From Cellulomonas cellasea (GTDB lineage: Bacteria; Actinomycetota; Actinomycetes; Actinomycetales; Cellulomonadaceae): a stretch of DNA of 53,499 nt. The stretch covers positions 1-53,499 of the forward strand of contig NZ_JAUDBQ010000020.1 of NCBI RefSeq assembly GCF_030372105.1, in the 5' to 3' direction. Both the position numbers and the translations under genes were made by a program. The notes beneath the pieces are model-generated. The model was not told the DNA's origin. It searched no databases and was given only the letters and a program-made list of their open reading frames with translations. This document shows positions 1-53,499 of the stretch, in pieces (the stretch's first letter is position 1; every line of letters begins with the position of its first letter).

Positions 1-2438
1 GCTGTGTGCTGCGCATTCCCCTTGGACAACGGGGTGGGATGGATCCGCGTCAGCACGTTCACGGCGCCGCCGGTGTCGACGCCGTCCTTGTCGGGCTTGT
101 ACCAGGCGCCCTGGGGCACGGAGAGCACGCCCGGCATGATCCGGGCCGTGACCTTCGCGGGGATGCGGATCCGGCCACGGTCGTTGAAGATCTCGACCAT
201 GTCGTCGTTCTCGATGCCGCGCTCCTTCGCGTCGGCGGGGTTCATCCACACCTTCTGCGGGTGGGCCTCCTGCAGCCAGGGGACGTTGCCGTAGGTGGAG
301 TGCGTCCGGGACTTGTAGTGGTGCCCGATGACCTGCAGCGGGTACTTGTCGTTGGTCCGCGCCTCGATGGCGCCTTCCCACGTGTCGACATGCTCGGGCA
401 GGGCCGTGAGCTTGTCGCCGGGCTCCGGGTTGGGGAACTCCCAGGTCGAGGTCATCTCCCACAGCTCGGAGGAGAAGATCTCGATCTTCCCGGACGGGGT
501 GTCGAGGGGGTTGGCGACCGGGTCCTCGCGGAACGCCTTGAGCGGGACGGTGGGGCCGTCGGGGCTCGTGTACCGGTAGACGCCCTGCTTCTGCAGCTCC
601 TCGAACGTCGGGAAGTCAGGGCGGTCCTTGCGCGTCTCCTCGTGCATCCACCGGACCCACTCCTCGCCGGTGCGGCCCTCGGTGAACTCCTGCTCGATGC
701 CCAGGGCCTTGGCGATCCCGGTGCAGATCTCGTAGGACGGCTTGGAGTCGAACAGCGGCTCGATCGACTTCTCGCACATGATCAGGTACGCGACGTCGCC
801 GGTGTACTCGCTGGGCGCCATGTCCCAGCGCTCGGCGGTCGTGGTGTCGGGCAGGATCAGGTCGGCCATCTTCGCCGAGGCCGTCATCTGGTTGTCGACG
901 ACCACGATGAACTCGCAGAGCGACTCGTCCTTGAGGATCGCGCGCGTGCGGTTGATGTCCGCGTGCTGGCTGGCCAGCATGTTGCCCGCGTACTGCAGCA
1001 GGAACTTGATGCCCACGTCGAGCTTGTCCTTGCCGCGGACCCCGTCCTTGAGCCGGGTGAGCTCCGGGCCGCGCTCGATCGCGTCGGTCCAGCCGAACAT
1101 CGAGATCTGGGTCTCGACCGGGTTCGAGCCGTCCGGGAACCACATCGACGCGGGCCAGTAGTAGCCCTCGCGACCGCCCGTGCCACCGCCGGAGATGCCG
1201 ACGTTCCCGGTGATCGCCGCGAGCGTGTAGATCGCCCGGGCCTGGTTCTCGCCGTTGGCGTGCCGCTGCGGCCCCCAGCCCTGCGTGATGTTGGCGGGCT
1301 TGGCGAGGGCGATCTGCCGCGCGACGCGGATGATCTGCCCTGCCGGGACGCCGGTGACGTCGGCCGCCCACTCGGGGGTCTTCTCGATCCCGTCGGAGCC
1401 CTCGCCCATCACGTAGGAGCGGTAGGAGTTGCCGGAGGGGACACCCTCGGGCATGTGCGCCTCGTCGAAGCCCTGGCAGTACGCGTCGAGGAACTCCTGG
1501 TCGTGCAGGTTCGCGCTGATGATCGCGTGCGCCATGCCCGCGACGAGCGCCGCATCGGTCCCCGGGCGGGGCGCCAGCCACTCGTCGGCGAGGTTCACCA
1601 CCGAGTCGGACTGCCTCGGGTCGATGACGATGAACTTCACGCCGGCCTGCTTCTTGGCCCACAGCGACGTGAAGAGCACGCCGCCGCCGCTCATGCGCGT
1701 CTCCATGGGGTTGTTGCCCCACAGGACGATGAGCTGGGAGTTCGCGGCCGAGTCCTCGAAGCTGTTGCTGATCTGCTCGTCCGGGTTCCCGTAGTGGAAC
1801 CGGGTGCAGGTGCCGATCTGCCCGTAGGAGTAGTTGCCGTAGTACCCGAGGTTGCCGCCCATGAGGTTGAGCAGCCGGGCCCAGCCCCCGCTCGTCGACA
1901 TCAGGCCGTTCCAGGTGCCCGAGCCGTAGTTGCTGTAGATGGCCTCGTTGCCGTACTTCTCGATCGTCCCCTTGAGCTTCTCGGCGAACAGCTCGTACGC
2001 CTCGTCCCAGGTGATCTGCTCGAACTCGCCGGAGCCGCGCTCGCCGACCCGCTTCATGGGGGCCTTGAGCCGGTCGGCGTTGTAGATGCGCTGGCGCATC
2101 GAGCGGCCGCGCACGCATGCGCGGATCTGCCGCGTGTAGAGCTCGTCGTCACCGGTGGGGTCGGGCGAGACCCGGACGATCGTGCCGTCCTTGACGTCGA
2201 ACCGCAGCGGGCACCGTGAGCCGCAGTTGATGATGCAGGCCGACCAGGTGGTCTTGTCCCCGGACACGTCCGCCGTGAGCGTGGCCGCGTTCGAGGGGCC
2301 GACGCCGGGCAGGAGGCCCAGCGACGCTCCCGCGCCCACGAGGGCCGCGCCGCCGCCAGCCGCTCCCGACCACTTGAGGAAGGATCGGCGCGGCATCCCG
2401 GTCGTGGGTGGAATCTCTGTCGTCCCAACGTCTGTCAT
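1..2438 (-). CDS. dmsA: DMSO reductase-type molybdopterin oxidoreductase, catalytic subunit (3' end cut by the window edge)
   Basis: Catalytic subunit of an exported molybdopterin oxidoreductase of the DmsA/YnfE family, which reduces S- or N-oxides as terminal electron acceptors. The N-terminus has a twin-arginine signal (RRSFLKW, residues 17-23) followed by a hydrophobic Ala/Gly stretch. A [4Fe-4S] motif of DmsA type follows: Cys68, Cys72, Cys76 and a later Cys in ACVRGRSM. The conserved MKRVGERG segment and a serine in NYSYGQIG, at the place of the molybdenum-ligand Ser of DmsA, support the family. About 812 codons are visible; the last readable residues (GNAQHT) belong to the cofactor-binding C-terminal domain, so little is missing. 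ATG at 2438 is preceded by AGGA. DmsB and DmsC partners would be expected further left, outside the window. The exact substrate cannot be told from sequence. Confidence 0.93.
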   Translation of the reverse strand, partial: MTDVGTTEIPPTTGMPRRSFLKWSGAAGGGAALVGAGASLGLLPGVGPSNAATLTADVSGDKTTWSACIINCGSRCPLRFDVKDGTIVRVSPDPTGDDELYTRQIRACVRGRSMRQRIYNADRLKAPMKRVGERGSGEFEQITWDEAYELFAEKLKGTIEKYGNEAIYSNYGSGTWNGLMSTSGGWARLLNLMGGNLGYYGNYSYGQIGTCTRFHYGNPDEQISNSFEDSAANSQLIVLWGNNPMETRMSGGGVLFTSLWAKKQAGVKFIVIDPRQSDSVVNLADEWLAPRPGTDAALVAGMAHAIISANLHDQEFLDAYCQGFDEAHMPEGVPSGNSYRSYVMGEGSDGIEKTPEWAADVTGVPAGQIIRVARQIALAKPANITQGWGPQRHANGENQARAIYTLAAITGNVGISGGGTGGREGYYWPASMWFPDGSNPVETQISMFGWTDAIERGPELTRLKDGVRGKDKLDVGIKFLLQYAGNMLASQHADINRTRAILKDESLCEFIVVVDNQMTASAKMADLILPDTTTAERWDMAPSEYTGDVAYLIMCEKSIEPLFDSKPSYEICTGIAKALGIEQEFTEGRTGEEWVRWMHEETRKDRPDFPTFEELQKQGVYRYTSPDGPTVPLKAFREDPVANPLDTPSGKIEIFSSELWEMTSTWEFPNPEPGDKLTALPEHVDTWEGAIEARTNDKYPLQVIGHHYKSRTHSTYGNVPWLQEAHPQKVWMNPADAKERGIENDDMVEIFNDRGRIRIPAKVTARIMPGVLSVPQGAWYKPDKDGVDTGGAVNVLTRIHPTPLSKGNAQHT

Positions 2439-2460
2439 CGGGGGGGTCCTCTCGCGCAGG

Positions 2461-2485
2461 TCTCAGGTACGGCGTGGCGCTGAGA
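2461..2485. promoter_or_regulatory. inverted repeat upstream of dmsA
   Basis: TCTCAG (2461-2466) and CTGAGA (2480-2485) form a perfect 6-bp inverted repeat with a 13-base spacer, 23 bases before the dmsA start codon. It could be an operator or a leader hairpin. I found no FNR-like TTGAT-N4-ATCAA box in the 2439-2714 intergenic region, which otherwise holds only the terminator at 2661-2686. Confidence 0.3.
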
Positions 2486-2660
2486 CGGATACCCCATGCT
2501 CTCGGCCCCCCAATTCGCCACGTAGGGCGATGGTCCTGCCCAGATTGGGACGATTAGCCGATGAAAACTACGGTATAAGCCATGGATATGCGCAAGGCGC
2601 GTGTGCGCTATTGCCCGAAATGCGACACTGCCGCACCCGCGAATCCCCCATACGCAAGAC

Positions 2661-2686
2661 GCCCGGCTGGAAAAATCCAGCCGGGC
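2661..2686 (-). terminator. hairpin terminator after the VanY-like gene
   Basis: GCCCGGCTGG (2661-2670) pairs perfectly with CCAGCCGGGC (2677-2686) around the loop AAAAAT. It lies 28 bases past the stop of the leftward peptidase gene. There is no long T-run, as is usual for actinobacterial terminators. Confidence 0.7.
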
Positions 2687-2714
2687 GCCTTGGTGGAACC
2701 AGTCGAGCGATATG

Positions 2715-4310
2715 TCAGCCGTTGTACTCCCAGTGCCAGGCCTCAGGCTTGCTGCCGCCCTGCTGCGCCCAGCTGGGGTGCACCCAGCCGAACCGGCCGG
2801 CGTTCGCCTTCATCCACTCGTGCTGGGGCGACCCGAAGGTCTGGATGCCGCCACCCAGGTCGAGGGCGCGGGCCCAGCCGTGGTTCGAGGTGCCAGGCGT
2901 CCCGGCCAGGTAGCCGAGCTGCGCCTTGACCCGCACCTGCGCGTCGTAGGACCGGTAGGAGTCCGTGATGCTCATGTCGGTGCCGAACGCCTGCCGGTAC
3001 TCGATGTTCATGAGCTCGAGCGACGCGGCGGCGTCGCAGCGCAGCAGGGCGCTGGAGTCGAAGGTCAGCCCGCACAGCGACGACTCGGGGAACCGGCCGT
3101 TGCTGGCGCTGGGCACGCCCTCGGCGGCGACGCGGGCGGACGCCTGCGCCGCGGCGGCGCGCGACGCCTCGTCCTTGGCGGCTCGGGCCGCGGCCTCCGC
3201 CTCGGCCTTCGCAGCGGCCTCGGCGGCAGCCTGGGCAGCGGCGGCCTCGGCGGCAGCCTGCTCAGCGGCAGCCTGCTCGGCGGCAGCCTTCTCGGCCAGT
3301 GCCTGCTCGGCCACGGCGATCTGCTCCGCGGTCGGCTGGGGCGCCTCGGGCGCCTGCGCGATCACGGCGGTGCCCGTCGTGCCGATGCCCACCGCGGCGC
3401 TGACCTTCTCCGTCAGGTCGGTCACCTGGTCGAGGGCCTCGTGCACGTGCTCAGCCACCGGCTCCGAGGCGTACGCGTTGGCCGTCGCCGACAGCACGTC
3501 GGTCAGCGCGGTCGCCGCGGACCGGTCGGTGGTGAGCGGGCCGATGTTAGTCGGCTCGACGGCGGCGAGCTTGGCCGACGCGATGAAGTCGTCGCCGACG
3601 ACCTCGGTGGACTCGGTCGGCTGAGCCTGCTCGGCCTCCTGCTTGGCGGCCTCGATCACTCGGGCGACCTCCACATCAAGGGCGGAGGCCTCCTCGACCA
3701 GGCCATGCTCGCTGAGGAGGTCGTTGAGCTGCGCAGTCGCGGCGTCGAGCTCGTCGGTGGGGATGTCAGCCTCACTCGCGGCCTCGCGGATGGAGTCGGC
3801 CACCTTGGCAGCCTCGGCGGCCGCCTCGGAGACGTCGGCCAGGCGCTCCTCCTCGGACATCTCGGAGGCCTTGGAGCTGATCTCCGGGGTCGCGTACGCG
3901 GCGCCGGCACCGAGGAGCAGGCCTGCGGCGAGCACGCCCTGCGCGACCGGGCGCGACTGCAAGGTGCGCGTGATGTGATGCATGCGCACCGTCTCGACGA
4001 TGCGACCGGCGTGGTGCGCCGCGCGGCCGGTGGCCTCGCGCATCACGTCGGCGGCCCGGCTCGTGCGCACTGCCTCGGCAGCGGGGCTGGCGAGGAGCGT
4101 CTGGGCCTGGTCGCTGGACCAGGCGAGGAGCGCCTGCGCCTGGTCGCTGGACCAAGCGAGGAGTCGGGCGAGCTCGGCTCGGAGCGTCTGGACGACGGTG
4201 GTCTGCTGGAGGACGGAGAAGAGGGTGGCCAGGCCGAGGAGCTGGACCATCTTGTGAGGCCGGAGGGCCCGGATCACCCTGTGGATGCGAGTGTTGGTCA
4301 TCATCAACAT
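2715..4310 (-). CDS. VanY-like D,D-/L,D-carboxypeptidase (peptidase family M15B) with long Ala-rich linker
   Basis: Probable zinc D-alanyl-D-alanine carboxypeptidase acting on peptidoglycan outside the membrane. The last ~105 residues form a VanY (M15B) domain: the zinc motif SNHGWARALDL supplies His and Asp, and EAWHWE supplies the catalytic Glu and third zinc ligand His. In front lie an N-terminal region with imperfect LLAWSSDQAQ repeats, a hydrophobic segment (GVLAAGLLLGAGAAYA, probable membrane anchor) and a ~80-residue Ala/Glu-rich coiled coil. I chose ATG 4310 (531 aa). The frame stays open to GTG 4409, but that 99-base extension uses codons (TTA, AGA, ATA, AGT) foreign to the rest of the gene and overlaps a GTTAC-N6-GTAAC repeat; ATG 4340 is also possible. 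The long linker suggests that the enzyme reaches into the wall. Confidence 0.85.
   Translation of the reverse strand: MLMMTNTRIHRVIRALRPHKMVQLLGLATLFSVLQQTTVVQTLRAELARLLAWSSDQAQALLAWSSDQAQTLLASPAAEAVRTSRAADVMREATGRAAHHAGRIVETVRMHHITRTLQSRPVAQGVLAAGLLLGAGAAYATPEISSKASEMSEEERLADVSEAAAEAAKVADSIREAASEADIPTDELDAATAQLNDLLSEHGLVEEASALDVEVARVIEAAKQEAEQAQPTESTEVVGDDFIASAKLAAVEPTNIGPLTTDRSAATALTDVLSATANAYASEPVAEHVHEALDQVTDLTEKVSAAVGIGTTGTAVIAQAPEAPQPTAEQIAVAEQALAEKAAAEQAAAEQAAAEAAAAQAAAEAAAKAEAEAAARAAKDEASRAAAAQASARVAAEGVPSASNGRFPESSLCGLTFDSSALLRCDAAASLELMNIEYRQAFGTDMSITDSYRSYDAQVRVKAQLGYLAGTPGTSNHGWARALDLGGGIQTFGSPQHEWMKANAGRFGWVHPSWAQQGGSKPEAWHWEYNG
4091..4163. repeat. 33-bp tandem repeat inside the VanY-like gene
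   Basis: Two adjacent 33-base units (4091-4123 and 4124-4156) differ at three positions and are followed by a 7-base partial copy (4157-4163). In the minus-strand protein they encode consecutive LLAWSSDQAQ repeats. This is an in-frame duplication in the N-terminal region. Confidence 0.85.
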
Positions 4311-4390
4311 GGTGGATATGTCGGGGGCGACAGAGCGCATCGCCCGATGGACGCGGCCTCGGAGAGACCGCCGGGCTATCGAAGGCTTTC

Positions 4391-4408
4391 TGTTACTCAC
4401 GCGTAACA
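4391..4408. promoter_or_regulatory. GTTAC/GTAAC inverted repeat, candidate operator
   Basis: TGTTAC (4391-4396) and GTAACA (4403-4408) form an inverted repeat with a 6-base spacer, in the divergent region between the VanY-like gene and the small HTH gene. GTAAC elements are known in MtrA sites upstream of actinobacterial wall peptidases, but those are mostly direct repeats, so the match is only suggestive. Confidence 0.35.
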
Positions 4409-4524
4409 CGATAGGCAGCCGGACAGCCGTCCAAAAGCCCCTGGGCTGAGATTTGCGTCACGTTGGCGTCTCAGATAGGCCAGGCGCCGCCTGAGGCCGC
4501 AGGCGGACGGCTAGGCTCGCCTGC

Positions 4525-4845
4525 GTGACACCCGCAGACCCGGCCACCCCCGCCGATCCCGCCATACGCCCTGGTGGGCTGGACGACCTGTACGACATCG
4601 CACGGCTGGCTGCGCGCCTCAACGTCGAGAACGCGACGATCCGGGTCTGGCTCTCCCGCAAGGTTCCGTGGCTGCCGCCGCCCGACGGCCGGCTCAACGG
4701 CGGGGCCGTCTGGCGCGCGTCGACCCTCGAGGGGATCGAGGAGCGCCGCACGCCCGGCCGCCCCGGACGCAAGCCGCGCGGCGTCATCGTGCACACGCCG
4801 CCGCACGGCACCCGGCTGCCGCAGATCGCGCCGCTCTCGGAGTGA
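4525..4845 (+). CDS. small helix-turn-helix protein
   Basis: A 106-residue protein of unknown specific function. Residues ~22-75 (LYDIARLAARLNVENATIRVWL followed by a proline-rich wing and GAVWRASTLEGIEERR) look like the winged helix-turn-helix of MerR/excisionase-like DNA-binding domains. The N-terminus is a proline/alanine-rich tail and the C-terminus is basic (GRPGRKPRG). It starts at GTG 4525, diverges from the peptidase gene across ~200 bases, and is followed after 16 bases by the pcm-like gene. No ligand-binding domain is present, so it is either a simple DNA-binding protein or a small accessory factor. Confidence 0.65.
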   Translation: MTPADPATPADPAIRPGGLDDLYDIARLAARLNVENATIRVWLSRKVPWLPPPDGRLNGGAVWRASTLEGIEERRTPGRPGRKPRGVIVHTPPHGTRLPQIAPLSE

Positions 4846-4861
4846 TGCCTACGCTGAGGCG

Positions 4862-5437
4862 ATGACCGGGTCCGCCACCTCGGACGCCGTCGCGGAGGCC
4901 ATGACGACGCTCACCCGTCGCGCGTTCTTGCCCCCAGCACAGCGCGCCCACGCCGATGAGGACCGACCGCTGCCGCTCGTCCACGGCCAGACGAACTCGC
5001 AGCCGAGCACCGTGGCCGCCATGCTCCGCCTGCTCGACGTCCCGCCCGGCGCGAGGGTGCTCGACATCGGGTCCGGCTCCGGCTGGACCACAGCCCTGCT
5101 CGGCCGGCTCGTCGGCCCGGGGGGCAGCGTCCTCGGCCTGGAGATCGACCCCGACCTGGCTGCCTGGGGCGGGGAGAACCTGGCCGCGTGGTCCATGCCG
5201 TGGGCCACGATCGAGCAGGCCGACCCGGCAGCCCTGGGGCGGCCCGTCGAGAGCGGCTGGGACCGCATCCTCGTCTCGGCCTCCGGCCAGCAGCTCCCCG
5301 ACGCGCTGGTGGCCCAGCTCGCGGACGGCGGTCGGATGGTGCTGCCGGTGCGCTCGACGATGTGGCTGGTCGAGCGGCGTGGCGAGGACATCGCGCGCAC
5401 CACGCACGGCTCCTACGCCTTCGTCCCGTTGCGCTGA
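4862..5437 (+). CDS. pcm: protein-L-isoaspartate O-methyltransferase family protein
   Basis: A 191-residue SAM-dependent methyltransferase of the PCMT family, which methylates isoaspartyl residues in damaged proteins. SAM motif I is VLDIGSGSGWTT at residues ~62-73; an acidic residue follows in LGLEIDPDL. The preceding GQTNSQPSTVAAML matches the family's substrate/SAM contact region. The C-terminal RMVLPVRS motif is also typical. It lies 16 bases after the small HTH gene on the same strand. It is slightly shorter than the classic ~210-residue enzyme. ATG 4862 gives the full conserved N-terminus. Confidence 0.85.
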   Translation: MTGSATSDAVAEAMTTLTRRAFLPPAQRAHADEDRPLPLVHGQTNSQPSTVAAMLRLLDVPPGARVLDIGSGSGWTTALLGRLVGPGGSVLGLEIDPDLAAWGGENLAAWSMPWATIEQADPAALGRPVESGWDRILVSASGQQLPDALVAQLADGGRMVLPVRSTMWLVERRGEDIARTTHGSYAFVPLR

Positions 5438-5464
5438 CGCACAGCGCGCCCGCGTGATCGCGGA

Positions 5465-5494
5465 GCCTTCGCGTACCGGGCCTTCGCGTACCGG
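5465..5494 (+). repeat. tandem 15-bp direct repeat upstream of the subtilisin gene
   Basis: GCCTTCGCGTACCGG occurs twice head to tail without a gap (5465-5479 and 5480-5494), about 140 bases before the protease start codon. Its position in the promoter region suggests tandem regulator sites, but no known regulator is recognised. Confidence 0.6.
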
Positions 5495-5635
5495 TCGGTA
5501 ACGGATGTCCCTCGGAAGGGTGACGAACCACCCATCCGCCAGTACGGTGCAGTCCGGGGGCCCTCCCGGACCGGGACGCACGCGACGGTGGCGCCGCCAG
5601 ACACCATCCGCGCCCGCCGCCCGCAGGAGTGACCC

Positions 5636-8600
5636 ATGACGCGTCGCTTGCCGTCCGCCCCCACCTCTCGCCACCCCGGCATATCCCGCCGTTCCGCGCT
5701 CGCCCTGCCCGTCGCGCTGGCGCTGCTGGCGTCCGCGCTCACGGGCGCCGGCCCCGCCACCGCCGCCCCGCCGGACAGCCCCGCTGCAGAGGCCGGCGCC
5801 CCCGGCGGCTCCGTGGCCCCCGCCGACGCGCTGTCCGACGCGAAGGTCTCCCGGGCGATGGCCGAGGCGACCGGGCACGTCACCGCGTTCGTGCAGCTCG
5901 ACGCGCCCTCCGCGCTCGACGTGCACGAGGACGGCGGCGACGCCGCGCAGGTGCAGGCCGCCACCGAGCAGGTCGAGCAGCTCGCCGAGGCCGTCATCCC
6001 GGCCGAGGCCGCCGCGCCCCAGGCCCGCTCGGCCCAGGCGGGCGAGCCGCAGCGCATCTCCACCCTGACGAACGTCATCGCGGGCAGCCTGGTGTCCGGC
6101 GACGCCGCACAGCTGCGGGCCCTCGCCGAGCGGGACGACGTCGTCGCCGTCCACCAGGTCACGCCGCGCACCATCGACAACACCAGCAGCGATGCCCTCA
6201 CGCGCGCGCTGGACGTGTGGCAGAGCACCGGGCAGACCGGCGAGGGCATCCGCATCGGGATCATCGACACCGGCGTCGACTACACGCACGCGGCATTCGG
6301 AGGCCCCGGCACTCAGGAGGCCTACGCCGCCGCATACGGCGCGGACGGGACGGGCCCCGTCCCCGACGGGCTGTTCGACGGCGCCAAGTACCTGGGCGGC
6401 CGCGACTTCGCCGGGCACTCCTACGACGCGAACCCGGCGTCCGCCCTGCCGGGCGCCACGACGGTCCCGACGCCGGACGACAACCCGATCGACAGCCTGG
6501 CCACCAGCCCCAACAGCGGCCACGGCACCCACGTCGCAGGCACCGCCGCTGGATACGGCGTGCAGGCCGACGGCGCCACGTTCCGCGGTGACTATGCGGC
6601 ACTCTCGGACCTGACCGGCTGGCAGGTGGGCCCCGGCTCGGCGCCCGGCGCCAGCGTGTACGCGCTCAAGGTCTTCGGCGACATCGGCGGCTCCACGAAC
6701 CTCACCGCCCAGGCGCTCGACTGGGCCGCCGACCCGAATGGCGACGGCGACCTCAACGACCACCTCGACGTCGTCAACCTCTCCCTCGGCGCCTCCGCCA
6801 CGCCGTCGGACGACCCGGACAACCTGCTGATCGACCGGCTCGCCGACCTCGGGGTGCTGTCCGTGCTGTCGGCCGGCAACTCCGGCGACATCACGGACGT
6901 GGGCGGCTCCCCCGGCAGCGCCGCCAGCGGCCTGACCGTCGCGAACTCAGTGGGCAGCCCGCTCACGCTCGACGGCGTGGAGGTCACCGCCGCGCCCGAC
7001 GCCGCGCTGCTCGGCGCCCACGCCGCACAGCACTCCGTCGCCTACGCGGGCGACCAGGACGTGACCGCGCCCGTCGCCTTCCTCGGCGAGACGGTGAGCG
7101 GCTGCTCGTCGCTGGCCGGCCAGAGCGCGGAGATCACCGGGAAGGTGGTCTACCTCTCGTGGGACGACGATGACGCGACCCGGGCCTGCGGCAGCGGCGC
7201 GCGGTTCAACAACGCGCAGGCCGCAGGCGCGGTGGGCGTGCTGCTCGGCACCGAGCGGGCCGTGTTCTCCGGCGGGATCGCGGGCAACGCCGCCATCCCC
7301 GGCGCGCAGCTCACCGCCAGCGCCACCGACACGCTGCTCCCGGCGATCCGCACGGGCGCCGTGAGCGTCAGGCTCGGACCGTCGCTCGCCGCGTCGGTCA
7401 ACGACGACTCCGCGGGCGACGTGCTCAACCCCGGCTCCTCGCGGGGCGCCCACGGGTCGCTCGGCATCGCGAAGCCCGACGTCGCGGCGCCCGGCACGAG
7501 CATCCTGTCCGCCGCCTCCGGCAGCGGCAGCGCCGCGCACTCGCTGTCCGGCACCTCGATGTCCGCGCCGCATGTGGCGGGCATCGCCGCCCTGGTCCGC
7601 GCCGCCCACCCCGGCTGGACGCCCGCCGAGGCCAAGGCCGCCGTGATGAACACCGCCACGCATGACGTGTTCACCGGCGCCCGCGGCACAGGCGACGTCT
7701 ACGGCCCACAGCGGGTCGGCTCCGGCCGGGTCGACGCGGCCGACGCGGTCGCCGCGTCGGTGCTGGCCTTCGGCTCGGAGGACCCGGACCAGGTCTCCGT
7801 GACGTTCGGCGTGGTCCCCGTCGGCGCCGAGACAGTCGTGCAGCGCAAGACGGTGACCGTCCGCAACACCGGCAGCACAGCGGTGCGGTACTCGACGTCC
7901 TTCGCGGCGGCCACCACCACCGGCGGCGCGACGATCACCACGTCACCGGCGACGATCACCGTGCAGCCCGGCCGCACCCAGCTCGTCACCCTGACGCTCA
8001 CGGCCGACCCGGCGACGCTCGCCCGCGACCTCGACCCGACGTCGGCGGCGACACAGGGCGGGCTGCCCCGCGAGCATGTCGCCGCCCTCACCGGCCGGCT
8101 CCTGCTCACCTCGGGCGGCACCGAGCTGCGCGTGCCCGTGCAGGCCGCCCCGCGCCTGGTCAGCAGCCTCACCGCCGCCGACATCGCGTTCCCCGACGCG
8201 GGGGCCGTCGAGGCCGAGCTCGCCCTCACCGGCCGCGGCATCGCCTCGGGCGGGTGGACCTCGCTCGTCGCGCCGCTGCAGCTCGCCGCCACGAGCCCCC
8301 GGCTCGAGCGTGCCCCCGGCCTCGTCACCTCCGACTCGTCGGTGGCCGCGGGCGACGTGCGCGCGGTGGGCTGGGCGTCGACGGCGCCGCAGCGCTCCGC
8401 GGCGGGGCTCAACCCCGCGGGCGGGTATCTGGGCGTCGGCATCGCCGTGGACGGCGAGTGGGCGACGCTGGGCCAGTCGGTGCTGCCCGTCATCGACCTG
8501 GACCTCGACGGGGACGGCGCCTACGACCGGCAGACGGTGGTGCAGAAGCTCAACGAGGCCACCGACGTCACCGTGCAGCTCACCTACGACTACACCAGCG

Positions 8601-9589
8601 GCGAGCTGCTCGACGCGCAGCCTGTCAACGGGTTCTTCGGCGACGTGGACACCACTGTCTTCGACAACAACGTGGTGCTGGTGCCGCTGAGCCTCGCGGA
8701 CGTCGGCATCACACCGGGGTCCACCCCGACGCTGCGGGTGTGGACGCACTCCCAGTACGCCGCCGACCCCAGCCGCCAGGTCGACGCGGTGGAACCGTTC
8801 ACCGTGGACCCGTACGCCCCCGCGCTGTGGTTCGACGGCGGCGCTGCCGACGCGTTCTGGTCGGTGGGCGAGGAGGGCGCCGTCGCGACTGTGCACCGCG
8901 ACCCCGCCGCCGCTGAGCTGCCGCAGGTGCTGGTGCTGCACAGCCACAACGCGACCACGACGACGCGCACGCAGGTGCTCGACGTGACGGTCCCCACCGC
9001 GACGCCGCCGTCCGCGTCCACCACCACGGCCAAGGCCTTGCCGCGGGTCAGCGGCTACGGCTCGGCCGCGAGCGTGGCCGTCACGGTGACCGGCGCCTCG
9101 GCCGGCCCGACGGGAACAGTGGAGGTCCGGCTGCGCGACACGGTGATCGCCACCGGGGCCCTCACGGTGGACGGCCTGACCGGCACGGCGACCGTCCCGC
9201 TGCCACGTGACCTGGCCGTGGGCGCGCACACCCTCACCGTCGCCTACACCGGCAGCGTCGAGGTGTCGGCGTCGTCGGCCACTGTCGGCCATGTCGTGCT
9301 CCCGGCCCTCACGCGGCTCAGCGTGGCGACCACGTCATGGTCGGTTCCCCGAGGCTCCACACCCGCGCTCACCGTGAAAGCCGCAGGCGCCGACGGCGCG
9401 CCCGCGCCCACCGGCGCCGTGCGGGTGCTGGTGAACGGGCGCACCGTCGCGACACCGGCCCTGGTGGACGGCGCCGCGACGGTCACCCTGCCCCCGGTCA
9501 CGGGACGCGCGATCGTCACCGTGTCCTACGGCGGCGACGGCGGGTACCTGCCAGCCGTCGCGGGCGGGGTGCTCACGGCGCGGCGGTAG
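5636..9589 (+). CDS. secreted subtilisin-like serine protease (S8) with PA and Ig-like domains
   Basis: A 1317-residue extracellular peptidase. A long signal peptide (hydrophobic ALPVALALLASALTG) precedes an inhibitor-I9-like propeptide (residues ~70-185). The S8 domain carries Asp211 (IIDTGVDYTH), His296 (GHGTHVAG) and Ser641 (GTSMSAPH). A protease-associated (PA) insert sits between His and Ser (~residues 470-580, with NNAQAAGAVGVLLG). After the catalytic domain come Fn3/CARD-like beta modules, an EF-hand-like DLDLDGDGAYD and two Big_3-type Ig repeats (residues ~1130-1317). AGGAG at 5625-5629, six bases before ATG 5636, fixes the start. It is monocistronic and followed by two hairpins. Likely role is nutrient acquisition or processing of secreted proteins. 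Confidence 0.95.
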   Translation: MTRRLPSAPTSRHPGISRRSALALPVALALLASALTGAGPATAAPPDSPAAEAGAPGGSVAPADALSDAKVSRAMAEATGHVTAFVQLDAPSALDVHEDGGDAAQVQAATEQVEQLAEAVIPAEAAAPQARSAQAGEPQRISTLTNVIAGSLVSGDAAQLRALAERDDVVAVHQVTPRTIDNTSSDALTRALDVWQSTGQTGEGIRIGIIDTGVDYTHAAFGGPGTQEAYAAAYGADGTGPVPDGLFDGAKYLGGRDFAGHSYDANPASALPGATTVPTPDDNPIDSLATSPNSGHGTHVAGTAAGYGVQADGATFRGDYAALSDLTGWQVGPGSAPGASVYALKVFGDIGGSTNLTAQALDWAADPNGDGDLNDHLDVVNLSLGASATPSDDPDNLLIDRLADLGVLSVLSAGNSGDITDVGGSPGSAASGLTVANSVGSPLTLDGVEVTAAPDAALLGAHAAQHSVAYAGDQDVTAPVAFLGETVSGCSSLAGQSAEITGKVVYLSWDDDDATRACGSGARFNNAQAAGAVGVLLGTERAVFSGGIAGNAAIPGAQLTASATDTLLPAIRTGAVSVRLGPSLAASVNDDSAGDVLNPGSSRGAHGSLGIAKPDVAAPGTSILSAASGSGSAAHSLSGTSMSAPHVAGIAALVRAAHPGWTPAEAKAAVMNTATHDVFTGARGTGDVYGPQRVGSGRVDAADAVAASVLAFGSEDPDQVSVTFGVVPVGAETVVQRKTVTVRNTGSTAVRYSTSFAAATTTGGATITTSPATITVQPGRTQLVTLTLTADPATLARDLDPTSAATQGGLPREHVAALTGRLLLTSGGTELRVPVQAAPRLVSSLTAADIAFPDAGAVEAELALTGRGIASGGWTSLVAPLQLAATSPRLERAPGLVTSDSSVAAGDVRAVGWASTAPQRSAAGLNPAGGYLGVGIAVDGEWATLGQSVLPVIDLDLDGDGAYDRQTVVQKLNEATDVTVQLTYDYTSGELLDAQPVNGFFGDVDTTVFDNNVVLVPLSLADVGITPGSTPTLRVWTHSQYAADPSRQVDAVEPFTVDPYAPALWFDGGAADAFWSVGEEGAVATVHRDPAAAELPQVLVLHSHNATTTTRTQVLDVTVPTATPPSASTTTAKALPRVSGYGSAASVAVTVTGASAGPTGTVEVRLRDTVIATGALTVDGLTGTATVPLPRDLAVGAHTLTVAYTGSVEVSASSATVGHVVLPALTRLSVATTSWSVPRGSTPALTVKAAGADGAPAPTGAVRVLVNGRTVATPALVDGAATVTLPPVTGRAIVTVSYGGDGGYLPAVAGGVLTARR

Positions 9590-9607
9590 GCGGTCGCCGC
9601 AGGTCGG

Positions 9608-9631
9608 CTGACAGGTCGATCGGCCTGTCAG
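9608..9631. terminator. first hairpin after the subtilisin gene
   Basis: CTGACAGG (9608-9615) pairs perfectly with CCTGTCAG (9624-9631), loop TCGATCGG. It is the first of two consecutive hairpins in the convergent gap between the protease and rnhA. Confidence 0.6.
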
Positions 9632-9635
9632 CGCA

Positions 9636-9688
9636 CGCCGAAGGCCGGGCCGCCGGGACGACTCCCCCGGGTGGCCCGGCCTTCGGCG
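9636..9688. terminator. strong bidirectional terminator hairpin
   Basis: A perfect 16-bp arm (9636-9651 with 9673-9688), extended by further pairs toward the loop. It lies between two convergent genes and can serve both strands. Confidence 0.8.
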
Positions 9689-9735
9689 CGTCAACGGCCG
9701 CGGCCGGCGAACAGCCGGAGCAGCCGGTCAGCCGC

Positions 9736-10227
9736 TCAGAACAGGAAGTCGGGCTCGGGCGCCGGCCGCGGCGCCACCGGCACCCGGTCCGAGGTGCCCG
9801 CCAACGCCGCGCGGGCCGCCTGGCCCGCGAGCACGTCCGCGCGCTCGTTGAAGGTGTCGCCCTGGTGGCCGCGCACCCAGTGGAAGACGACCTTGCCAGG
9901 CCGCTCAGCGATGGCCTTCTCGATGGCCTGCACGAGGGCCAGGTTCTGCACGGGCGAGCCGCTGGCGGTGCGCCAGCCCTTGCGCTTCCACCCCGCGACC
10001 CACTCGGACGCGCACTTGATCGCGTACTGCGAGTCGGACTCGATGCGGAGCTGCTCGTCGCCCGGGTGGGCCAGGATCGCCTCCAGCAGCGCGGTGAGCT
10101 CCGCGATCTGGTTGGTGCCCGACGGGCCGCCGCCCGACTCGCAGGTGCCGTCGTGGTTGACCCAGGCCCAGCCGATGGCCCCTCCGGGGTTGCGCAGGCA
10201 GGAGCCGTCCGTGCTGACCGTGATCAC
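9736..10227 (-). CDS. rnhA: ribonuclease HI family protein
   Basis: RNase HI cuts the RNA strand of RNA/DNA hybrids. All four catalytic acids are visible: Asp in VSTDGSC, Glu in AELTALLEA, Asp in ESDSQYA and Asp in NERADVLA; the basic region KRKGWRTASG and the WVRGHQGD segment are also typical. With GTG 10227 the protein is 163 residues and begins directly at the first beta-strand. The frame is open to a TTG at 10299, which would add 24 basic, disordered residues and leave only 18 bases to the upstream exonuclease gene, so that start cannot be excluded. It forms a probable two-gene unit with the exonuclease; both could act on Okazaki-fragment RNA or R-loops. Confidence 0.9.
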   Translation of the reverse strand: MITVSTDGSCLRNPGGAIGWAWVNHDGTCESGGGPSGTNQIAELTALLEAILAHPGDEQLRIESDSQYAIKCASEWVAGWKRKGWRTASGSPVQNLALVQAIEKAIAERPGKVVFHWVRGHQGDTFNERADVLAGQAARAALAGTSDRVPVAPRPAPEPDFLF

Positions 10228-10317
10228 CGGAGCATTCTGCCTGCCCGTCCCGCGACCCGACGACTCGGCGCCCCGGTCCGGTCGTCGACGCCCGCTCAAC
10301 CCGCGCGTCAGCGCCGC

Positions 10318-11292
10318 TCAGCCGGACAGCGTGCCCGCGGCGGACAGCGCGTCCACCACGCGCCGCACGCTCGACGCCAGCCCCCACCGCTCTGCGAGCG
10401 CGACCAGCCCGTCGGGGTCGACGGGGGTGGCCGGCAGGGTGTCGTCGAACTCCCCCACGGGGGCGTCGGGCGCGACCCGCACCACCATCGGCGCGACCTC
10501 CAGGTACGACGCGGCCTCCTGCAACCGGCGCCGCTGCGTGGCCGTCAGCCCGGAGTCGCCCGCATCCCGTGCGGCCAGCACCCCCGCGAGGTCCCCGTAG
10601 CGGTGGATGAGCGCCGCGGCGGTCTTCTCCCCGATGCCGGGCACGCCGGGCAGCCCGTCGCTGGGGTCGCCGCGCAGCACCGCGAGGTCCGCGTACGCGG
10701 CGCCGGAGGTCACGGCGTACCGCTCGGCCAGCCACGCGTCGTCCACCACGGCGATGTCCTTGATGCCGCGGCTCACCGTGTACAGCACCCGCACCCCGGC
10801 GTCGTCGTCGACGAGCTGGAACAGGTCCCGGTCGCCGGTGACCACATCGACCCCCGCCCGCACAGCGTCAGGGCGTGCGACCTCGCGGGCCACCAGGGTG
10901 CCGATCACGTCATCGGCCTCGTAGCCGGGCGCCCCGACCCGGGCGATGCCGAGCGCCGCCAGCACCTCGATGATCACCGGGATCTGCGGGGTGAGGGTCT
11001 CGGGCACCACCTCGATGCCCGTGGTGCCGGGCACCTCCTGGGCGACCCGCTGCGCCTTGTAGGACGGGATCGCCGCCACCCGGAACTCCGGGCGCCAGTC
11101 GTCGTCCCAGCACGCCACGAGCCGGCCCGGGCGGTGGTCGTCGACGAGCCGGGCGATCATGTCCAGCAGCCCGCGCACCGCGTTCACCGGCGTGCCGTCA
11201 GGCGCCCGCACCGAGTCCGGCACACCGAAGAACGCCCGGAAATACAGCGAGGCGGTGTCGAGCAACATGAGCTTGTCGATGCGTTCGGCCAT
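10318..11292 (-). CDS. stand-alone 5'-3' exonuclease (FEN-like, polymerase-I N-domain type)
   Basis: A 324-residue flap-type 5' nuclease without a polymerase domain. The N-domain holds the metal-binding acids (MLLDTASLYFRAF, VACWDDDW, EADDVIG, VTGDRDLFQL) and the C-terminal H3TH motif is GDPSDGLPGVPGIGEKTAAALI. ATG 11292 is preceded by GGGAGAG with proper spacing. The polymerase-less form is common in actinobacteria beside full-length polA. It lies just upstream of rnhA on the same strand, which fits joint RNA-primer or R-loop processing. Confidence 0.93.
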   Translation of the reverse strand: MAERIDKLMLLDTASLYFRAFFGVPDSVRAPDGTPVNAVRGLLDMIARLVDDHRPGRLVACWDDDWRPEFRVAAIPSYKAQRVAQEVPGTTGIEVVPETLTPQIPVIIEVLAALGIARVGAPGYEADDVIGTLVAREVARPDAVRAGVDVVTGDRDLFQLVDDDAGVRVLYTVSRGIKDIAVVDDAWLAERYAVTSGAAYADLAVLRGDPSDGLPGVPGIGEKTAAALIHRYGDLAGVLAARDAGDSGLTATQRRRLQEAASYLEVAPMVVRVAPDAPVGEFDDTLPATPVDPDGLVALAERWGLASSVRRVVDALSAAGTLSG

Positions 11293-11355
11293 GTGCGTAC
11301 TCTCCCACCGGTGACCGTTCTGGCCACCCGAGTTCTGGCTCCTCGGGCGGGCATC

Positions 11356-11577
11356 ATGAGCCACATGACGGCGATCGCAGACGACGAGACCACCTACCTG
11401 CGCCTCATCGAAAAGCTCGCCCACGAGGTGATCGGGCTAGCAGTTGACGAGCCGTGGTTCGGCTTCGGTGAGGAAGGCCAACTCGCGGCCGAGCCACTCC
11501 ATCGCGCCATCAACGAGCTCGCGAGCCACCTGCGGATGCGGCATCACGAAGGCGACGGGTGCGTGGACGAGCACTAA
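11356..11577 (+). CDS. small hypothetical protein
   Basis: A 73-residue acidic protein (start MSHMTAIADDETTYLRL), divergent from the exonuclease gene. ATG 11356 follows a GGGCGGGC stretch that could act as a weak ribosome-binding site; ATG 11365 is the alternative. The sequence looks helical and soluble, with no motif that I recognise. The convergent LacI gene ends 56 bases further on. Its reality rests only on codon pattern and start context. Confidence 0.45.
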   Translation: MSHMTAIADDETTYLRLIEKLAHEVIGLAVDEPWFGFGEEGQLAAEPLHRAINELASHLRMRHHEGDGCVDEH

Positions 11578-11633
11578 CCGCGCCGGTTCGGATCCATGAG
11601 GACGACCGTGCCAGATCCGCGGCCCGGTTCGAG

Positions 11634-12671
11634 CTACGCCGAGGCGCGCCGCACCAGTGATGTCGGCAGCGTGATCGCGGCGGGCTCCTGGCCCTCGATG
11701 ACCTCGAGCAGCAGCCGGACCATCTCGGCGCTGATCCGCTCGAAGGGCTGGCGCATGGTGGTGAGCGGCGGGTGCAGGTTCGCGGCGAGGCCGGAGTCGT
11801 CGAAGCCGCCGACGGCGACGTCCTCGGGCACGCTGCGGCCGGCGTCGCGCAGCGCGACGAGGGCGCCGGAGGCCATGAGGTCGGAGGCGACGAACACGGC
11901 GTCGAGGTCGGGGCGCCGGGCGAGCAGCTCCCGCATCGCCTGCTCGCCGCCGTCGCGCGTGTAGTCGCCATGCGCGACGAGGGTCTCGTCGAAGCGGTCG
12001 CCTAGTTCCTCGCGGTACCCGGCGAGCCGCATCGTGCCGCCGGGGGTGTCCAGGGGGCCGGTGATGGTCGCGACGTGCTGGCGGCCCTGGTCGAGCAGGT
12101 GCCGGGTCATGCGGCGCGCTCCCCCGGCGTCGTCGGCGGTGACGTAGCCGACCTGCTCCTCGAAGCCGAGCGGCATGCCGCACGCGATGACGGGGACGTC
12201 GGCGCGCAGCAGCGACGCGACCAGCGGGTCGTCCCGGTGGGAGGAGATGAGCAGCACGCCGTCGACGTGGCCGGCTGTCACGTACGCGGTGATGCGGCGG
12301 CGCTCCTCGGGGGTGGACGCGACCATGAGCAGCAGCGGCATCTCCCGCTTGGCCAGGGCCTCGGCGGCGCCGCGCAGCAGGATGGAGAAGTTGGGGTCCT
12401 CGAAGAGCAGGTGCTGCGGCTCGGTGAGCAGGAACGCCACCGAGTTCGAGCGCCCGGTGACGAGGCTGCGGGCGTGGTGGTTGGCCGCGTAGCCGGTGGC
12501 CCGGATGGCCTCGTTGACGGCCGCGAGCGCATCCGGGGACACCCAGTGCCCGCCGTTGATCACCCGGGAGACGGTGCCGCGCGAGACTCCGGCGGCGGCC
12601 GCGACGTCCCGGATCGTCGGCCGTTTGCGCGGTGTCGGCTGCTGCTCCACGCCACGTGACTCTAGGCGCAT
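11634..12671 (-). CDS. LacI-family transcriptional regulator of the galactan locus
   Basis: A 345-residue sugar-responsive repressor. The N-terminal LacI helix-turn-helix is PTIRDVAAAAGVSRGTVSRV (residues ~18-37), followed by the hinge region and a periplasmic-binding-protein-like effector domain (GVLLISSHRDD, VGGFDDSGLA). It is the last gene of a four-gene leftward unit: its ATG at 12671 lies one base past the stop of the second permease, so translation is probably coupled. Linkage to a GH42/GH53/ABC set suggests that it senses galactose or galacto-oligosaccharides and represses the divergent promoters near 16060-16115; this is inference. Confidence 0.93.
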   Translation of the reverse strand: MRLESRGVEQQPTPRKRPTIRDVAAAAGVSRGTVSRVINGGHWVSPDALAAVNEAIRATGYAANHHARSLVTGRSNSVAFLLTEPQHLLFEDPNFSILLRGAAEALAKREMPLLLMVASTPEERRRITAYVTAGHVDGVLLISSHRDDPLVASLLRADVPVIACGMPLGFEEQVGYVTADDAGGARRMTRHLLDQGRQHVATITGPLDTPGGTMRLAGYREELGDRFDETLVAHGDYTRDGGEQAMRELLARRPDLDAVFVASDLMASGALVALRDAGRSVPEDVAVGGFDDSGLAANLHPPLTTMRQPFERISAEMVRLLLEVIEGQEPAAITLPTSLVRRASA

Positions 12672-12672
12672 C

Positions 12673-13593
12673 TCAGGCCTTCACCGCGCCCGCGGCGAGG
12701 TCGACCTGCCAGTAGCGCTGCAGCGTGAGGAAGAGCGCGACCAGCGGGATGATCGACAGCAGCGCGCCGGTGATCACCGAGGTGTACATCGCGGGTTGTG
12801 AGGCGCCCTGGTTGAGCAGCCCGGACAGGCCCACGGTGAGCGGGAACAGCCGGTCGTTGCCGAGCATGATGTACGGCAGCATGAAGTTGTTCCAGATGGC
12901 CACGAACTGGAACAGGAACACGGTGACCAGCCCGGGCAGCATCATCGGCACGGCGACGGTGGCGAAGATCCGCAGCTCGCCGGCGCCGTCGGTGCGGGCC
13001 GCCTCGATCACGTCCGTGGGCACCGAGGCCGCCGCGTAGATGCGCGCCAGGTAGATGCCGTACGGGCTGATGATGCTGGGCAGCAGCACCGACCAGTAGG
13101 TGTTGGTCAGGCCCACCTGTGCCAGCAGGAGGTATTGCGGGATCGCCAGGACGACGCCGGGCACCAGGACCCCGGCGAGCAGCACGTTGAAGATCGCCTT
13201 CTTGCCGGCGAACTGGTACGTGGCGAGCCCGTAGCCGGCGGTGGCGGAGACCACCACCGACAGCAGCCCGCCGACGCCCGCGTACAGCGCGGTGTTGGCC
13301 ATCCACCGCCAGAACAGGCCTCCCCGGTAGGACGCGAGCTCACCGATGTTCTCCAACAGGTGCGTCGACGGGGCGAAGGTGAACGTCGAGAACAGCTCGC
13401 CGGCGCTCTTGCTGGACGCGATGAGCACCCACGCGACGGGTAGTAGGCAGTACACGGCGCCGAGCACGAGGATCGTGGTGGCGACGGCGCTGGGCCGCTC
13501 GCCTCCCGCGGGCCGCTTGGGCCGGCGGCGCGTCGGCGTGGCGCCGGTGGCCGTCCCGGTGGCGGGCGCCGGGGTGGGGTACGTGGTGGCCAT
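12673..13593 (-). CDS. carbohydrate ABC transporter permease (MalG/GanQ type)
   Basis: A 306-residue inner-membrane permease of the CUT1 sugar importer family with six predicted membrane helices (for example TILVLGAVYCLLPVAWVLIA and the C-terminal ITGALLSIIPLVALFLTL). The cytoplasmic EAA loop, which docks the ATPase, reads VIEAARTDGAGELRIF. ATG 13593 is preceded by AGGAG at 7 bases and lies one base after the stop of the first permease. It forms the membrane channel with the 13595-14557 product. No ATP-binding subunit is encoded nearby. Confidence 0.93.
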   Translation of the reverse strand: MATTYPTPAPATGTATGATPTRRRPKRPAGGERPSAVATTILVLGAVYCLLPVAWVLIASSKSAGELFSTFTFAPSTHLLENIGELASYRGGLFWRWMANTALYAGVGGLLSVVVSATAGYGLATYQFAGKKAIFNVLLAGVLVPGVVLAIPQYLLLAQVGLTNTYWSVLLPSIISPYGIYLARIYAAASVPTDVIEAARTDGAGELRIFATVAVPMMLPGLVTVFLFQFVAIWNNFMLPYIMLGNDRLFPLTVGLSGLLNQGASQPAMYTSVITGALLSIIPLVALFLTLQRYWQVDLAAGAVKA

Positions 13594-13594
13594 G

Positions 13595-14557
13595 TCACTT
13601 CTCCTGGTTGAAGGCATGGTTCTGCACGAGGCGCAGGAACCCGAACGACAGCAGGAAGGTCGCCAGCGCGATCACCACGGAGGTCGCGGCCGCGGAGTAC
13701 AGGTCGTCCCGGGTGAACGCGTCGCGGTACACCTTCATCAGCGGCGTCCACGTGCTGGAGATGGTGTTGGTCAGCGGCTTCAGCGTGGTCGGCTCCGCGA
13801 AGACCTGCAGGGTGGCGATCATCGAGAAGACGAACGTCATGATGAGCGACGGCGCCACGATCGGGACCTTGATGCGCCAGGCAATGGCGATCTCGTTGCA
13901 GCCGTCGATGCGCGCCGCCTCGTACAGCTCGGTGGGGATCGCCTTGAGCGCGGTGTACAGGACCACCATGTTGAAGCCGACGCCGCCCCACAGCGCGATG
14001 TTCGCGACAGCGAAGATGACCAGGTCGGAGGACAGCAGCTGGGGGAAGTCGCCGCCGAGCCGCTCCGCGATCCACGCGAACGGGCTGACCGCGGGCAGGT
14101 AGAGGAAGCCCCACAGCAGCGAGGAGATCACCGCGGGCACCGCGTACGGGAGGAAGATCGACACCCGGGAGAACCCGCGGGCCCGGGTGCGCCGCGAGTC
14201 GAGCAGCAGCGCGAACAGCAGCGCCAGCCCGAGCATCGTCGGCACCAGCAGCAGGCCGTAGAGCCCCACCCGGAGCACCGACGCGATGAACTCGGGGTCG
14301 GAGAGCGCCCGCTCGTAGTTGGACAGCCCCGCCCACACCTCGGTGCGCGCGCCCTTGCCGAGCCCCAGGCCGCTGACCTTGACGGTGCGCAGGCTGAGGT
14401 AGGCGGCGTACCCGATGGGCAGCGCGAGGAAGAGCACGAACAGGGTGACGGCGGGGGCGAGGAACGCGTACGGCGCGAGCGTGCGGCGGCGGCCGGGACG
14501 CGGGCCCTGCCTGGTGGCGGGCGCGCCGGGCCGCTGGACCGCTGTGGGGCTGGTCAC
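13595..14557 (-). CDS. carbohydrate ABC transporter permease (MalF/GanP type)
   Basis: A 320-residue first permease of the CUT1 importer. After a basic cytoplasmic tail come six to seven hydrophobic helices, starting with APYAFLAPAVTLFVLFLALP. The EAA loop is YEAARIDGCNEIAIAWRIKV. The start is GTG 14557 with GGGAGA upstream. It is separated from the binding-protein gene by 88 bases that hold a strong stem-loop (14598-14640). Confidence 0.93.
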   Translation of the reverse strand: MTSPTAVQRPGAPATRQGPRPGRRRTLAPYAFLAPAVTLFVLFLALPIGYAAYLSLRTVKVSGLGLGKGARTEVWAGLSNYERALSDPEFIASVLRVGLYGLLLVPTMLGLALLFALLLDSRRTRARGFSRVSIFLPYAVPAVISSLLWGFLYLPAVSPFAWIAERLGGDFPQLLSSDLVIFAVANIALWGGVGFNMVVLYTALKAIPTELYEAARIDGCNEIAIAWRIKVPIVAPSLIMTFVFSMIATLQVFAEPTTLKPLTNTISSTWTPLMKVYRDAFTRDDLYSAAATSVVIALATFLLSFGFLRLVQNHAFNQEK

Positions 14558-14597
14558 GGGCTGATCTCCCTCGGTGGGCGACGGGTGCGGTCAGTGC

Positions 14598-14640
14598 GCG
14601 GTGGGCCGGCCGGCCGGGGGGAGGACGGCCGACCCACCGC
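14598..14640 (-). terminator. stem-loop between binding-protein and permease genes
   Basis: GCGGTGGG (14598-14605) pairs with CCCACCGC (14633-14640); after one C/A mismatch the stem continues with CGGCCG on both sides. Such hairpins after a solute-binding-protein gene usually stop part of the transcripts or protect the upstream mRNA, giving more binding protein than permease. Confidence 0.7.
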
Positions 14641-14645
14641 CTGCC

Positions 14646-15977
14646 TCACTCCTTGACGGAGAACCCGGAGGTCTTGAGGTCGTCGATCGTCGCCTTCTGC
14701 ATGGCCTTCACCGCGTCGGTGAACGCGCTGCGCGACTTCGCCTCGGTGGCCTTGCCGAACTCGTCGTTGTAGGCGGAGTACGCCACGTTGACGTTGGGCC
14801 CGAAGGTGAAGCTGCCTGCCGTCTGCGCGATCTCGCCGGCCAGGTCGTAGAAGTCGGCCTGCTCGGAGAAGAACGCCGGCGGGTTGGCGAGCGCCTTCGC
14901 CTGGCCCGGGATGTTCGCCGGGTAGAGGCCGCCCTCGGAGACGAGCGCGCTCACGGCCGCCTGGTCGGTGTTGAGCCAGGTGATGAACTCGGTGGCCTCG
15001 GCGACGTGCTTCGACTGGGTGGTGACGGCCGTGGCCGAGCCACCCCAGTTGCCGGTGGCGGGCTTCGACGCGTCCCACTGCGGCATGGCGGCCATCTGCC
15101 ACTTGCCCGCGGTGTCGGCGGCGTTGCCCTCGAGCACCCCGGGCGCCCAGATCGCCGACAGCCAGCCCACCTGCGTGCCGTCGTTGAGCGCGGCGTTCCA
15201 CTCGGGGGTGTACATCGGCTTGTTGTCGATCACGCCGGACTCGACGAGGCCGCCCCAGTAGTCCGCGACCTTGAGGGTGGCGTCGTCGTCGATCGACACC
15301 GTCCACGACTCGCCGTCGATGCCCCACCACGACGCCCCGGCCTGCTGGGCGAGCCCGGTGAACCAGCCCGCGTCGGCGGCGGAGAACGTGCCCAGGTATT
15401 TGGTGGGGTCGGCGGCGTGGAGCTGCGCGGCCACGTCGGCGTACTCGTCCCAGGTGGTGGGGACGGCCAGGCCCAGGGACTCGAAGATGTCGGCCCGGTA
15501 GTAGAACTGCATCGGCCCGGAGTCCTGCGGGACGGCGTAGACCGCGTCGCCGCCCAGGGTCACGGAGTTCCAGACGCCCTCGGGGAACTGGCCCGCGACG
15601 TCGTCGCCGAGCTCGCCGGAGATGTCGGCGAGGGCGTCGGACGAGACCAGCGTGGGGATCTTCTGGTACTCGGCCTGCATGAGGTCGGGCGCCCCGCTGC
15701 CGGCCTTGATCGCGGTGAGCAGCTTGGTGACGGCCGGGTCCCCGCCGTCCTGCTTGTTGACGGTCACCTGGATGTCGGGGTGCGTGGAGTTCCACTCCGC
15801 GACCACGGCGTCCATGCCGGGGGCCCACGTCCAGAACGTGAGCTCGACCGTGTCACCGGCTCCGGCGCCGTCGTCGGCGGAGCCCTCGCCGCCGTCGCCT
15901 CCGCCTGAGCAACCCGCCATGAGCGCTGCCGTGGCAGCGAGGGCGGCGACTGTCCTAATGCCTGTGTGCAGGCGCAT
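14646..15977 (-). CDS. ABC transporter sugar-binding lipoprotein
   Basis: A 443-residue extracellular solute-binding protein of the MalE/UgpB type. The lipoprotein signal peptide ends in the lipobox LMAGC, followed by a Gly/Asp/Ser-rich linker. The body shows the family's VELTFWTWAPGMDAVVAEW strand, VPTTWDEYADVAAQL and KATEFITWLN-like features. ATG 15977 has an excellent AGGAGG. It is the first gene of the leftward operon and probably binds galacto-oligosaccharides released by the GH53 enzyme; the ligand is inferred from the neighbourhood only. Confidence 0.94.
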   Translation of the reverse strand: MRLHTGIRTVAALAATAALMAGCSGGGDGGEGSADDGAGAGDTVELTFWTWAPGMDAVVAEWNSTHPDIQVTVNKQDGGDPAVTKLLTAIKAGSGAPDLMQAEYQKIPTLVSSDALADISGELGDDVAGQFPEGVWNSVTLGGDAVYAVPQDSGPMQFYYRADIFESLGLAVPTTWDEYADVAAQLHAADPTKYLGTFSAADAGWFTGLAQQAGASWWGIDGESWTVSIDDDATLKVADYWGGLVESGVIDNKPMYTPEWNAALNDGTQVGWLSAIWAPGVLEGNAADTAGKWQMAAMPQWDASKPATGNWGGSATAVTTQSKHVAEATEFITWLNTDQAAVSALVSEGGLYPANIPGQAKALANPPAFFSEQADFYDLAGEIAQTAGSFTFGPNVNVAYSAYNDEFGKATEAKSRSAFTDAVKAMQKATIDDLKTSGFSVKE

Positions 15978-16049
15978 CTGTCCTCCTCGTCAAGGACCCG
16001 CCGCTCCGTCGCGGCGGGGCGCACTGCGACTTCACGGACGTCGCTGTGC

Positions 16050-16065
16050 CTGTGCACGGTCACAG
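16050..16065. promoter_or_regulatory. candidate operator (CTGTG-N6-CACAG)
   Basis: CTGTG (16050-16054) and CACAG (16061-16065) form an inverted repeat that overlaps the proposed -10 of the leftward promoter. It lies between the divergent arms of the galactan locus and is a reasonable binding site for the LacI regulator; its identity is inference. Confidence 0.45.
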
Positions 16066-16092
16066 TACGGGCACCCTTCTGGGCCTTGTCAA
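16062..16092 (-). promoter_or_regulatory. candidate promoter of the sugar-importer operon
   Basis: On the minus strand a perfect -35 TTGACA (16092-16087) is followed after 19 bases by TACTGT (16067-16062). The spacer is longer than the 17-18 bases that are usual. Its -35 overlaps the -35 of the opposite promoter, so the two arms would be controlled together. Confidence 0.45.
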
Positions 16093-16114
16093 TGGGTCAA
16101 TCGTGGTGTTATCT
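16086..16114 (+). promoter_or_regulatory. sigma-70-like promoter of the GH42 gene
   Basis: TTGTCA (16086-16091), a 17-base spacer and TTATCT (16109-16114). The predicted transcript starts near 16121 and has a ~50-base leader with AGGAGAG before ATG 16173. This is the best housekeeping-type promoter match in the galactan locus. Confidence 0.6.
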
Positions 16115-16172
16115 CTTCGTTGCATGGCCCGATGTGGCCTGGGAACGTGCACAACGACGTGTCAGGAGAGTC

Positions 16173-18329
16173 ATGAGTTCAAGCTTCACCCTCGCCCCCG
16201 CGCCGGCCGCGAACGGCAGCCGCGCGCCGCAGGGCCGGGTGCTCGGCGACCGCGGGATCTCCTACGGGGGCGACTACAACCCCGAGCAGTGGCCCGAGGA
16301 GGTCTGGGCTCAGGACGTCGCGCTCATGCGCGAGGCCGGGGTCAACCTGGTCAGCATCGGCATCTTCTCCTGGGCGCTGCTCGAGCCCCGCCAGGGCGAG
16401 TACGACTTCGGCTGGCTCGACCGGCTCATCGACCTGCTGCACGCGAACGACATCCGCGTCGACCTCGGCACCCCCACGGCGTCCCCGCCCGCCTGGTTCT
16501 TCGCCGCTTACCCGCACACCCGCGTCGTCACCCGCGAGGGGACCACGCTCGGCTTCGGCTCACGCGGCATGGCCAGCCCCAGCTCGCCCGAGTACCGCCG
16601 CGCGTCCGTCGCGATCGCCCAGCAGCTCGCGCGCCGCTACGGGCAGCACCCCGCCCTCGCCCTGTGGCATGTGCACAACGAGTACGGCGCGCCCGTCTCC
16701 GAGGACTACTCCCCCACCTCCGCCGCCGCCTTCCGCACCTGGCTGCAGGCCCGCTACGGCACGCTGTCCGCGCTCAACGACGCCTGGGGCACCACCTTCT
16801 GGGGCCAGCGCTACGGCGAGTGGGAGCACGTCGGCGTGCCCGCGATCGCCCCCTCGGTGGTCAACCCCGCCCAGCGGCTCGACTTCGCCCGGTTCACCAA
16901 CGACCAGCTCCTCGCGTGCTTCATCGCCGAGCGCGACGCGATCCGCGCCGAGTCGCCCCACGTGCCGATCACCACCAACTTCATGGCCGGCTCCTGCCCG
17001 GCAGTGGACCTGTGGCGCTGGGCCCGCGAGGTCGACATCGTCGCCAACGACCACTACCTCACCGCCGCCGACGAGCGCGGCCACGTCGGCCTCGCCCTCG
17101 CCGCCGACCTCACCCGCTCGGTGGCCGCCGGCCGCCCCTGGGTGCTCATGGAGCACTCCACCTCCGGGGTCAACTGGCAGCCGCGCAACGTCGCCAAGCG
17201 CGCCGGGGAGATGGCACGCAACGCCTTCACGCATGTGGGCCGCGGCGCCGACGCGGTGCTGTTCTTCCAGTGGCGCGCCTCCCGCTCCGGCGCCGAGAAG
17301 TTCCACTCCGCGATGCTCCCGCACGCCGGCACGTCCAGCCGCGTGTGGCGCGAGGTGTGCGCCCTGGGCGCCGACCTCGGCCGCCTCGACGAGATGGTCG
17401 GCTCCGAGGTGCGGGCCGACGTCGCACTGCTGTGGGACTGGGAGTCGTTCTGGGCGCAGGACCTCGAGTGGCGGCCGAGCGCCGACCTGTCCCACCGCGA
17501 GCGCTCTGAGGCCTTCTACGACCGGCTGTGGCGCGACGGGCTCACTGTGGACATGGCCCACCCCGAGGCTGACCTCTCCGGGTACCGGCTGGTCGTCGCG
17601 CCCGCGTCGTACCTGCTCACCCAGGCCGCCGCCGACAACCTCACCCGCTACGTGGAGGGCGGCGGCACGCTGCTCGTCTCCTACTTCTCCGGGATCGTGG
17701 ACGAGCACGACGCCGTGCACCCCGGCGGGTTCGGGGCGCCGCTGCGCGACGCGCTGGGCCTGACCATCGAGGAGTTCCTGCCGTTGCGCGCCGGGGAGCA
17801 GGTGCGGCTGGCCTGGCCCGGCGGCGGGCTGTCGGGCGGCGGGCTGCCTGGCGGCGACCCGTCCGGCGACAGCGCGCTCGAGCTGGTGGGCGATGTGTGG
17901 ACCGACGACGTGACGCTCGACGGCGCGGAGGTCGTCGCCGCGTACCTCGACGGCCCCGCCGCCGGAGGCCCCGCCCTCACCCGGCACGCGCACGGCGCCG
18001 GGTCGGGCTGGTACCTGTCGACCCGGCTCGACGCCGAGGCGCTGGCCCCCGTCCTCGCGGCCGTCTACCGCGACGCCGGGATCACCCCGGCCGGCCTGCC
18101 CGAGGAGCTGGAGGTCGTGCGCCGCCACGGCGCCGGCGCCGAGTACGTCATCGCCGTCAACCACGGCGAGGCGGCGGCGACCGTCCCGCTCGGCGGCGCC
18201 CGGCAAGGCGTGGCCGACGACCTGATCAGCGGCCAGCGAGTCGAGCACGCGTTCACTGTGGCCCCCGGCGGCGTCCGGGTGGTCCGCATCGCCCATGACG
18301 CCGACGCCGCGCACACCGCACCGAGCTGA
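16173..18329 (+). CDS. GH42 beta-galactosidase
   Basis: A 718-residue intracellular beta-galactosidase (no signal peptide) that releases galactose from short beta-galactosides. The GH42 barrel begins with ISYGGDYNPEQWP. The acid/base is Glu170 (HVHNEYG) and the nucleophile Glu327 (LMEHSTSGVNW). A trimerisation domain (~residues 400-600, VVAPASYLL, GGTLLVSYFSG) and a small C-terminal beta domain follow. A Gly/Ser/Pro-rich insert near residues 549-570 (GGGLSGGGLPGG) looks like a local expansion. ATG 16173 is preceded by AGGAGAG. It is divergent from the importer operon and followed by GH53, as in gan loci. Confidence 0.95.
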   Translation: MSSSFTLAPAPAANGSRAPQGRVLGDRGISYGGDYNPEQWPEEVWAQDVALMREAGVNLVSIGIFSWALLEPRQGEYDFGWLDRLIDLLHANDIRVDLGTPTASPPAWFFAAYPHTRVVTREGTTLGFGSRGMASPSSPEYRRASVAIAQQLARRYGQHPALALWHVHNEYGAPVSEDYSPTSAAAFRTWLQARYGTLSALNDAWGTTFWGQRYGEWEHVGVPAIAPSVVNPAQRLDFARFTNDQLLACFIAERDAIRAESPHVPITTNFMAGSCPAVDLWRWAREVDIVANDHYLTAADERGHVGLALAADLTRSVAAGRPWVLMEHSTSGVNWQPRNVAKRAGEMARNAFTHVGRGADAVLFFQWRASRSGAEKFHSAMLPHAGTSSRVWREVCALGADLGRLDEMVGSEVRADVALLWDWESFWAQDLEWRPSADLSHRERSEAFYDRLWRDGLTVDMAHPEADLSGYRLVVAPASYLLTQAAADNLTRYVEGGGTLLVSYFSGIVDEHDAVHPGGFGAPLRDALGLTIEEFLPLRAGEQVRLAWPGGGLSGGGLPGGDPSGDSALELVGDVWTDDVTLDGAEVVAAYLDGPAAGGPALTRHAHGAGSGWYLSTRLDAEALAPVLAAVYRDAGITPAGLPEELEVVRRHGAGAEYVIAVNHGEAAATVPLGGARQGVADDLISGQRVEHAFTVAPGGVRVVRIAHDADAAHTAPS

Positions 18330-18331
18330 CC

Positions 18332-18353
18332 GGCCGGGGCGCCCGCCCCGGCC
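18332..18353 (+). terminator. hairpin between GH42 and GH53 genes
   Basis: GGCCGGGGC (18332-18340) pairs perfectly with GCCCCGGCC (18345-18353), four-base loop, three bases after the GH42 stop and 27 before the GH53 start. It may be a partial terminator or an mRNA-stabilising element within the operon. Confidence 0.6.
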
Positions 18354-18379
18354 TCCGCCCACGCGTCAAGGAGGACACG

Positions 18380-20131
18380 ATGAGGCACCATCCCCGCACC
18401 GCCCACCGCGCTGCCGATCCACGCGATCCCGTCCCACGCCCGGCCCCGGGCTCCCGCAGGCGGCCTGCCCGCCTCGGCGCGCTGGCGCTGGCCGGGGCCC
18501 TCGCGCTGGCCACCGCCCTGCCCGCCGCGGCGGCGCCCGGCTCCGGGGCGCAGGGCTCCGGGGCGCAGGGCCGCGACAAGGCTCCCCAGCAATCGGGCGC
18601 CTTGGTGAACGGCGACTTCGAGGCGGGCCTCACCGGCTGGAAGGTCACCGGGGCCACGGGCGCCGCGAAGGCCGAGGGCCCCGGGCACGACGGCTCTGCC
18701 CAGCGCCTCACCCACTGGTCCGCCAGCGCCTACGACGTGCGCACCCGGCAGACGGTGAAGCGCCTGGCGCCGGGCTGGTGGACGGTCAGCGCATGGGTGA
18801 AGTCCGGTGGGGCGCTGGACGCGACGACGCTCGGGCTCACCGGCTGCGGCGTGGACGACGTGACGACCACGCCGCTCACCGAGCAGGACGACGCGTGGGT
18901 GCGGCTGTCCGTGTCCGCGAAGGTCCGCGGCGGATCGTGCACCGTGGAGATCGCCACGCGCGGGCCGGGCGGCGCCTGGGCCAACGTGGACGACGTGACC
19001 CTCACGCCGGGGCAGGTCTCGCGGGACGTGCGCGGCGGCGACCTGTCCGGGCTCGCCAAGAACGAGGACCACGGCGCCACGTACAAGACGGCGAAGGGCA
19101 AGTCCGGGGACGCGGTACGGATCCTCGCCGACGCCGGGATGAACGTGGGACGGCTCAAGGTGTGGGTGGACCCGGCGGACGGGTACAACGACCGCGAGCA
19201 CGTCGTGGCGACGGCCAAGCGCATCAAGGCCGCGGGCATGGGCCTGCTGGTCGACTTCCACTACTCCGACCGCTGGACCGACCCCGGCGCGCAGGGCGTG
19301 CCGTCCGCGTGGGCGGGCCAGTCACCGGCCGAGCTCCAGCAGTCCGTCCACGACCACACCCGCGACGTGCTCGACGCCCTGGCCGCCGAGGGCATCACCG
19401 CCGACTACGTCCAGGTGGGGAATGAGATCAACCCGGGGATGCTGTGGCCGTGGGGCCAGACCTGGGACGTCGACACCACCGACGGCGTCGCGGGCGCGCA
19501 GTGGGACAACCTGGCCGCGTTCCTCACCGCGGGAGCCCAGGCCGTGCGCGAGGTGGACCCGGACACCCGCGTGATCCTGCACCTGACGAACATCAACAAC
19601 GGCATCGGCTCGCTGACCTGGTGGTTCGACGAGGTCACCGCCAGGTCAGTCCCGTTCGACGTGATCGGCCTGTCGTACTACGGCTACTGGCACGGCAGCC
19701 TGGCGGATCTGCAGGGCGCCGTCAGCACCCTGTCGGAGCGCTACGACCGCGACGTGCTCGTCGTCGAGACCGCCTACCCGTTCACCCTCGAGGACGACTC
19801 CCCCGCGTGGGAGAACATCATCAACCTCCCCGACGAGCTCGTCTCCGGCTACCCCGCCACCCCGGCGGGCCAGGCCGCCGCGTTGCGCGCCGTGCAGGAC
19901 GTCGTCGCCTCGGCGCCCGGCGGACGCGGCATCGGGACGGTCTACTGGGAGCCCGCGTGGACGGCTGTGGAGGGCAACGGCTGGGACCCGGAGGACCCGT
20001 CATCGGGCAACGCCTGGGAGAACCAGGCGCTGTTCGACTTCGACGGCCGGCTGCTGCCCGCCGCGAGGGAACTGGCCGCGGACCCGTCGACGCGGGCCCT
20101 GAGCGGGCACAGCGGCCACCGCGCCCGCTGA
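18380..20131 (+). CDS. secreted arabinogalactan endo-beta-1,4-galactanase (GH53)
   Basis: A 583-residue secreted enzyme that cleaves beta-1,4-galactan of pectin side chains. A long basic leader and hydrophobic core (ALALAGALALATALPAAAA) form the signal peptide. Residues ~75-215 are a beta-sandwich that resembles a carbohydrate-binding module (VNGDFEAGLTGW). The GH53 barrel follows, starting DLSGLAKNEDHGATY; acid/base Glu349 (QVGNEINPG) and nucleophile Glu463 (VVETAYPF) are present, as is YWEPAW. ATG 18380 has AGGAGG. It feeds oligosaccharides to the importer and GH42 enzyme of the same locus. Confidence 0.95.
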   Translation: MRHHPRTAHRAADPRDPVPRPAPGSRRRPARLGALALAGALALATALPAAAAPGSGAQGSGAQGRDKAPQQSGALVNGDFEAGLTGWKVTGATGAAKAEGPGHDGSAQRLTHWSASAYDVRTRQTVKRLAPGWWTVSAWVKSGGALDATTLGLTGCGVDDVTTTPLTEQDDAWVRLSVSAKVRGGSCTVEIATRGPGGAWANVDDVTLTPGQVSRDVRGGDLSGLAKNEDHGATYKTAKGKSGDAVRILADAGMNVGRLKVWVDPADGYNDREHVVATAKRIKAAGMGLLVDFHYSDRWTDPGAQGVPSAWAGQSPAELQQSVHDHTRDVLDALAAEGITADYVQVGNEINPGMLWPWGQTWDVDTTDGVAGAQWDNLAAFLTAGAQAVREVDPDTRVILHLTNINNGIGSLTWWFDEVTARSVPFDVIGLSYYGYWHGSLADLQGAVSTLSERYDRDVLVVETAYPFTLEDDSPAWENIINLPDELVSGYPATPAGQAAALRAVQDVVASAPGGRGIGTVYWEPAWTAVEGNGWDPEDPSSGNAWENQALFDFDGRLLPAARELAADPSTRALSGHSGHRAR

Positions 20132-20161
20132 CTCCGCTGAACTACCGGGTCCAGACGACAG

Positions 20162-20198
20162 CAGCCCGCCCCGCCTCCTGCGAGCGCGGGGCGGGCTG
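20162..20198. terminator. terminator after the galactanase gene
   Basis: Perfect 13-bp stem, CAGCCCGCCCCGC (20162-20174) with 20186-20198, and an 11-base loop. It is placed between convergent genes and can serve both. Confidence 0.8.
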
Positions 20199-20201
20199 TG
20201 C

Positions 20202-20666
20202 TCACGTGGAGGGCTGGCCCCGCCCGACCGCGAGCGCCGCGAGCCCCACGGACACCGCATCCTCGACGAGGGCGCCCGTCCAGTCAGGGGCACGCGCGTC
20301 GACCCAGCCGCGCCACGCGGCGCCCGTCCAGGTCCCCGCGAGGGCGCCGGCCGCTGCGGCGAGCGCGGGCAGCGGCACCGGCGAGCCCGCGCGTCGGGCG
20401 AGGATCGCCGAGCCGGCCACGGCGTTCGCCACGCGCAACGCGGGGCCCGGCGGGTTGAGGCGGCTGGGGGTGGTGGGGAGCTTGTCGATCACCAGCTCGC
20501 CGACCACCCCGATCGCCAGCGCCCAGCGGCGCGCCCGCATCCGGCGGGAGGCAGCCTCGGGCGGCGGGCCGGTGAGCAGCAGCGGCGCCGCCAGCCCGAG
20601 CGATCCCCGTCCACCTGTCGCCACGCCGAGCACGAAGCATCGTGCGACAACCTCACGCGCCTTCAT
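20202..20666 (-). CDS. DUF4126-like small membrane protein
   Basis: A 154-residue hydrophobic protein with a glycine-rich first segment (GVATGGRGSLGLAAPLLL), a central LAIGVVGELVIDKLP and two Ala-rich segments. The GxRG...P and EL..DKLP arrangement resembles DUF4126 membrane proteins, whose function is unknown. I chose ATG 20666 because GGGGGAG lies six bases before it; ATG 20681 is an alternative. It is convergent with the galactanase gene and lies downstream of the putative anti-sigma gene. Confidence 0.65.
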   Translation of the reverse strand: MKAREVVARCFVLGVATGGRGSLGLAAPLLLTGPPPEAASRRMRARRWALAIGVVGELVIDKLPTTPSRLNPPGPALRVANAVAGSAILARRAGSPVPLPALAAAAGALAGTWTGAAWRGWVDARAPDWTGALVEDAVSVGLAALAVGRGQPST

Positions 20667-20780
20667 CCGCCGCTCCCCCATCCGCCCAAAATGGCCCCTG
20701 CGGGGGCGGGCGGCAACTGCTGCGGCGAGTGTTCCCACGGCCGGGCGCCACACCCTCCTGCGGAGCCCGGCCATGGAGCC

Positions 20781-22157
20781 TCAACCGGCGGGCGCGAAGT
20801 CCAGGTGCGCGTCCGCCACAGCCACGACGCTCCAGGTGGTCCCGGAGTCGTCGGACAACTCGTAACTGGGCAGCAGCACTGTGGCGCCGTTGTCCAGGGT
20901 GGTCAGCCCGAGCCCGAGCCGTGCCGACGTCAGCGTGACTTCGGTGACGGCCCACGGGAGCTGGGCGCCCGCGCGCGGGGTGGGCGGGACGGTGAAGTCG
21001 GGCTCCACGGGCATGATCGCCAGGTCGGGCTCGGCGGCGAGCCCGGCAGTGCGGGCCAGCGGCATGATCCCGCCCCACGTGCTCCCGAACCGGGGGTCGG
21101 TGAGCCGTGCGACGGCGTCCGCGGGGCTGATGATGTCCAGCGCGCCGAGCTCGACCGTCGGCGCCAGGGTTCCGTACAGGCTCTGCACCACACCGCCGGC
21201 GGCGAGCGTCACGTTCCAGGCGACCCCGGTCCGCTGCCCGTCGAGCAGCAACTCTGCGGACACCGACGCCAGCTCGGTGGTCCAGCTCTCCGTGAGCGCG
21301 AAGTCGTACGCGGTGTCGTCGACGCCGATGGTCCGCAGCACCTCGCGCGTCCGCTCGATCGCCTGATCGGCGCCGGGCGCCGGCTCGCCGCCCGTGCACG
21401 TCGCAGGCGCGGGCGCCGGGGCGATCTCCACCGCCGAGCCGCTGGGGGCGTCGGCCGCGCCGCCCATGCTGGTGGACGTGTCGACGCACTGGCCCGCCTG
21501 GACGGTGGGGTCGTAGTAGTTGACGCTGGTGAGCCCGTCGGGCTGCACCTGCACCATCGGCGCGGTCCCGTCGTTGGGGCCCACCTGCCAGGAGCCCCAC
21601 TCCTGCACGGGCTCGCCGGTGACGCCGAGCGCCTCCGCGATCCGCGCAGCGCCCTCGCTCGCGAAGGTCGCCTCGGCGTCGAAGCCCCAGGCGGTGGCGG
21701 TCCCGCCGTCGGTGGACAGGCCCGATCCGGTGAACACGGTCCGCCCGCCGAAGCCCATGGACATCCGACCGTCCGCCTTCATGGCCGCGCTGTCCGCGCT
21801 TGCGGGGGCTCCGGCGCCGCTCTCCGCGACGGCTCCACCGAGGTCGATGGCCGCGGGAATGGGGCTGCCAGCGGCGACCTGGTCCGAGCCGGACTGCCCG
21901 GCGCCCAGGGCGAAGCTGCCGGTCCCGACGATCGCGAGGGCCGCGACCCCCGCGGCGACCTGGAACCAGCGCGCGCCCATCGGGAGGCGTCGGCGACGCG
22001 CGGCGAGCTCGTCCACGGGGGCAGCGGCGAGGTCGCCGGTGCGGGCCGCCACGGCGGCGTTGAGCCGGTCGACGTCGGGCTCGGCGCCGGCGGCCGGGTC
22101 GGCGTCGCGCAGGCGGTCGAACGGGTCGTCGGGCGGGAGTGGCGGCACGCTGTTCAC
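20781..22157 (-). CDS. membrane-anchored protein downstream of an ECF sigma factor, putative anti-sigma or sensor protein
   Basis: A 458-residue protein. Residues 1-~60 are cytoplasmic and charged (DDPFDRLRDADPAAG, DELAARRRRLP); one transmembrane helix follows (WFQVAAGVAALAIVGTGSFALGAG), and then a long extracytoplasmic part with a single clear Cys pair (AGQCVDT, PATCTGG) that may form a disulfide. GTG 22157 has GGAGG at good spacing. It follows the sigma-factor gene by 99 bases on the same strand, the usual arrangement for a regulator of that factor. No classic zinc anti-sigma HxxxCxxC motif is visible in the cytoplasmic part, so the anti-sigma role is only inferred. Confidence 0.75.
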   Translation of the reverse strand: MNSVPPLPPDDPFDRLRDADPAAGAEPDVDRLNAAVAARTGDLAAAPVDELAARRRRLPMGARWFQVAAGVAALAIVGTGSFALGAGQSGSDQVAAGSPIPAAIDLGGAVAESGAGAPASADSAAMKADGRMSMGFGGRTVFTGSGLSTDGGTATAWGFDAEATFASEGAARIAEALGVTGEPVQEWGSWQVGPNDGTAPMVQVQPDGLTSVNYYDPTVQAGQCVDTSTSMGGAADAPSGSAVEIAPAPAPATCTGGEPAPGADQAIERTREVLRTIGVDDTAYDFALTESWTTELASVSAELLLDGQRTGVAWNVTLAAGGVVQSLYGTLAPTVELGALDIISPADAVARLTDPRFGSTWGGIMPLARTAGLAAEPDLAIMPVEPDFTVPPTPRAGAQLPWAVTEVTLTSARLGLGLTTLDNGATVLLPSYELSDDSGTTWSVVAVADAHLDFAPAG

Positions 22158-22186
22158 GGTGACCTCCGGGATCGGGATGGGGGTGC

Positions 22187-22214
22187 GACAGGGTTGAGGA
22201 GCCTCTGCCCTGTC
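22187..22214 (-). terminator. intercistronic hairpin between sigma factor and partner gene
   Basis: GACAGGG (22187-22193) pairs with CCCTGTC (22208-22214), with an inner GAGG/CCTC helix. It may reduce expression of the downstream membrane protein relative to the sigma factor. Confidence 0.55.
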
Positions 22215-22256
22215 TATGTGTCGTCGGGGCCGGGACTTGCACCCGGCGGCGCCAGG

Positions 22257-22805
22257 TCAGGCGGGGGCGTGCGCCGCCCAGGCGTCCTGCAGGCGCGTGC
22301 GGGCGCGGGACAGCGCGGCGTCGGCGCCACCCCGGCTGATGCCGAGCACCTCGGCCAGCTCGGCGCCGTTGAGGCCCTCCCAGGCGCCGAGCAGCAGGAT
22401 GCGGCGGTCCCGGGGGCTGAGCGCGGCGAGCACCTCGCGCACCTGCTCGTCGGCCACCGCGAGGGTTGCGGGGTCGCTCTCGTCGATCTCGTCGGGCACG
22501 TCGCCCACGGGCACCGGGCGGCCCTTGCGCCGGTGGTTCGCGAGCACGAAGCCCGCGGTGCGGTACAGCCACGGCAGCTCGGCGCCGAGGGGCACGTCGG
22601 CCCGGCGGCGCCAGGCGACGGCGAGCACGTCGGCGGCCAGGTCCTCCGCGTCGTCGCGGGGCGCCCGGCGCATGAAGTACCTGGAGAGCGCTGGGCCGTG
22701 CTCGCGCACCACAGCCTCGAACCACGACGCGTCCTGCGGTACGCCGACGCTCAACCCCTCGGGGGTGGGCGTCGTGTCGTGGTCACGTTCGGTCCGCGGC
22801 GGCAC
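22257..22805 (-). CDS. ECF-type RNA polymerase sigma factor
   Basis: A 182-residue sigma-70-family factor with region 2 (FEAVVREHGPALSRYFMRRA, DAEDLAADVLAVAWRR, ELPWLYRTAGFVLANHRR) and region 4 (LAALSPRDRRILLLGAWEGLNGAELAEVLGISRGGADAALSRAR). GTG 22805 is chosen because AGGAG sits six bases upstream; the longer open frame to 22946 adds only a low-complexity leader. It probably directs a small regulon in response to an extracytoplasmic signal and is transcribed with the membrane protein at 20781-22157. Confidence 0.92.
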   Translation of the reverse strand: MPPRTERDHDTTPTPEGLSVGVPQDASWFEAVVREHGPALSRYFMRRAPRDDAEDLAADVLAVAWRRRADVPLGAELPWLYRTAGFVLANHRRKGRPVPVGDVPDEIDESDPATLAVADEQVREVLAALSPRDRRILLLGAWEGLNGAELAEVLGISRGGADAALSRARTRLQDAWAAHAPA

Positions 22806-22926
22806 GGCGTCTCCTGGGCTCGGGGGGTGCGCTCGGGCGAGAGCTCCTCCACCCAGCCTGTGTCGCGGCCCACCGGCATCTTGCACGCCGCCTGCGACAT
22901 TCCTCGAACTCGTCAGCCCGCGCCCA

Positions 22927-22980
22927 GGCCCGTGCCCCGCCGGCACGAGCCCGGGCCGTCGTCACGGGCCCTGCGCCACG
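22927..22980 (-). terminator. possible terminator after the MinD-like gene
   Basis: GGCCCGTG (22927-22934) pairs with CACGGGCC (22973-22980), and an inner CGTGCC/GGCACG hairpin (22931-22947) competes with it. It sits 15-70 bases past the stop at 22995. Confidence 0.4.
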
Positions 22981-22994
22981 CGGGCGGCTCGCGG

Positions 22995-24317
22995 CTACAG
23001 GCCGTCCGCCACCTCGGCGGTGACCTGCAGCCACGCCTCCCTGGTCCGCCGGGACAGCGCGTCGTAGCCGATGGGCCCGCCGCTGACGAGCCCGCTGTCG
23101 TACGGCACGTCGATCACCGATCGGGTGAGCGCCCCGAAGTGCTGGTGCAACCGCCGGCGCAGCCTGCGGTCCACGCGCGGCGCCGGCGCGGAGAGCACCG
23201 TCACCGCCTGCCGGATGAGGTCGTCATGGCCGGTGGCCCGCAACGCGTCGAGCGCCCACGCGGCGGACTGCGCAGTGTCCTCGCGAACGGTGGACACCAC
23301 CACGAGCTGGTCGGCGACGTCCACCGCCGCCTGCCAGTTCGACGCCCGCATGTTGTTGCCGGTGTCGACCACCATGACCCGGTAGAAGCGCTCGAGGGTG
23401 CGGTGCAACTCGCCGAAGGCCTCGGCGTCGACGGAGGCGGCGGAGGCCGCGTCCTCGTCGGAGGCGAGCACGTCGAACTGCGCCGAGCCCTGCGAGCGCA
23501 CGTAGTTGTCGAGGTCGCCCACGCGGGCCACCTGCAGGTCGGTGAAGCGCGACAGGTTCTGCAGCAGGTTGACGGCCGTGTTGGTGTGGCGCGCGTGCTC
23601 CGAGCGCCAACCCAGGGTGCCGCGCGTCTCGTTGTTGTCCCACGCCAGCGTGTAACCGCCGCGGTGGATGCCGAACGTCGAGGCGAGCAGCAGCGTCGCC
23701 GTGGTCTTGTGCGCGCCGCCCTTGGGGTTGATGACGACGATGGTCTTGGGGCCGTCGAGGCTGCGCTGCACGGCCCGCACGGCGTCGCGGTGCCGGTGCT
23801 CGTTGCGGCCGGGCCCCACGGTGACCAGCCCGAGGGTCGCGCGCCGCACGGCCACCTGCCAGCCGTGCTCGGCGGGGCCGGTGGGGCTCTGCGACCGGGT
23901 GGCGAGCAGGTCGTCGAGGGTCGGCAACGCGTCGTCGTCGGGCTCCGCGGCCGCCGGGCGCCGGGTGGAGCGCGTCGTGCGGGCCGTCCGGCCGCTGGCA
24001 TGCGCTCCCCCGTCGGGGGCGTCACGGTGGCTCGTGGCCGCTGCGCTGGCCGCCTCCTCGACGGTGCCGTCGGGGTGGATGACCAACGACCAGGTGCCGT
24101 CGGGGTCCTCGACCTCGGCGGGCAGCGGCCGCCCGGCGCGTCCGGCGAGCTCGGCGATGAGGCCCGTGACGGCGGCCCCCGCCTCGGCCATGCTGCCGGT
24201 GGCGACGCGTTGGACTATCCCCTCGATCACGATCTCGCCCGTGCCATCGGCCCGGACGACGGCTTGCACCGGGTCGGACGTGTGCACGTCTTGAGCAACG
24301 GCTCCTGGCTCGCTCAT
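22995..24317 (-). CDS. MinD/ParA-like ATPase, orphan
   Basis: A 440-residue protein with an N-terminal ~190-residue region (charged, with a beta-rich VIHPDGTVEEA segment and an Arg/Pro/Ala linker) and a C-terminal P-loop ATPase. The deviant Walker A is NPKGGAHKTTATLL, with VMVVDTGNNM as Walker B and WDNNETRGTLGWR as switch region. The WDxNExRGTLGWR signature resembles the EspI-type ATPases of actinobacterial type VII secretion loci, but no ESX genes are nearby. No ParB partner is adjacent. ATG 24317 is preceded by GGGAGG. Its cargo or target is unknown. Confidence 0.85.
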   Translation of the reverse strand: MSEPGAVAQDVHTSDPVQAVVRADGTGEIVIEGIVQRVATGSMAEAGAAVTGLIAELAGRAGRPLPAEVEDPDGTWSLVIHPDGTVEEAASAAATSHRDAPDGGAHASGRTARTTRSTRRPAAAEPDDDALPTLDDLLATRSQSPTGPAEHGWQVAVRRATLGLVTVGPGRNEHRHRDAVRAVQRSLDGPKTIVVINPKGGAHKTTATLLLASTFGIHRGGYTLAWDNNETRGTLGWRSEHARHTNTAVNLLQNLSRFTDLQVARVGDLDNYVRSQGSAQFDVLASDEDAASAASVDAEAFGELHRTLERFYRVMVVDTGNNMRASNWQAAVDVADQLVVVSTVREDTAQSAAWALDALRATGHDDLIRQAVTVLSAPAPRVDRRLRRRLHQHFGALTRSVIDVPYDSGLVSGGPIGYDALSRRTREAWLQVTAEVADGL

Positions 24318-24461
24318 CAGCTGGGCCTCCCATCGACGGTGACGATGCCGTCCCGAACCTACGCTGGACCTGTCGTTTTCGCATCGTAAAGGACATTTCC
24401 GGCATTAGTGGCGCAGAGCGCCCGCGCGCCGGGGCGGCCCACGGCGCCTAGGCTCGGACCG

Positions 24462-25190
24462 GTGAGGACCTTCCTCCTGCTCGCGTCACGCGCCGAGGAC
24501 GTCGCCGCGGACGACGAGCTGGCGGCCTTCCTCCGGTTCGGCGGCCTGGACCCCGATCGGCTGCACCGGGTGCGCATGGAGGCCGGCCCGCTGCCCCCGA
24601 TCGACCTCGACGACTACGCGGGCGTCCTGATGGGCGGGAGCCCGTTCAACTCCTCCGACCCGGAGGACGCCAAGCCGCCGACGCAGCGCCGCGTCGAGGC
24701 CGAGCTCCGCCCGCTGCTGGACCAGATCGTCGAGCGCGACGTGCCGTTCCTCGGCTCCTGCTACGGAGTCGGCACGCTCGGCGTCCACCAGGGCGCGGTC
24801 ATCGACAGCCGCTACGCGGAGCCGGTGGGGCCCGTGGCCATCACCCTCACCGACGCCGGGGTGGCCGACCCGCTGCTCGCCGGGCTGCCGCGCGTCTTCG
24901 AGGCGTTCGTCGGGCACAAGGAGGCCTGTGCGGAACTGCCCGCCGCGGCCACCCTGCTCGCCTCCTCCCCCGCGTGCCCGGTGCAGATGTTCCGGATGCG
25001 GCGCCACCTGTACGCGACGCAGTTCCACCCGGAGCTCGACGCGCAGGGCATCCTCACCCGCATCGAGGTGTACCGGCATGCGGGGTACTTCCCGCCGCAT
25101 GAGGCTGATCAGGTGGCCGCCCGGGTCCGCGCCGGCGACGTCTCCTGGCCGCATCTGGTGCTGCGCAACTTCGTGCGGCTGTTCGGCTGA
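24462..25190 (+). CDS. class I glutamine amidotransferase-like protein
   Basis: A 242-residue protein of the GuaA-N-terminal (GATase 1) type. The catalytic triad is visible: nucleophile Cys100 (GSCYGVG), His189 (QFHPELD) and Glu191. LMGGSPFNSSD matches the oxyanion-region motif. Free-standing members hydrolyse glutamine or gamma-glutamyl compounds and are usually annotated as GMP synthase-like. GTG 24462 begins at the first beta-strand. It is divergent from the MinD-like gene across ~145 bases. The partner enzyme or true substrate is unknown. Confidence 0.88.
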   Translation: MRTFLLLASRAEDVAADDELAAFLRFGGLDPDRLHRVRMEAGPLPPIDLDDYAGVLMGGSPFNSSDPEDAKPPTQRRVEAELRPLLDQIVERDVPFLGSCYGVGTLGVHQGAVIDSRYAEPVGPVAITLTDAGVADPLLAGLPRVFEAFVGHKEACAELPAAATLLASSPACPVQMFRMRRHLYATQFHPELDAQGILTRIEVYRHAGYFPPHEADQVAARVRAGDVSWPHLVLRNFVRLFG

Positions 25191-25350
25191 CTGGCGCGCC
25201 GGGCCCCGGGACGGCCCGCGTCCGGCACAGCGGTATCGGTCGGCGGATGGGCTCTTGCCGCGCCGCCGTGGGGTCACTACCTTCACGATGCCCCGGCCTG
25301 GACGCGCACCGCCCACCCCGATGGCCTCCCTGCGACGAAGCGAGGACGAC

Positions 25351-25797
25351 ATGCCGCCCCGAGCGCACCCCCCGACCTCCGCCGAGTCGCCCCCGGCACC
25401 CTCCGCACGGGCGACGGCGCACCGCAGGGTCGCCACCGCCGCCGGAGCCCTGGCGCTGATCGTGCTGCTCGCCGTCGGCTGGCCAGTCGCCCAACGGATG
25501 ATGTTCGACGCCACCGCCCAGCCTGGCTGGGCGGTGGTGCAGGGCTCCATCGGCGGCGAGGTGCGCGCCGTGCACGACTCCGACCCCGAGGGCCCGACCT
25601 TCGCCCTCGACCTGGGCTCCACTCCCGCGTCGCCAGGCCAGCGGGTGGCAGTGCGCTACGACCCGGACGATCTGCAGCGCGTCGTCCCGGCCGCGAGCTC
25701 GGTGTGGAGCGCGCCGATGCTGGCCGGCGCGGTGCTGGGCCCGGCACTGGCCGCCGTCGCGATCGGCGCCGCGATGCGCGGGCGACGAGGACACTGA
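25351..25797 (+). CDS. DUF3592-like two-helix membrane protein
   Basis: A 148-residue protein with two membrane helices (GALALIVLLAVGWPVAQRMMF and MLAGAVLGPALAAVAIGAAM) flanking an extracytoplasmic domain that ends in PGQRVAVRYDPDDLQRVVPA, which resembles the VxYDPxDP motif of DUF3592 proteins. ATG 25351 with AGGA seven bases upstream is preferred; in-frame ATGs at 25321 and 25288 would add proline/arginine-rich residues. Function unknown. It is convergent with the nucleotidyltransferase gene four bases away. Confidence 0.7.
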   Translation: MPPRAHPPTSAESPPAPSARATAHRRVATAAGALALIVLLAVGWPVAQRMMFDATAQPGWAVVQGSIGGEVRAVHDSDPEGPTFALDLGSTPASPGQRVAVRYDPDDLQRVVPAASSVWSAPMLAGAVLGPALAAVAIGAAMRGRRGH

Positions 25798-25801
25798 CCG
25801 C

Positions 25802-26380
25802 TCAACTCCGCGGCGCCGCCACCCCGAGCTCGTCGAGCAAGAAGAGGAACGCCCGGGCGTACGGGTGCTCGCGGACCTCGGCGGCCAACCGGTCCCAGTC
25901 GACCTGCTCGCGCAGGGCCCGGGCGATCGGCAGCAGCCGCGTGTAGTCGCAGAAGTGCTCGCCCAGCACCCGCAGCTTCGCGGACAGCACGTCGGTGGCG
26001 TCCATCACCGGCATCCGCACGGCCAGCACCTCGATCACGTCGGAGCGGGCCAGCATCTCGGGGGTGACCGGCTCGCCCACCATCCGGAAGATGACGTCCA
26101 CCAGGGCGCCCCGCCGGTAGGCCTTGAACAGCCAGTCCTCAGCGGGCTCCCGCACGTCCAGGCCCGCGGCGGCGATCACCGCCTTCGCGCGCTCGACATC
26201 CGCCTCCGCGATGGCGAAGTCCGCGTCATGGCTGGGCTCCGGCGCCCCGCGGGCCCAGGCCGCGTACCCGCCCACGAGGGCGAACGGGATGCCCGCGCGG
26301 CCCAGCGCGACGGCTGTGCGGCGCAGCCCGTCCTGCAGGTCGTCGCGCGGCCCGCCCTCGGGTTCGGCGCCGTCCGTCAT
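25802..26380 (-). CDS. nucleotidyltransferase-fold protein
   Basis: A 192-residue protein of the nucleotidyltransferase superfamily (AbiEii / DUF6036-like). The core is FALVGGYAAWARGAPEPSHDADFAI, where the two Asp of HDADFAI occupy the metal-binding position, with a further Asp in LVDVIFRM. A helical C-terminal part follows. ATG 26380 lacks a clear ribosome-binding site. No antitoxin gene is adjacent, so a toxin role is not supported; chromosomal orphans of this family are common in actinobacteria. It diverges from the EEP gene across 57 bases that include the palindrome GTGTACAC. Confidence 0.8.
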   Translation of the reverse strand: MTDGAEPEGGPRDDLQDGLRRTAVALGRAGIPFALVGGYAAWARGAPEPSHDADFAIAEADVERAKAVIAAAGLDVREPAEDWLFKAYRRGALVDVIFRMVGEPVTPEMLARSDVIEVLAVRMPVMDATDVLSAKLRVLGEHFCDYTRLLPIARALREQVDWDRLAAEVREHPYARAFLFLLDELGVAAPRS

Positions 26381-26437
26381 GAGGCGTGTGTACACGACAG
26401 CGCGCGCCCGCGCAGCGTGGACAGGACAATCGAGCCG

Positions 26438-27217
26438 ATGCGCCTCGCGACCTTCAACATCCTGCATGGACGCTCCCCGACCGACGGCCGGGTGGACCTC
26501 GACCGCCTCAGGTCGGCTGTGCGCGCCCTCGACGCGGACGTCCTGGCGCTCCAGGAGGTCGACCGCGACCAGCCCCGATCCCACGGCGCCGACCTCACGG
26601 CGGTGGCCGCCGAGGCCATGGGCGCCGACGAGCACCGGTTCGTCGCGACGATGCACGGCGAGCCCGGGGTGTGGTCGGCGGCGACGGGCGACGAGCAACC
26701 CGCCGCGTCGAGTTACGGCATCGCGCTGCTCAGCCGCCTGCCGGTGCTGTCCTGGCAGGTTGTGGCGCTGCCCGCGCTGCGGGGGCGCGCGCCGGTGCAG
26801 TTCCCGGGCGCCCGGCTGCCCGCGCTGGTGCGGGACGAGGCCCGGGCCGCGGTGCTCGCGGCCGTCAGCACCCCGCAGGGCCCGCTGACGGTCGTCGCGA
26901 CGCACCTGACGTTCATCCCGGGCTGGAACGTGGTCCAGTTGCGCCGACTGGTGCGGGCGCTGCGCCGTCAGCCGCGTCCGCTCGTGCTGCTGGGCGACCT
27001 GAACCTCGACCCGCGGCGCGCGGCGCAGGCCTCGGGGATGCGCGCCTTGGCCCACGCGGCGACCTTCCCGTCGCAGTCACCGCAGCGGCAGCTCGACCAC
27101 ATCCTGGCCGACGGCCCGGTGGCCGCCGACGGCGCCGCGGCGTCGCTCGACCTGGGGCTGTCCGACCACCGCGCGCTGGCGGTGGACGTGCGCGTCAGTC
27201 CTGGTTCTCCACGGTGA
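26438..27217 (+). CDS. endonuclease/exonuclease/phosphatase family hydrolase
   Basis: A 259-residue cytoplasmic EEP-superfamily enzyme (phosphodiesterase or sphingomyelinase-like fold). Conserved residues: Asn in ATFNILHG, Glu in LALQEVDRD, Asp/Asn in LLGDLNLDP and the terminal SDHRALAVDV with the catalytic His. THLTF gives the additional His. ATG 26438 starts at the first strand. Its last 23 bases overlap the end of the convergent RsbW-like gene. The substrate is unknown. Confidence 0.88.
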   Translation: MRLATFNILHGRSPTDGRVDLDRLRSAVRALDADVLALQEVDRDQPRSHGADLTAVAAEAMGADEHRFVATMHGEPGVWSAATGDEQPAASSYGIALLSRLPVLSWQVVALPALRGRAPVQFPGARLPALVRDEARAAVLAAVSTPQGPLTVVATHLTFIPGWNVVQLRRLVRALRRQPRPLVLLGDLNLDPRRAAQASGMRALAHAATFPSQSPQRQLDHILADGPVAADGAAASLDLGLSDHRALAVDVRVSPGSPR

Positions 27218-27638
27218 ACCACACCGTCTTGCCGCCGTCGTCCAGTCGCTCGACGCCCCACGCGGAGGACAGCGTCGCCACCAGTGCCATGCCGCGCCCG
27301 TTCGGGTCGGTGGGCTGCGGGCGGCGCACCCGTGGGCGGGTCGGGCTCTCATCCGTGACCTCGACGCGGACCTCGTCCTGGTAGATCCGCACGTGCACGC
27401 GGATCTCCCCGTCGGACGGCCCGTGCAGCACGGCGTTCGCGACCAGCTCGCCGGCGAGCAGCTCCACGACCTGGTTCGACGCGCCGTGCACGCCCGCCGC
27501 CGCGACGGCCCGCATGATCCAGTGCCGGGCCGCTCGAGGCGCCGAGCGCTCGGCTCGAAGGACCAGCTCGCCGGTCTCGGCGAGGGCCTCCCTGCGCCGC
27601 ACGCTGCCGGCACTGCGTAGCTCTCGGACGTCGCCCAC
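27195..27638 (-). CDS. RsbW-like ATP-binding protein (HATPase)
   Basis: A 147-residue single-domain GHKL ATPase like anti-sigma kinases of the RsbW/SpoIIAB type. N box: ELLAGELVANAVLHG; G1: VEVTDESPTRP; G2: PNGRGMALVATL. It starts at GTG 27638. The partners (a sigma factor or anti-anti-sigma STAS protein) are not adjacent; such orphan ATPases are numerous in actinobacteria. The 3' end overlaps the convergent EEP gene by 23 bases. Confidence 0.87.
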   Translation of the reverse strand: MGDVRELRSAGSVRRREALAETGELVLRAERSAPRAARHWIMRAVAAAGVHGASNQVVELLAGELVANAVLHGPSDGEIRVHVRIYQDEVRVEVTDESPTRPRVRRPQPTDPNGRGMALVATLSSAWGVERLDDGGKTVWFTVENQD

Positions 27639-27724
27639 CGGTCCACTGTGCCCGACGCATGGACCGTCTGCCGGGTGAACAGCGCCCTGGATCTGTACTC
27701 GTGTCCAGGTCGCGCCACCCCAGT

Positions 27725-27748
27725 GGGAGGATTTGCCCGACTCCTCCC
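27725..27748. promoter_or_regulatory. inverted repeat upstream of the MFS gene
   Basis: GGGAGGA (27725-27731) and TCCTCCC (27742-27748) form a 7-bp inverted repeat in the 224-base gap before the MFS start. It could be an operator for a drug-responsive regulator or a leader hairpin. I see nothing else distinct in this gap. Confidence 0.35.
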
Positions 27749-27862
27749 GCTATCGCCGTGGGAGCCCTCTCACCAGGCACGTTCACCCACACGGCCCCTA
27801 ACCTGACGAGACCCGGACGGCCCAGGCCCGCCGGGACGCGACCACGACGGCGAGGAGCGGGC

Positions 27863-29290
27863 ATGGCGTCCGATGCGCTCGTGTACGGCACCGCACGCGC
27901 CCGATGGGTGCTGCTCGCCACGGTGCTCGGCTCGGCCGTGGCGTTCATCGACGCCACCGTCGTGACCATCGCCCTGCCGCACATCGGCAGCGAGCTCGAC
28001 GCGGGCACCGCCGACCTCCAGTGGACCGTCAACGGGTACGCGTTGACGCTCGCCGCCTTCTTGCTGCTCGGCGGCTCCCTCGGCGACAGGCTCGGGCGGC
28101 GGCGGATGTTCCTGGTCGGCGTGGTGTGGTTCGCCGCCGGATCGGCCCTGTGCGGGTTCGCGCCGAACATCGGGACGCTGATCGGGGCCCGCGTGCTGCA
28201 AGGCGTCGGCGGGGCGCTGCTCACCCCCGGCTCCCTGTCCATCCTGCAGGCGTCCTTCGACGAGCAGGACCGGGGCAAGGCCATCGGGGCGTGGTCCGGG
28301 CTGGGCGGCATCGCCGGCGCGGCGGCGCCCTTCCTGGGCGGCTGGATCGTGGACGTGGCGAGCTGGCGCTGGATCTTCTTCATCAACCTGCCGCTGACGG
28401 CCCTGGTGGTGGCGGTCACGCTGCGCCACGTCCCGGAGTCCCGCAACCCGCAGGCCGCCCAGTCGCTCGATGTGGGCGGCACGCTGCTCGGCGCGGTGGG
28501 GCTCGCGGGCCTCACCTACGGGTTCACCGCCTGGCCGGCCTACGGGCCCACCGACCTGCGGGTGGCGGGCTCGTTGGCCGTGGCCATCGTCGCGCTCGCC
28601 GCCTTCCTCCTGGTCGAGCGACGGACAGCGCATCCGCTGCTGCCCCTGCGACTATTCCGCTGGCGCCCGTTCAGCGGCACCAACGCCGCGACGTTCCTGG
28701 TGTACGCGGCGCTCGGCGGGGTGTTCTTCTTCCTGGTGGTGACGCTGCAGGTCGTCTCCGGGTACAGCGCGCTGGCCGCGGGCCTCGCCCCGCTGCCCGT
28801 GACGGTGCTGATGCTGCTGCTCTCGCCGCGCGCCGGCGCGCTGGGCACCCGCATCGGCCCCCGGCTGCCCATGACCCTGGGGCCGCTCGGCTGCGGGGCG
28901 GGGGTGCTGCTGCTCGCCGGCGCGGGTCCCCACGCCCCCTACCTGACGGCGGTGCTCCCCGGGGTGGTCGTGCTGGGCCTCGGGCTGTCGCTGACCGTGG
29001 CGCCACTCACCTCGACGGCGCTCTCCTCGGCGCCGGACCACCTGGCGGGGGTCGCCAGCGGCGTCAACAACGCCGTGGCCCGGATCGCGAGCCTGCTGGT
29101 CATCGCCGTGCTGCCGCTGGTGGCGGGCGTGGGCAGCAGCCTCAACGACGCGGCCACGCTCGCCCCCGCCTACCGGACGGCGATGTTCGTGTGCGCGGGG
29201 CTGATGGCCGGCGGGGCCCTGATCGCCTGGTGGACAGTGCCTGGGACCGCCGCTGGCGCACGGCCATCGCCGGGGCTGTCGGCGGCATGA
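27863..29290 (+). CDS. MFS drug exporter, DHA2 (14-helix) family
   Basis: A 475-residue proton-driven efflux pump of the EmrB/QacA type. About 14 hydrophobic helices are predicted. DHA2 signatures include AFIDATVVTIALPHIG in helix 1, LGDRLGRRRMF (motif A) after helix 2, and RVLQGVGGALLTPGSLSI (motifs B/C region). GAGGAG precedes ATG 27863. The next gene starts within its stop codon. The exported compound cannot be predicted; no regulator gene is adjacent. Confidence 0.93.
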   Translation: MASDALVYGTARARWVLLATVLGSAVAFIDATVVTIALPHIGSELDAGTADLQWTVNGYALTLAAFLLLGGSLGDRLGRRRMFLVGVVWFAAGSALCGFAPNIGTLIGARVLQGVGGALLTPGSLSILQASFDEQDRGKAIGAWSGLGGIAGAAAPFLGGWIVDVASWRWIFFINLPLTALVVAVTLRHVPESRNPQAAQSLDVGGTLLGAVGLAGLTYGFTAWPAYGPTDLRVAGSLAVAIVALAAFLLVERRTAHPLLPLRLFRWRPFSGTNAATFLVYAALGGVFFFLVVTLQVVSGYSALAAGLAPLPVTVLMLLLSPRAGALGTRIGPRLPMTLGPLGCGAGVLLLAGAGPHAPYLTAVLPGVVVLGLGLSLTVAPLTSTALSSAPDHLAGVASGVNNAVARIASLLVIAVLPLVAGVGSSLNDAATLAPAYRTAMFVCAGLMAGGALIAWWTVPGTAAGARPSPGLSAA

Positions 29291-29553
29291 GCGACGATGG
29301 GCGGGTGCCCGACTACCTCGCCCGCATCACCGTCCAGGACGTCCCCGACGAGGCGGTGCGCGCCGGCATGGCCGACGCCCTCGGCGCCAGCGGCGACGAC
29401 CACCCCGATGGGCTCGGCCCCGACGGCGGCGCCGTGGCCTTCGAGGTCCCCGGCGAGGCCCCCGACCTCGCCACCGCGCTGGACGCCGCGCACCGGCACG
29501 CCGCCGAGGTGCTCGACGGGTTCGTGTGGGAGGTGGAGGTGGACCCGCGCTGA
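29287..29553 (+). CDS. small hypothetical protein coupled to the MFS gene
   Basis: An 88-residue acidic protein (MSDDGRVPDYLARITVQDVPDE) whose ATG overlaps the stop of the exporter (ATGA), so it is translated in coupling. It has no membrane segment. The alternating beta/alpha pattern (ARITVQDVPDEAVRAGMADAL, VAFEVPGEAPDLATALDAAHRHA) suggests a small ferredoxin-like fold. I do not recognise a family. Confidence 0.7.
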   Translation: MSDDGRVPDYLARITVQDVPDEAVRAGMADALGASGDDHPDGLGPDGGAVAFEVPGEAPDLATALDAAHRHAAEVLDGFVWEVEVDPR

Positions 29554-29583
29554 GCCCGCGCAGACGCTGAGCCCGAGCAGACG

Positions 29584-29651
29584 CTGAGCCGGCTGCGCGT
29601 CCGCACCGGGGAGTCCCCCCGACCCCCGGTGCGGACGGGCAGCCGGCTCAG
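29584..29651. terminator. large bidirectional terminator
   Basis: Two stacked helices: CTGAGCCGGCTGC (29584-29596) with 29639-29651, and GTCCGCACCGGGG (29599-29611) with 29624-29636. It separates the convergent MFS unit and ammonium-channel gene. Confidence 0.85.
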
Positions 29652-29685
29652 AGCCGCGCTGGCCCGGCGAGTCGCCCTGGCTCCT

Positions 29686-31302
29686 TCACCCGATGTCGAT
29701 GTCCTGCCGGTACACCGACGCCGGGTCGACGCCGAAGCGGTGCACGAGCTGGGCCACCACAGCGGCGGCATGCGCGTCGTCCGCCACCGCCTGCACGCGC
29801 AGCCGCTCGCGGAAGTCCACCCGCTGGTAACGCCCCCGGAAGGACTCGACCACCGGCGTCGCGGAGTACACGGCGGCCTCGGACAGCACGATCGACTCGG
29901 CGCCCGCGGCGAGGAGCGCGTCGCGCAGCTCGTCGACCCGGCCGGCGTCCACCAGCGCGGTGACGAGCTGGCGCCCGGCGCGCCGACGCCGCCGGCCGCT
30001 CGCCGCCACCACCGGCACTGGCCGCGGGTCGCCGGCGCCGTGTCCGGCGGACTCCATCTCGGAGGCGGCCACGCCGCTGAGCGCGTACGCCGCCGCGCCC
30101 TGCTGCGCGCGGTCCAGGTCGCCCTGCTCGTCGAGCGGGACCCGCAGGCCCACCGTCACGTTGACCAGTGCGGCGATCACCCAGCTCAGCACGAAGGAGA
30201 AGACGACCACGCTGACGATCGCGATCACCTGGTCGCCCAGCAGCGCGCCGCCTCCGCCGTTGAACAGCCCGTCCGCGCTGATCGGGTTGATCGCGCTGTC
30301 CGCGAAGAACCCGAGCAGGAACGAGCCGAGGATGCCGCCGGTGAAGTGCACGGCGATCACGTCGAGCGCGTCGTCGTAGCCGAGCCGGAACTTCACGCGC
30401 ACGGCGAGGTTGCACACCAGGCCGGCGATGACGCCGATGAGGATCGCCGCCCCGGTGCTCACGTAACCCGCGCAGGGCGTCACCGTCGCCAGGCCCGCCA
30501 CCGCGCCGGACGCCGCGCCGACGAGCGTCGAGTGCCCGCTGGTGAGCCGCTCGAGCAGCAGCCACGCGCACATCGCCCCGGCGGCCGCCACATGCGTGTT
30601 CATGAGCGCCTGCGCGGCGATCCCGTCAGCCTGCAGCCCATCCCCCGCGTTGAAGCCGAACCACCCGAACCACAGGATGCCCGCGCCCGCCAGCATCAGC
30701 GGCAGGTTGCTGGGCGATGACGAGACGTGCGGCCAGCCGCGCCGCCGGCCGACCACCAGCAGCACCGCGAGCGCCGCGGCCCCTGCCGACGCGTGCACCA
30801 CCATCCCGCCGGCCCAGTCCTGCGCGCCCATCGCCGTGAGCCAGCCTTTGGGGTGCCACAGCCACCGGGCGACCTGCGGGTACACGGCCAGCGACCACAG
30901 CGCGAGGAACACCACCCAGCCCAGCATCTTGAGCCGGCCGGCGGTGGCGCCCGTGAGCAACGCGGGTGTGATGACGGCGAACATCATCTGGTAGGCGACG
31001 AAGGCCAGCACGGGGATGGTGACGCCCGCGGCGACGGTGTGGAACTGCGGCTGCTCGACGTCCAGCAGCGCCGTCGCGTCGAAGGCCCCCAGGTACTTGG
31101 TGCCCTCGTTGCTGAAGGCCAGCGTGTACCCCAGCAGCACCCAGGTCAGCGAGATGACGCCCAGCGGCACGGTGTTCTGCAGCATCATCGCCAGCGTGTT
31201 GCGCGAGCGCGCCATGCCGCCGTAGAACATCGCCAGGCCCGGGGTCATGAACAGCACGAGGGCAGCGCACACCAGCACCCATGCGGTGTCTGCCTCGTTC
31301 AT
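29686..31302 (-). CDS. amt: ammonium channel (Amt) fused to a degenerate PII domain
   Basis: A 538-residue fusion. Residues ~1-410 are an Amt/Rh ammonium channel with eleven helices. The conserved Asp lies in AQDWAGG, the twin histidines in GGMVVHASAG and IAVHFTGG, and the Phe gate region in WFGWFGFNAGDG. After a linker with basic stretches (GRRRRRAGR), residues ~445-538 match GlnB/GlnK: QLVTALVDAGRVDELRDAL, then a T-loop-like segment ending FRGRYQRVDF (compare YRGAEYMVDF), then RLRVQAVADD. The B-loop GKIGDGK of true PII proteins is missing (HRFGVDPASVY instead) and so is the C-terminal tail. ATG 31302 has GGGGAGG. No separate glnK or glnD is in the window. Confidence 0.92.
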   Translation of the reverse strand: MNEADTAWVLVCAALVLFMTPGLAMFYGGMARSRNTLAMMLQNTVPLGVISLTWVLLGYTLAFSNEGTKYLGAFDATALLDVEQPQFHTVAAGVTIPVLAFVAYQMMFAVITPALLTGATAGRLKMLGWVVFLALWSLAVYPQVARWLWHPKGWLTAMGAQDWAGGMVVHASAGAAALAVLLVVGRRRGWPHVSSSPSNLPLMLAGAGILWFGWFGFNAGDGLQADGIAAQALMNTHVAAAGAMCAWLLLERLTSGHSTLVGAASGAVAGLATVTPCAGYVSTGAAILIGVIAGLVCNLAVRVKFRLGYDDALDVIAVHFTGGILGSFLLGFFADSAINPISADGLFNGGGGALLGDQVIAIVSVVVFSFVLSWVIAALVNVTVGLRVPLDEQGDLDRAQQGAAAYALSGVAASEMESAGHGAGDPRPVPVVAASGRRRRRAGRQLVTALVDAGRVDELRDALLAAGAESIVLSEAAVYSATPVVESFRGRYQRVDFRERLRVQAVADDAHAAAVVAQLVHRFGVDPASVYRQDIDIG

Positions 31303-31434
31303 GTCGCAGCCTCCCCGAGAGCGTGCCCCCGCCGCTCTGCTCGGGCCCCGGCGGCGGTCTCCCGCGCCTGCGCCCTCTGCTGCGAATGTAAACGAGTGGG
31401 ACATAGGCCGCGATTCGACCCGGCCCGGCCCGGG

Positions 31435-31725
31435 TCAGCGCACGGGCGTCCACCGCGGTCCGGCGCGACGGTCGAGCGTCGGGCGGATCGTGTGGCCGAG
31501 GCCGTCGACGGTGGCGACCACGTGCTGGCCCACCGCGAGCGCGTGCTCGTCGTCCGGGACGGTGAACCGCACGCTGATCCGCGCCTCGCCATGCGTGACT
31601 GCGAGGTCGGAGGCCTCGACCGTGGAGAGCTCGCGCGCGGCGGCGGCGGCCGTGGGCAGGACGCCGGCCGGGTCGACGCCAGGGCGCAGCAGTCCGACGC
31701 CGATCGAGACGCGGTAGGAGGGCAT
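31435..31725 (-). CDS. small hypothetical protein
   Basis: A 96-residue protein (MPSYRVSIGVGLLRPGV...) with a beta-alpha-beta pattern: SYRVSIGVG, an Ala-rich helix, then ARISVRFTVPDDEHALAVGQHVVATVDG. It is soluble, has no signal peptide and belongs to no family I recognise. ATG 31725. It lies between the ammonium channel and the small gene before the LAL regulator and has no obvious partner. Confidence 0.65.
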   Translation of the reverse strand: MPSYRVSIGVGLLRPGVDPAGVLPTAAAAARELSTVEASDLAVTHGEARISVRFTVPDDEHALAVGQHVVATVDGLGHTIRPTLDRRAGPRWTPVR

Positions 31726-31890
31726 GGGCGTCCACCGTACGCGCCCCGACGCCTTCTCTGAGGCGCCTCAGACCGCTGCCCGACGACGCCGCCCCGGCAA
31801 GACCCGTCATCTGACTGATCCGTCGGCCCGGGCCTCAGGGCCACTGTGCGAGACGCGGAAGAAGGCGCGCATCGGACACAGGAGAAGGCG

Positions 31891-32124
31891 ATGAACGACA
31901 TGTGGGGGCAGGGCTTGGAGGCCGAGCTGGCGTACCGGCGGGAGCGGATGCTCGCGGACCTGGTGGGCATCGGCGGGCGCCCGTGGGGCAGGGACGACGA
32001 GGGCGGCGTCATCGGGCGGAGGGTGGTCGAGGTGGGGCTGCTCGCCCGGGTCCGCCGTGCGGTCCGGCGGGCCGGGCGTGGGTGGGGCCTGACAAGATCG
32101 GGGACATGGGCCGCACCTCGATGA
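31891..32124 (+). CDS. small arginine-rich protein preceding the LAL regulator
   Basis: A 77-residue protein with an amphipathic N-terminus (MNDMWGQGLEAELAYRRERM) and a strongly basic C-terminus (ARVRRAVRRAGRGWG). AGGAG sits seven bases before ATG 31891, a good initiation signal. Its last 19 bases overlap the first ATG of the LuxR-type regulator, so it may serve as a leader that couples translation of the large gene. No family recognised. Confidence 0.65.
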   Translation: MNDMWGQGLEAELAYRRERMLADLVGIGGRPWGRDDEGGVIGRRVVEVGLLARVRRAVRRAGRGWGLTRSGTWAAPR

Positions 32125-35039
32125 CGACGCAGTTCGTGGCGCGGCATCAGCAGGTCGAGCAGATCGCCGCGGCACTGGCCCGGGCGGCCGAGGGGCGCCC
32201 GGGCGCGGTGCTGCTCGGGGCCGACGCGGGTGTGGGCAAGACCCGGCTGCTGCAGCGCAGCGCCGAGCTGGCGCAGCGGGCCGGCGCCACAGTCGTCACG
32301 GTGCACTGCGTGGACCTCGGCGAGATCGGGCTGCCGTACCTGCCCTTCGCGGAGGCCCTGTCGCAGCTCCGCGCCCTGCAGCCGGAGGCGGTGGGCGGGG
32401 CGCTGACGTCGCGCCCTGCCCTGGGGCGGCTGCTGTCGGCGGGCGCCCATGAGCTGCCCGCGGGCGAGGACCAGACCAGCCGGCTGCAGCTCTTCGACGG
32501 GCTGACCGAGGTGCTGGGCGCCGTGGGCCGCGCGGGCGCGCCGCTGCTGCTGGTCATCGAGGACCTGCACTGGGCCGACCCGTCGAGCCGGGACGTGCTG
32601 CGGTTCCTGCTCGCGCGGCTGCGGCAGGAGCATCTGCTGGTCGTCGCGAGCTACCGCGCCGACGATCTGCACCGCCGCCACCCGCTGCGGCCGATGCTCG
32701 CTGAGCTGACCCGGCACCCCCGCGTCGAGCGCATCGACCTGCCCGCGTTCACCGTCGACGAGCTCCGCGAGTTCGCCACCGCGACCCTCGGCCGCGCGCT
32801 GCCCGAGGCCGAGCTGCGCCGGGTGAGCGAGCGATCCGAGGGGAACGCGTTCTTCGCCGAAGAGCTGCTGGAGACGACGGCGGCGGACGACGACTCCCTG
32901 CCGTGGACGCTGCGCGACGTGCTGCGCAGCCGGCTCGAGCAGCAGGACCCGGCGGTGCAGCGGCTCGCCCAGGTCGCCTCGGTGGCCGGGAGGCGCGTCG
33001 ACGAGCCGTTGCTGCGCGCCGTGGCCCAGGAGGCGGCGGGCGCCGAGCTCGACGCCGCGCACGGCTTCGACGCCGTGCTGCGCGAGGCCGTGGCCCATCA
33101 CGTGCTGCAGGGCGAGGACCAGCGGATCGCGTTCCGGCACGCGCTGCTGGCGGAGGCCGTCTACGCGGACCTGCTGCCGGGCGACCAGGTCGCGCTGCAC
33201 CGCGCCTACCTGCGCGCGATGGAGGCCGACCCGACGCTCGGCCTACCGTCCCAGGTGGCGGTGCACGCCATGCGCGCCCACGACCTGCCGACGGCGCTGC
33301 GGGCCTCCCACGCGGCCGCCCGTGCGGCGGCCCAGGTGCTGGCCCACGTCGAGGAGCTGCGCCAGCGCGAGACGGTGCTCGAGTTGTGGGACGCGGTGCC
33401 CGGAGCCGCCGCGTTGGTGGGGGCGGACCTCGTGGACGTGCTGCTGGCGGCATCCAGGGCCGCGAGCCGGTGCGGCGAGCTCGAGCGCGCCATCGCACTG
33501 GCGGCGAGGGCGGTCGAGGCCGCGACGGGCGACGTCACCCGCCAGGCGCAGGTCCGCACACTGCTGGCCCGGCGCCTGCTCGCCGACGACCGGGTGCGCG
33601 ACGCGCACACCGAGGCCGGGCTGGCGTTGGCCGCCCTGGCCGAGGCCCCCAGCCCGGAGGCGCTGCCCTGGGCGTTGGCGACCCACGCCCGCGCGGCGAT
33701 GAACCTCGACCTGGACGAGGAGGCCGAGCGCAGCGCGGAGTCGGCCGTGGCCAGCGCCCGGGCAGTCGGCAACGCCGGCGCGGAGGCCGACGCCCTCACC
33801 ACCCTGGCGGTGCTCGTCGTGGACGACCCGGAGCGCGCCGCCGCGCTGCTGACCGAGTCCGCGGCGCGCGCTCGGCAGGCGGGCGATCTCGCCACCGAGC
33901 TGCGCACGCTCCACAACCTGGCGACCACGCACTACTACGCGGGGCAGCTCGCCCAGTCCCACGCGATCGCCACACAGGCGACGGCGCAGGCCCGCGACGC
34001 CGGGCTGGCGTTGAGCGTCGGCGGGGTCACGGTGTGGGCGTTCTCGGAGATCGTGCGGTACGCGCTGGGCGACCTGAGCCCCGCTCCGCAGGACCACCCA
34101 CCGGCGCCGGCGTCGATGGCGCCGCTCTTCGCGGCCATCGAGCTCTACTCGGCGGTGGCGCGCGGCGACGCGGACGTGATCGAGCGCGGCCAGGCGATGC
34201 GGTCCTCCTGGGACCGTGACGGGCAGCTCGCGCTCATCGCCGGGGGCTGCACCATCGAGGCCCTGGCCTGGGCCGGCCGGGGGGACGAGGCCGTCGACCT
34301 GGCGCTCGAGCTCATCGACCACCTGGGCCGCACCTGGAGCGACAACTTCCTGGGCGGCATCCGGCTCGCGGCGCTGGCCCTGGGCGCCCTCGCGGACGGC
34401 GCCGAACGGGACCGCCACGCGGGCGCCGACCCGGCCGCACGCCTCGCGCTGGGCTCCGAGCTCATCGAGCGCGCCCGGGCCGCCGCCGAGCGCGGGCGCC
34501 CGAGGGGCGGACGGCTCGGGCCCGAGGGCAAAGCCTGGCTGGCGCGCGCCGAGGCGGAGCGCGCACGGCTCGACGGCGCCGCCGACCCGGCCCGCTGGCA
34601 GGCCGCCACCGAGGCGTTCGCCTACGGCCACCACTACGACGGCGCGTGCACGCGGGCCCGCTGGGCCGAGGCGCTGCTGGCGTCCGGCGACCGCCTCGGG
34701 GCGTCACGGGAGGCCGCCCGCGCACTCCTCGACGCGCAGCAGATGGGCGCCGAGCCACTGCGGGCCTGGGTCGCCGCGCTGGCCCGGCGCGGCCGCCTCG
34801 ACGTGCCCGGCGTCCGCGCGCCAGCGGTCGACCTGCTGACGGCCCGCGAGGCGGAGGTGCTGGCCCTCGTGGCCGACGGGCTCAGCAACCGGCAGATCGG
34901 CGAGCGCCTGTTCATCAGCGGCAAGACGGTGAGCGTGCACGTGTCGAACCTGCTGGCCAAGCTCGGGGCGTCGGGCCGCGCGGAGGCCGTCGACGTCGCG
35001 CACCGACGCGGGCTCATAGGGGCGCGGGTCGAAGGCTGA
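32106..35039 (+). CDS. large LuxR-family ATP-binding regulator (LAL/MalT type)
   Basis: A 977-residue transcriptional regulator. The N-terminal AAA/STAND ATPase has Walker A GADAGVGKTRLL and Walker B LLLVIEDLHWAD. A long middle region (residues ~330-900) of TPR-like helical repeats would sense a ligand or partner. The C-terminal LuxR helix-turn-helix is LTAREAEVLALVADGLSNRQIG, then SGKTVSVHVSNLLAKLG. ATG 32106 and ATG 32121 are both possible. Targets are unknown; adjacent genes (a MetE-like enzyme downstream) are candidates only by proximity. Confidence 0.93.
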   Translation: MGRTSMTTQFVARHQQVEQIAAALARAAEGRPGAVLLGADAGVGKTRLLQRSAELAQRAGATVVTVHCVDLGEIGLPYLPFAEALSQLRALQPEAVGGALTSRPALGRLLSAGAHELPAGEDQTSRLQLFDGLTEVLGAVGRAGAPLLLVIEDLHWADPSSRDVLRFLLARLRQEHLLVVASYRADDLHRRHPLRPMLAELTRHPRVERIDLPAFTVDELREFATATLGRALPEAELRRVSERSEGNAFFAEELLETTAADDDSLPWTLRDVLRSRLEQQDPAVQRLAQVASVAGRRVDEPLLRAVAQEAAGAELDAAHGFDAVLREAVAHHVLQGEDQRIAFRHALLAEAVYADLLPGDQVALHRAYLRAMEADPTLGLPSQVAVHAMRAHDLPTALRASHAAARAAAQVLAHVEELRQRETVLELWDAVPGAAALVGADLVDVLLAASRAASRCGELERAIALAARAVEAATGDVTRQAQVRTLLARRLLADDRVRDAHTEAGLALAALAEAPSPEALPWALATHARAAMNLDLDEEAERSAESAVASARAVGNAGAEADALTTLAVLVVDDPERAAALLTESAARARQAGDLATELRTLHNLATTHYYAGQLAQSHAIATQATAQARDAGLALSVGGVTVWAFSEIVRYALGDLSPAPQDHPPAPASMAPLFAAIELYSAVARGDADVIERGQAMRSSWDRDGQLALIAGGCTIEALAWAGRGDEAVDLALELIDHLGRTWSDNFLGGIRLAALALGALADGAERDRHAGADPAARLALGSELIERARAAAERGRPRGGRLGPEGKAWLARAEAERARLDGAADPARWQAATEAFAYGHHYDGACTRARWAEALLASGDRLGASREAARALLDAQQMGAEPLRAWVAALARRGRLDVPGVRAPAVDLLTAREAEVLALVADGLSNRQIGERLFISGKTVSVHVSNLLAKLGASGRAEAVDVAHRRGLIGARVEG

Positions 35040-35110
35040 GCACCCACAGGGCCTCCCGGCCTGCTGTGCCACGATGGCGCCACCCATTCCTGCATGACTC
35101 GAGGCGCCCC

Positions 35111-36319
35111 ATGATCCACAGCACTGACCGCATCCAGACCACGCACGCCGGCAGCCTTCCCCGGACGCCCGAGCTGCTGGCCGCGAACGCCGCCCGCGAG
35201 GCCGGCGGGACCGCCGAGGGCTATGACGCCCTGCTCTCCGACGCGGTGCTCGACCTGGTGCGCCGCCAGCGCGACCTGGGCATCTCCGTCCCCGGTGACG
35301 GGGAGTTCGGCAAGTCGATGAGCTCCGCCGTGGACTACGGCGCCTGGTGGTCGTACTCGTTCCAGCGGCTGGGCGGCCTGGAGCTCGACACCGCGATGGC
35401 GTGGGCCACCGCCGACCACACGTCGTCGCCCGGCGACATCCGCCTCACCGGATTCGGCAACCGCCGCGACCAGGTGCGGTTCCGCGAGGCGTACACGGAC
35501 CCGGCGAGCGGCATCTTCGCCGCCGAGGGCCCCAAGCCGTTCCCGAAGTGCACCGGGCCGCTGACGTACACGGGCCAGAAGGCCATCGCCTCCGACGTCG
35601 CGAACCTGCGCTCGGCGCTCGACGCGACGGGTGTCGCCGAGGGCTTCATCACCTCGATCGCGCCCGGCAGCGCCGCCCGCATCGCCAATGAGCACTACGC
35701 CACCGACGAGGAGTTCGTCTGGGCGTGCGCCGACGCGCTGCGCGAGGAGTACGTGGCGATCATCGAGGCCGGCCTGGTGCTGCAGATCGACGACCCGTCG
35801 ATCGCGGAGAGCTGGGACCAGATCAGCCCCGAGCCGAGCCTCGAGGACTACCTGGCGTTCACGCGCGTCCGCGTCGAGGCGCTGAACCACGCGCTGCGCG
35901 GGCTGCCGGAGGACCAGATCCGCTACCACCTGTGCTGGGGCTCCTGGCACGGCCCGCACACCACCGACCTGCCCATGAAGGACATCGTCTCGACGATGCT
36001 CGAGGTCAACGCCGGCGCGTACTCCTTCGAGGCCGCCAACGTGCGCCACGAGCACGAGTGGCGTGTGTGGGACGACGTGAAGCTGCCCGACGGCAAGCTC
36101 ATCCTGCCCGGCGTGGTGAGCCACTCCACGAACGTCGTCGAGCACCCGGAGCTCGTCGCGGACCGCATCGAGCGCTTCGCGACCCGCGTCGGCCGCGAGA
36201 ACGTCGTCGCCGCCACCGACTGCGGCCTCGGCGGCCGCGTGCACCCGCAGATCGCGTGGGCGAAGCTCGAGTCGCTGGTGCAGGGCGCCGAGATCGCCTC
36301 GCAGCGCCTCTGGGGCTGA
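35111..36319 (+). CDS. cobalamin-independent methionine synthase-like methyltransferase (MetE C-domain type)
   Basis: A 402-residue stand-alone zinc methyltransferase domain, about half of MetE. Zinc ligands are visible as His and Cys in RYHLCWGSWHG, Glu in YSFEAANVRHEHEW and Cys in ATDCGLGGRVHPQ. N-terminal TTHAGSLPRTPELL is the usual start of the family. MetE-like short proteins of this type may use a corrinoid or another methyl donor rather than folate, so the name methionine synthase is not assured. A two-hairpin terminator follows. Confidence 0.88.
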   Translation: MIHSTDRIQTTHAGSLPRTPELLAANAAREAGGTAEGYDALLSDAVLDLVRRQRDLGISVPGDGEFGKSMSSAVDYGAWWSYSFQRLGGLELDTAMAWATADHTSSPGDIRLTGFGNRRDQVRFREAYTDPASGIFAAEGPKPFPKCTGPLTYTGQKAIASDVANLRSALDATGVAEGFITSIAPGSAARIANEHYATDEEFVWACADALREEYVAIIEAGLVLQIDDPSIAESWDQISPEPSLEDYLAFTRVRVEALNHALRGLPEDQIRYHLCWGSWHGPHTTDLPMKDIVSTMLEVNAGAYSFEAANVRHEHEWRVWDDVKLPDGKLILPGVVSHSTNVVEHPELVADRIERFATRVGRENVVAATDCGLGGRVHPQIAWAKLESLVQGAEIASQRLWG

Positions 36320-36337
36320 TCGCGCCCTGATCTGACC

Positions 36338-36389
36338 GGCCGGCTCGTCCCCTCCGCGAGGCGACGAGCCGGCCCGGGAAGAACCCGGG
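36338..36389 (+). terminator. double hairpin terminator
   Basis: GGCCGGCTCGTC (36338-36349) pairs with 36363-36374. A second hairpin, CCCGGG-AAGAA-CCCGGG (36373-36389), follows and shares two bases with it. It ends the MetE-like transcript 23 bases before the next gene. Confidence 0.7.
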
Positions 36390-36411
36390 CCCTCGGGAGC
36401 GTTCCGCTCGC

Positions 36412-37143
36412 ATGCCCACAGTGATCACGCCTGTCGACCCGCTGCTGCCCACTGTCAGCGCCGAGGCGTCCCCCACCGCCACGGCCTACGACCCCGCCGC
36501 CGACCGGCAGGCAGAGCTCGACCGCCAGATCCAGGCGTATGTGGAACTGGGCGTGGCCGGACTGCTCGGCCTCGACGCCGCGGGCCTGCGCGCCCTGGCG
36601 GAGCCGCTGCGCCCTGCCCTCGCGGCCCTGCCGGCTCCCGCCGCCGACGCCGGTGACGACTCCGTGCCCTTCGTGCTGGTGCTGAGCCCCGACCTCTTCG
36701 CCGAGCACGGCCACGACCTGAACGACGCGGTGCCCGCGATGCGACGCGGCCGCCAGCGCGGCGTCAGTGTGATCGACCGCGAGGAGCTCGCGACGTACCG
36801 GCCTATCGAGGGCGTCGAGCAGCCGGCCGGCCCGGTGTGGTTGCTGCACGGCATCGACACCGGCTCGGAGTTCTGCGGGACGCCGCCCGAGGCCGCGCTG
36901 GTCACGGTGCGCGGCCGGGACCGGACGCCACTGACCATCCCGGAGGGCATCGCGCTGACCGTCGTGCGGCCCGACATGCTGCGCCCCAACAAGTGCTACT
37001 CGCTGATGGGGTCGCGAGCCGGGAACCAGCGGGTGCCCGCCGTGTGGATCAGCGAGCGCCGTGCGAAACTCGGCTGGTGCTGGGACCGCAACCCGCACAC
37101 CTGGCTCGGGGCCGCGTCGGCCGCCGGGCGTCAGGGAGTCTGA
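36412..37143 (+). CDS. DUF5701 family protein
   Basis: A 243-residue protein. The C-terminal signature (MLRPNKCYSLMGSRAGNQRVPA, WISERRAKLGWCWDRNPHTWLG) matches what I recall of DUF5701, an actinobacterial family of unknown function. A WLLHGIDTGSEFCG segment lies in the middle. It is soluble, without signal peptide. ATG 36412. The alpha/beta hydrolase gene follows 56 bases later on the same strand. Confidence 0.8.
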   Translation: MPTVITPVDPLLPTVSAEASPTATAYDPAADRQAELDRQIQAYVELGVAGLLGLDAAGLRALAEPLRPALAALPAPAADAGDDSVPFVLVLSPDLFAEHGHDLNDAVPAMRRGRQRGVSVIDREELATYRPIEGVEQPAGPVWLLHGIDTGSEFCGTPPEAALVTVRGRDRTPLTIPEGIALTVVRPDMLRPNKCYSLMGSRAGNQRVPAVWISERRAKLGWCWDRNPHTWLGAASAAGRQGV

Positions 37144-37199
37144 GAGCCGTCCACAGCCGGACGCCTTACCCTCCGAGCGTCAGTCCAGCAGCCTCACCC

Positions 37200-37910
37200 G
37201 TGGACTCGCGCCGCGGGCGACCCGTAGAGGAGTCACCCATCACCGCCTCGCTCGTGTTCGTGCACGGCATGCGCACGTCCTCGGCGATCTGGGACCGCCA
37301 GGCCGCCGCGGTGACCACGTCAGGCCACCACGCCCGTGCCGTGGACCTGCCCGGCCATGGCTCGCGCGGCGGCGAGCGCTTCACCTTCGACGCGGCCCTC
37401 GAGACGATCGACGACGCCGTGAGCTCCTGCCCCACCCCGCCGCTGCTGGTCGGGCTGTCCCTGGGCGGGTACGCGTCGCTCGCCTACGCCGCCTCCCACC
37501 AGCGCAAGCTCGCCGGGGCGGTGCTGGCGGGCTGCTCCGCCGAGATCCGCGGCAAGCCGATCGGGGCGTACCGCCGGGTGACCAACCACATGTCACGGGC
37601 CTTCGGGCTGGGCGGCGACGACTGGCATGTCGTGAGCGACATGCTGGGCGCGCTCAAGGGGTACTCGTCGCTGGCGCACCTGCGCCTGCTGCGGCTGCCC
37701 GTGTGGCTGGTGAACGGCATCCGCGATCCGCTGCGGATAGACGAGCGGCGCTACCTGTCCGTGCTGCCGAGCGCGCGCCTGACGGTGGTGCCCGGCGCGG
37801 GGCATGACGTGAACAGCCACGCGCCGACGGCCTTCAACCGGGTGCTGCTCGACGCGGCGCACCGCTGGCGCGCCGCCAGCCCTGTTCCCGCCAACGCCGT
37901 TCCCGCCTGA
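37200..37910 (+). CDS. alpha/beta hydrolase
   Basis: An alpha/beta-hydrolase-fold enzyme: oxyanion strand LVFVHGMRTSSAIW, nucleophile elbow GLSLGGYAS (Ser), acid Asp in NGIRDPLRID and His in PGAGHDVNSH. The start is uncertain. GTG 37200 (236 aa) has no ribosome-binding site. A strong AGAGGAG (37226-37232) stands six bases before ATC at 37239, in frame, exactly where the family usually begins (ITASLVFVHG); GTG 37254 is the only later near start. Substrate unknown. Confidence 0.85.
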   Translation: MDSRRGRPVEESPITASLVFVHGMRTSSAIWDRQAAAVTTSGHHARAVDLPGHGSRGGERFTFDAALETIDDAVSSCPTPPLLVGLSLGGYASLAYAASHQRKLAGAVLAGCSAEIRGKPIGAYRRVTNHMSRAFGLGGDDWHVVSDMLGALKGYSSLAHLRLLRLPVWLVNGIRDPLRIDERRYLSVLPSARLTVVPGAGHDVNSHAPTAFNRVLLDAAHRWRAASPVPANAVPA

Positions 37911-37912
37911 TG

Positions 37913-38125
37913 TCACACGGGGCCGGGGGCCACGTGCCCGTCGGCTGTGCGCAGCGTGGTGTCCGGGCCGGGGAACACCAGCGTCCGCTCCCCGGAGTCG
38001 TCCCACTGCACCACGAAGGGTGGTGTCCCGTCGGCGTGCCTGAGCTCCACCACCAGGCCCTCGCGGACGTGCCCGCCCACGACCCCGGAGCTGCTCATGA
38101 TGCGATCCCCCACGGTTGCCTTCAT
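37913..38125 (-). CDS. DUF1918 domain protein
   Basis: A 70-residue protein of the DUF1918 family, found widely in actinobacteria, with an SH3-like beta barrel (MKATVGDRIMSSSG, REGLVVELRHADGTPPFVVQW, LVFPGPDTTL). Function unknown. ATG 38125. It is convergent with the hydrolase gene, two bases apart. Confidence 0.85.
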   Translation of the reverse strand: MKATVGDRIMSSSGVVGGHVREGLVVELRHADGTPPFVVQWDDSGERTLVFPGPDTTLRTADGHVAPGPV

Positions 38126-38346
38126 CGCACTCCCCCAGTGCTCGAACGGGATCGGCCGCCGGTGTCGGCGCCCTTCCTCCCATCCTGCCCCGCCGACGCG
38201 CGGATGACACGTGCTCGCCGGAGCCCGCCCGTCTCCGTGTGAGATGCGTCCGGTCAGCCCTCGACGACCCCGCCGAAGGGGTTGACGGACTGCGCATACC
38301 GGACATGTGTCCACATGAAGCCCCGCAATAGTGGAAGATCGTAGAG

Positions 38347-38589
38347 ATGCCCTACCGACCCGCCGGGAAACCCCGCCATCTGCCGAACAGTCCCTTCAAT
38401 GCCGCACGCGAGGCGGCGCTCGCCAAAATCGTCCCGTTGCCAGTCGGCACACGGGTCTCGCATGAGCGGCACGGCCTCGGCCGCGTCATCGCACTCGACG
38501 GCGACGCAGCCGTCATCGTCGACTTCGGGAATGGGGAGCGTCGGCGCGTCGCGCTGAACAGCCCCAAGATCGAGCGCCTGGAGGACTGA
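38347..38589 (+). CDS. stand-alone Tudor-like protein resembling the PcrA/UvrD C-terminal domain
   Basis: An 80-residue protein. Residues ~30-78 (VPLPVGTRVSHERHGLGRVI, AAVIVDFGNGERRRV, KIERL) follow the pattern of the Tudor-like domain at the C-terminus of PcrA/UvrD helicases, GxRVxHxxxGxGxV...V.FxxG..K.L....L, which contacts RNA polymerase. The N-terminal 30 residues are basic (MPYRPAGKPRHLPNSPF). ATG 38347 follows a GGAAG. No helicase gene is near. A short hairpin follows the stop. Function is not established; the resemblance is by eye. Confidence 0.72.
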   Translation: MPYRPAGKPRHLPNSPFNAAREAALAKIVPLPVGTRVSHERHGLGRVIALDGDAAVIVDFGNGERRRVALNSPKIERLED

Positions 38590-38606
38590 CCGGGCCGTGG
38601 CCCGGT
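38589..38606 (+). terminator. short hairpin terminator
   Basis: ACCGGGC (38589-38595), tetraloop CGTG, GCCCGGT (38600-38606), beginning at the last base of the Tudor-like gene's stop codon. Confidence 0.55.
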
Positions 38607-38670
38607 CTCCTGGACACTGGCGTCCTGTGCACCGCCGATCGGCGGGCACGGAAACGAGGAGGTCCGTGCC

Positions 38671-40215
38671 GTGCGCGCCATCGACAACCCCGTCCTCGCG
38701 GGGTGCCACCCCGACCCGTCGGTGTGCCGGGTCGGTGACACGTACTACCTGGTGACGTCGTCCTTCGGCTACTTCCCGGGCATCCCGGTGCACCGCAGCC
38801 AGGACCTCGTCGAGTGGGAGCTGATCGGCCACGTCCTCGACCGCCCGGAGCAGGTGGACTTGCACGGCCTGGACATGTCAGACGGGGTCTGGGCGTCGAC
38901 CATCCGCCACCACGACGGCGTGTTCTACGTGGTCTCCGGCATCGCCCGCGAGCGCACCGGCGCCAGCATCTTCGTCGTCACCGCCACGGATCCCGCCGGC
39001 CCGTGGTCGGATCCGGCGGAGCTCGACGCCGAGGGGATCGACCCGTCGCTGTTCTTCGACGATGACGGGCGCTGCTGGCTCACCGCCGCGCGGGACGCCG
39101 TGGCCCCCTCCGCCACCGGCCCAGGCGAGCTGTGGATGCGGGAGCTGGACCTCGCCACACTCCGGCTCGTGGGCGAGACGCATGTGCTGTGGCACGGCGC
39201 CCTGAGCGGCCAGTGGGTGGAGGGCCCGCACCTGTACCTGCATGCCGGCCGTTACGTGCTGCTCGCCGCGGAGGGGGGCACCGAGCGCCACCACGCCGTC
39301 ACCGCCGCGACGGCCACCGCCGTGACCGGCCCGTACTCCACCGATCCCCGCAGCCCGCTGCTGACCCACCGGCACGTCGGCAGGGGGCACCCCGTCCAGA
39401 ACGTCGGCCACGCCGACCTGGTCGACACCCCGTCCGGGCAGTGGTGGGCGGTCGTCCTGGGCGTGCGGCCCGTCGCGGGCACGCATGTGCTGGGGCGCGA
39501 GACCTTCCTGGTCCCCGTCGAGTGGTCGCCCGACGGGCCGGTGTTCGCGCCAGGCGTCGGCGCGGTGCTTGTGCGCGATGAGGGCGACGCGGCGCCGGGC
39601 CACGTCGAGGCCCTCGATCCCGGAGCCTCCCTTGCCCTGCAGGGCTGGTCCAGCCTGCGCGGCCCGGTCGCGGACCGGATGGCGCCCCAGGACGGCGCCC
39701 TGGTCCTCACCCCCTCCACCGCACGCCTCGAGGGCTGCGGCGCCCCGACGTTCGTCGCCCGCCGCCAGCAGCACCTGCGGTTCCACGCCACCTGCCGATT
39801 GCGGGTCGACGGCCTCACCGGCGACGAGCAGGCCGGGCTCGTGGTGTTCATGCACCAGGACCGGTTCGTCACGCTCGCGCTCGGCCTCGACGACACGGGA
39901 GCCCTCGAGGTCCGCGTGGTCGCCCGCACCACAGCCGGCAGCGAGGTGCTCGCACGCGCGCCAGCGCCCGGGGGCCCGGTGACCCTGCGCGTGACCGGCG
40001 ACGACACGAACTACACCTTCACGCTCGACGGCCCCGGGCAGGCCCGGCCGCTCACCCTGGCGGAGGTCGACCGGTCGTTCCTCAGCACCGAGGAGGCCGG
40101 CGGGTTCCTGGGCGTCCACCTAGGTGTTTTCGCCGACGGAGCCCTCGGGCCCACCTCCGCCCGCGCCACCATCGAGGAGTTCGTCTACGAGCCCCAGGCC
40201 CCGCCGACGCCCTGA
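38671..40215 (+). CDS. GH43 beta-xylosidase / alpha-L-arabinofuranosidase-like enzyme
   Basis: A 514-residue intracellular glycosidase. The five-bladed GH43 domain shows the general base Asp in CHPDPSVCRV, the pKa-modulating Asp in GIDPSLFFDDDG and the acid Glu in QWVEGPHLY. The C-terminal half (residues ~320-514) is a concanavalin-like beta-sandwich of the beta-xylosidase C-terminal type. There is no signal peptide, so it acts on imported oligosaccharides from xylan or arabinan. GTG 38671 is preceded by GAGGAGG. No transporter is adjacent; it is convergent with the methyltransferase gene, three bases apart. Confidence 0.92.
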   Translation: MRAIDNPVLAGCHPDPSVCRVGDTYYLVTSSFGYFPGIPVHRSQDLVEWELIGHVLDRPEQVDLHGLDMSDGVWASTIRHHDGVFYVVSGIARERTGASIFVVTATDPAGPWSDPAELDAEGIDPSLFFDDDGRCWLTAARDAVAPSATGPGELWMRELDLATLRLVGETHVLWHGALSGQWVEGPHLYLHAGRYVLLAAEGGTERHHAVTAATATAVTGPYSTDPRSPLLTHRHVGRGHPVQNVGHADLVDTPSGQWWAVVLGVRPVAGTHVLGRETFLVPVEWSPDGPVFAPGVGAVLVRDEGDAAPGHVEALDPGASLALQGWSSLRGPVADRMAPQDGALVLTPSTARLEGCGAPTFVARRQQHLRFHATCRLRVDGLTGDEQAGLVVFMHQDRFVTLALGLDDTGALEVRVVARTTAGSEVLARAPAPGGPVTLRVTGDDTNYTFTLDGPGQARPLTLAEVDRSFLSTEEAGGFLGVHLGVFADGALGPTSARATIEEFVYEPQAPPTP

Positions 40216-40218
40216 CGG

Positions 40219-41382
40219 TCAGCGGGAGGCGCCCACGACCTCCGCCGTCATCCTCGACGCCGAGCGCTCCACCAGCGGGCGCAGGTAGTGCGTGGCGAGC
40301 CACGCGACGACAGGCGCGGCGACCGCGTCACCGAACCCGTACAGCGCCTGGTTCGTGCGCGCCCCGGACAAGTCGTAGTCGGCGGCGCCCATGAGACGCG
40401 CGTACTCGCGCGGTGTCATCCACCGCACCCGCACCCGACCGTCTCCGAGCTCGACGACTGCCTGCTTGGACGACCCGCCGCGAGCGGTGCGCAGGCATCC
40501 GGAGATGTCGTCGGCGCGCACCTCCCACACCGCGACGCCCTTGCGGGTCCGCCGGTAGGCCGTCCGACGGCTGACCGCGGCAGCCCGCTGGAGGGCCTGC
40601 ACCCGGGCCGCCTGCACCGGCGACAGCGAGTCGAGGAACGCCTGCGTCCGCACCGCGTCCCACCAGCGCGGATCCTCGTCAGGCAGGTCCTCGGTGAGGC
40701 CCGTCAAGCCGGTGCTGCGCAGCGCGGGCGGCTCCGGGAGCGCCGCCTGATGCGTCACCAGCGTGGGGTCATCGAACGGGCGCCGCAGCCAGTCCGGGCG
40801 CAGCTCAGCACTCGGCGCCCCGCCATCCGCAGGTGGGTTCAACGCCCCCACGAGGAACAGCCGGGGCCGCGACTGCGGCACGAACCGGCGCGCGTCCAGC
40901 GTCAGCACGTCCACCGAGTACCCCAGCGCGTTGAACGCCCGGACCGCCGCCGTCAGGTCCGCGCCGCCGTGCGACGTGGCCAGGCCCACCACGTTCTCCA
41001 GCACCACGACCCCGGGCCGATCCGCGCCCAACTCGTCCAGCAGCCGGGTGAACTGCCAGAATGCCCCCGACTCGCGTCCGGCCAACCCCGCCCGCCCGCC
41101 AGCCAATGACAGATCCGTGCACGGCGACGACGCCCACGCCAGCGCGGCCCCACGCGGCAAGTCCGCACCAGCCACCAGGCCGATGTCCCCCAAGACGAAC
41201 GTGTGCCCCGCCGCCTCATCCTGGAAGTGCCCCTGGTACAGCGCGCGCTTGTCCGACTCGTAATCGTTCGCCCACACGACGTCGAACCCCGCGGCCTCCA
41301 GCCCGAGCCGGGCGAGGCCCATGCCGGCGAAGAACTCCAGGACCTGCGGCTTCACAGTCAGCGGTGCGTCCGGCGTCGGCAT
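40219..41382 (-). CDS. C5 DNA cytosine methyltransferase
   Basis: A 387-residue DNA (cytosine-5) methyltransferase. Motif I VLEFFAGMGLARLGLEAAG, motif IV SSPCTDLS with catalytic Cys, motif VI VVLENVVG, motif VIII PQSRPRLFLVG, and motif X NQALYGFGDAVAAPVVAWLA are all present, with a target-recognition region between VIII and X. ATG 41382 is preferred because AGG lies at usable spacing; ATG 41391 abuts it. It diverges from a Vsr gene 63 bases away. No restriction endonuclease is recognisable in the window. It stands only ~600 bases outside the integrated element. Confidence 0.93.
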   Translation of the reverse strand: MPTPDAPLTVKPQVLEFFAGMGLARLGLEAAGFDVVWANDYESDKRALYQGHFQDEAAGHTFVLGDIGLVAGADLPRGAALAWASSPCTDLSLAGGRAGLAGRESGAFWQFTRLLDELGADRPGVVVLENVVGLATSHGGADLTAAVRAFNALGYSVDVLTLDARRFVPQSRPRLFLVGALNPPADGGAPSAELRPDWLRRPFDDPTLVTHQAALPEPPALRSTGLTGLTEDLPDEDPRWWDAVRTQAFLDSLSPVQAARVQALQRAAAVSRRTAYRRTRKGVAVWEVRADDISGCLRTARGGSSKQAVVELGDGRVRVRWMTPREYARLMGAADYDLSGARTNQALYGFGDAVAAPVVAWLATHYLRPLVERSASRMTAEVVGASR

Positions 41383-41445
41383 GGGGCCCATCCTAGGGAG
41401 CCCCCCGCGCGCTCCCCCGGCGGCGCCCCGTCGTACGGTGGTGGC

Positions 41446-41892
41446 GTGACCGACGCAGCCTCATGGGCGAGCTCGCCAGCCGTCCGGAGGTCCATGCAGG
41501 GCAACCGCTCCCGTGACACCGCCCCCGAGCTGGCCGTGCGGCGTGCCGTGCACGCCCGGGGCCTGCGGTACCGGGTCGCCGCCCGCCCGCTGCCCGGCCT
41601 GCGCCGCACCGCCGACCTCGTCTTCAGCCGCTCGCGCATCGCTGTGTTCGTGGACGGCTGCTACTGGCACGGCTGCCCCGAGCACCACCGGCTGCCCGCC
41701 ACCCACGTCACCTACTGGTCCGAGAAGGTCGCCCGCAACCGCGCCCGCGACCTCGACACCGACGCGCAGCTCGCCGCCGCCGGGTGGACCGTCATGCGCT
41801 TCTGGGAGCATGACGACCCGGCCGTCGTCGCGAACGCCGTCGAGGCCGCCGTCCGTTCGGCGGCCCCTAAGCCGCCGCACGAGAAGCCGTAA
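41446..41892 (+). CDS. vsr: very short patch repair endonuclease (Vsr)
   Basis: A 148-residue Vsr nuclease, which nicks beside T:G mismatches arising from deaminated 5-methylcytosine. Family marks: MQGNRSRDTAPELAVRRAVH at the N-terminus, catalytic Asp in ADLVFSRSRIAVF, FVDGCYWHGCPEHH with zinc-binding Cys/His, and VMRFWEHD. GTG 41446. Paired with the divergent C5 methyltransferase, it would repair mutation hot spots made by that enzyme; in some systems Vsr-like nucleases act as the restriction partner. Confidence 0.92.
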   Translation: MTDAASWASSPAVRRSMQGNRSRDTAPELAVRRAVHARGLRYRVAARPLPGLRRTADLVFSRSRIAVFVDGCYWHGCPEHHRLPATHVTYWSEKVARNRARDLDTDAQLAAAGWTVMRFWEHDDPAVVANAVEAAVRSAAPKPPHEKP

Positions 41893-41947
41893 CCCCGGGC
41901 TCCACGGGCTCGTGGCTCCTCGGGCGCGCCCGTGGCCAGACGCAGAA

Positions 41948-41969
41948 AGAGGCCCCCGAAGGGGCCTCT
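41948..41969 (+). terminator. terminator between vsr and the element boundary
   Basis: AGAGGCCCC (41948-41956) pairs with GGGGCCTCT (41961-41969), loop CGAA. It can end vsr transcripts from the left and the original tRNA transcript from the right. Confidence 0.75.
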
Positions 41970-42077
41970 GACCTGCTGTCTTGTTGGAGCCGCCTAACAG
42001 AATCGAACTGTTGACCTTCTCATTACGAGTGAGAGGGTCGTGTAGTCTAGGACCCGGGTCTATGCACTCTGACCTGC
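41966..42077 (+). repeat. 11-bp direct repeat flanking the tRNA fragment
   Basis: CTCTGACCTGC occurs at 41966-41976 and 42067-42077, on either side of the tRNA-Thr fragment. It may be chance or part of the recombination site. Confidence 0.4.
41985..42034 (-). pseudogene. 3' fragment of tRNA-Thr(CGT), probable attL of the integrated element
   Basis: Minus strand, 5' to 3': anticodon stem TCTCA/TGAGA with loop CTCGTAA (anticodon CGT), variable loop AGGTC, T-arm AACAG-TTCGATT-CTGTT, acceptor 3' strand AGGCGGC, discriminator T and CCA (41987-41985). The D-arm and the matching 5' acceptor strand (expected GCCGCCT) are absent: the sequence right of 42034 does not fold as a tRNA. An integrase gene begins 116 bases away. 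This is what remains when an element integrates into a tRNA 3' half; the intact tRNA should be rebuilt at the far end, outside the window. Confidence 0.85.
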
Positions 42078-42116
42078 ACAGATATACCCTGACCTACCCT
42101 GGGGATACCCCCAGAA

Positions 42117-42139
42117 TGGCTACAGTGTTGGCTACAGTG
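42117..42139 (+). repeat. direct repeat just before int, candidate arm-type integrase site
   Basis: TGGCTACAGTG is found at 42117-42127 and again at 42129-42139, offset by 12 bases, directly before the integrase ribosome-binding site. Short direct repeats beside a core site are typical of integrase arm sites. Confidence 0.5.
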
Positions 42140-42149
42140 GAGGACCCAA

Positions 42150-43397
42150 ATGGCCGAGCAGAAGACCCGCCGCCCACACGGCACCGGAGGCGTGTACCAA
42201 CGGGCGTCCGACGGGCTGTACGTCGCCACGATCGAGGCAGGCTGGACAGCCAAGGGCACCCGGCGCCGGATCACCGTCTCGGCCAAGACGAAGCGCGCAT
42301 GCGAGGCCAAGCTCAAGGAGAAGCAGCGCGAGATCGCGAAGAGCGGCACCCCCGTCGCGGGCGTCTCCGCGAAGACGACGGTCCGCACATGGGCGGAGCA
42401 GTGGCTAACGGTGACCGAGACGCAGGTGCGGCCGAAGACGTGGGCCACCAACCGGTCCGCCGTCAGGACGTGGATCATCCCGACGATCGGCCACCGCCGC
42501 CTCGACCTCCTCGCGCCGGCCGACATCCGCGCTGTCAATGTCGCCATCCGGAAGGCAGGCCGCAAGGGATCGACGGCGGTCCGCGCGCATGCCGTGCTCA
42601 CGAAGATGCTCAAGGACGCACTCGTCGAGGGCCACTCGGTCCCCCCGCGGGTCCTGGCCACCGAAGGGCCGCTGGGGAACGAGGCGGACCGTGACGCGAT
42701 CCCACTGCCCGACGCGCTCGCGATCCTCGCCGTGGCGTCGGAGCGCCCCGACTCCTCGCGCTGGGCCGCGGCCTTCATGGAGGCGATGCGCCCCGCTGAG
42801 GCACTCGGCCTCACCTGGTCCGCCGTTGACTTCGAGAAGCACCGGATCGAGGTGTCCTGGCAGTTGCAGGCGCTCCCGTACAAGGTCACGCGCGACCGCA
42901 CGTCTGGCTTCCGCACCCCCGACGGCTACATCAGCCGCCAGCTCGACGGCGCCCTGCACCTCGTGCGCCCCAAGACAGCGTCCGGCCTGCGGGTTATCCC
43001 GATGGTGCCGTGGATGGAGGCGGCGCTGCTGGCCTGGCGGGACATCTGCCCCGCGTCACCCCACGGCCTCGTGTGGCCGCGCCCCGATGGGCGCCCGGGT
43101 AGTGACGCGCTCGACCGGGCGGCATGGGTCGAGATAGTCGACACGGCTCAGGTGGCGCGCGTCGACGAGGATGGCAATGGGCGCCGGTATGACCTCTATG
43201 AGGCCCGGCACACCACCGCTTCGATCCTCCGAGAGGCGGGGGTCGACGACGAGACCATCACCGCGATCATGGGGCACTCGACGATTCTGTCGACCAAGGC
43301 CTACCTGCACACCACTGATGCCCGCACCCGCGAGGCGCTCGAGCATGTGGCGACGAGGCTGGGGCTCGGCGTCCCCGCGCCCCGAATCGAGGCCTGA
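42150..43397 (+). CDS. int: tyrosine-type site-specific integrase
   Basis: A 415-residue phage-type integrase. The N-terminus is the arm-binding domain (HGTGGVYQRASDGLYVATIEAGW), then a core-binding SAM-like domain (TVRTWAEQWL...) and a catalytic domain with Arg214 (EAMRPAEALGL), Lys in VRPKTASGLR, RHT in YEARHTTAS, His in IMGHSTILS and nucleophile Tyr385 (KAYLHT). The first His of the usual HxxRH box is replaced by Tyr (LYEARH). GGAGG precedes ATG 42150. It reads away from the attL tRNA fragment and converges on the ImmA gene one base away. Confidence 0.95.
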   Translation: MAEQKTRRPHGTGGVYQRASDGLYVATIEAGWTAKGTRRRITVSAKTKRACEAKLKEKQREIAKSGTPVAGVSAKTTVRTWAEQWLTVTETQVRPKTWATNRSAVRTWIIPTIGHRRLDLLAPADIRAVNVAIRKAGRKGSTAVRAHAVLTKMLKDALVEGHSVPPRVLATEGPLGNEADRDAIPLPDALAILAVASERPDSSRWAAAFMEAMRPAEALGLTWSAVDFEKHRIEVSWQLQALPYKVTRDRTSGFRTPDGYISRQLDGALHLVRPKTASGLRVIPMVPWMEAALLAWRDICPASPHGLVWPRPDGRPGSDALDRAAWVEIVDTAQVARVDEDGNGRRYDLYEARHTTASILREAGVDDETITAIMGHSTILSTKAYLHTTDARTREALEHVATRLGLGVPAPRIEA

Positions 43398-43398
43398 C

Positions 43399-43788
43399 CT
43401 ACGAGGGCGCGCGCTGCGTGGGGATGAAGTTGACCCGCCGTCGCTCTTGCCACGCCAGGACGATCTCGCGCGTCACCCCCAGTTCCCTGGCGAGGGCGCC
43501 AGCATGCGACCCGACGAGGCGCTCGGCGGCGGCGTACTCGACTGGGCTGATGAGCAGCCGAGCGGCGTACGTCGTCGCACGCCGCTCGAGTGCTGCATCG
43601 ACCGCCTCGTCGCCATAGGCGGCATGGCCCAGCTCGTGAGCCATCGTCGCGCGCTGTTGCGCCACCGAGAGCGTTTGGTTCACCACGATGAGCCCGTGCC
43701 GATGCCGGTACTCACCGCGGCGACGTCCCAGGTTCCGCCACACCACGCGGAGGCCTCGCGCCATTGCGAGGTCGATCAGATCCTGCAC
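43399..43788 (-). CDS. ImmA/IrrE-type metallopeptidase
   Basis: A 129-residue zinc peptidase of the ImmA/IrrE family. The HExxH motif is MAHELGHAAYGDE, preceded by GLIVVNQTLSVAQQRATM. Such enzymes cut the cognate repressor to induce an element. GTG 43788 has AGGAGG. It follows the XRE repressor by eight bases on the same strand, which makes that protein the likely target. Confidence 0.9.
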   Translation of the reverse strand: MQDLIDLAMARGLRVVWRNLGRRRGEYRHRHGLIVVNQTLSVAQQRATMAHELGHAAYGDEAVDAALERRATTYAARLLISPVEYAAAERLVGSHAGALARELGVTREIVLAWQERRRVNFIPTQRAPS

Positions 43789-43796
43789 AGTCCTCC

Positions 43797-44660
43797 TCAG
43801 GGCTCGCGCTCGGTCTCTTCCTGCTCCTGCTCGATGTCGTCATCGGGCTCGTGGGCGGCCAGTCTGTAGTCGCCCTGTGACATGAGCTCGTCGAGGAGAC
43901 GCTCGGCCTCCTCCTGCTTCTCCGCGTCAGGGTCTCGCGTCATGGCCGGGCTCCCCCCGGCCTGCGTACTGGGGGCGGAACGGTCATCGCGAGTCTCCTC
44001 GTCATTGGGCACCATCGGCTTGGAGCCGGGCGCAGGGGGTGGCAGGCGCAAGCGATCCCGAAACATGGGGTCATGGCGCAACTCTTCGCGTAGCGGGTCG
44101 ATGACCCCGGTGATTCGCATCGCGCCGAACCACATGTTCAGGACGTCCGGCAGGACGCCCACCTTGTAGTACGCGTGCCGGATCTCAGCTGCATCCGCCG
44201 ATTCCACGAGTTCCCGCTCGAACGTCGAGAGGTCGGTCACGAGGCGGGTTCCGAGATTCACGATGCGTGCCGCTTCCTCGATCACCGCGGCAGAAGTAGT
44301 CGCAGCTCGCGACGGGAGAGCCTTCGGAGGAGCGGCGCGCGGCACCGTGTCCGACTCCATCGCAAGCGCCAGGAGTTCTCCGAGCGGCGCCCGCCGCGGT
44401 CGCTTGCCCGCGATCTCGGACGCGAGGCCAGCCGGCCAGTTCAGAGCCTGGTCGAGTTTGGCCAGGGTCTTGAGGCTGGGCTGCGCGCGACCGTTCTCGA
44501 TGTTGCGGACAGTCACCTCGCCAGGGCCGCCACGCTCCTGCAACTCGTCCTGATTGAGACCCCCCTGCTCGCGTCGCATACGAACGACCTCGCCGAGGGC
44601 GTCCCCCGCGCGGGGCCCTACCTCGGCGCTATCGGGGCCGCTGCCGGATCTGTCTTCCAT
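43797..44660 (-). CDS. XRE-family repressor of the element
   Basis: A 287-residue protein with an N-terminal helix-turn-helix (GEVVRMRREQGGLNQDELQERG, then EVTVRNIENGRAQPSLKTLAKLDQAL), a middle helical region and an acidic, disordered C-terminus (EPDDDIEQEQEETEREP). Divergent from a small Cro-like HTH gene and co-transcribed with ImmA/IrrE, it is the probable lysogeny repressor. ATG 44660 is the best start; the frame is open to 44711. Confidence 0.88.
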   Translation of the reverse strand: MEDRSGSGPDSAEVGPRAGDALGEVVRMRREQGGLNQDELQERGGPGEVTVRNIENGRAQPSLKTLAKLDQALNWPAGLASEIAGKRPRRAPLGELLALAMESDTVPRAAPPKALPSRAATTSAAVIEEAARIVNLGTRLVTDLSTFERELVESADAAEIRHAYYKVGVLPDVLNMWFGAMRITGVIDPLREELRHDPMFRDRLRLPPPAPGSKPMVPNDEETRDDRSAPSTQAGGSPAMTRDPDAEKQEEAERLLDELMSQGDYRLAAHEPDDDIEQEQEETEREP

Positions 44661-44675
44661 GTGGCTAGCATCCCC

Positions 44676-44840
44676 CGACAGGGCGCGACAAGTCCAGCGC
44701 ATCGACGACAACTAGGCGTTCGAACAAGAGCCCAGGTCACGGATGACATCGGTGTGATTCCGCAGGTCAGGCCATACTTGTCGGGTGATGTTGGTCGCTG
44801 TCGTTGTGGTTGTCGGGAGTTGTCGCTACTGTTGGCGACA
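44676..44840. promoter_or_regulatory. array of eight TGTCG/CGACA elements, candidate repressor operators
   Basis: CGACA at 44676-44680, 44686-44690, 44706-44710 and 44836-44840; TGTCG at 44779-44783, 44799-44803, 44811-44815 and 44821-44825. All eight lie in the 179-base gap between the divergent repressor and Cro-like genes. The last two form TGTCGC-N8-GCGACA over the -10 and start point of the rightward promoter. Confidence 0.6.
44804..44840 (+). promoter_or_regulatory. promoter of the early operon, probably giving a leaderless transcript
   Basis: TTGTGG (44804-44809), a 17-base spacer and TACTGT (44827-44832). The expected transcription start falls on A44840, which is the A of the ATG start codon, and no ribosome-binding site precedes that ATG. 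Leaderless mRNAs are frequent in actinobacteria. Confidence 0.6.
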
Positions 44841-45121
44841 TGCCAGCAACAGAACCCCTCGGACCCATGGTCCGCATAGCCGATCTTCGGAAGGCGCACG
44901 GCTGGTCCCAGGACCAGCTCGCTGACCGCATCCGGGAGCACGGAGTTCAGATCACCGCGGCCGGTATCTCCAATGTGGAGAGCGGCAACAAGCAGGCGTC
45001 TGACCGTCTCCTCACTGCGTGGGCCAAGGCCTTCGGCATCGACACGCTCAACGTGTGGCACGGGCCGCTTCGTAAGCCGATCGCGCCTGGCGTTCCGGCG
45101 CGACGGCAGGCAGCACGATGA
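44840..45121 (+). CDS. Cro-like helix-turn-helix protein
   Basis: A 93-residue XRE-type DNA-binding protein: MVRIADLRKAHGWSQDQLADRI, then ITAAGISNVESGNKQASDRLLTAWAKAFG. It is the first gene of the rightward early operon, divergent from the repressor, which is the position of a Cro or antirepressor regulator. The ATG seems to be the 5' end of the mRNA. Its stop overlaps the next ATG. Confidence 0.85.
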   Translation: MPATEPLGPMVRIADLRKAHGWSQDQLADRIREHGVQITAAGISNVESGNKQASDRLLTAWAKAFGIDTLNVWHGPLRKPIAPGVPARRQAAR

Positions 45122-45885
45122 CCATCGAGACGACTCCCCTGCTTACCGAGGCGGACGCCCGACGGCTAACCCTCCGGATCGGCCTGCTGCTCGACAGCGC
45201 GGCCGGGGTGCTGGACAACCTGTCCGCCGCGATCCGCGAGGCTCGCGACCGCCGCGCCGACCTGGCGCTCGGGTATGAGTCGTGGGCGGAGTACGCGACC
45301 GCGGAGTTCGGCGACCGCACGGCTGGACTCGCCCCGGCGATCCGGCGCGAATTGGTCGCCTCGCTCAGCGTCGAGGTGGACGGGTCGCCCGCCCTCTCCA
45401 CGCGGCAGATCGCACCCGCCGTCGGGGTGTCACAGATGCAGGCCGTCCGCGACGTCCGCGCGGCCCAGGTGAAACCTGATGTTTCACCTGGGCCCACCCG
45501 CGTGGTCGATCGCGATGTCGATACCTCGGAGAGCATCGCCGCGCCGCTCGTCACTCCTCCGCCGTTCGACCCGGCCGCCGGTGAGGTGCTCGACGAGGCC
45601 GCCCCGCGCCCCGCGGTCCTCGGGCTCGACGGCAAGACGTACACCCGGCCCGCCCCGAAGCCGCCCACGGTCGACCCGAAGAAGGGCACCGACCTCTACG
45701 CGCTCCGCATGGCGATCATCCCGGCACTCGACGCCTGGACCGATCAGTGGTCCACCAAGCCCCTGCTGGACGACTCCGTCACAGCAGAAGAGGCCGCGCA
45801 GGTTCTGCGCGACCTCTCCCGATTGACGCCTGTCCTGTCACAGATCCGACGCCTTCTCACCTCTCGAACGGAGCCTACCAAGTGA
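45118..45885 (+). CDS. hypothetical phage protein with HTH-like segment
   Basis: A 255-residue protein. Residues ~8-60 are helical (LTEADARRLTLRIGLLL, IREARDRRADLALGYESWAEY); ~98-118 looks like a helix-turn-helix (LSTRQIAPAVGVSQMQAVRDV); a proline-rich linker leads to a C-terminal helical part (ALRMAIIPALDAWTDQW). Similar proteins occur near the start of actinophage early operons and may bind DNA. The reading frame contains a perfect 14-bp inverted repeat (45462-45494). ATG overlaps the preceding stop, and its own stop overlaps the next GTG. Confidence 0.75.
   Translation: MTIETTPLLTEADARRLTLRIGLLLDSAAGVLDNLSAAIREARDRRADLALGYESWAEYATAEFGDRTAGLAPAIRRELVASLSVEVDGSPALSTRQIAPAVGVSQMQAVRDVRAAQVKPDVSPGPTRVVDRDVDTSESIAAPLVTPPPFDPAAGEVLDEAAPRPAVLGLDGKTYTRPAPKPPTVDPKKGTDLYALRMAIIPALDAWTDQWSTKPLLDDSVTAEEAAQVLRDLSRLTPVLSQIRRLLTSRTEPTK
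45462..45494. repeat. perfect 14-bp inverted repeat inside a coding sequence
   Basis: GGCCCAGGTGAAAC (45462-45475) and GTTTCACCTGGGCC (45481-45494) are exact reverse complements around CTGAT. It codes for residues near AAQVKPDVSPGP. The GTTTCAC halves resemble parS half-sites but in everted order. Confidence 0.85.
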
Positions 45886-46673
45886 GCATCCACCCGATCA
45901 TCAAGGAGATCCGGGTCCGCGACCTGATCGTCGACCCAGCCGTCCAGCGCAGCCTCGACCTCAACCGTGCATCCCGCATCGCCGCGAGGTTCGACCCATC
46001 CGCCCTCGGAGCCATCACGGTGTCCGAGCGCTCCGACGGCAGCCACCACATCGTCGACGGCCAGCACCGATCCGCCGCCGCACGCATGGCGCAAGGCGAC
46101 GACGCCACCGTGCTGTGCCTCGTCTACATCGGCCTGAGCGTCGAGGACGAGGCTGCACTGTTCCGCAAGCTGAACACCACCAAGCAGGTGCACCCGCTCC
46201 AGCGGTTCAAGGTCCGACTCGTCGAGGGCGACCCGATCGCGCTGATCCTCAACGACATCCTCTCGAACAGCGGGTGGTCCGTGCAGGGCGGCAAGGAGCA
46301 GCGGAAGTTCGCTGCGGTCGGCGCCCTTGAGCGCGTCTACCTCGGTGCCGGCATCAAGCGGAAGGGCTTCCAGCAGGGCGCGGTGCGGACCACGATCCAG
46401 ACGATCACCACCGCGTGGGGCCACAACCCTGACGGCGTTCGTCAAGAGATCGTCTCCGGACTCGGCATGGTGTTCATCAAGCACCCCGAGGCCGACGCGA
46501 ACAAGATCACCCGCGAACTCGCCTTGCTCGGCTCCCCGCTCGCCCTGATCTCCAAGGCGAAGGCGCGCAGCACGGGCTCCCGCTACACGCTGGCCGCGAC
46601 GATCGCGGGTCTGGTCGTCGAGCTGCACAACAAGGGTCGCCGCGCCAACCGTCTCCCGTACTGGGAGGCCTGA
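45882..46673 (+). CDS. ParB-like / DGQHR-domain protein
   Basis: A 263-residue protein with a ParB/sulfiredoxin-type N-domain: HIVDGQHRSAAARMAQG holds the GxxR-type motif, and ALFRKLNTTKQVHPLQRFKVRLVEG follows, as in DGQHR and DUF6551-like phage proteins. The C-terminal part is helical. It may be a nuclease-like or CTP-binding regulator; function in phages is not known to me. GTG 45882 overlaps the preceding stop. Confidence 0.82.
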   Translation: MSIHPIIKEIRVRDLIVDPAVQRSLDLNRASRIAARFDPSALGAITVSERSDGSHHIVDGQHRSAAARMAQGDDATVLCLVYIGLSVEDEAALFRKLNTTKQVHPLQRFKVRLVEGDPIALILNDILSNSGWSVQGGKEQRKFAAVGALERVYLGAGIKRKGFQQGAVRTTIQTITTAWGHNPDGVRQEIVSGLGMVFIKHPEADANKITRELALLGSPLALISKAKARSTGSRYTLAATIAGLVVELHNKGRRANRLPYWEA

Positions 46674-47026
46674 TGCGTCCGGACCTTCGCATCGTCCCCG
46701 CCGCCGGCACCCCGGTGGAGCGCGCGGTCGGCTACGACGCCGACACCAGCCGCGTTGTCTACGGCCAGCGCCACACCGCCTGCCCGAACTGCGGACTGCC
46801 GACGGTGGCCGGCGAGGAGATCACCCACTACCGCCGCGGCTGGTGGCACATCAAGTGCGCCCGCCAGCACCTCGCCAGTCGACCCGCGTCAGCGGCGTGG
46901 ATCGCCCTGGCCGAACAGGTGGTCCGCCGTCCGTCCGCGTTCAAGCCGCGCGAGGTCAAGGCGATCACGGCCGCGCTGCTCGACATCGTCCAGCCGGGCT
47001 ACGTCATCGAGAGGCGGCCGTCGTGA
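46673..47026 (+). CDS. hypothetical phage protein with zinc-binding motif
   Basis: A 117-residue protein with CPNCGLPTVAGEEI and, 20 residues on, HIKC, a likely four-ligand zinc site (Cys-x2-Cys...His/Cys). The second half is helical (RPASAAWIALAEQVVRRPSAF). ATG overlaps the stop of the DGQHR gene. Family unknown. Confidence 0.72.
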   Translation: MRPDLRIVPAAGTPVERAVGYDADTSRVVYGQRHTACPNCGLPTVAGEEITHYRRGWWHIKCARQHLASRPASAAWIALAEQVVRRPSAFKPREVKAITAALLDIVQPGYVIERRPS

Positions 47027-47217
47027 AGGCGCTGATGAAGCTCAAGGACGCCGCCGCGGAGACCCCGTACGACGAGAAGACGCTGCGGAAGGCGATCCGA
47101 GCGACGGACCCGACGGTCTTCCCTCCGCCGCTGCGGGCCAAGACGGGCTCGCGCGGCGAGTACCTGATCACCGACACGGCACTGCGGGAGTGGATCGACT
47201 CCCTCGCCGACGCCTGA
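47023..47217 (+). CDS. excisionase-like small HTH protein
   Basis: A 64-residue protein, KLKDAAAETPYDEKTLRKAI followed by a wing (PPPLRAKTGSRGEYLITDTALREWIDSL), which matches the winged helix-turn-helix of MerR/Xis-type excisionases. GTG 47023 overlaps the previous stop. It could assist the integrase in excision or act as a regulator. Confidence 0.7.
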   Translation: MKALMKLKDAAAETPYDEKTLRKAIRATDPTVFPPPLRAKTGSRGEYLITDTALREWIDSLADA

Positions 47218-47289
47218 CCCCACCCAGCAACACGGGCGGCCCCCAGCCAGAGGTCACCGCCCGCATCACGTCTACCTGAGGAGTATCCC

Positions 47290-47658
47290 ATGGCACGTCC
47301 CAGCACCCACGGTGACCTGAGCGAGCACCAGCGCAAGCCGGTCACGATCGCGTCCGCCTACCTGTCCACGCTCGTGCAGTACCCGACCCTCGGCCAGCAC
47401 TTCGTCGCCGCGCTCATCGAGGCTGGGCGCCTCGGCCTGACGGTGACGGACGACGGTGAGATCCAGCGCCCTCGGACCGACGCCGAGCTCGACAACACGC
47501 TGAGGTCCGCGCAGGCCACCTGGGACGACGGCAAGGCGGACTACGAGGCCGCTCTCGCCGGGGCCACGCCGACTTACCGGTACCGCATCGAGGCGTACTG
47601 CAAGGCCGAGGGCCTTGAGATCCCGGCCAAGCCGGAGCCGGTCGAGGTGACCCGATGA
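47290..47658 (+). CDS. hypothetical phage protein
   Basis: A 122-residue protein (MARPSTHGDLSEHQRKPVTI) with a strong GAGGAG before ATG 47290, which marks a fresh initiation after a 72-base gap. Helical and soluble; the middle section is acidic (TLRSAQATWDDGKADYEAAL). No family recognised. Its stop overlaps the next start. Confidence 0.65.
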   Translation: MARPSTHGDLSEHQRKPVTIASAYLSTLVQYPTLGQHFVAALIEAGRLGLTVTDDGEIQRPRTDAELDNTLRSAQATWDDGKADYEAALAGATPTYRYRIEAYCKAEGLEIPAKPEPVEVTR

Positions 47659-47852
47659 TCCGCGTCCTGGCCCTCCTCCGACCAGCGCTCGCTGCTGACG
47701 CCGCCGCTGTCGAGTCCGACGTCCGCGCCCTGATCGCCGAGCGTGAGGCCGAGCGCATCCGCCAGCAGGTCGAGGCCGAGCGCGACTGGCTCGGCACGGA
47801 CGTCACGACCCCCGAGTTTCTCGCCGAGTACCTGCCGGGGCGTGCGGCATGA
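47655..47852 (+). CDS. small coiled-coil phage protein
   Basis: A 65-residue, largely helical protein with a charged coiled-coil stretch (LIAEREAERIRQQVEAERDW). ATGA overlap with both neighbours. Function unknown. Confidence 0.6.
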   Translation: MIRVLALLRPALAADAAAVESDVRALIAEREAERIRQQVEAERDWLGTDVTTPEFLAEYLPGRAA

Positions 47853-48151
47853 GCGCCCCGAAGCCGGGCACCCCGGCCTACACCCTCGCCGCCCTGAACC
47901 TGCTCGCGACGAACCGCGCGCTCGTGGAGACGGATCTGATCATGGCGAGGGTCTCCGCGTGGGGCGGCCTGGATCTGCTCTACCGCACCGACGCCGCAGC
48001 CCAGCAGGCCGCCGCGCACCTCGACATCACCGCGGAGCCGAGGCCGAATCCCTCGCTCCGTCTCGACGGGTTCATCCGCGCCGGCGCTGTCGCTGGCGTC
48101 ACGGTGCGGATCGAGTCGACCTGGCCCGCATCCCTGGCCGGTGTCGCATGA
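47849..48151 (+). CDS. hypothetical phage protein
   Basis: A 100-residue protein (MSAPKPGTPAYTLAALNLLATN) with N-terminal helices and a C-terminal beta part (GAVAGVTVRIESTW). Starts and ends in four-base stop-start overlaps. No family recognised. Confidence 0.6.
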   Translation: MSAPKPGTPAYTLAALNLLATNRALVETDLIMARVSAWGGLDLLYRTDAAAQQAAAHLDITAEPRPNPSLRLDGFIRAGAVAGVTVRIESTWPASLAGVA

Positions 48152-48510
48152 GCGCCATCGACCTGACCGAGGCTGTCGAGGCAGCGGCACGAGCGAACTA
48201 CGAGCGCCACTACAGGGGCGGGCTCTCGTGGGAGAACCTCACCAACGAGCAGCGCGCATCCAACCGGGCGACCGTCCATCCCGTCGTCACCGCCGCCGCC
48301 CCCCTCATCGAGGCGGCCGTGTGGGCGGAGGTGGCGGCAGACATCCTCGAGTGGGGGCAGCAGTACGTCATCGGGACCATCTCTGAGCCCGGTCACCTCC
48401 GCTGGGTGTGCGGCCACGATTTCACCGGGCCCACCTGTGACACGTGCTTCACCAACGCGGGGCACGCCGCCCAGGTGGCCGCCCGCATCGCCCGTGGCGG
48501 TGCCGCATGA
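48148..48510 (+). CDS. hypothetical phage protein, paralogue A
   Basis: A 120-residue protein. It contains AAPLIEAAV near the middle and ends in VAARIARGGAA; both motifs recur in the next gene product. A C-terminal insert with WVCGHDFTGPTCDTCF has three Cys and one His and may bind zinc. Coupled to both neighbours by ATGA overlaps. Confidence 0.62.
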   Translation: MSAIDLTEAVEAAARANYERHYRGGLSWENLTNEQRASNRATVHPVVTAAAPLIEAAVWAEVAADILEWGQQYVIGTISEPGHLRWVCGHDFTGPTCDTCFTNAGHAAQVAARIARGGAA

Positions 48511-48839
48511 GCGACATCGACCTGACGGCCGCGCAGATCGCAGGCTACGGCGCCGTCGAGGACACTCTGATCGACCTCCGCGACTCGCGCATCTCGATCC
48601 TCGGCTACGCGAACGGCGTCGTCGTCAACGAGCGGGACGGGAGCCCTAGCCCCGTCGTCCGGATGCGGACGCGCTGGGCGACGGACCAGGCGATCGTGGC
48701 CGCCGCCCCCCTCATCGAGGCCGCCGTTCGCGCGCAGGTTTCCCGCGAGATCGAGGCGTCGAAGCGCGACCGCCACCCGACGCCCGTGCGGTCCGCGCTC
48801 GAGATGGCCGCCCGCATCGCCCGTAGGGGTGCCGCATGA
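48507..48839 (+). CDS. hypothetical phage protein, paralogue B
   Basis: A 110-residue protein that shares MSxIDLT, AAPLIEAAV and the ending MAARIARRGAA with the preceding product but lacks its Cys-rich insert. Probably a tandem duplicate that diverged. Function unknown. Confidence 0.62.
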   Translation: MSDIDLTAAQIAGYGAVEDTLIDLRDSRISILGYANGVVVNERDGSPSPVVRMRTRWATDQAIVAAAPLIEAAVRAQVSREIEASKRDRHPTPVRSALEMAARIARRGAA

Positions 48840-49021
48840 GCACCCGGACCCTCTACGCCGCGTGCACCTGCGTCGACTGGTCGCACATGTGGCCGAGCCG
48901 CCGCCAGTGGTGGCCGACGACCGACCTGGCGAGGCGAGACGGCGCGGCGTTCGCGTACGCCGACGTTCACTACGTCCGCCAGACCACGACCGTCGAGCTC
49001 GTGACGGAGGTCGAGCCGTGA
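48836..49021 (+). CDS. small tryptophan-rich phage protein
   Basis: A 61-residue protein (MSTRTLYAACTCVDWSHMW) with five Trp and a Cys-x-Cys. Coupled by overlaps. No family recognised. Confidence 0.55.
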   Translation: MSTRTLYAACTCVDWSHMWPSRRQWWPTTDLARRDGAAFAYADVHYVRQTTTVELVTEVEP

Positions 49022-49212
49022 GCGCCGACTTCCAGGACTCCCTCTACACCGAGCGCCACGAGGCCCGACACGAGGCCGACCGGGACGCCTACTACGCCGC
49101 CATCGAAGCCGAGCAGCAGACCGAGCTCGACGCGATCGCCGCAGAGCACTGGGCCCGCGACGAGGGCTGGGACTACCCGCAGACCAACGACATCCGGAGG
49201 GCAGTGGCATGA
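49018..49212 (+). CDS. small acidic phage protein
   Basis: A 64-residue, highly charged helical protein (ERHEARHEADRDAYYAAIEA) starting at GTG 49018 within the preceding stop. Function unknown. Confidence 0.55.
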   Translation: MSADFQDSLYTERHEARHEADRDAYYAAIEAEQQTELDAIAAEHWARDEGWDYPQTNDIRRAVA

Positions 49213-49328
49213 GCACCATCACGACCTGCACGTTCTGCACCGAGACCCGCGACGACCTGAGCACCGGCAGCGACGGCATCACGACCGCCTGCGCCGACTG
49301 CATCGCCGAGGGCGAGGTCACGCGATGA
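49209..49328 (+). CDS. 39-residue zinc-knuckle-like phage protein
   Basis: A very short gene in the coupled operon: ATG 49209 overlaps the previous stop and its own TGA overlaps the next ATG. The product has CTFC near the start and CADC near the end, a four-cysteine zinc site. The position between two overlapping genes makes it credible despite its size. Confidence 0.6.
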   Translation: MSTITTCTFCTETRDDLSTGSDGITTACADCIAEGEVTR

Positions 49329-49522
49329 GCAGCGACCGCTCGACCACTTCCGGTGGCATCGGCTTCACCGGCCTGCTGACCATCGCGTTCATCGTCCTCA
49401 AGCTGACTGGCGTCATCGCCTGGTCGTGGTGGTGGATTCTCTCGCCACTGTGGATCAGCGCCGCGATCACGCTCGTCATCCTCGCGGTGGCGCTGATCTT
49501 CGTCGCGGTGGTCGACCGATGA
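49325..49522 (+). CDS. small two-helix membrane protein (transmembrane Fragile-X-F-like)
   Basis: A 65-residue protein with two membrane helices joined by WSWWWILSPLW. This GFTGLLTIAFIVLKLTGVI-WSWWW pattern is what actinophage annotations call transmembrane Fragile-X-F protein; function unknown. Coupled to both neighbours. Confidence 0.7.
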   Translation: MSSDRSTTSGGIGFTGLLTIAFIVLKLTGVIAWSWWWILSPLWISAAITLVILAVALIFVAVVDR

Positions 49523-49806
49523 CCGCCGAGCCCATCGAGCCGCAGTGGCTCGCCGAGGTCTACGACGAGGCGTTCTGCACCCTCCACGGCATCGCATGGG
49601 GTGAGCCGGAGCCCGTCGTCACCGTCACCCCGCAGCCCGTCGTCGGTTACCTCCTCGGCTGCTTGCTCGTCACCGTCGGCCTCCTCATCGGCTCGACCAC
49701 CCCACACCTCTCCGGCGGCACCATCCTCGCCGTCCTGCTCATCACCGCCGGCGGGGGCATCTGCGTGCGGGTCGCCATCGTCGCGGGACGGGGGGCGGGG
49801 AAGTGA
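49519..49806 (+). CDS. small membrane phage protein
   Basis: A 95-residue protein with a soluble N-terminus and two hydrophobic helices (VVGYLLGCLLVTVGLLIGS and GGTILAVLLITAGGGICVRV). Follows the other membrane protein with a four-base overlap; the two may act together at the membrane. Function unknown. Confidence 0.62.
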   Translation: MTAEPIEPQWLAEVYDEAFCTLHGIAWGEPEPVVTVTPQPVVGYLLGCLLVTVGLLIGSTTPHLSGGTILAVLLITAGGGICVRVAIVAGRGAGK

Positions 49807-50165
49807 GCGACCACAGTGTCACCGTCGAGTGGGACCGCGACGGCTACCCGCGCTACTCCTTCACCTGCACCGCGCCCGCCGAGTCTGACTGCCACGCGCA
49901 CTACGAGTGCGAGTGCGAGTCCTGGGTCAACTCGGGCATCGAGGACGGGAAGCCCTGGCACTCGCCCGAGGAGTGGCACGAGGGCGACGGGCTGTCGGAG
50001 GAGATCGAGGTCCGCCACTTCGGCCGATTCGATGCCGAGTCGTGCGGCCTCCGCGACTGGTTCGAGAACTGCGACGACGTCATGCGCGGGTCGATCACCT
50101 TCCCCATCAAGACCGAGTGGCACGGCGGCTCCTACACCTTCGCCCCCGCCGAGCCCACCTCGTGA
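49803..50165 (+). CDS. hypothetical phage protein
   Basis: A 120-residue acidic protein (VSDHSVTVEWDRDGYPRYSF in-frame) with several Cys and His (FTCTAP, DCHAHYECECESW). Cys/His spacing suggests metal binding. GTG 49803 overlaps the preceding stop. No family recognised. Confidence 0.6.
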   Translation: MSDHSVTVEWDRDGYPRYSFTCTAPAESDCHAHYECECESWVNSGIEDGKPWHSPEEWHEGDGLSEEIEVRHFGRFDAESCGLRDWFENCDDVMRGSITFPIKTEWHGGSYTFAPAEPTS

Positions 50166-50241
50166 CCCCCCTCCCCCGCGCCCACCAGCGCACCCACCGA
50201 CCAGCCGACCGCCCGCAGTGGCGACCAGACAGGAGTGCAGC

Positions 50242-50643
50242 GTGAACATCGGAGAGAAGCTCGACGAGATCGAGCGGGTCACCAACGCCGCGACCGAGGG
50301 GCCGTGGGTCCCGAGCCATGACGTCGAGGTGAACACCCGTCCCGACTGGACCTACGACGTAAACGCGTACGGGGGCGATGTCGTTGTCAGCAGCGGCTAC
50401 CACGCCGACACGGTCTTCATCGCCGACGCCCGCACCACCGTCCCCATGCTCAGCGACGCGCTGCGGGCCGTGCTCGCGGTGCTGCCCAACTCGTGGGAGG
50501 GCGACCCCTACCTGATCGAGGACGGCCTCGTCGACTGGAGCAACCTCGACGACGTCGTGAGCACCGCCGTGACTCAGGGTCAGGGGCACCTCGCCGCTCA
50601 GATCCGCGACGCCATCGCCAAGACCCTCGGCGGTGTCGCGTGA
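50242..50643 (+). CDS. hypothetical phage protein with ATxGPW motif
   Basis: A 133-residue protein starting at GTG 50242 with AGGAG upstream, after a 76-base gap. It contains NAATEGPWVPSHDVEV and FIADARTTVPMLSDAL, a pattern frequent in actinophage early proteins of unknown role. The next product shares the ATxGPW and ADAR/SDAR elements. Confidence 0.65.
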   Translation: MNIGEKLDEIERVTNAATEGPWVPSHDVEVNTRPDWTYDVNAYGGDVVVSSGYHADTVFIADARTTVPMLSDALRAVLAVLPNSWEGDPYLIEDGLVDWSNLDDVVSTAVTQGQGHLAAQIRDAIAKTLGGVA

Positions 50644-51059
50644 CCCCCGTCGAGCGGCTCCGAGCCGCAGCAGTACGCATCCGGGAGATGGCATCTGCGG
50701 CAACGCCCGGCCCATGGAGCCATGAGGGCGCGCCCAACGGGTTCTCACCGATGGTCGTCGGGGACGACATGGTGGTGGCCGAGACCTTCGACAAGCCCCA
50801 CCTGTCCGACGCCCGCCACATCGCCCTCTGGTCCCCGCCCGTGGCCCTCGCGGTCGCGGACTGGCTCGACGGTGAGGCCGTGGTCATCGACGGCATGGGG
50901 CCATTCGTCAACCTGCTGAACGCCGCGATCACGAACCAGTCGGGCCCCATCGGCACCCTCACCCTCGGGCGCACCGAGGACGGCGAGATCAAGATGCACG
51001 CCGAGTCCACGCCCGCCGCACTCCGGCTCGCCGACCTGATCCTCGGCGGTGCCGCGTGA
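50640..51059 (+). CDS. hypothetical phage protein, related to its upstream neighbour
   Basis: A 139-residue protein, RIREMASAATPGPWSHEG and HLSDARHIALWSPPVALAV, paralleling the ATEGPW and ADAR segments of the preceding product. It probably arose by tandem duplication. GTG 50640 overlaps the previous stop; its stop overlaps the next GTG. Confidence 0.65.
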   Translation: MTPVERLRAAAVRIREMASAATPGPWSHEGAPNGFSPMVVGDDMVVAETFDKPHLSDARHIALWSPPVALAVADWLDGEAVVIDGMGPFVNLLNAAITNQSGPIGTLTLGRTEDGEIKMHAESTPAALRLADLILGGAA

Positions 51060-51916
51060 TCATCACCGAGCCTGGCATCTACGACCTCACGGACGCGGAA
51101 TACCACGCCGACAAGAACGTGCCCGGCGGCTCCCTGTCCAGCTCTGGTGCCCGGACCATCCTCAAGTCCCCCGCGCTGTACCAGTGGGAGCGGCAGCACC
51201 CGGTCTACAAGGACGTCTACGACGTCGGGCACGCCGTCCACGCCAAGGTCCTCGGCGTCGGGCTGGACACCGTCGAGATCCCCACCGACACCCTCGCAGC
51301 CAACGGCGCGACCAGCACCAAGGCCGCGAAGGACTTCATCGCCCAGGCGCGCGCCGAGGGGAAGGTCCCGCTCAAGGCCGACGTCATCGCCGAGATCAAC
51401 ACCATGGCCGAGTCCGTCCTGAGCCACCCCCTCGCCCGGGCACTACTCGAGCGTCCCGGCCGGTCCGAAGCGTCCCTGTTCGCACCCGACCCTGAGACGG
51501 GCGTCTGGCTCCGAGCCCGCATCGACCGGCTCCCCGACGCCCACCCCGCCGGCCGCACCATCGCCGTCGACCTCAAGACCGGGCGCTCAGCGGACCCCGC
51601 CGAGTTCAAGAGGTCCGCCGCCGACTACGGCTACGACCTCCAGGCCGAGTGGTACCAGGCCGTCCTCCGCCAGGTCCGCGGCGACGACGACACCGCGTTC
51701 GTCTTCATCGTCGTCGAGTCCGCCGCACCCCACCTCGTGTCCGTCATCGAGCTCGGCGGCACCTTCCCCCAGATCGGCCGCGACCGGATGCGCCGCGCCA
51801 TCGACACCTTCCACCACTGCCGCGAGACCGGCGAATGGCCCGGCTACGACCCGGTCGTCCACTACGTCGAGCCGCCCCGCTACTACGAGATCCAGAACGA
51901 GGAGCCAGCAGCATGA
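51056..51916 (+). CDS. RecE/RecB-like PD-(D/E)XK exonuclease (DUF3799 type)
   Basis: A 286-residue phage nuclease. The start of the domain, LSSSGARTILKSPALYQWE, and GHAVHAKVLG match exonuclease VIII / putative phage exonucleases; the catalytic core has Glu in EASLFAPDPETGVWLRARIDRL (Asp in the last part) and AVDLKTGRSADP (DLK), with a C-terminal DLQAEWYQAVL (Q-x-x-x-Y motif). It would resect DNA ends for single-strand annealing with the next gene product, overlapping by four bases. Confidence 0.85.
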   Translation: MIITEPGIYDLTDAEYHADKNVPGGSLSSSGARTILKSPALYQWERQHPVYKDVYDVGHAVHAKVLGVGLDTVEIPTDTLAANGATSTKAAKDFIAQARAEGKVPLKADVIAEINTMAESVLSHPLARALLERPGRSEASLFAPDPETGVWLRARIDRLPDAHPAGRTIAVDLKTGRSADPAEFKRSAADYGYDLQAEWYQAVLRQVRGDDDTAFVFIVVESAAPHLVSVIELGGTFPQIGRDRMRRAIDTFHHCRETGEWPGYDPVVHYVEPPRYYEIQNEEPAA

Positions 51917-52761
51917 GCACCGAGATCACCACCACCCGACCAGGCAGCGTCGTCGAGAAGCAGGAGTGGGCCCGCGCGCTCGCCCCGTCCCGGCTCCTCC
52001 CCCAGGCGTACCGCGACAACCCTGCGAACCTGTTCCTCGCCGCCGAGTTCGCCGACGCACTCGGCATCGAGCGCATCAACGCACTGACCTCGATTCACGT
52101 CATCGAAGGCAAGCCGTCCGCCTCCGCCGACCTCATGGCCGCACTCGTCCGCCGCGCCGGGCACCGCCTGCGCGTCACCGGCAACGACCAGGCGGCCCGC
52201 GCTGTCCTCATCCGCGCCGACGACCCCGAGTTCGAGTACGTCGCCGAGTGGGACCTGTCCAAGGCCCGCCAGGCCGGGCTCGTCGGCAAGGGCGTCTGGA
52301 CGTCCTACCCCGCCGCGATGCTCCGCTCCCGCGCCATCACCGAGGTCTGCCGCATGGCCGCGTCCGACGCGCTCCTCGGTGTCATCTACTCCCCCGAGGA
52401 GTTGGGCGCAGAGGTCGACGGGGCCGGCCAGCCGACACGGCCCACGCACGTCACCGCCGGGCGTGTCACCGCCGCCGAACTGCTGGGCCAGGAGGAGGTG
52501 CCTGCCGAGCCCGAAGCGCCCGCCGAGGTGATCGAGGACGCCGAGGTCGTCGAGCCCGGCATCACCCCGGCCCAGTCCAAGCGCCTCCACACGCTCGTCA
52601 CCCGCCTCGACATGGACCGCGACACGAAGCTCGCCGGACTCTCCCGCATCGCCGGCCGCGAGATCACGTCCTCCAAGGACCTCACCGAGACCGAAGCCGC
52701 GTGGGCCATCGACGGTCTCGCCGCCAAGGTCGCCGCACTCGACGTCGAGGGCGGTGCGTGA
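51913..52761 (+). CDS. RecT-like single-strand annealing protein
   Basis: A 282-residue protein. Residues ~20-175 (NPANLFLAAEFADALGIERI, HVIEGKPSASADLMAALVRR, WTSYPAAMLRSRAITEVCRM, GVIYSPEELGAEVD) follow the RecT-family pattern seen in actinophages. The C-terminal ~80 residues form an acidic linker and a helical domain (ITPAQSKRLHTLVTRLDMDR) that may contact SSB or another partner. Gene order with the RecE-like nuclease supports the call. Confidence 0.82.
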   Translation: MSTEITTTRPGSVVEKQEWARALAPSRLLPQAYRDNPANLFLAAEFADALGIERINALTSIHVIEGKPSASADLMAALVRRAGHRLRVTGNDQAARAVLIRADDPEFEYVAEWDLSKARQAGLVGKGVWTSYPAAMLRSRAITEVCRMAASDALLGVIYSPEELGAEVDGAGQPTRPTHVTAGRVTAAELLGQEEVPAEPEAPAEVIEDAEVVEPGITPAQSKRLHTLVTRLDMDRDTKLAGLSRIAGREITSSKDLTETEAAWAIDGLAAKVAALDVEGGA

Positions 52762-53066
52762 TGCGCGTCTACATCTCCGGCCCGATGACCGGCTACCCCG
52801 GCTGGAACTTCCCCGCCTTCAACGCGGCCGAGGAGCGCCTGCGCACTCTCGGCCATGACGTCCTCAACCCCGCCGACGGCGGAGCGGACGAGGCGAAGAC
52901 GTGGGCCGACTACCTGCGCGAGGACATCGGCCTCGTCGTCACGGCCGACGCGATCGCCGTGCTCCCCGGCTGGCAGGAGTCGCGAGGTGCATGCCTCGAG
53001 GTGCACGTCGCCCACCAGCTCGGCATGACCGTGCTCCCCATCGACCGGTGGGAGGCGGCGGCATGA
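52761..53066 (+). CDS. DUF4406 protein (nucleoside 2-deoxyribosyltransferase-like)
   Basis: A 101-residue protein: MRVYISGPMTGYPGWNFPAF, then GHDVLNPAD, ADAIAVLPGWQESRGACLEV and HQLGMTVLP. This is the DUF4406 family, related to nucleoside deoxyribosyltransferases, with the conserved GPMTG loop and the Glu of the C-L-E segment. Its ATG overlaps the RecT-like stop. It could act in nucleotide metabolism or signalling of the phage. Confidence 0.85.
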   Translation: MRVYISGPMTGYPGWNFPAFNAAEERLRTLGHDVLNPADGGADEAKTWADYLREDIGLVVTADAIAVLPGWQESRGACLEVHVAHQLGMTVLPIDRWEAAA

Positions 53067-53185
53067 CCCGCACCCCGCCCCAGAACCCCGACTGCCGCGG
53101 CGGGAAGCACGCCGCCTGCTCCGGCACCGCATGGAACGACGACATCGACGACATCTGCGCCTGCGGATGCCCCTGCCACACCTGA
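53063..53185 (+). CDS. 40-residue cysteine-rich phage protein
   Basis: A tiny protein with Cys/His clusters (PDCRGGKHAACSG and ICACGCPCHT), a probable zinc-binding peptide often seen in actinophage early operons. ATG 53063 overlaps the preceding stop. A terminator hairpin follows. Confidence 0.62.
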   Translation: MTRTPPQNPDCRGGKHAACSGTAWNDDIDDICACGCPCHT

Positions 53186-53196
53186 CCCACCCCCAC

Positions 53197-53242
53197 GCGC
53201 CCGGCCTGGCACCAGCCACCAAGCACAGCCCAGGCCGGGCGC
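53197..53242 (+). terminator. hairpin at the end of the coupled early operon
   Basis: Perfect 13-bp stem, GCGCCCGGCCTGG (53197-53209) with 53230-53242, and a 20-base loop. It marks the end of the coupled block that began at 50242. Confidence 0.65.
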
Positions 53243-53271
53243 CCTCCCCACACCTACCGGAAGGACCCGTC

Positions 53272-53499
53272 ATGACGACGAGCAGCACCACGCTACCGAC
53301 CGACCACGCCACGGCGGTCAGGAGGCTCCTCAGCGTCGCCTCCCGCACCGAACCTGAGGGCATACGGATCGCAACCCGCGCCCAGGTCCACGCGACCCTC
53401 ACCCTCGCCACCGAGCAGCGGACCGCGAACCTGATCGCCTACCTCGCCATCGCCCAGGGCCGACCGACGGCCGACCGACTCCGCGACGACATCGAGTCC
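53272..53499 (+). CDS. hypothetical phage protein (cut by window edge)
   Basis: The first 76 codons of an open frame from ATG 53272, with GGAAGGA upstream. The visible part (RRLLSVASRTEPEGIRIATR, LTLATEQRTANLIAYLA) is helical and soluble. No family recognised; the end is outside the window. Confidence 0.55.
   Translation, partial: MTTSSTTLPTDHATAVRRLLSVASRTEPEGIRIATRAQVHATLTLATEQRTANLIAYLAIAQGRPTADRLRDDIES

Follow-up and report, generated by a model that had tools for sequence, protein, structure and literature searches.

An ammonium channel of Cellulomonas cellasea with a fused PII-like tail that retains the T-loop and apparently lacks the classical ligand site

Cellulomonas cellasea encodes an ammonium channel and a PII-like domain in one chain. 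The window analyzed here is a 53,499-nucleotide stretch of its genome (contig NZ_JAUDBQ010000020.1), in which a single open reading frame (29686–31302, minus strand) gives a 538-amino acid protein composed of an Amt channel (residues 7–406), a linker, and a PII-homologous tail (residues 445–538). The original prediction, made from the DNA alone, held that the tail is a tethered, nucleotide-blind PII that would act as a built-in plug or docking site with a different trigger. Sequence comparison supports the first part of this, a tethered PII homologue whose T-loop is retained and whose nucleotide and 2-oxoglutarate site is lost. The parts of PII that read the energy and nitrogen state of the cell appear to be lost, but the T-loop and the residue known to enter the pore are kept; a plug or docking arm that belongs to the channel itself and answers another signal is therefore probable. 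The protein unites known parts and a known partnership in one chain, from which the sensor appears to have been removed. A survey of Amt proteins, suggested along with the prediction, found that the tail recurs: intact fused genes occur in 35 genomes from three genera, namely the window's own genus and two labeled here g75 and g23.

The features of the gene, with the evidence for each, are these:

29686–31302, minus strand: whole gene, 538 amino acids plus stop, encoding Amt, linker, and PII-like tail (open reading frame; domain profiles)
31310–31316, minus strand: GGGGAGG, Shine-Dalgarno-like, 7 nt 5' of the ATG (read off the sequence)
30085–31284, minus strand: Amt channel domain, residues 7–406 (PF00909, 351 bits; AmtB alignment)
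30082–30120, minus strand: Amt C-terminal region, residues 395–407, in which HxE has become QxA (Q401, A403) (row comparison)
29971–30081, minus strand: linker, residues 408–444, fast-evolving (linker lengths; dN/dS)
29689–29970, minus strand: PII-like tail, residues 445–538, 94 residues (profile, profile–profile, alignment, model, Foldseek)
29812–29865, minus strand: T-loop, residues 480–497, equivalent to canonical 37–55 less one (alignment)
29836–29838, minus strand: codon of R489, equivalent to canonical Arg47 (23/23 distinct tails; 28/28 fused loci)
29716–29739, minus strand: short turn, residues 522–529, at the expected place of the B-loop (alignment)

The start codon is an ATG at 31302 (minus strand), and the stop codon lies at 29686–29688. 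Across 25 fused loci the linker is 28–47 amino acids in length, being longer in one further g75 genome (G430). Just ahead of the Amt gene, and likewise on the minus strand, is a 96-amino acid open reading frame (31438–31725) with 86% identity in two other loci of the own genus; a Pfam scan of it gave nothing above cut-off. This frame may be a small gene, possibly co-transcribed, and conserved shadow frames are also common in such GC-rich DNA. The region is flanked by an AAA_16/LuxR-type regulator (31902–35036, plus strand) and a HATPase_c_2 protein (27198–27638, minus strand). The open reading frames neighboring the fused gene are common to the three loci of the own genus. Beyond the own genus there is no shared partner gene, the seven g75 and g23 loci having just the Amt gene in common with the window at the threshold used.

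Relationship of the tail to PII proteins

The tail scores above no curated cut-off in Pfam or NCBIfam. The PII profile PF00543 matched residues 445–523 with 12.7 bits in the whole chain and 17.9 bits when the tail was searched alone (cut-off 25). Since both collections miss the tail at their cut-offs, database entries for fused genes probably name an ammonium transporter and nothing more. Among 16 fused tails, 10 matched PF00543 at E ≤ 1 (best 5.8e-4). HisG_C and PrmA were considered as the tail's family and set aside as weaker, matching 7/16 and 5/16 tails, respectively.

Searches of the PDB gave clearer answers. A single-sequence phmmer search with the tail returned PII proteins (best E 3.2e-5), and a profile made from the 16 fused tails returned PII structures (best E 1.9e-10); among the 35 PDB sequences that this profile matched at E ≤ 1, 34 go by the name of PII, GlnK, or PII-like, the remaining one being called only "Signaling protein". 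Profile–profile comparison of 23 tails with 45 canonical PIIs gave a probability of 97.5% and a score of 66.2, the highest score among 100 column shuffles being 20.2, and the likeness is therefore beyond chance; the 16-tail profile matches in the PDB, together with the shuffle controls, rule out a chance resemblance. All three approaches give PII for the region (residues ~445–538) that had been predicted to be GlnB/GlnK-like, and no profile search came back with the answer that the tail is not PII-like. On these sequence grounds we consider the tail to be homologous to PII. The four tails from g23 (G298, G955, G956, and G028) match the fused-tail profile at E 3.6e-24 to 2.6e-31, two of them having helped to build it. 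They have no match to the canonical PII profile at E 0.01, and their PII identity therefore rests on a chain through the other tails.

With one canonical PII included in the alignment, the tail was modeled at a pLDDT of 83 and a pTM of 0.72, with lower confidence in the T-loop. In this model, strands and helices follow one another as in PII (ferredoxin-like, β-α-β-β-α-β), an outcome that the PII in the alignment helps. In a Foldseek search with the PII-aided model, the best 40 matches were PII or GlnK chains (TM-scores ~0.57–0.68). When modeled with just its near-copy and no canonical PII, the tail had a pLDDT of 60, and the PII fold was not recovered.

Ligand-binding residues and the T-loop

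The nucleotide-binding B-loop, GKIGDGK, had been predicted to be replaced in the tail, and the alignment has a short turn there (residues 522–529). No intact B-loop lies elsewhere in the chain: GDGK is absent from all 538 residues, and the sole GDG starts at residue 220, inside an Amt pore motif. The alignment also agrees that the C-terminal part of PII is missing, as the C-loop is absent. The T-loop is near full length, being one residue shorter than the canonical loop in 22/23 tails, and the model suggests a fourth strand right after helix 2. The PII core thus looks complete, and the missing parts appear to be the ligand-binding loops.

We compared 23 distinct fused tails, selected by locus and not by R47, with 86 canonical PIIs from the fetched loci at the 37 positions that are at least 95% conserved among the latter. 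These 86 sequences were found with a profile from the set of 45 canonical PIIs, itself chosen by a pattern requiring A6, P10, R47, G48, and GDG, so the canonical side of the comparison is partly dependent on that pattern. L20, G24, and R47 alone of the 37 positions survive in 23/23 tails; A6 is likewise retained in all fused tails. Absent from every tail (0/23) are P10, V16, G27, T29, G35, G37, R38, Q39, G41, Y46, A49, Y51, P57, K58, T83, I86, G87, D88, G89, R103, T104, and E106. Substitution is uniform or nearly so at two of these, Y46 being Phe in 23/23 tails and K58 being Arg in 22/23. Two T-loop residues are partly retained (E44 in 16/23 tails and G48 in 9/23). K90 matches in 13/23 tails and R101 in 21/23, both beside large gaps where the alignment is doubtful. 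Nucleotide and 2-oxoglutarate ligands in PII include T29, Q39, K58, G87, D88, K90, R101, and R103 (among those given in the accessible text of PMC8395244). From the sequence, loss of control by ATP, ADP, and 2-oxoglutarate is well supported for the tail. Modification at Tyr51 is excluded, as this residue is lost in 23/23 tails.

As aligned, Arg47 (R489 in the window) is the one canonical T-loop residue common to every tail examined. It is present in all 28 fused loci examined by residue (25 plus 3), a reading that covers 21 of the 29 g75 genomes.

PII-like proteins with other ligands, such as PstA with c-di-AMP, resemble the tail, whose fold is probably that of PII, in that the classical ligand site is altered. 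Those of the PstA type are free proteins, whereas the tail is joined to a channel and has no known ligand.

The channel and its possible gating

The channel part is a clear member of its family (PF00909, 351.4 bits, cut-off 23.2, residues 7–406; TIGR00836, 389.8 bits, cut-off 343.3). AmtB residues F107, W148, D160, H168, F215, and H318 are retained as F108, W149, D162, H170, F217, and H319, with the twin histidines (H170 and H319) and the Phe gate (F108 and F217) at the aligned pore places. We compared 24 fused Amt rows with 96 unfused ones, the fused rows being recognized by a tail pattern that includes FR, in agreement with the ORF-wide scan for downstream PII described below. The C-terminal HxE motif is lost in 24/24 fused rows (H to Q; E to A, S, or Q), whereas 92 of the unfused rows have H and 93 have E. 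At the place of AmtB S219, 23/24 fused rows have Asp and 95/96 unfused rows have Ser (D221 in the window, 30640–30642); at that of F103, 23/24 fused rows have Tyr and 83/96 unfused rows have Phe (Y104 in the window, 30991–30993). With these substitutions, ammonium recognition may differ in the fused Amts. In AmtB, S219 and F103 belong to the outer ammonium site.

PII control of Amt channels has been described as metabolite-gated and in trans. The AmtB–GlnK system, like the fused protein, pairs an Amt channel with a PII whose T-loop bears Arg47. However, AmtB and GlnK are separate proteins, often from adjacent genes, whereas the fused protein is one chain, is without the B-loop, the C-loop, and the nucleotide and 2-oxoglutarate residues, and has a changed HxE in the Amt C-terminal region. 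Pfam lists some Ammonium_transp plus P-II architectures; in the open-licence literature searched, none of the titles or abstract openings returned tells of a natural fusion of Amt to PII or GlnK. Besides the fused gene, which is an extra, accessory Amt channel, the window's genome carries a canonical amtB and, adjacent to it, a canonical glnK whose T-loop, Tyr51, and B-loop are intact.

Our main reading, which we give a probability of roughly 0.4, is that the tethered T-loop domain docks on its own channel and probably limits it, uncoupled from nucleotide and 2-oxoglutarate sensing. With Amt presumably a trimer, three tails would hang on flexible tethers below three pores. The tails could associate and bring their T-loops to the pores of their own trimer at the cytoplasmic exit, where Arg47 would enter or cap the pore as in the E. 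coli GlnK–AmtB complex, and the channel would be partly or conditionally closed in cis. In E. coli, the tip of the T-loop enters the pore exit of AmtB and Arg47 blocks conduction (as described in the accessible text of PMC4274968 and PMC6243067). The E. coli GlnK variant R47A still associates with AmtB, both in vitro and in vivo (PMC4274968, same portion), so Arg47 says little on docking itself. Speaking against a plug in cis, most T-loop residues other than Arg47 have diverged among the 23 tails. Because there appears to be no nucleotide or 2-oxoglutarate site, closure could not depend on what free GlnK senses; it would have to be set by the conformation or ammonium load of Amt, by the state of the membrane or the pH, or by a partner drawing the tail off the channel. 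The cell's free GlnK would then act chiefly within the separate amtB-glnK pair. A more specific form, in which an Arg47-tipped ball-and-chain gate is set by the ammonium-driven conformation of the channel and not by cytosolic ATP, ADP, or 2-oxoglutarate, so that a PII sensor has turned into a mechanical gate, strikes us as doubtful. If a tethered T-loop does limit its channel, evolution would have split T-loop plugging from ligand sensing within a single gene across three genera. With the fused gene one could ask whether a T-loop bearing Arg47 suffices for gating an Amt, and which other inputs can drive the gate.

It is unlikely, though the strongest competitor to docking in cis, that the Amt part instead mainly senses ammonium and that the tail serves for output, either by recruiting a partner protein through its T-loop or by forming mixed trimers with free GlnK, much as Amt-histidine kinase fusions signal. 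Amt fusions to signaling domains, including ones that sense rather than transport, are already known from Ks-Amt5 (the accessible text of PMC5764959). Fusions of this type likewise have an Amt with a cytoplasmic C-terminal signaling domain on a flexible connector; theirs is a kinase with phosphorylation as output, whereas here there is a PII-like domain without known output, and a Pfam scan found no histidine kinase in the fused chain. The Asp and Tyr substitutions, through a possible difference in ammonium recognition, and the availability of the canonical amtB-glnK pair for uptake would also suit a sensor. However, the twin-His and Phe-gate positions are retained in the window's Amt, no partner gene is common to the three genera, and the chain contains no known output domain.

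The loss of HxE bears on another alternative. E. coli AmtB loses its association with GlnK upon changes in its C-terminal region (from the accessible text of PMC3831643), and in mycobacteria PII binds the C-terminal region of Amt (likewise for PMC11001197). The loss suggests that free GlnK no longer binds the fused channel; an equally good reading is that PII domains do not dock at this place at all, which counts against docking in cis. We regard as improbable that the tail is a shield, sitting over the cytoplasmic side of the channel without obstructing it and denying access to free GlnK, which would leave the channel open when the canonical pair is shut. Free PII is indeed at hand, being encoded in the genome of the window and in 29/29 g75 genomes (in the latter above the Pfam cut-off), and every fused row lacks the Amt motif to which GlnK binding is linked. 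However, if this loss already stops GlnK from binding, such a cover is needless, and the retention of the pore-entering Arg47 is left unexplained.

Distribution, origin, and selection

The fused gene is intact in 3/7 genomes of the own genus, including that of Cellulomonas timonensis (L036). All 29 genomes of g75, which belongs to another family, have the fusion; in G430 it consists of two pieces lying in a single open frame. In g23 it is intact in three genomes; in a fourth (G028; loci L040 and L144), the Amt part is split over two reading frames and the tail is open, reflecting either a sequencing error or a broken gene. Six candidates were scored per genome in a survey of the own family (221 genomes), in which seven genomes were above threshold, three plus three of them fused and one unfused. 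Three candidates were scored per genome in each of the remaining surveys: in a second family (395 sampled genomes), only the 29 of g75 were above threshold; in the order (396 sampled genomes), five fused cases topped the matches; and in the phylum (396 sampled genomes), the window was the sole fusion among the matches listed. A scan of 156 Amt ORFs from 148 of 150 loci found a PII-like match downstream in the same ORF in 44, all from genomes already counted as fused, some of which are covered by several loci. No other Amt ORF among the 156 has at least 90 residues past the Amt match.

A quick tree built from 120 Amt rows puts the 24 fused ones together on one side of a branch (SH-aLRT 99). A single fusion event is the simplest reading of this, and the fusion is apparently of one origin. 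Adjoining the fused clade on a long branch is an unfused Amt (L067, from G096) without the His of the C-terminal HxE; its locus has no PII-like match.

Because 35 genomes share the open frame, an artefact of frame or assembly is ruled out. An amt that would need readthrough to reach a separate glnK is the situation in the other relatives checked, which have different frames or internal stops, and not in the fused set. Of the other possible fusions, those in G001, G005, G019, and G049 proved to have separate PII ORFs, and the fused tail is absent from G016 and G008. Searches of plasmid records gave no match to the tail; the whole chain matched 122 records, in none of which a single place covered 80% of the chain.

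The tail is under purifying selection, as measured by dN/dS (Nei-Gojobori). For the three pairs within the own genus, dN/dS was 0.14–0.19 in the tail, 0.09–0.12 in Amt, and 0.25–0.35 in the linker. Median values for g75 (20 sequences, 190 pairs, of which 177–189 were usable, 188 for the tail) were 0.19, 0.09, and 0.41, respectively. A single, weaker g23 pair (L066/L040), one member of which is frame-broken, gave 0.100/0.278 (~0.36) for the tail and 0.281/0.438 for the linker; its Amt value is unusable, as the pair crosses the frame break in that part. That the tail is a PII remnant, decaying slowly or aiding only folding or trimer stability, is the least probable of the readings, for although most canonical functional residues are gone, the Amt part of G028 is split, and the g23 pair has the higher tail value, this sits poorly with the low tail dN/dS in g75 and the own genus, with the presence of the fused gene throughout g75, and with the keeping of R47, an exposed loop residue, at every locus examined.
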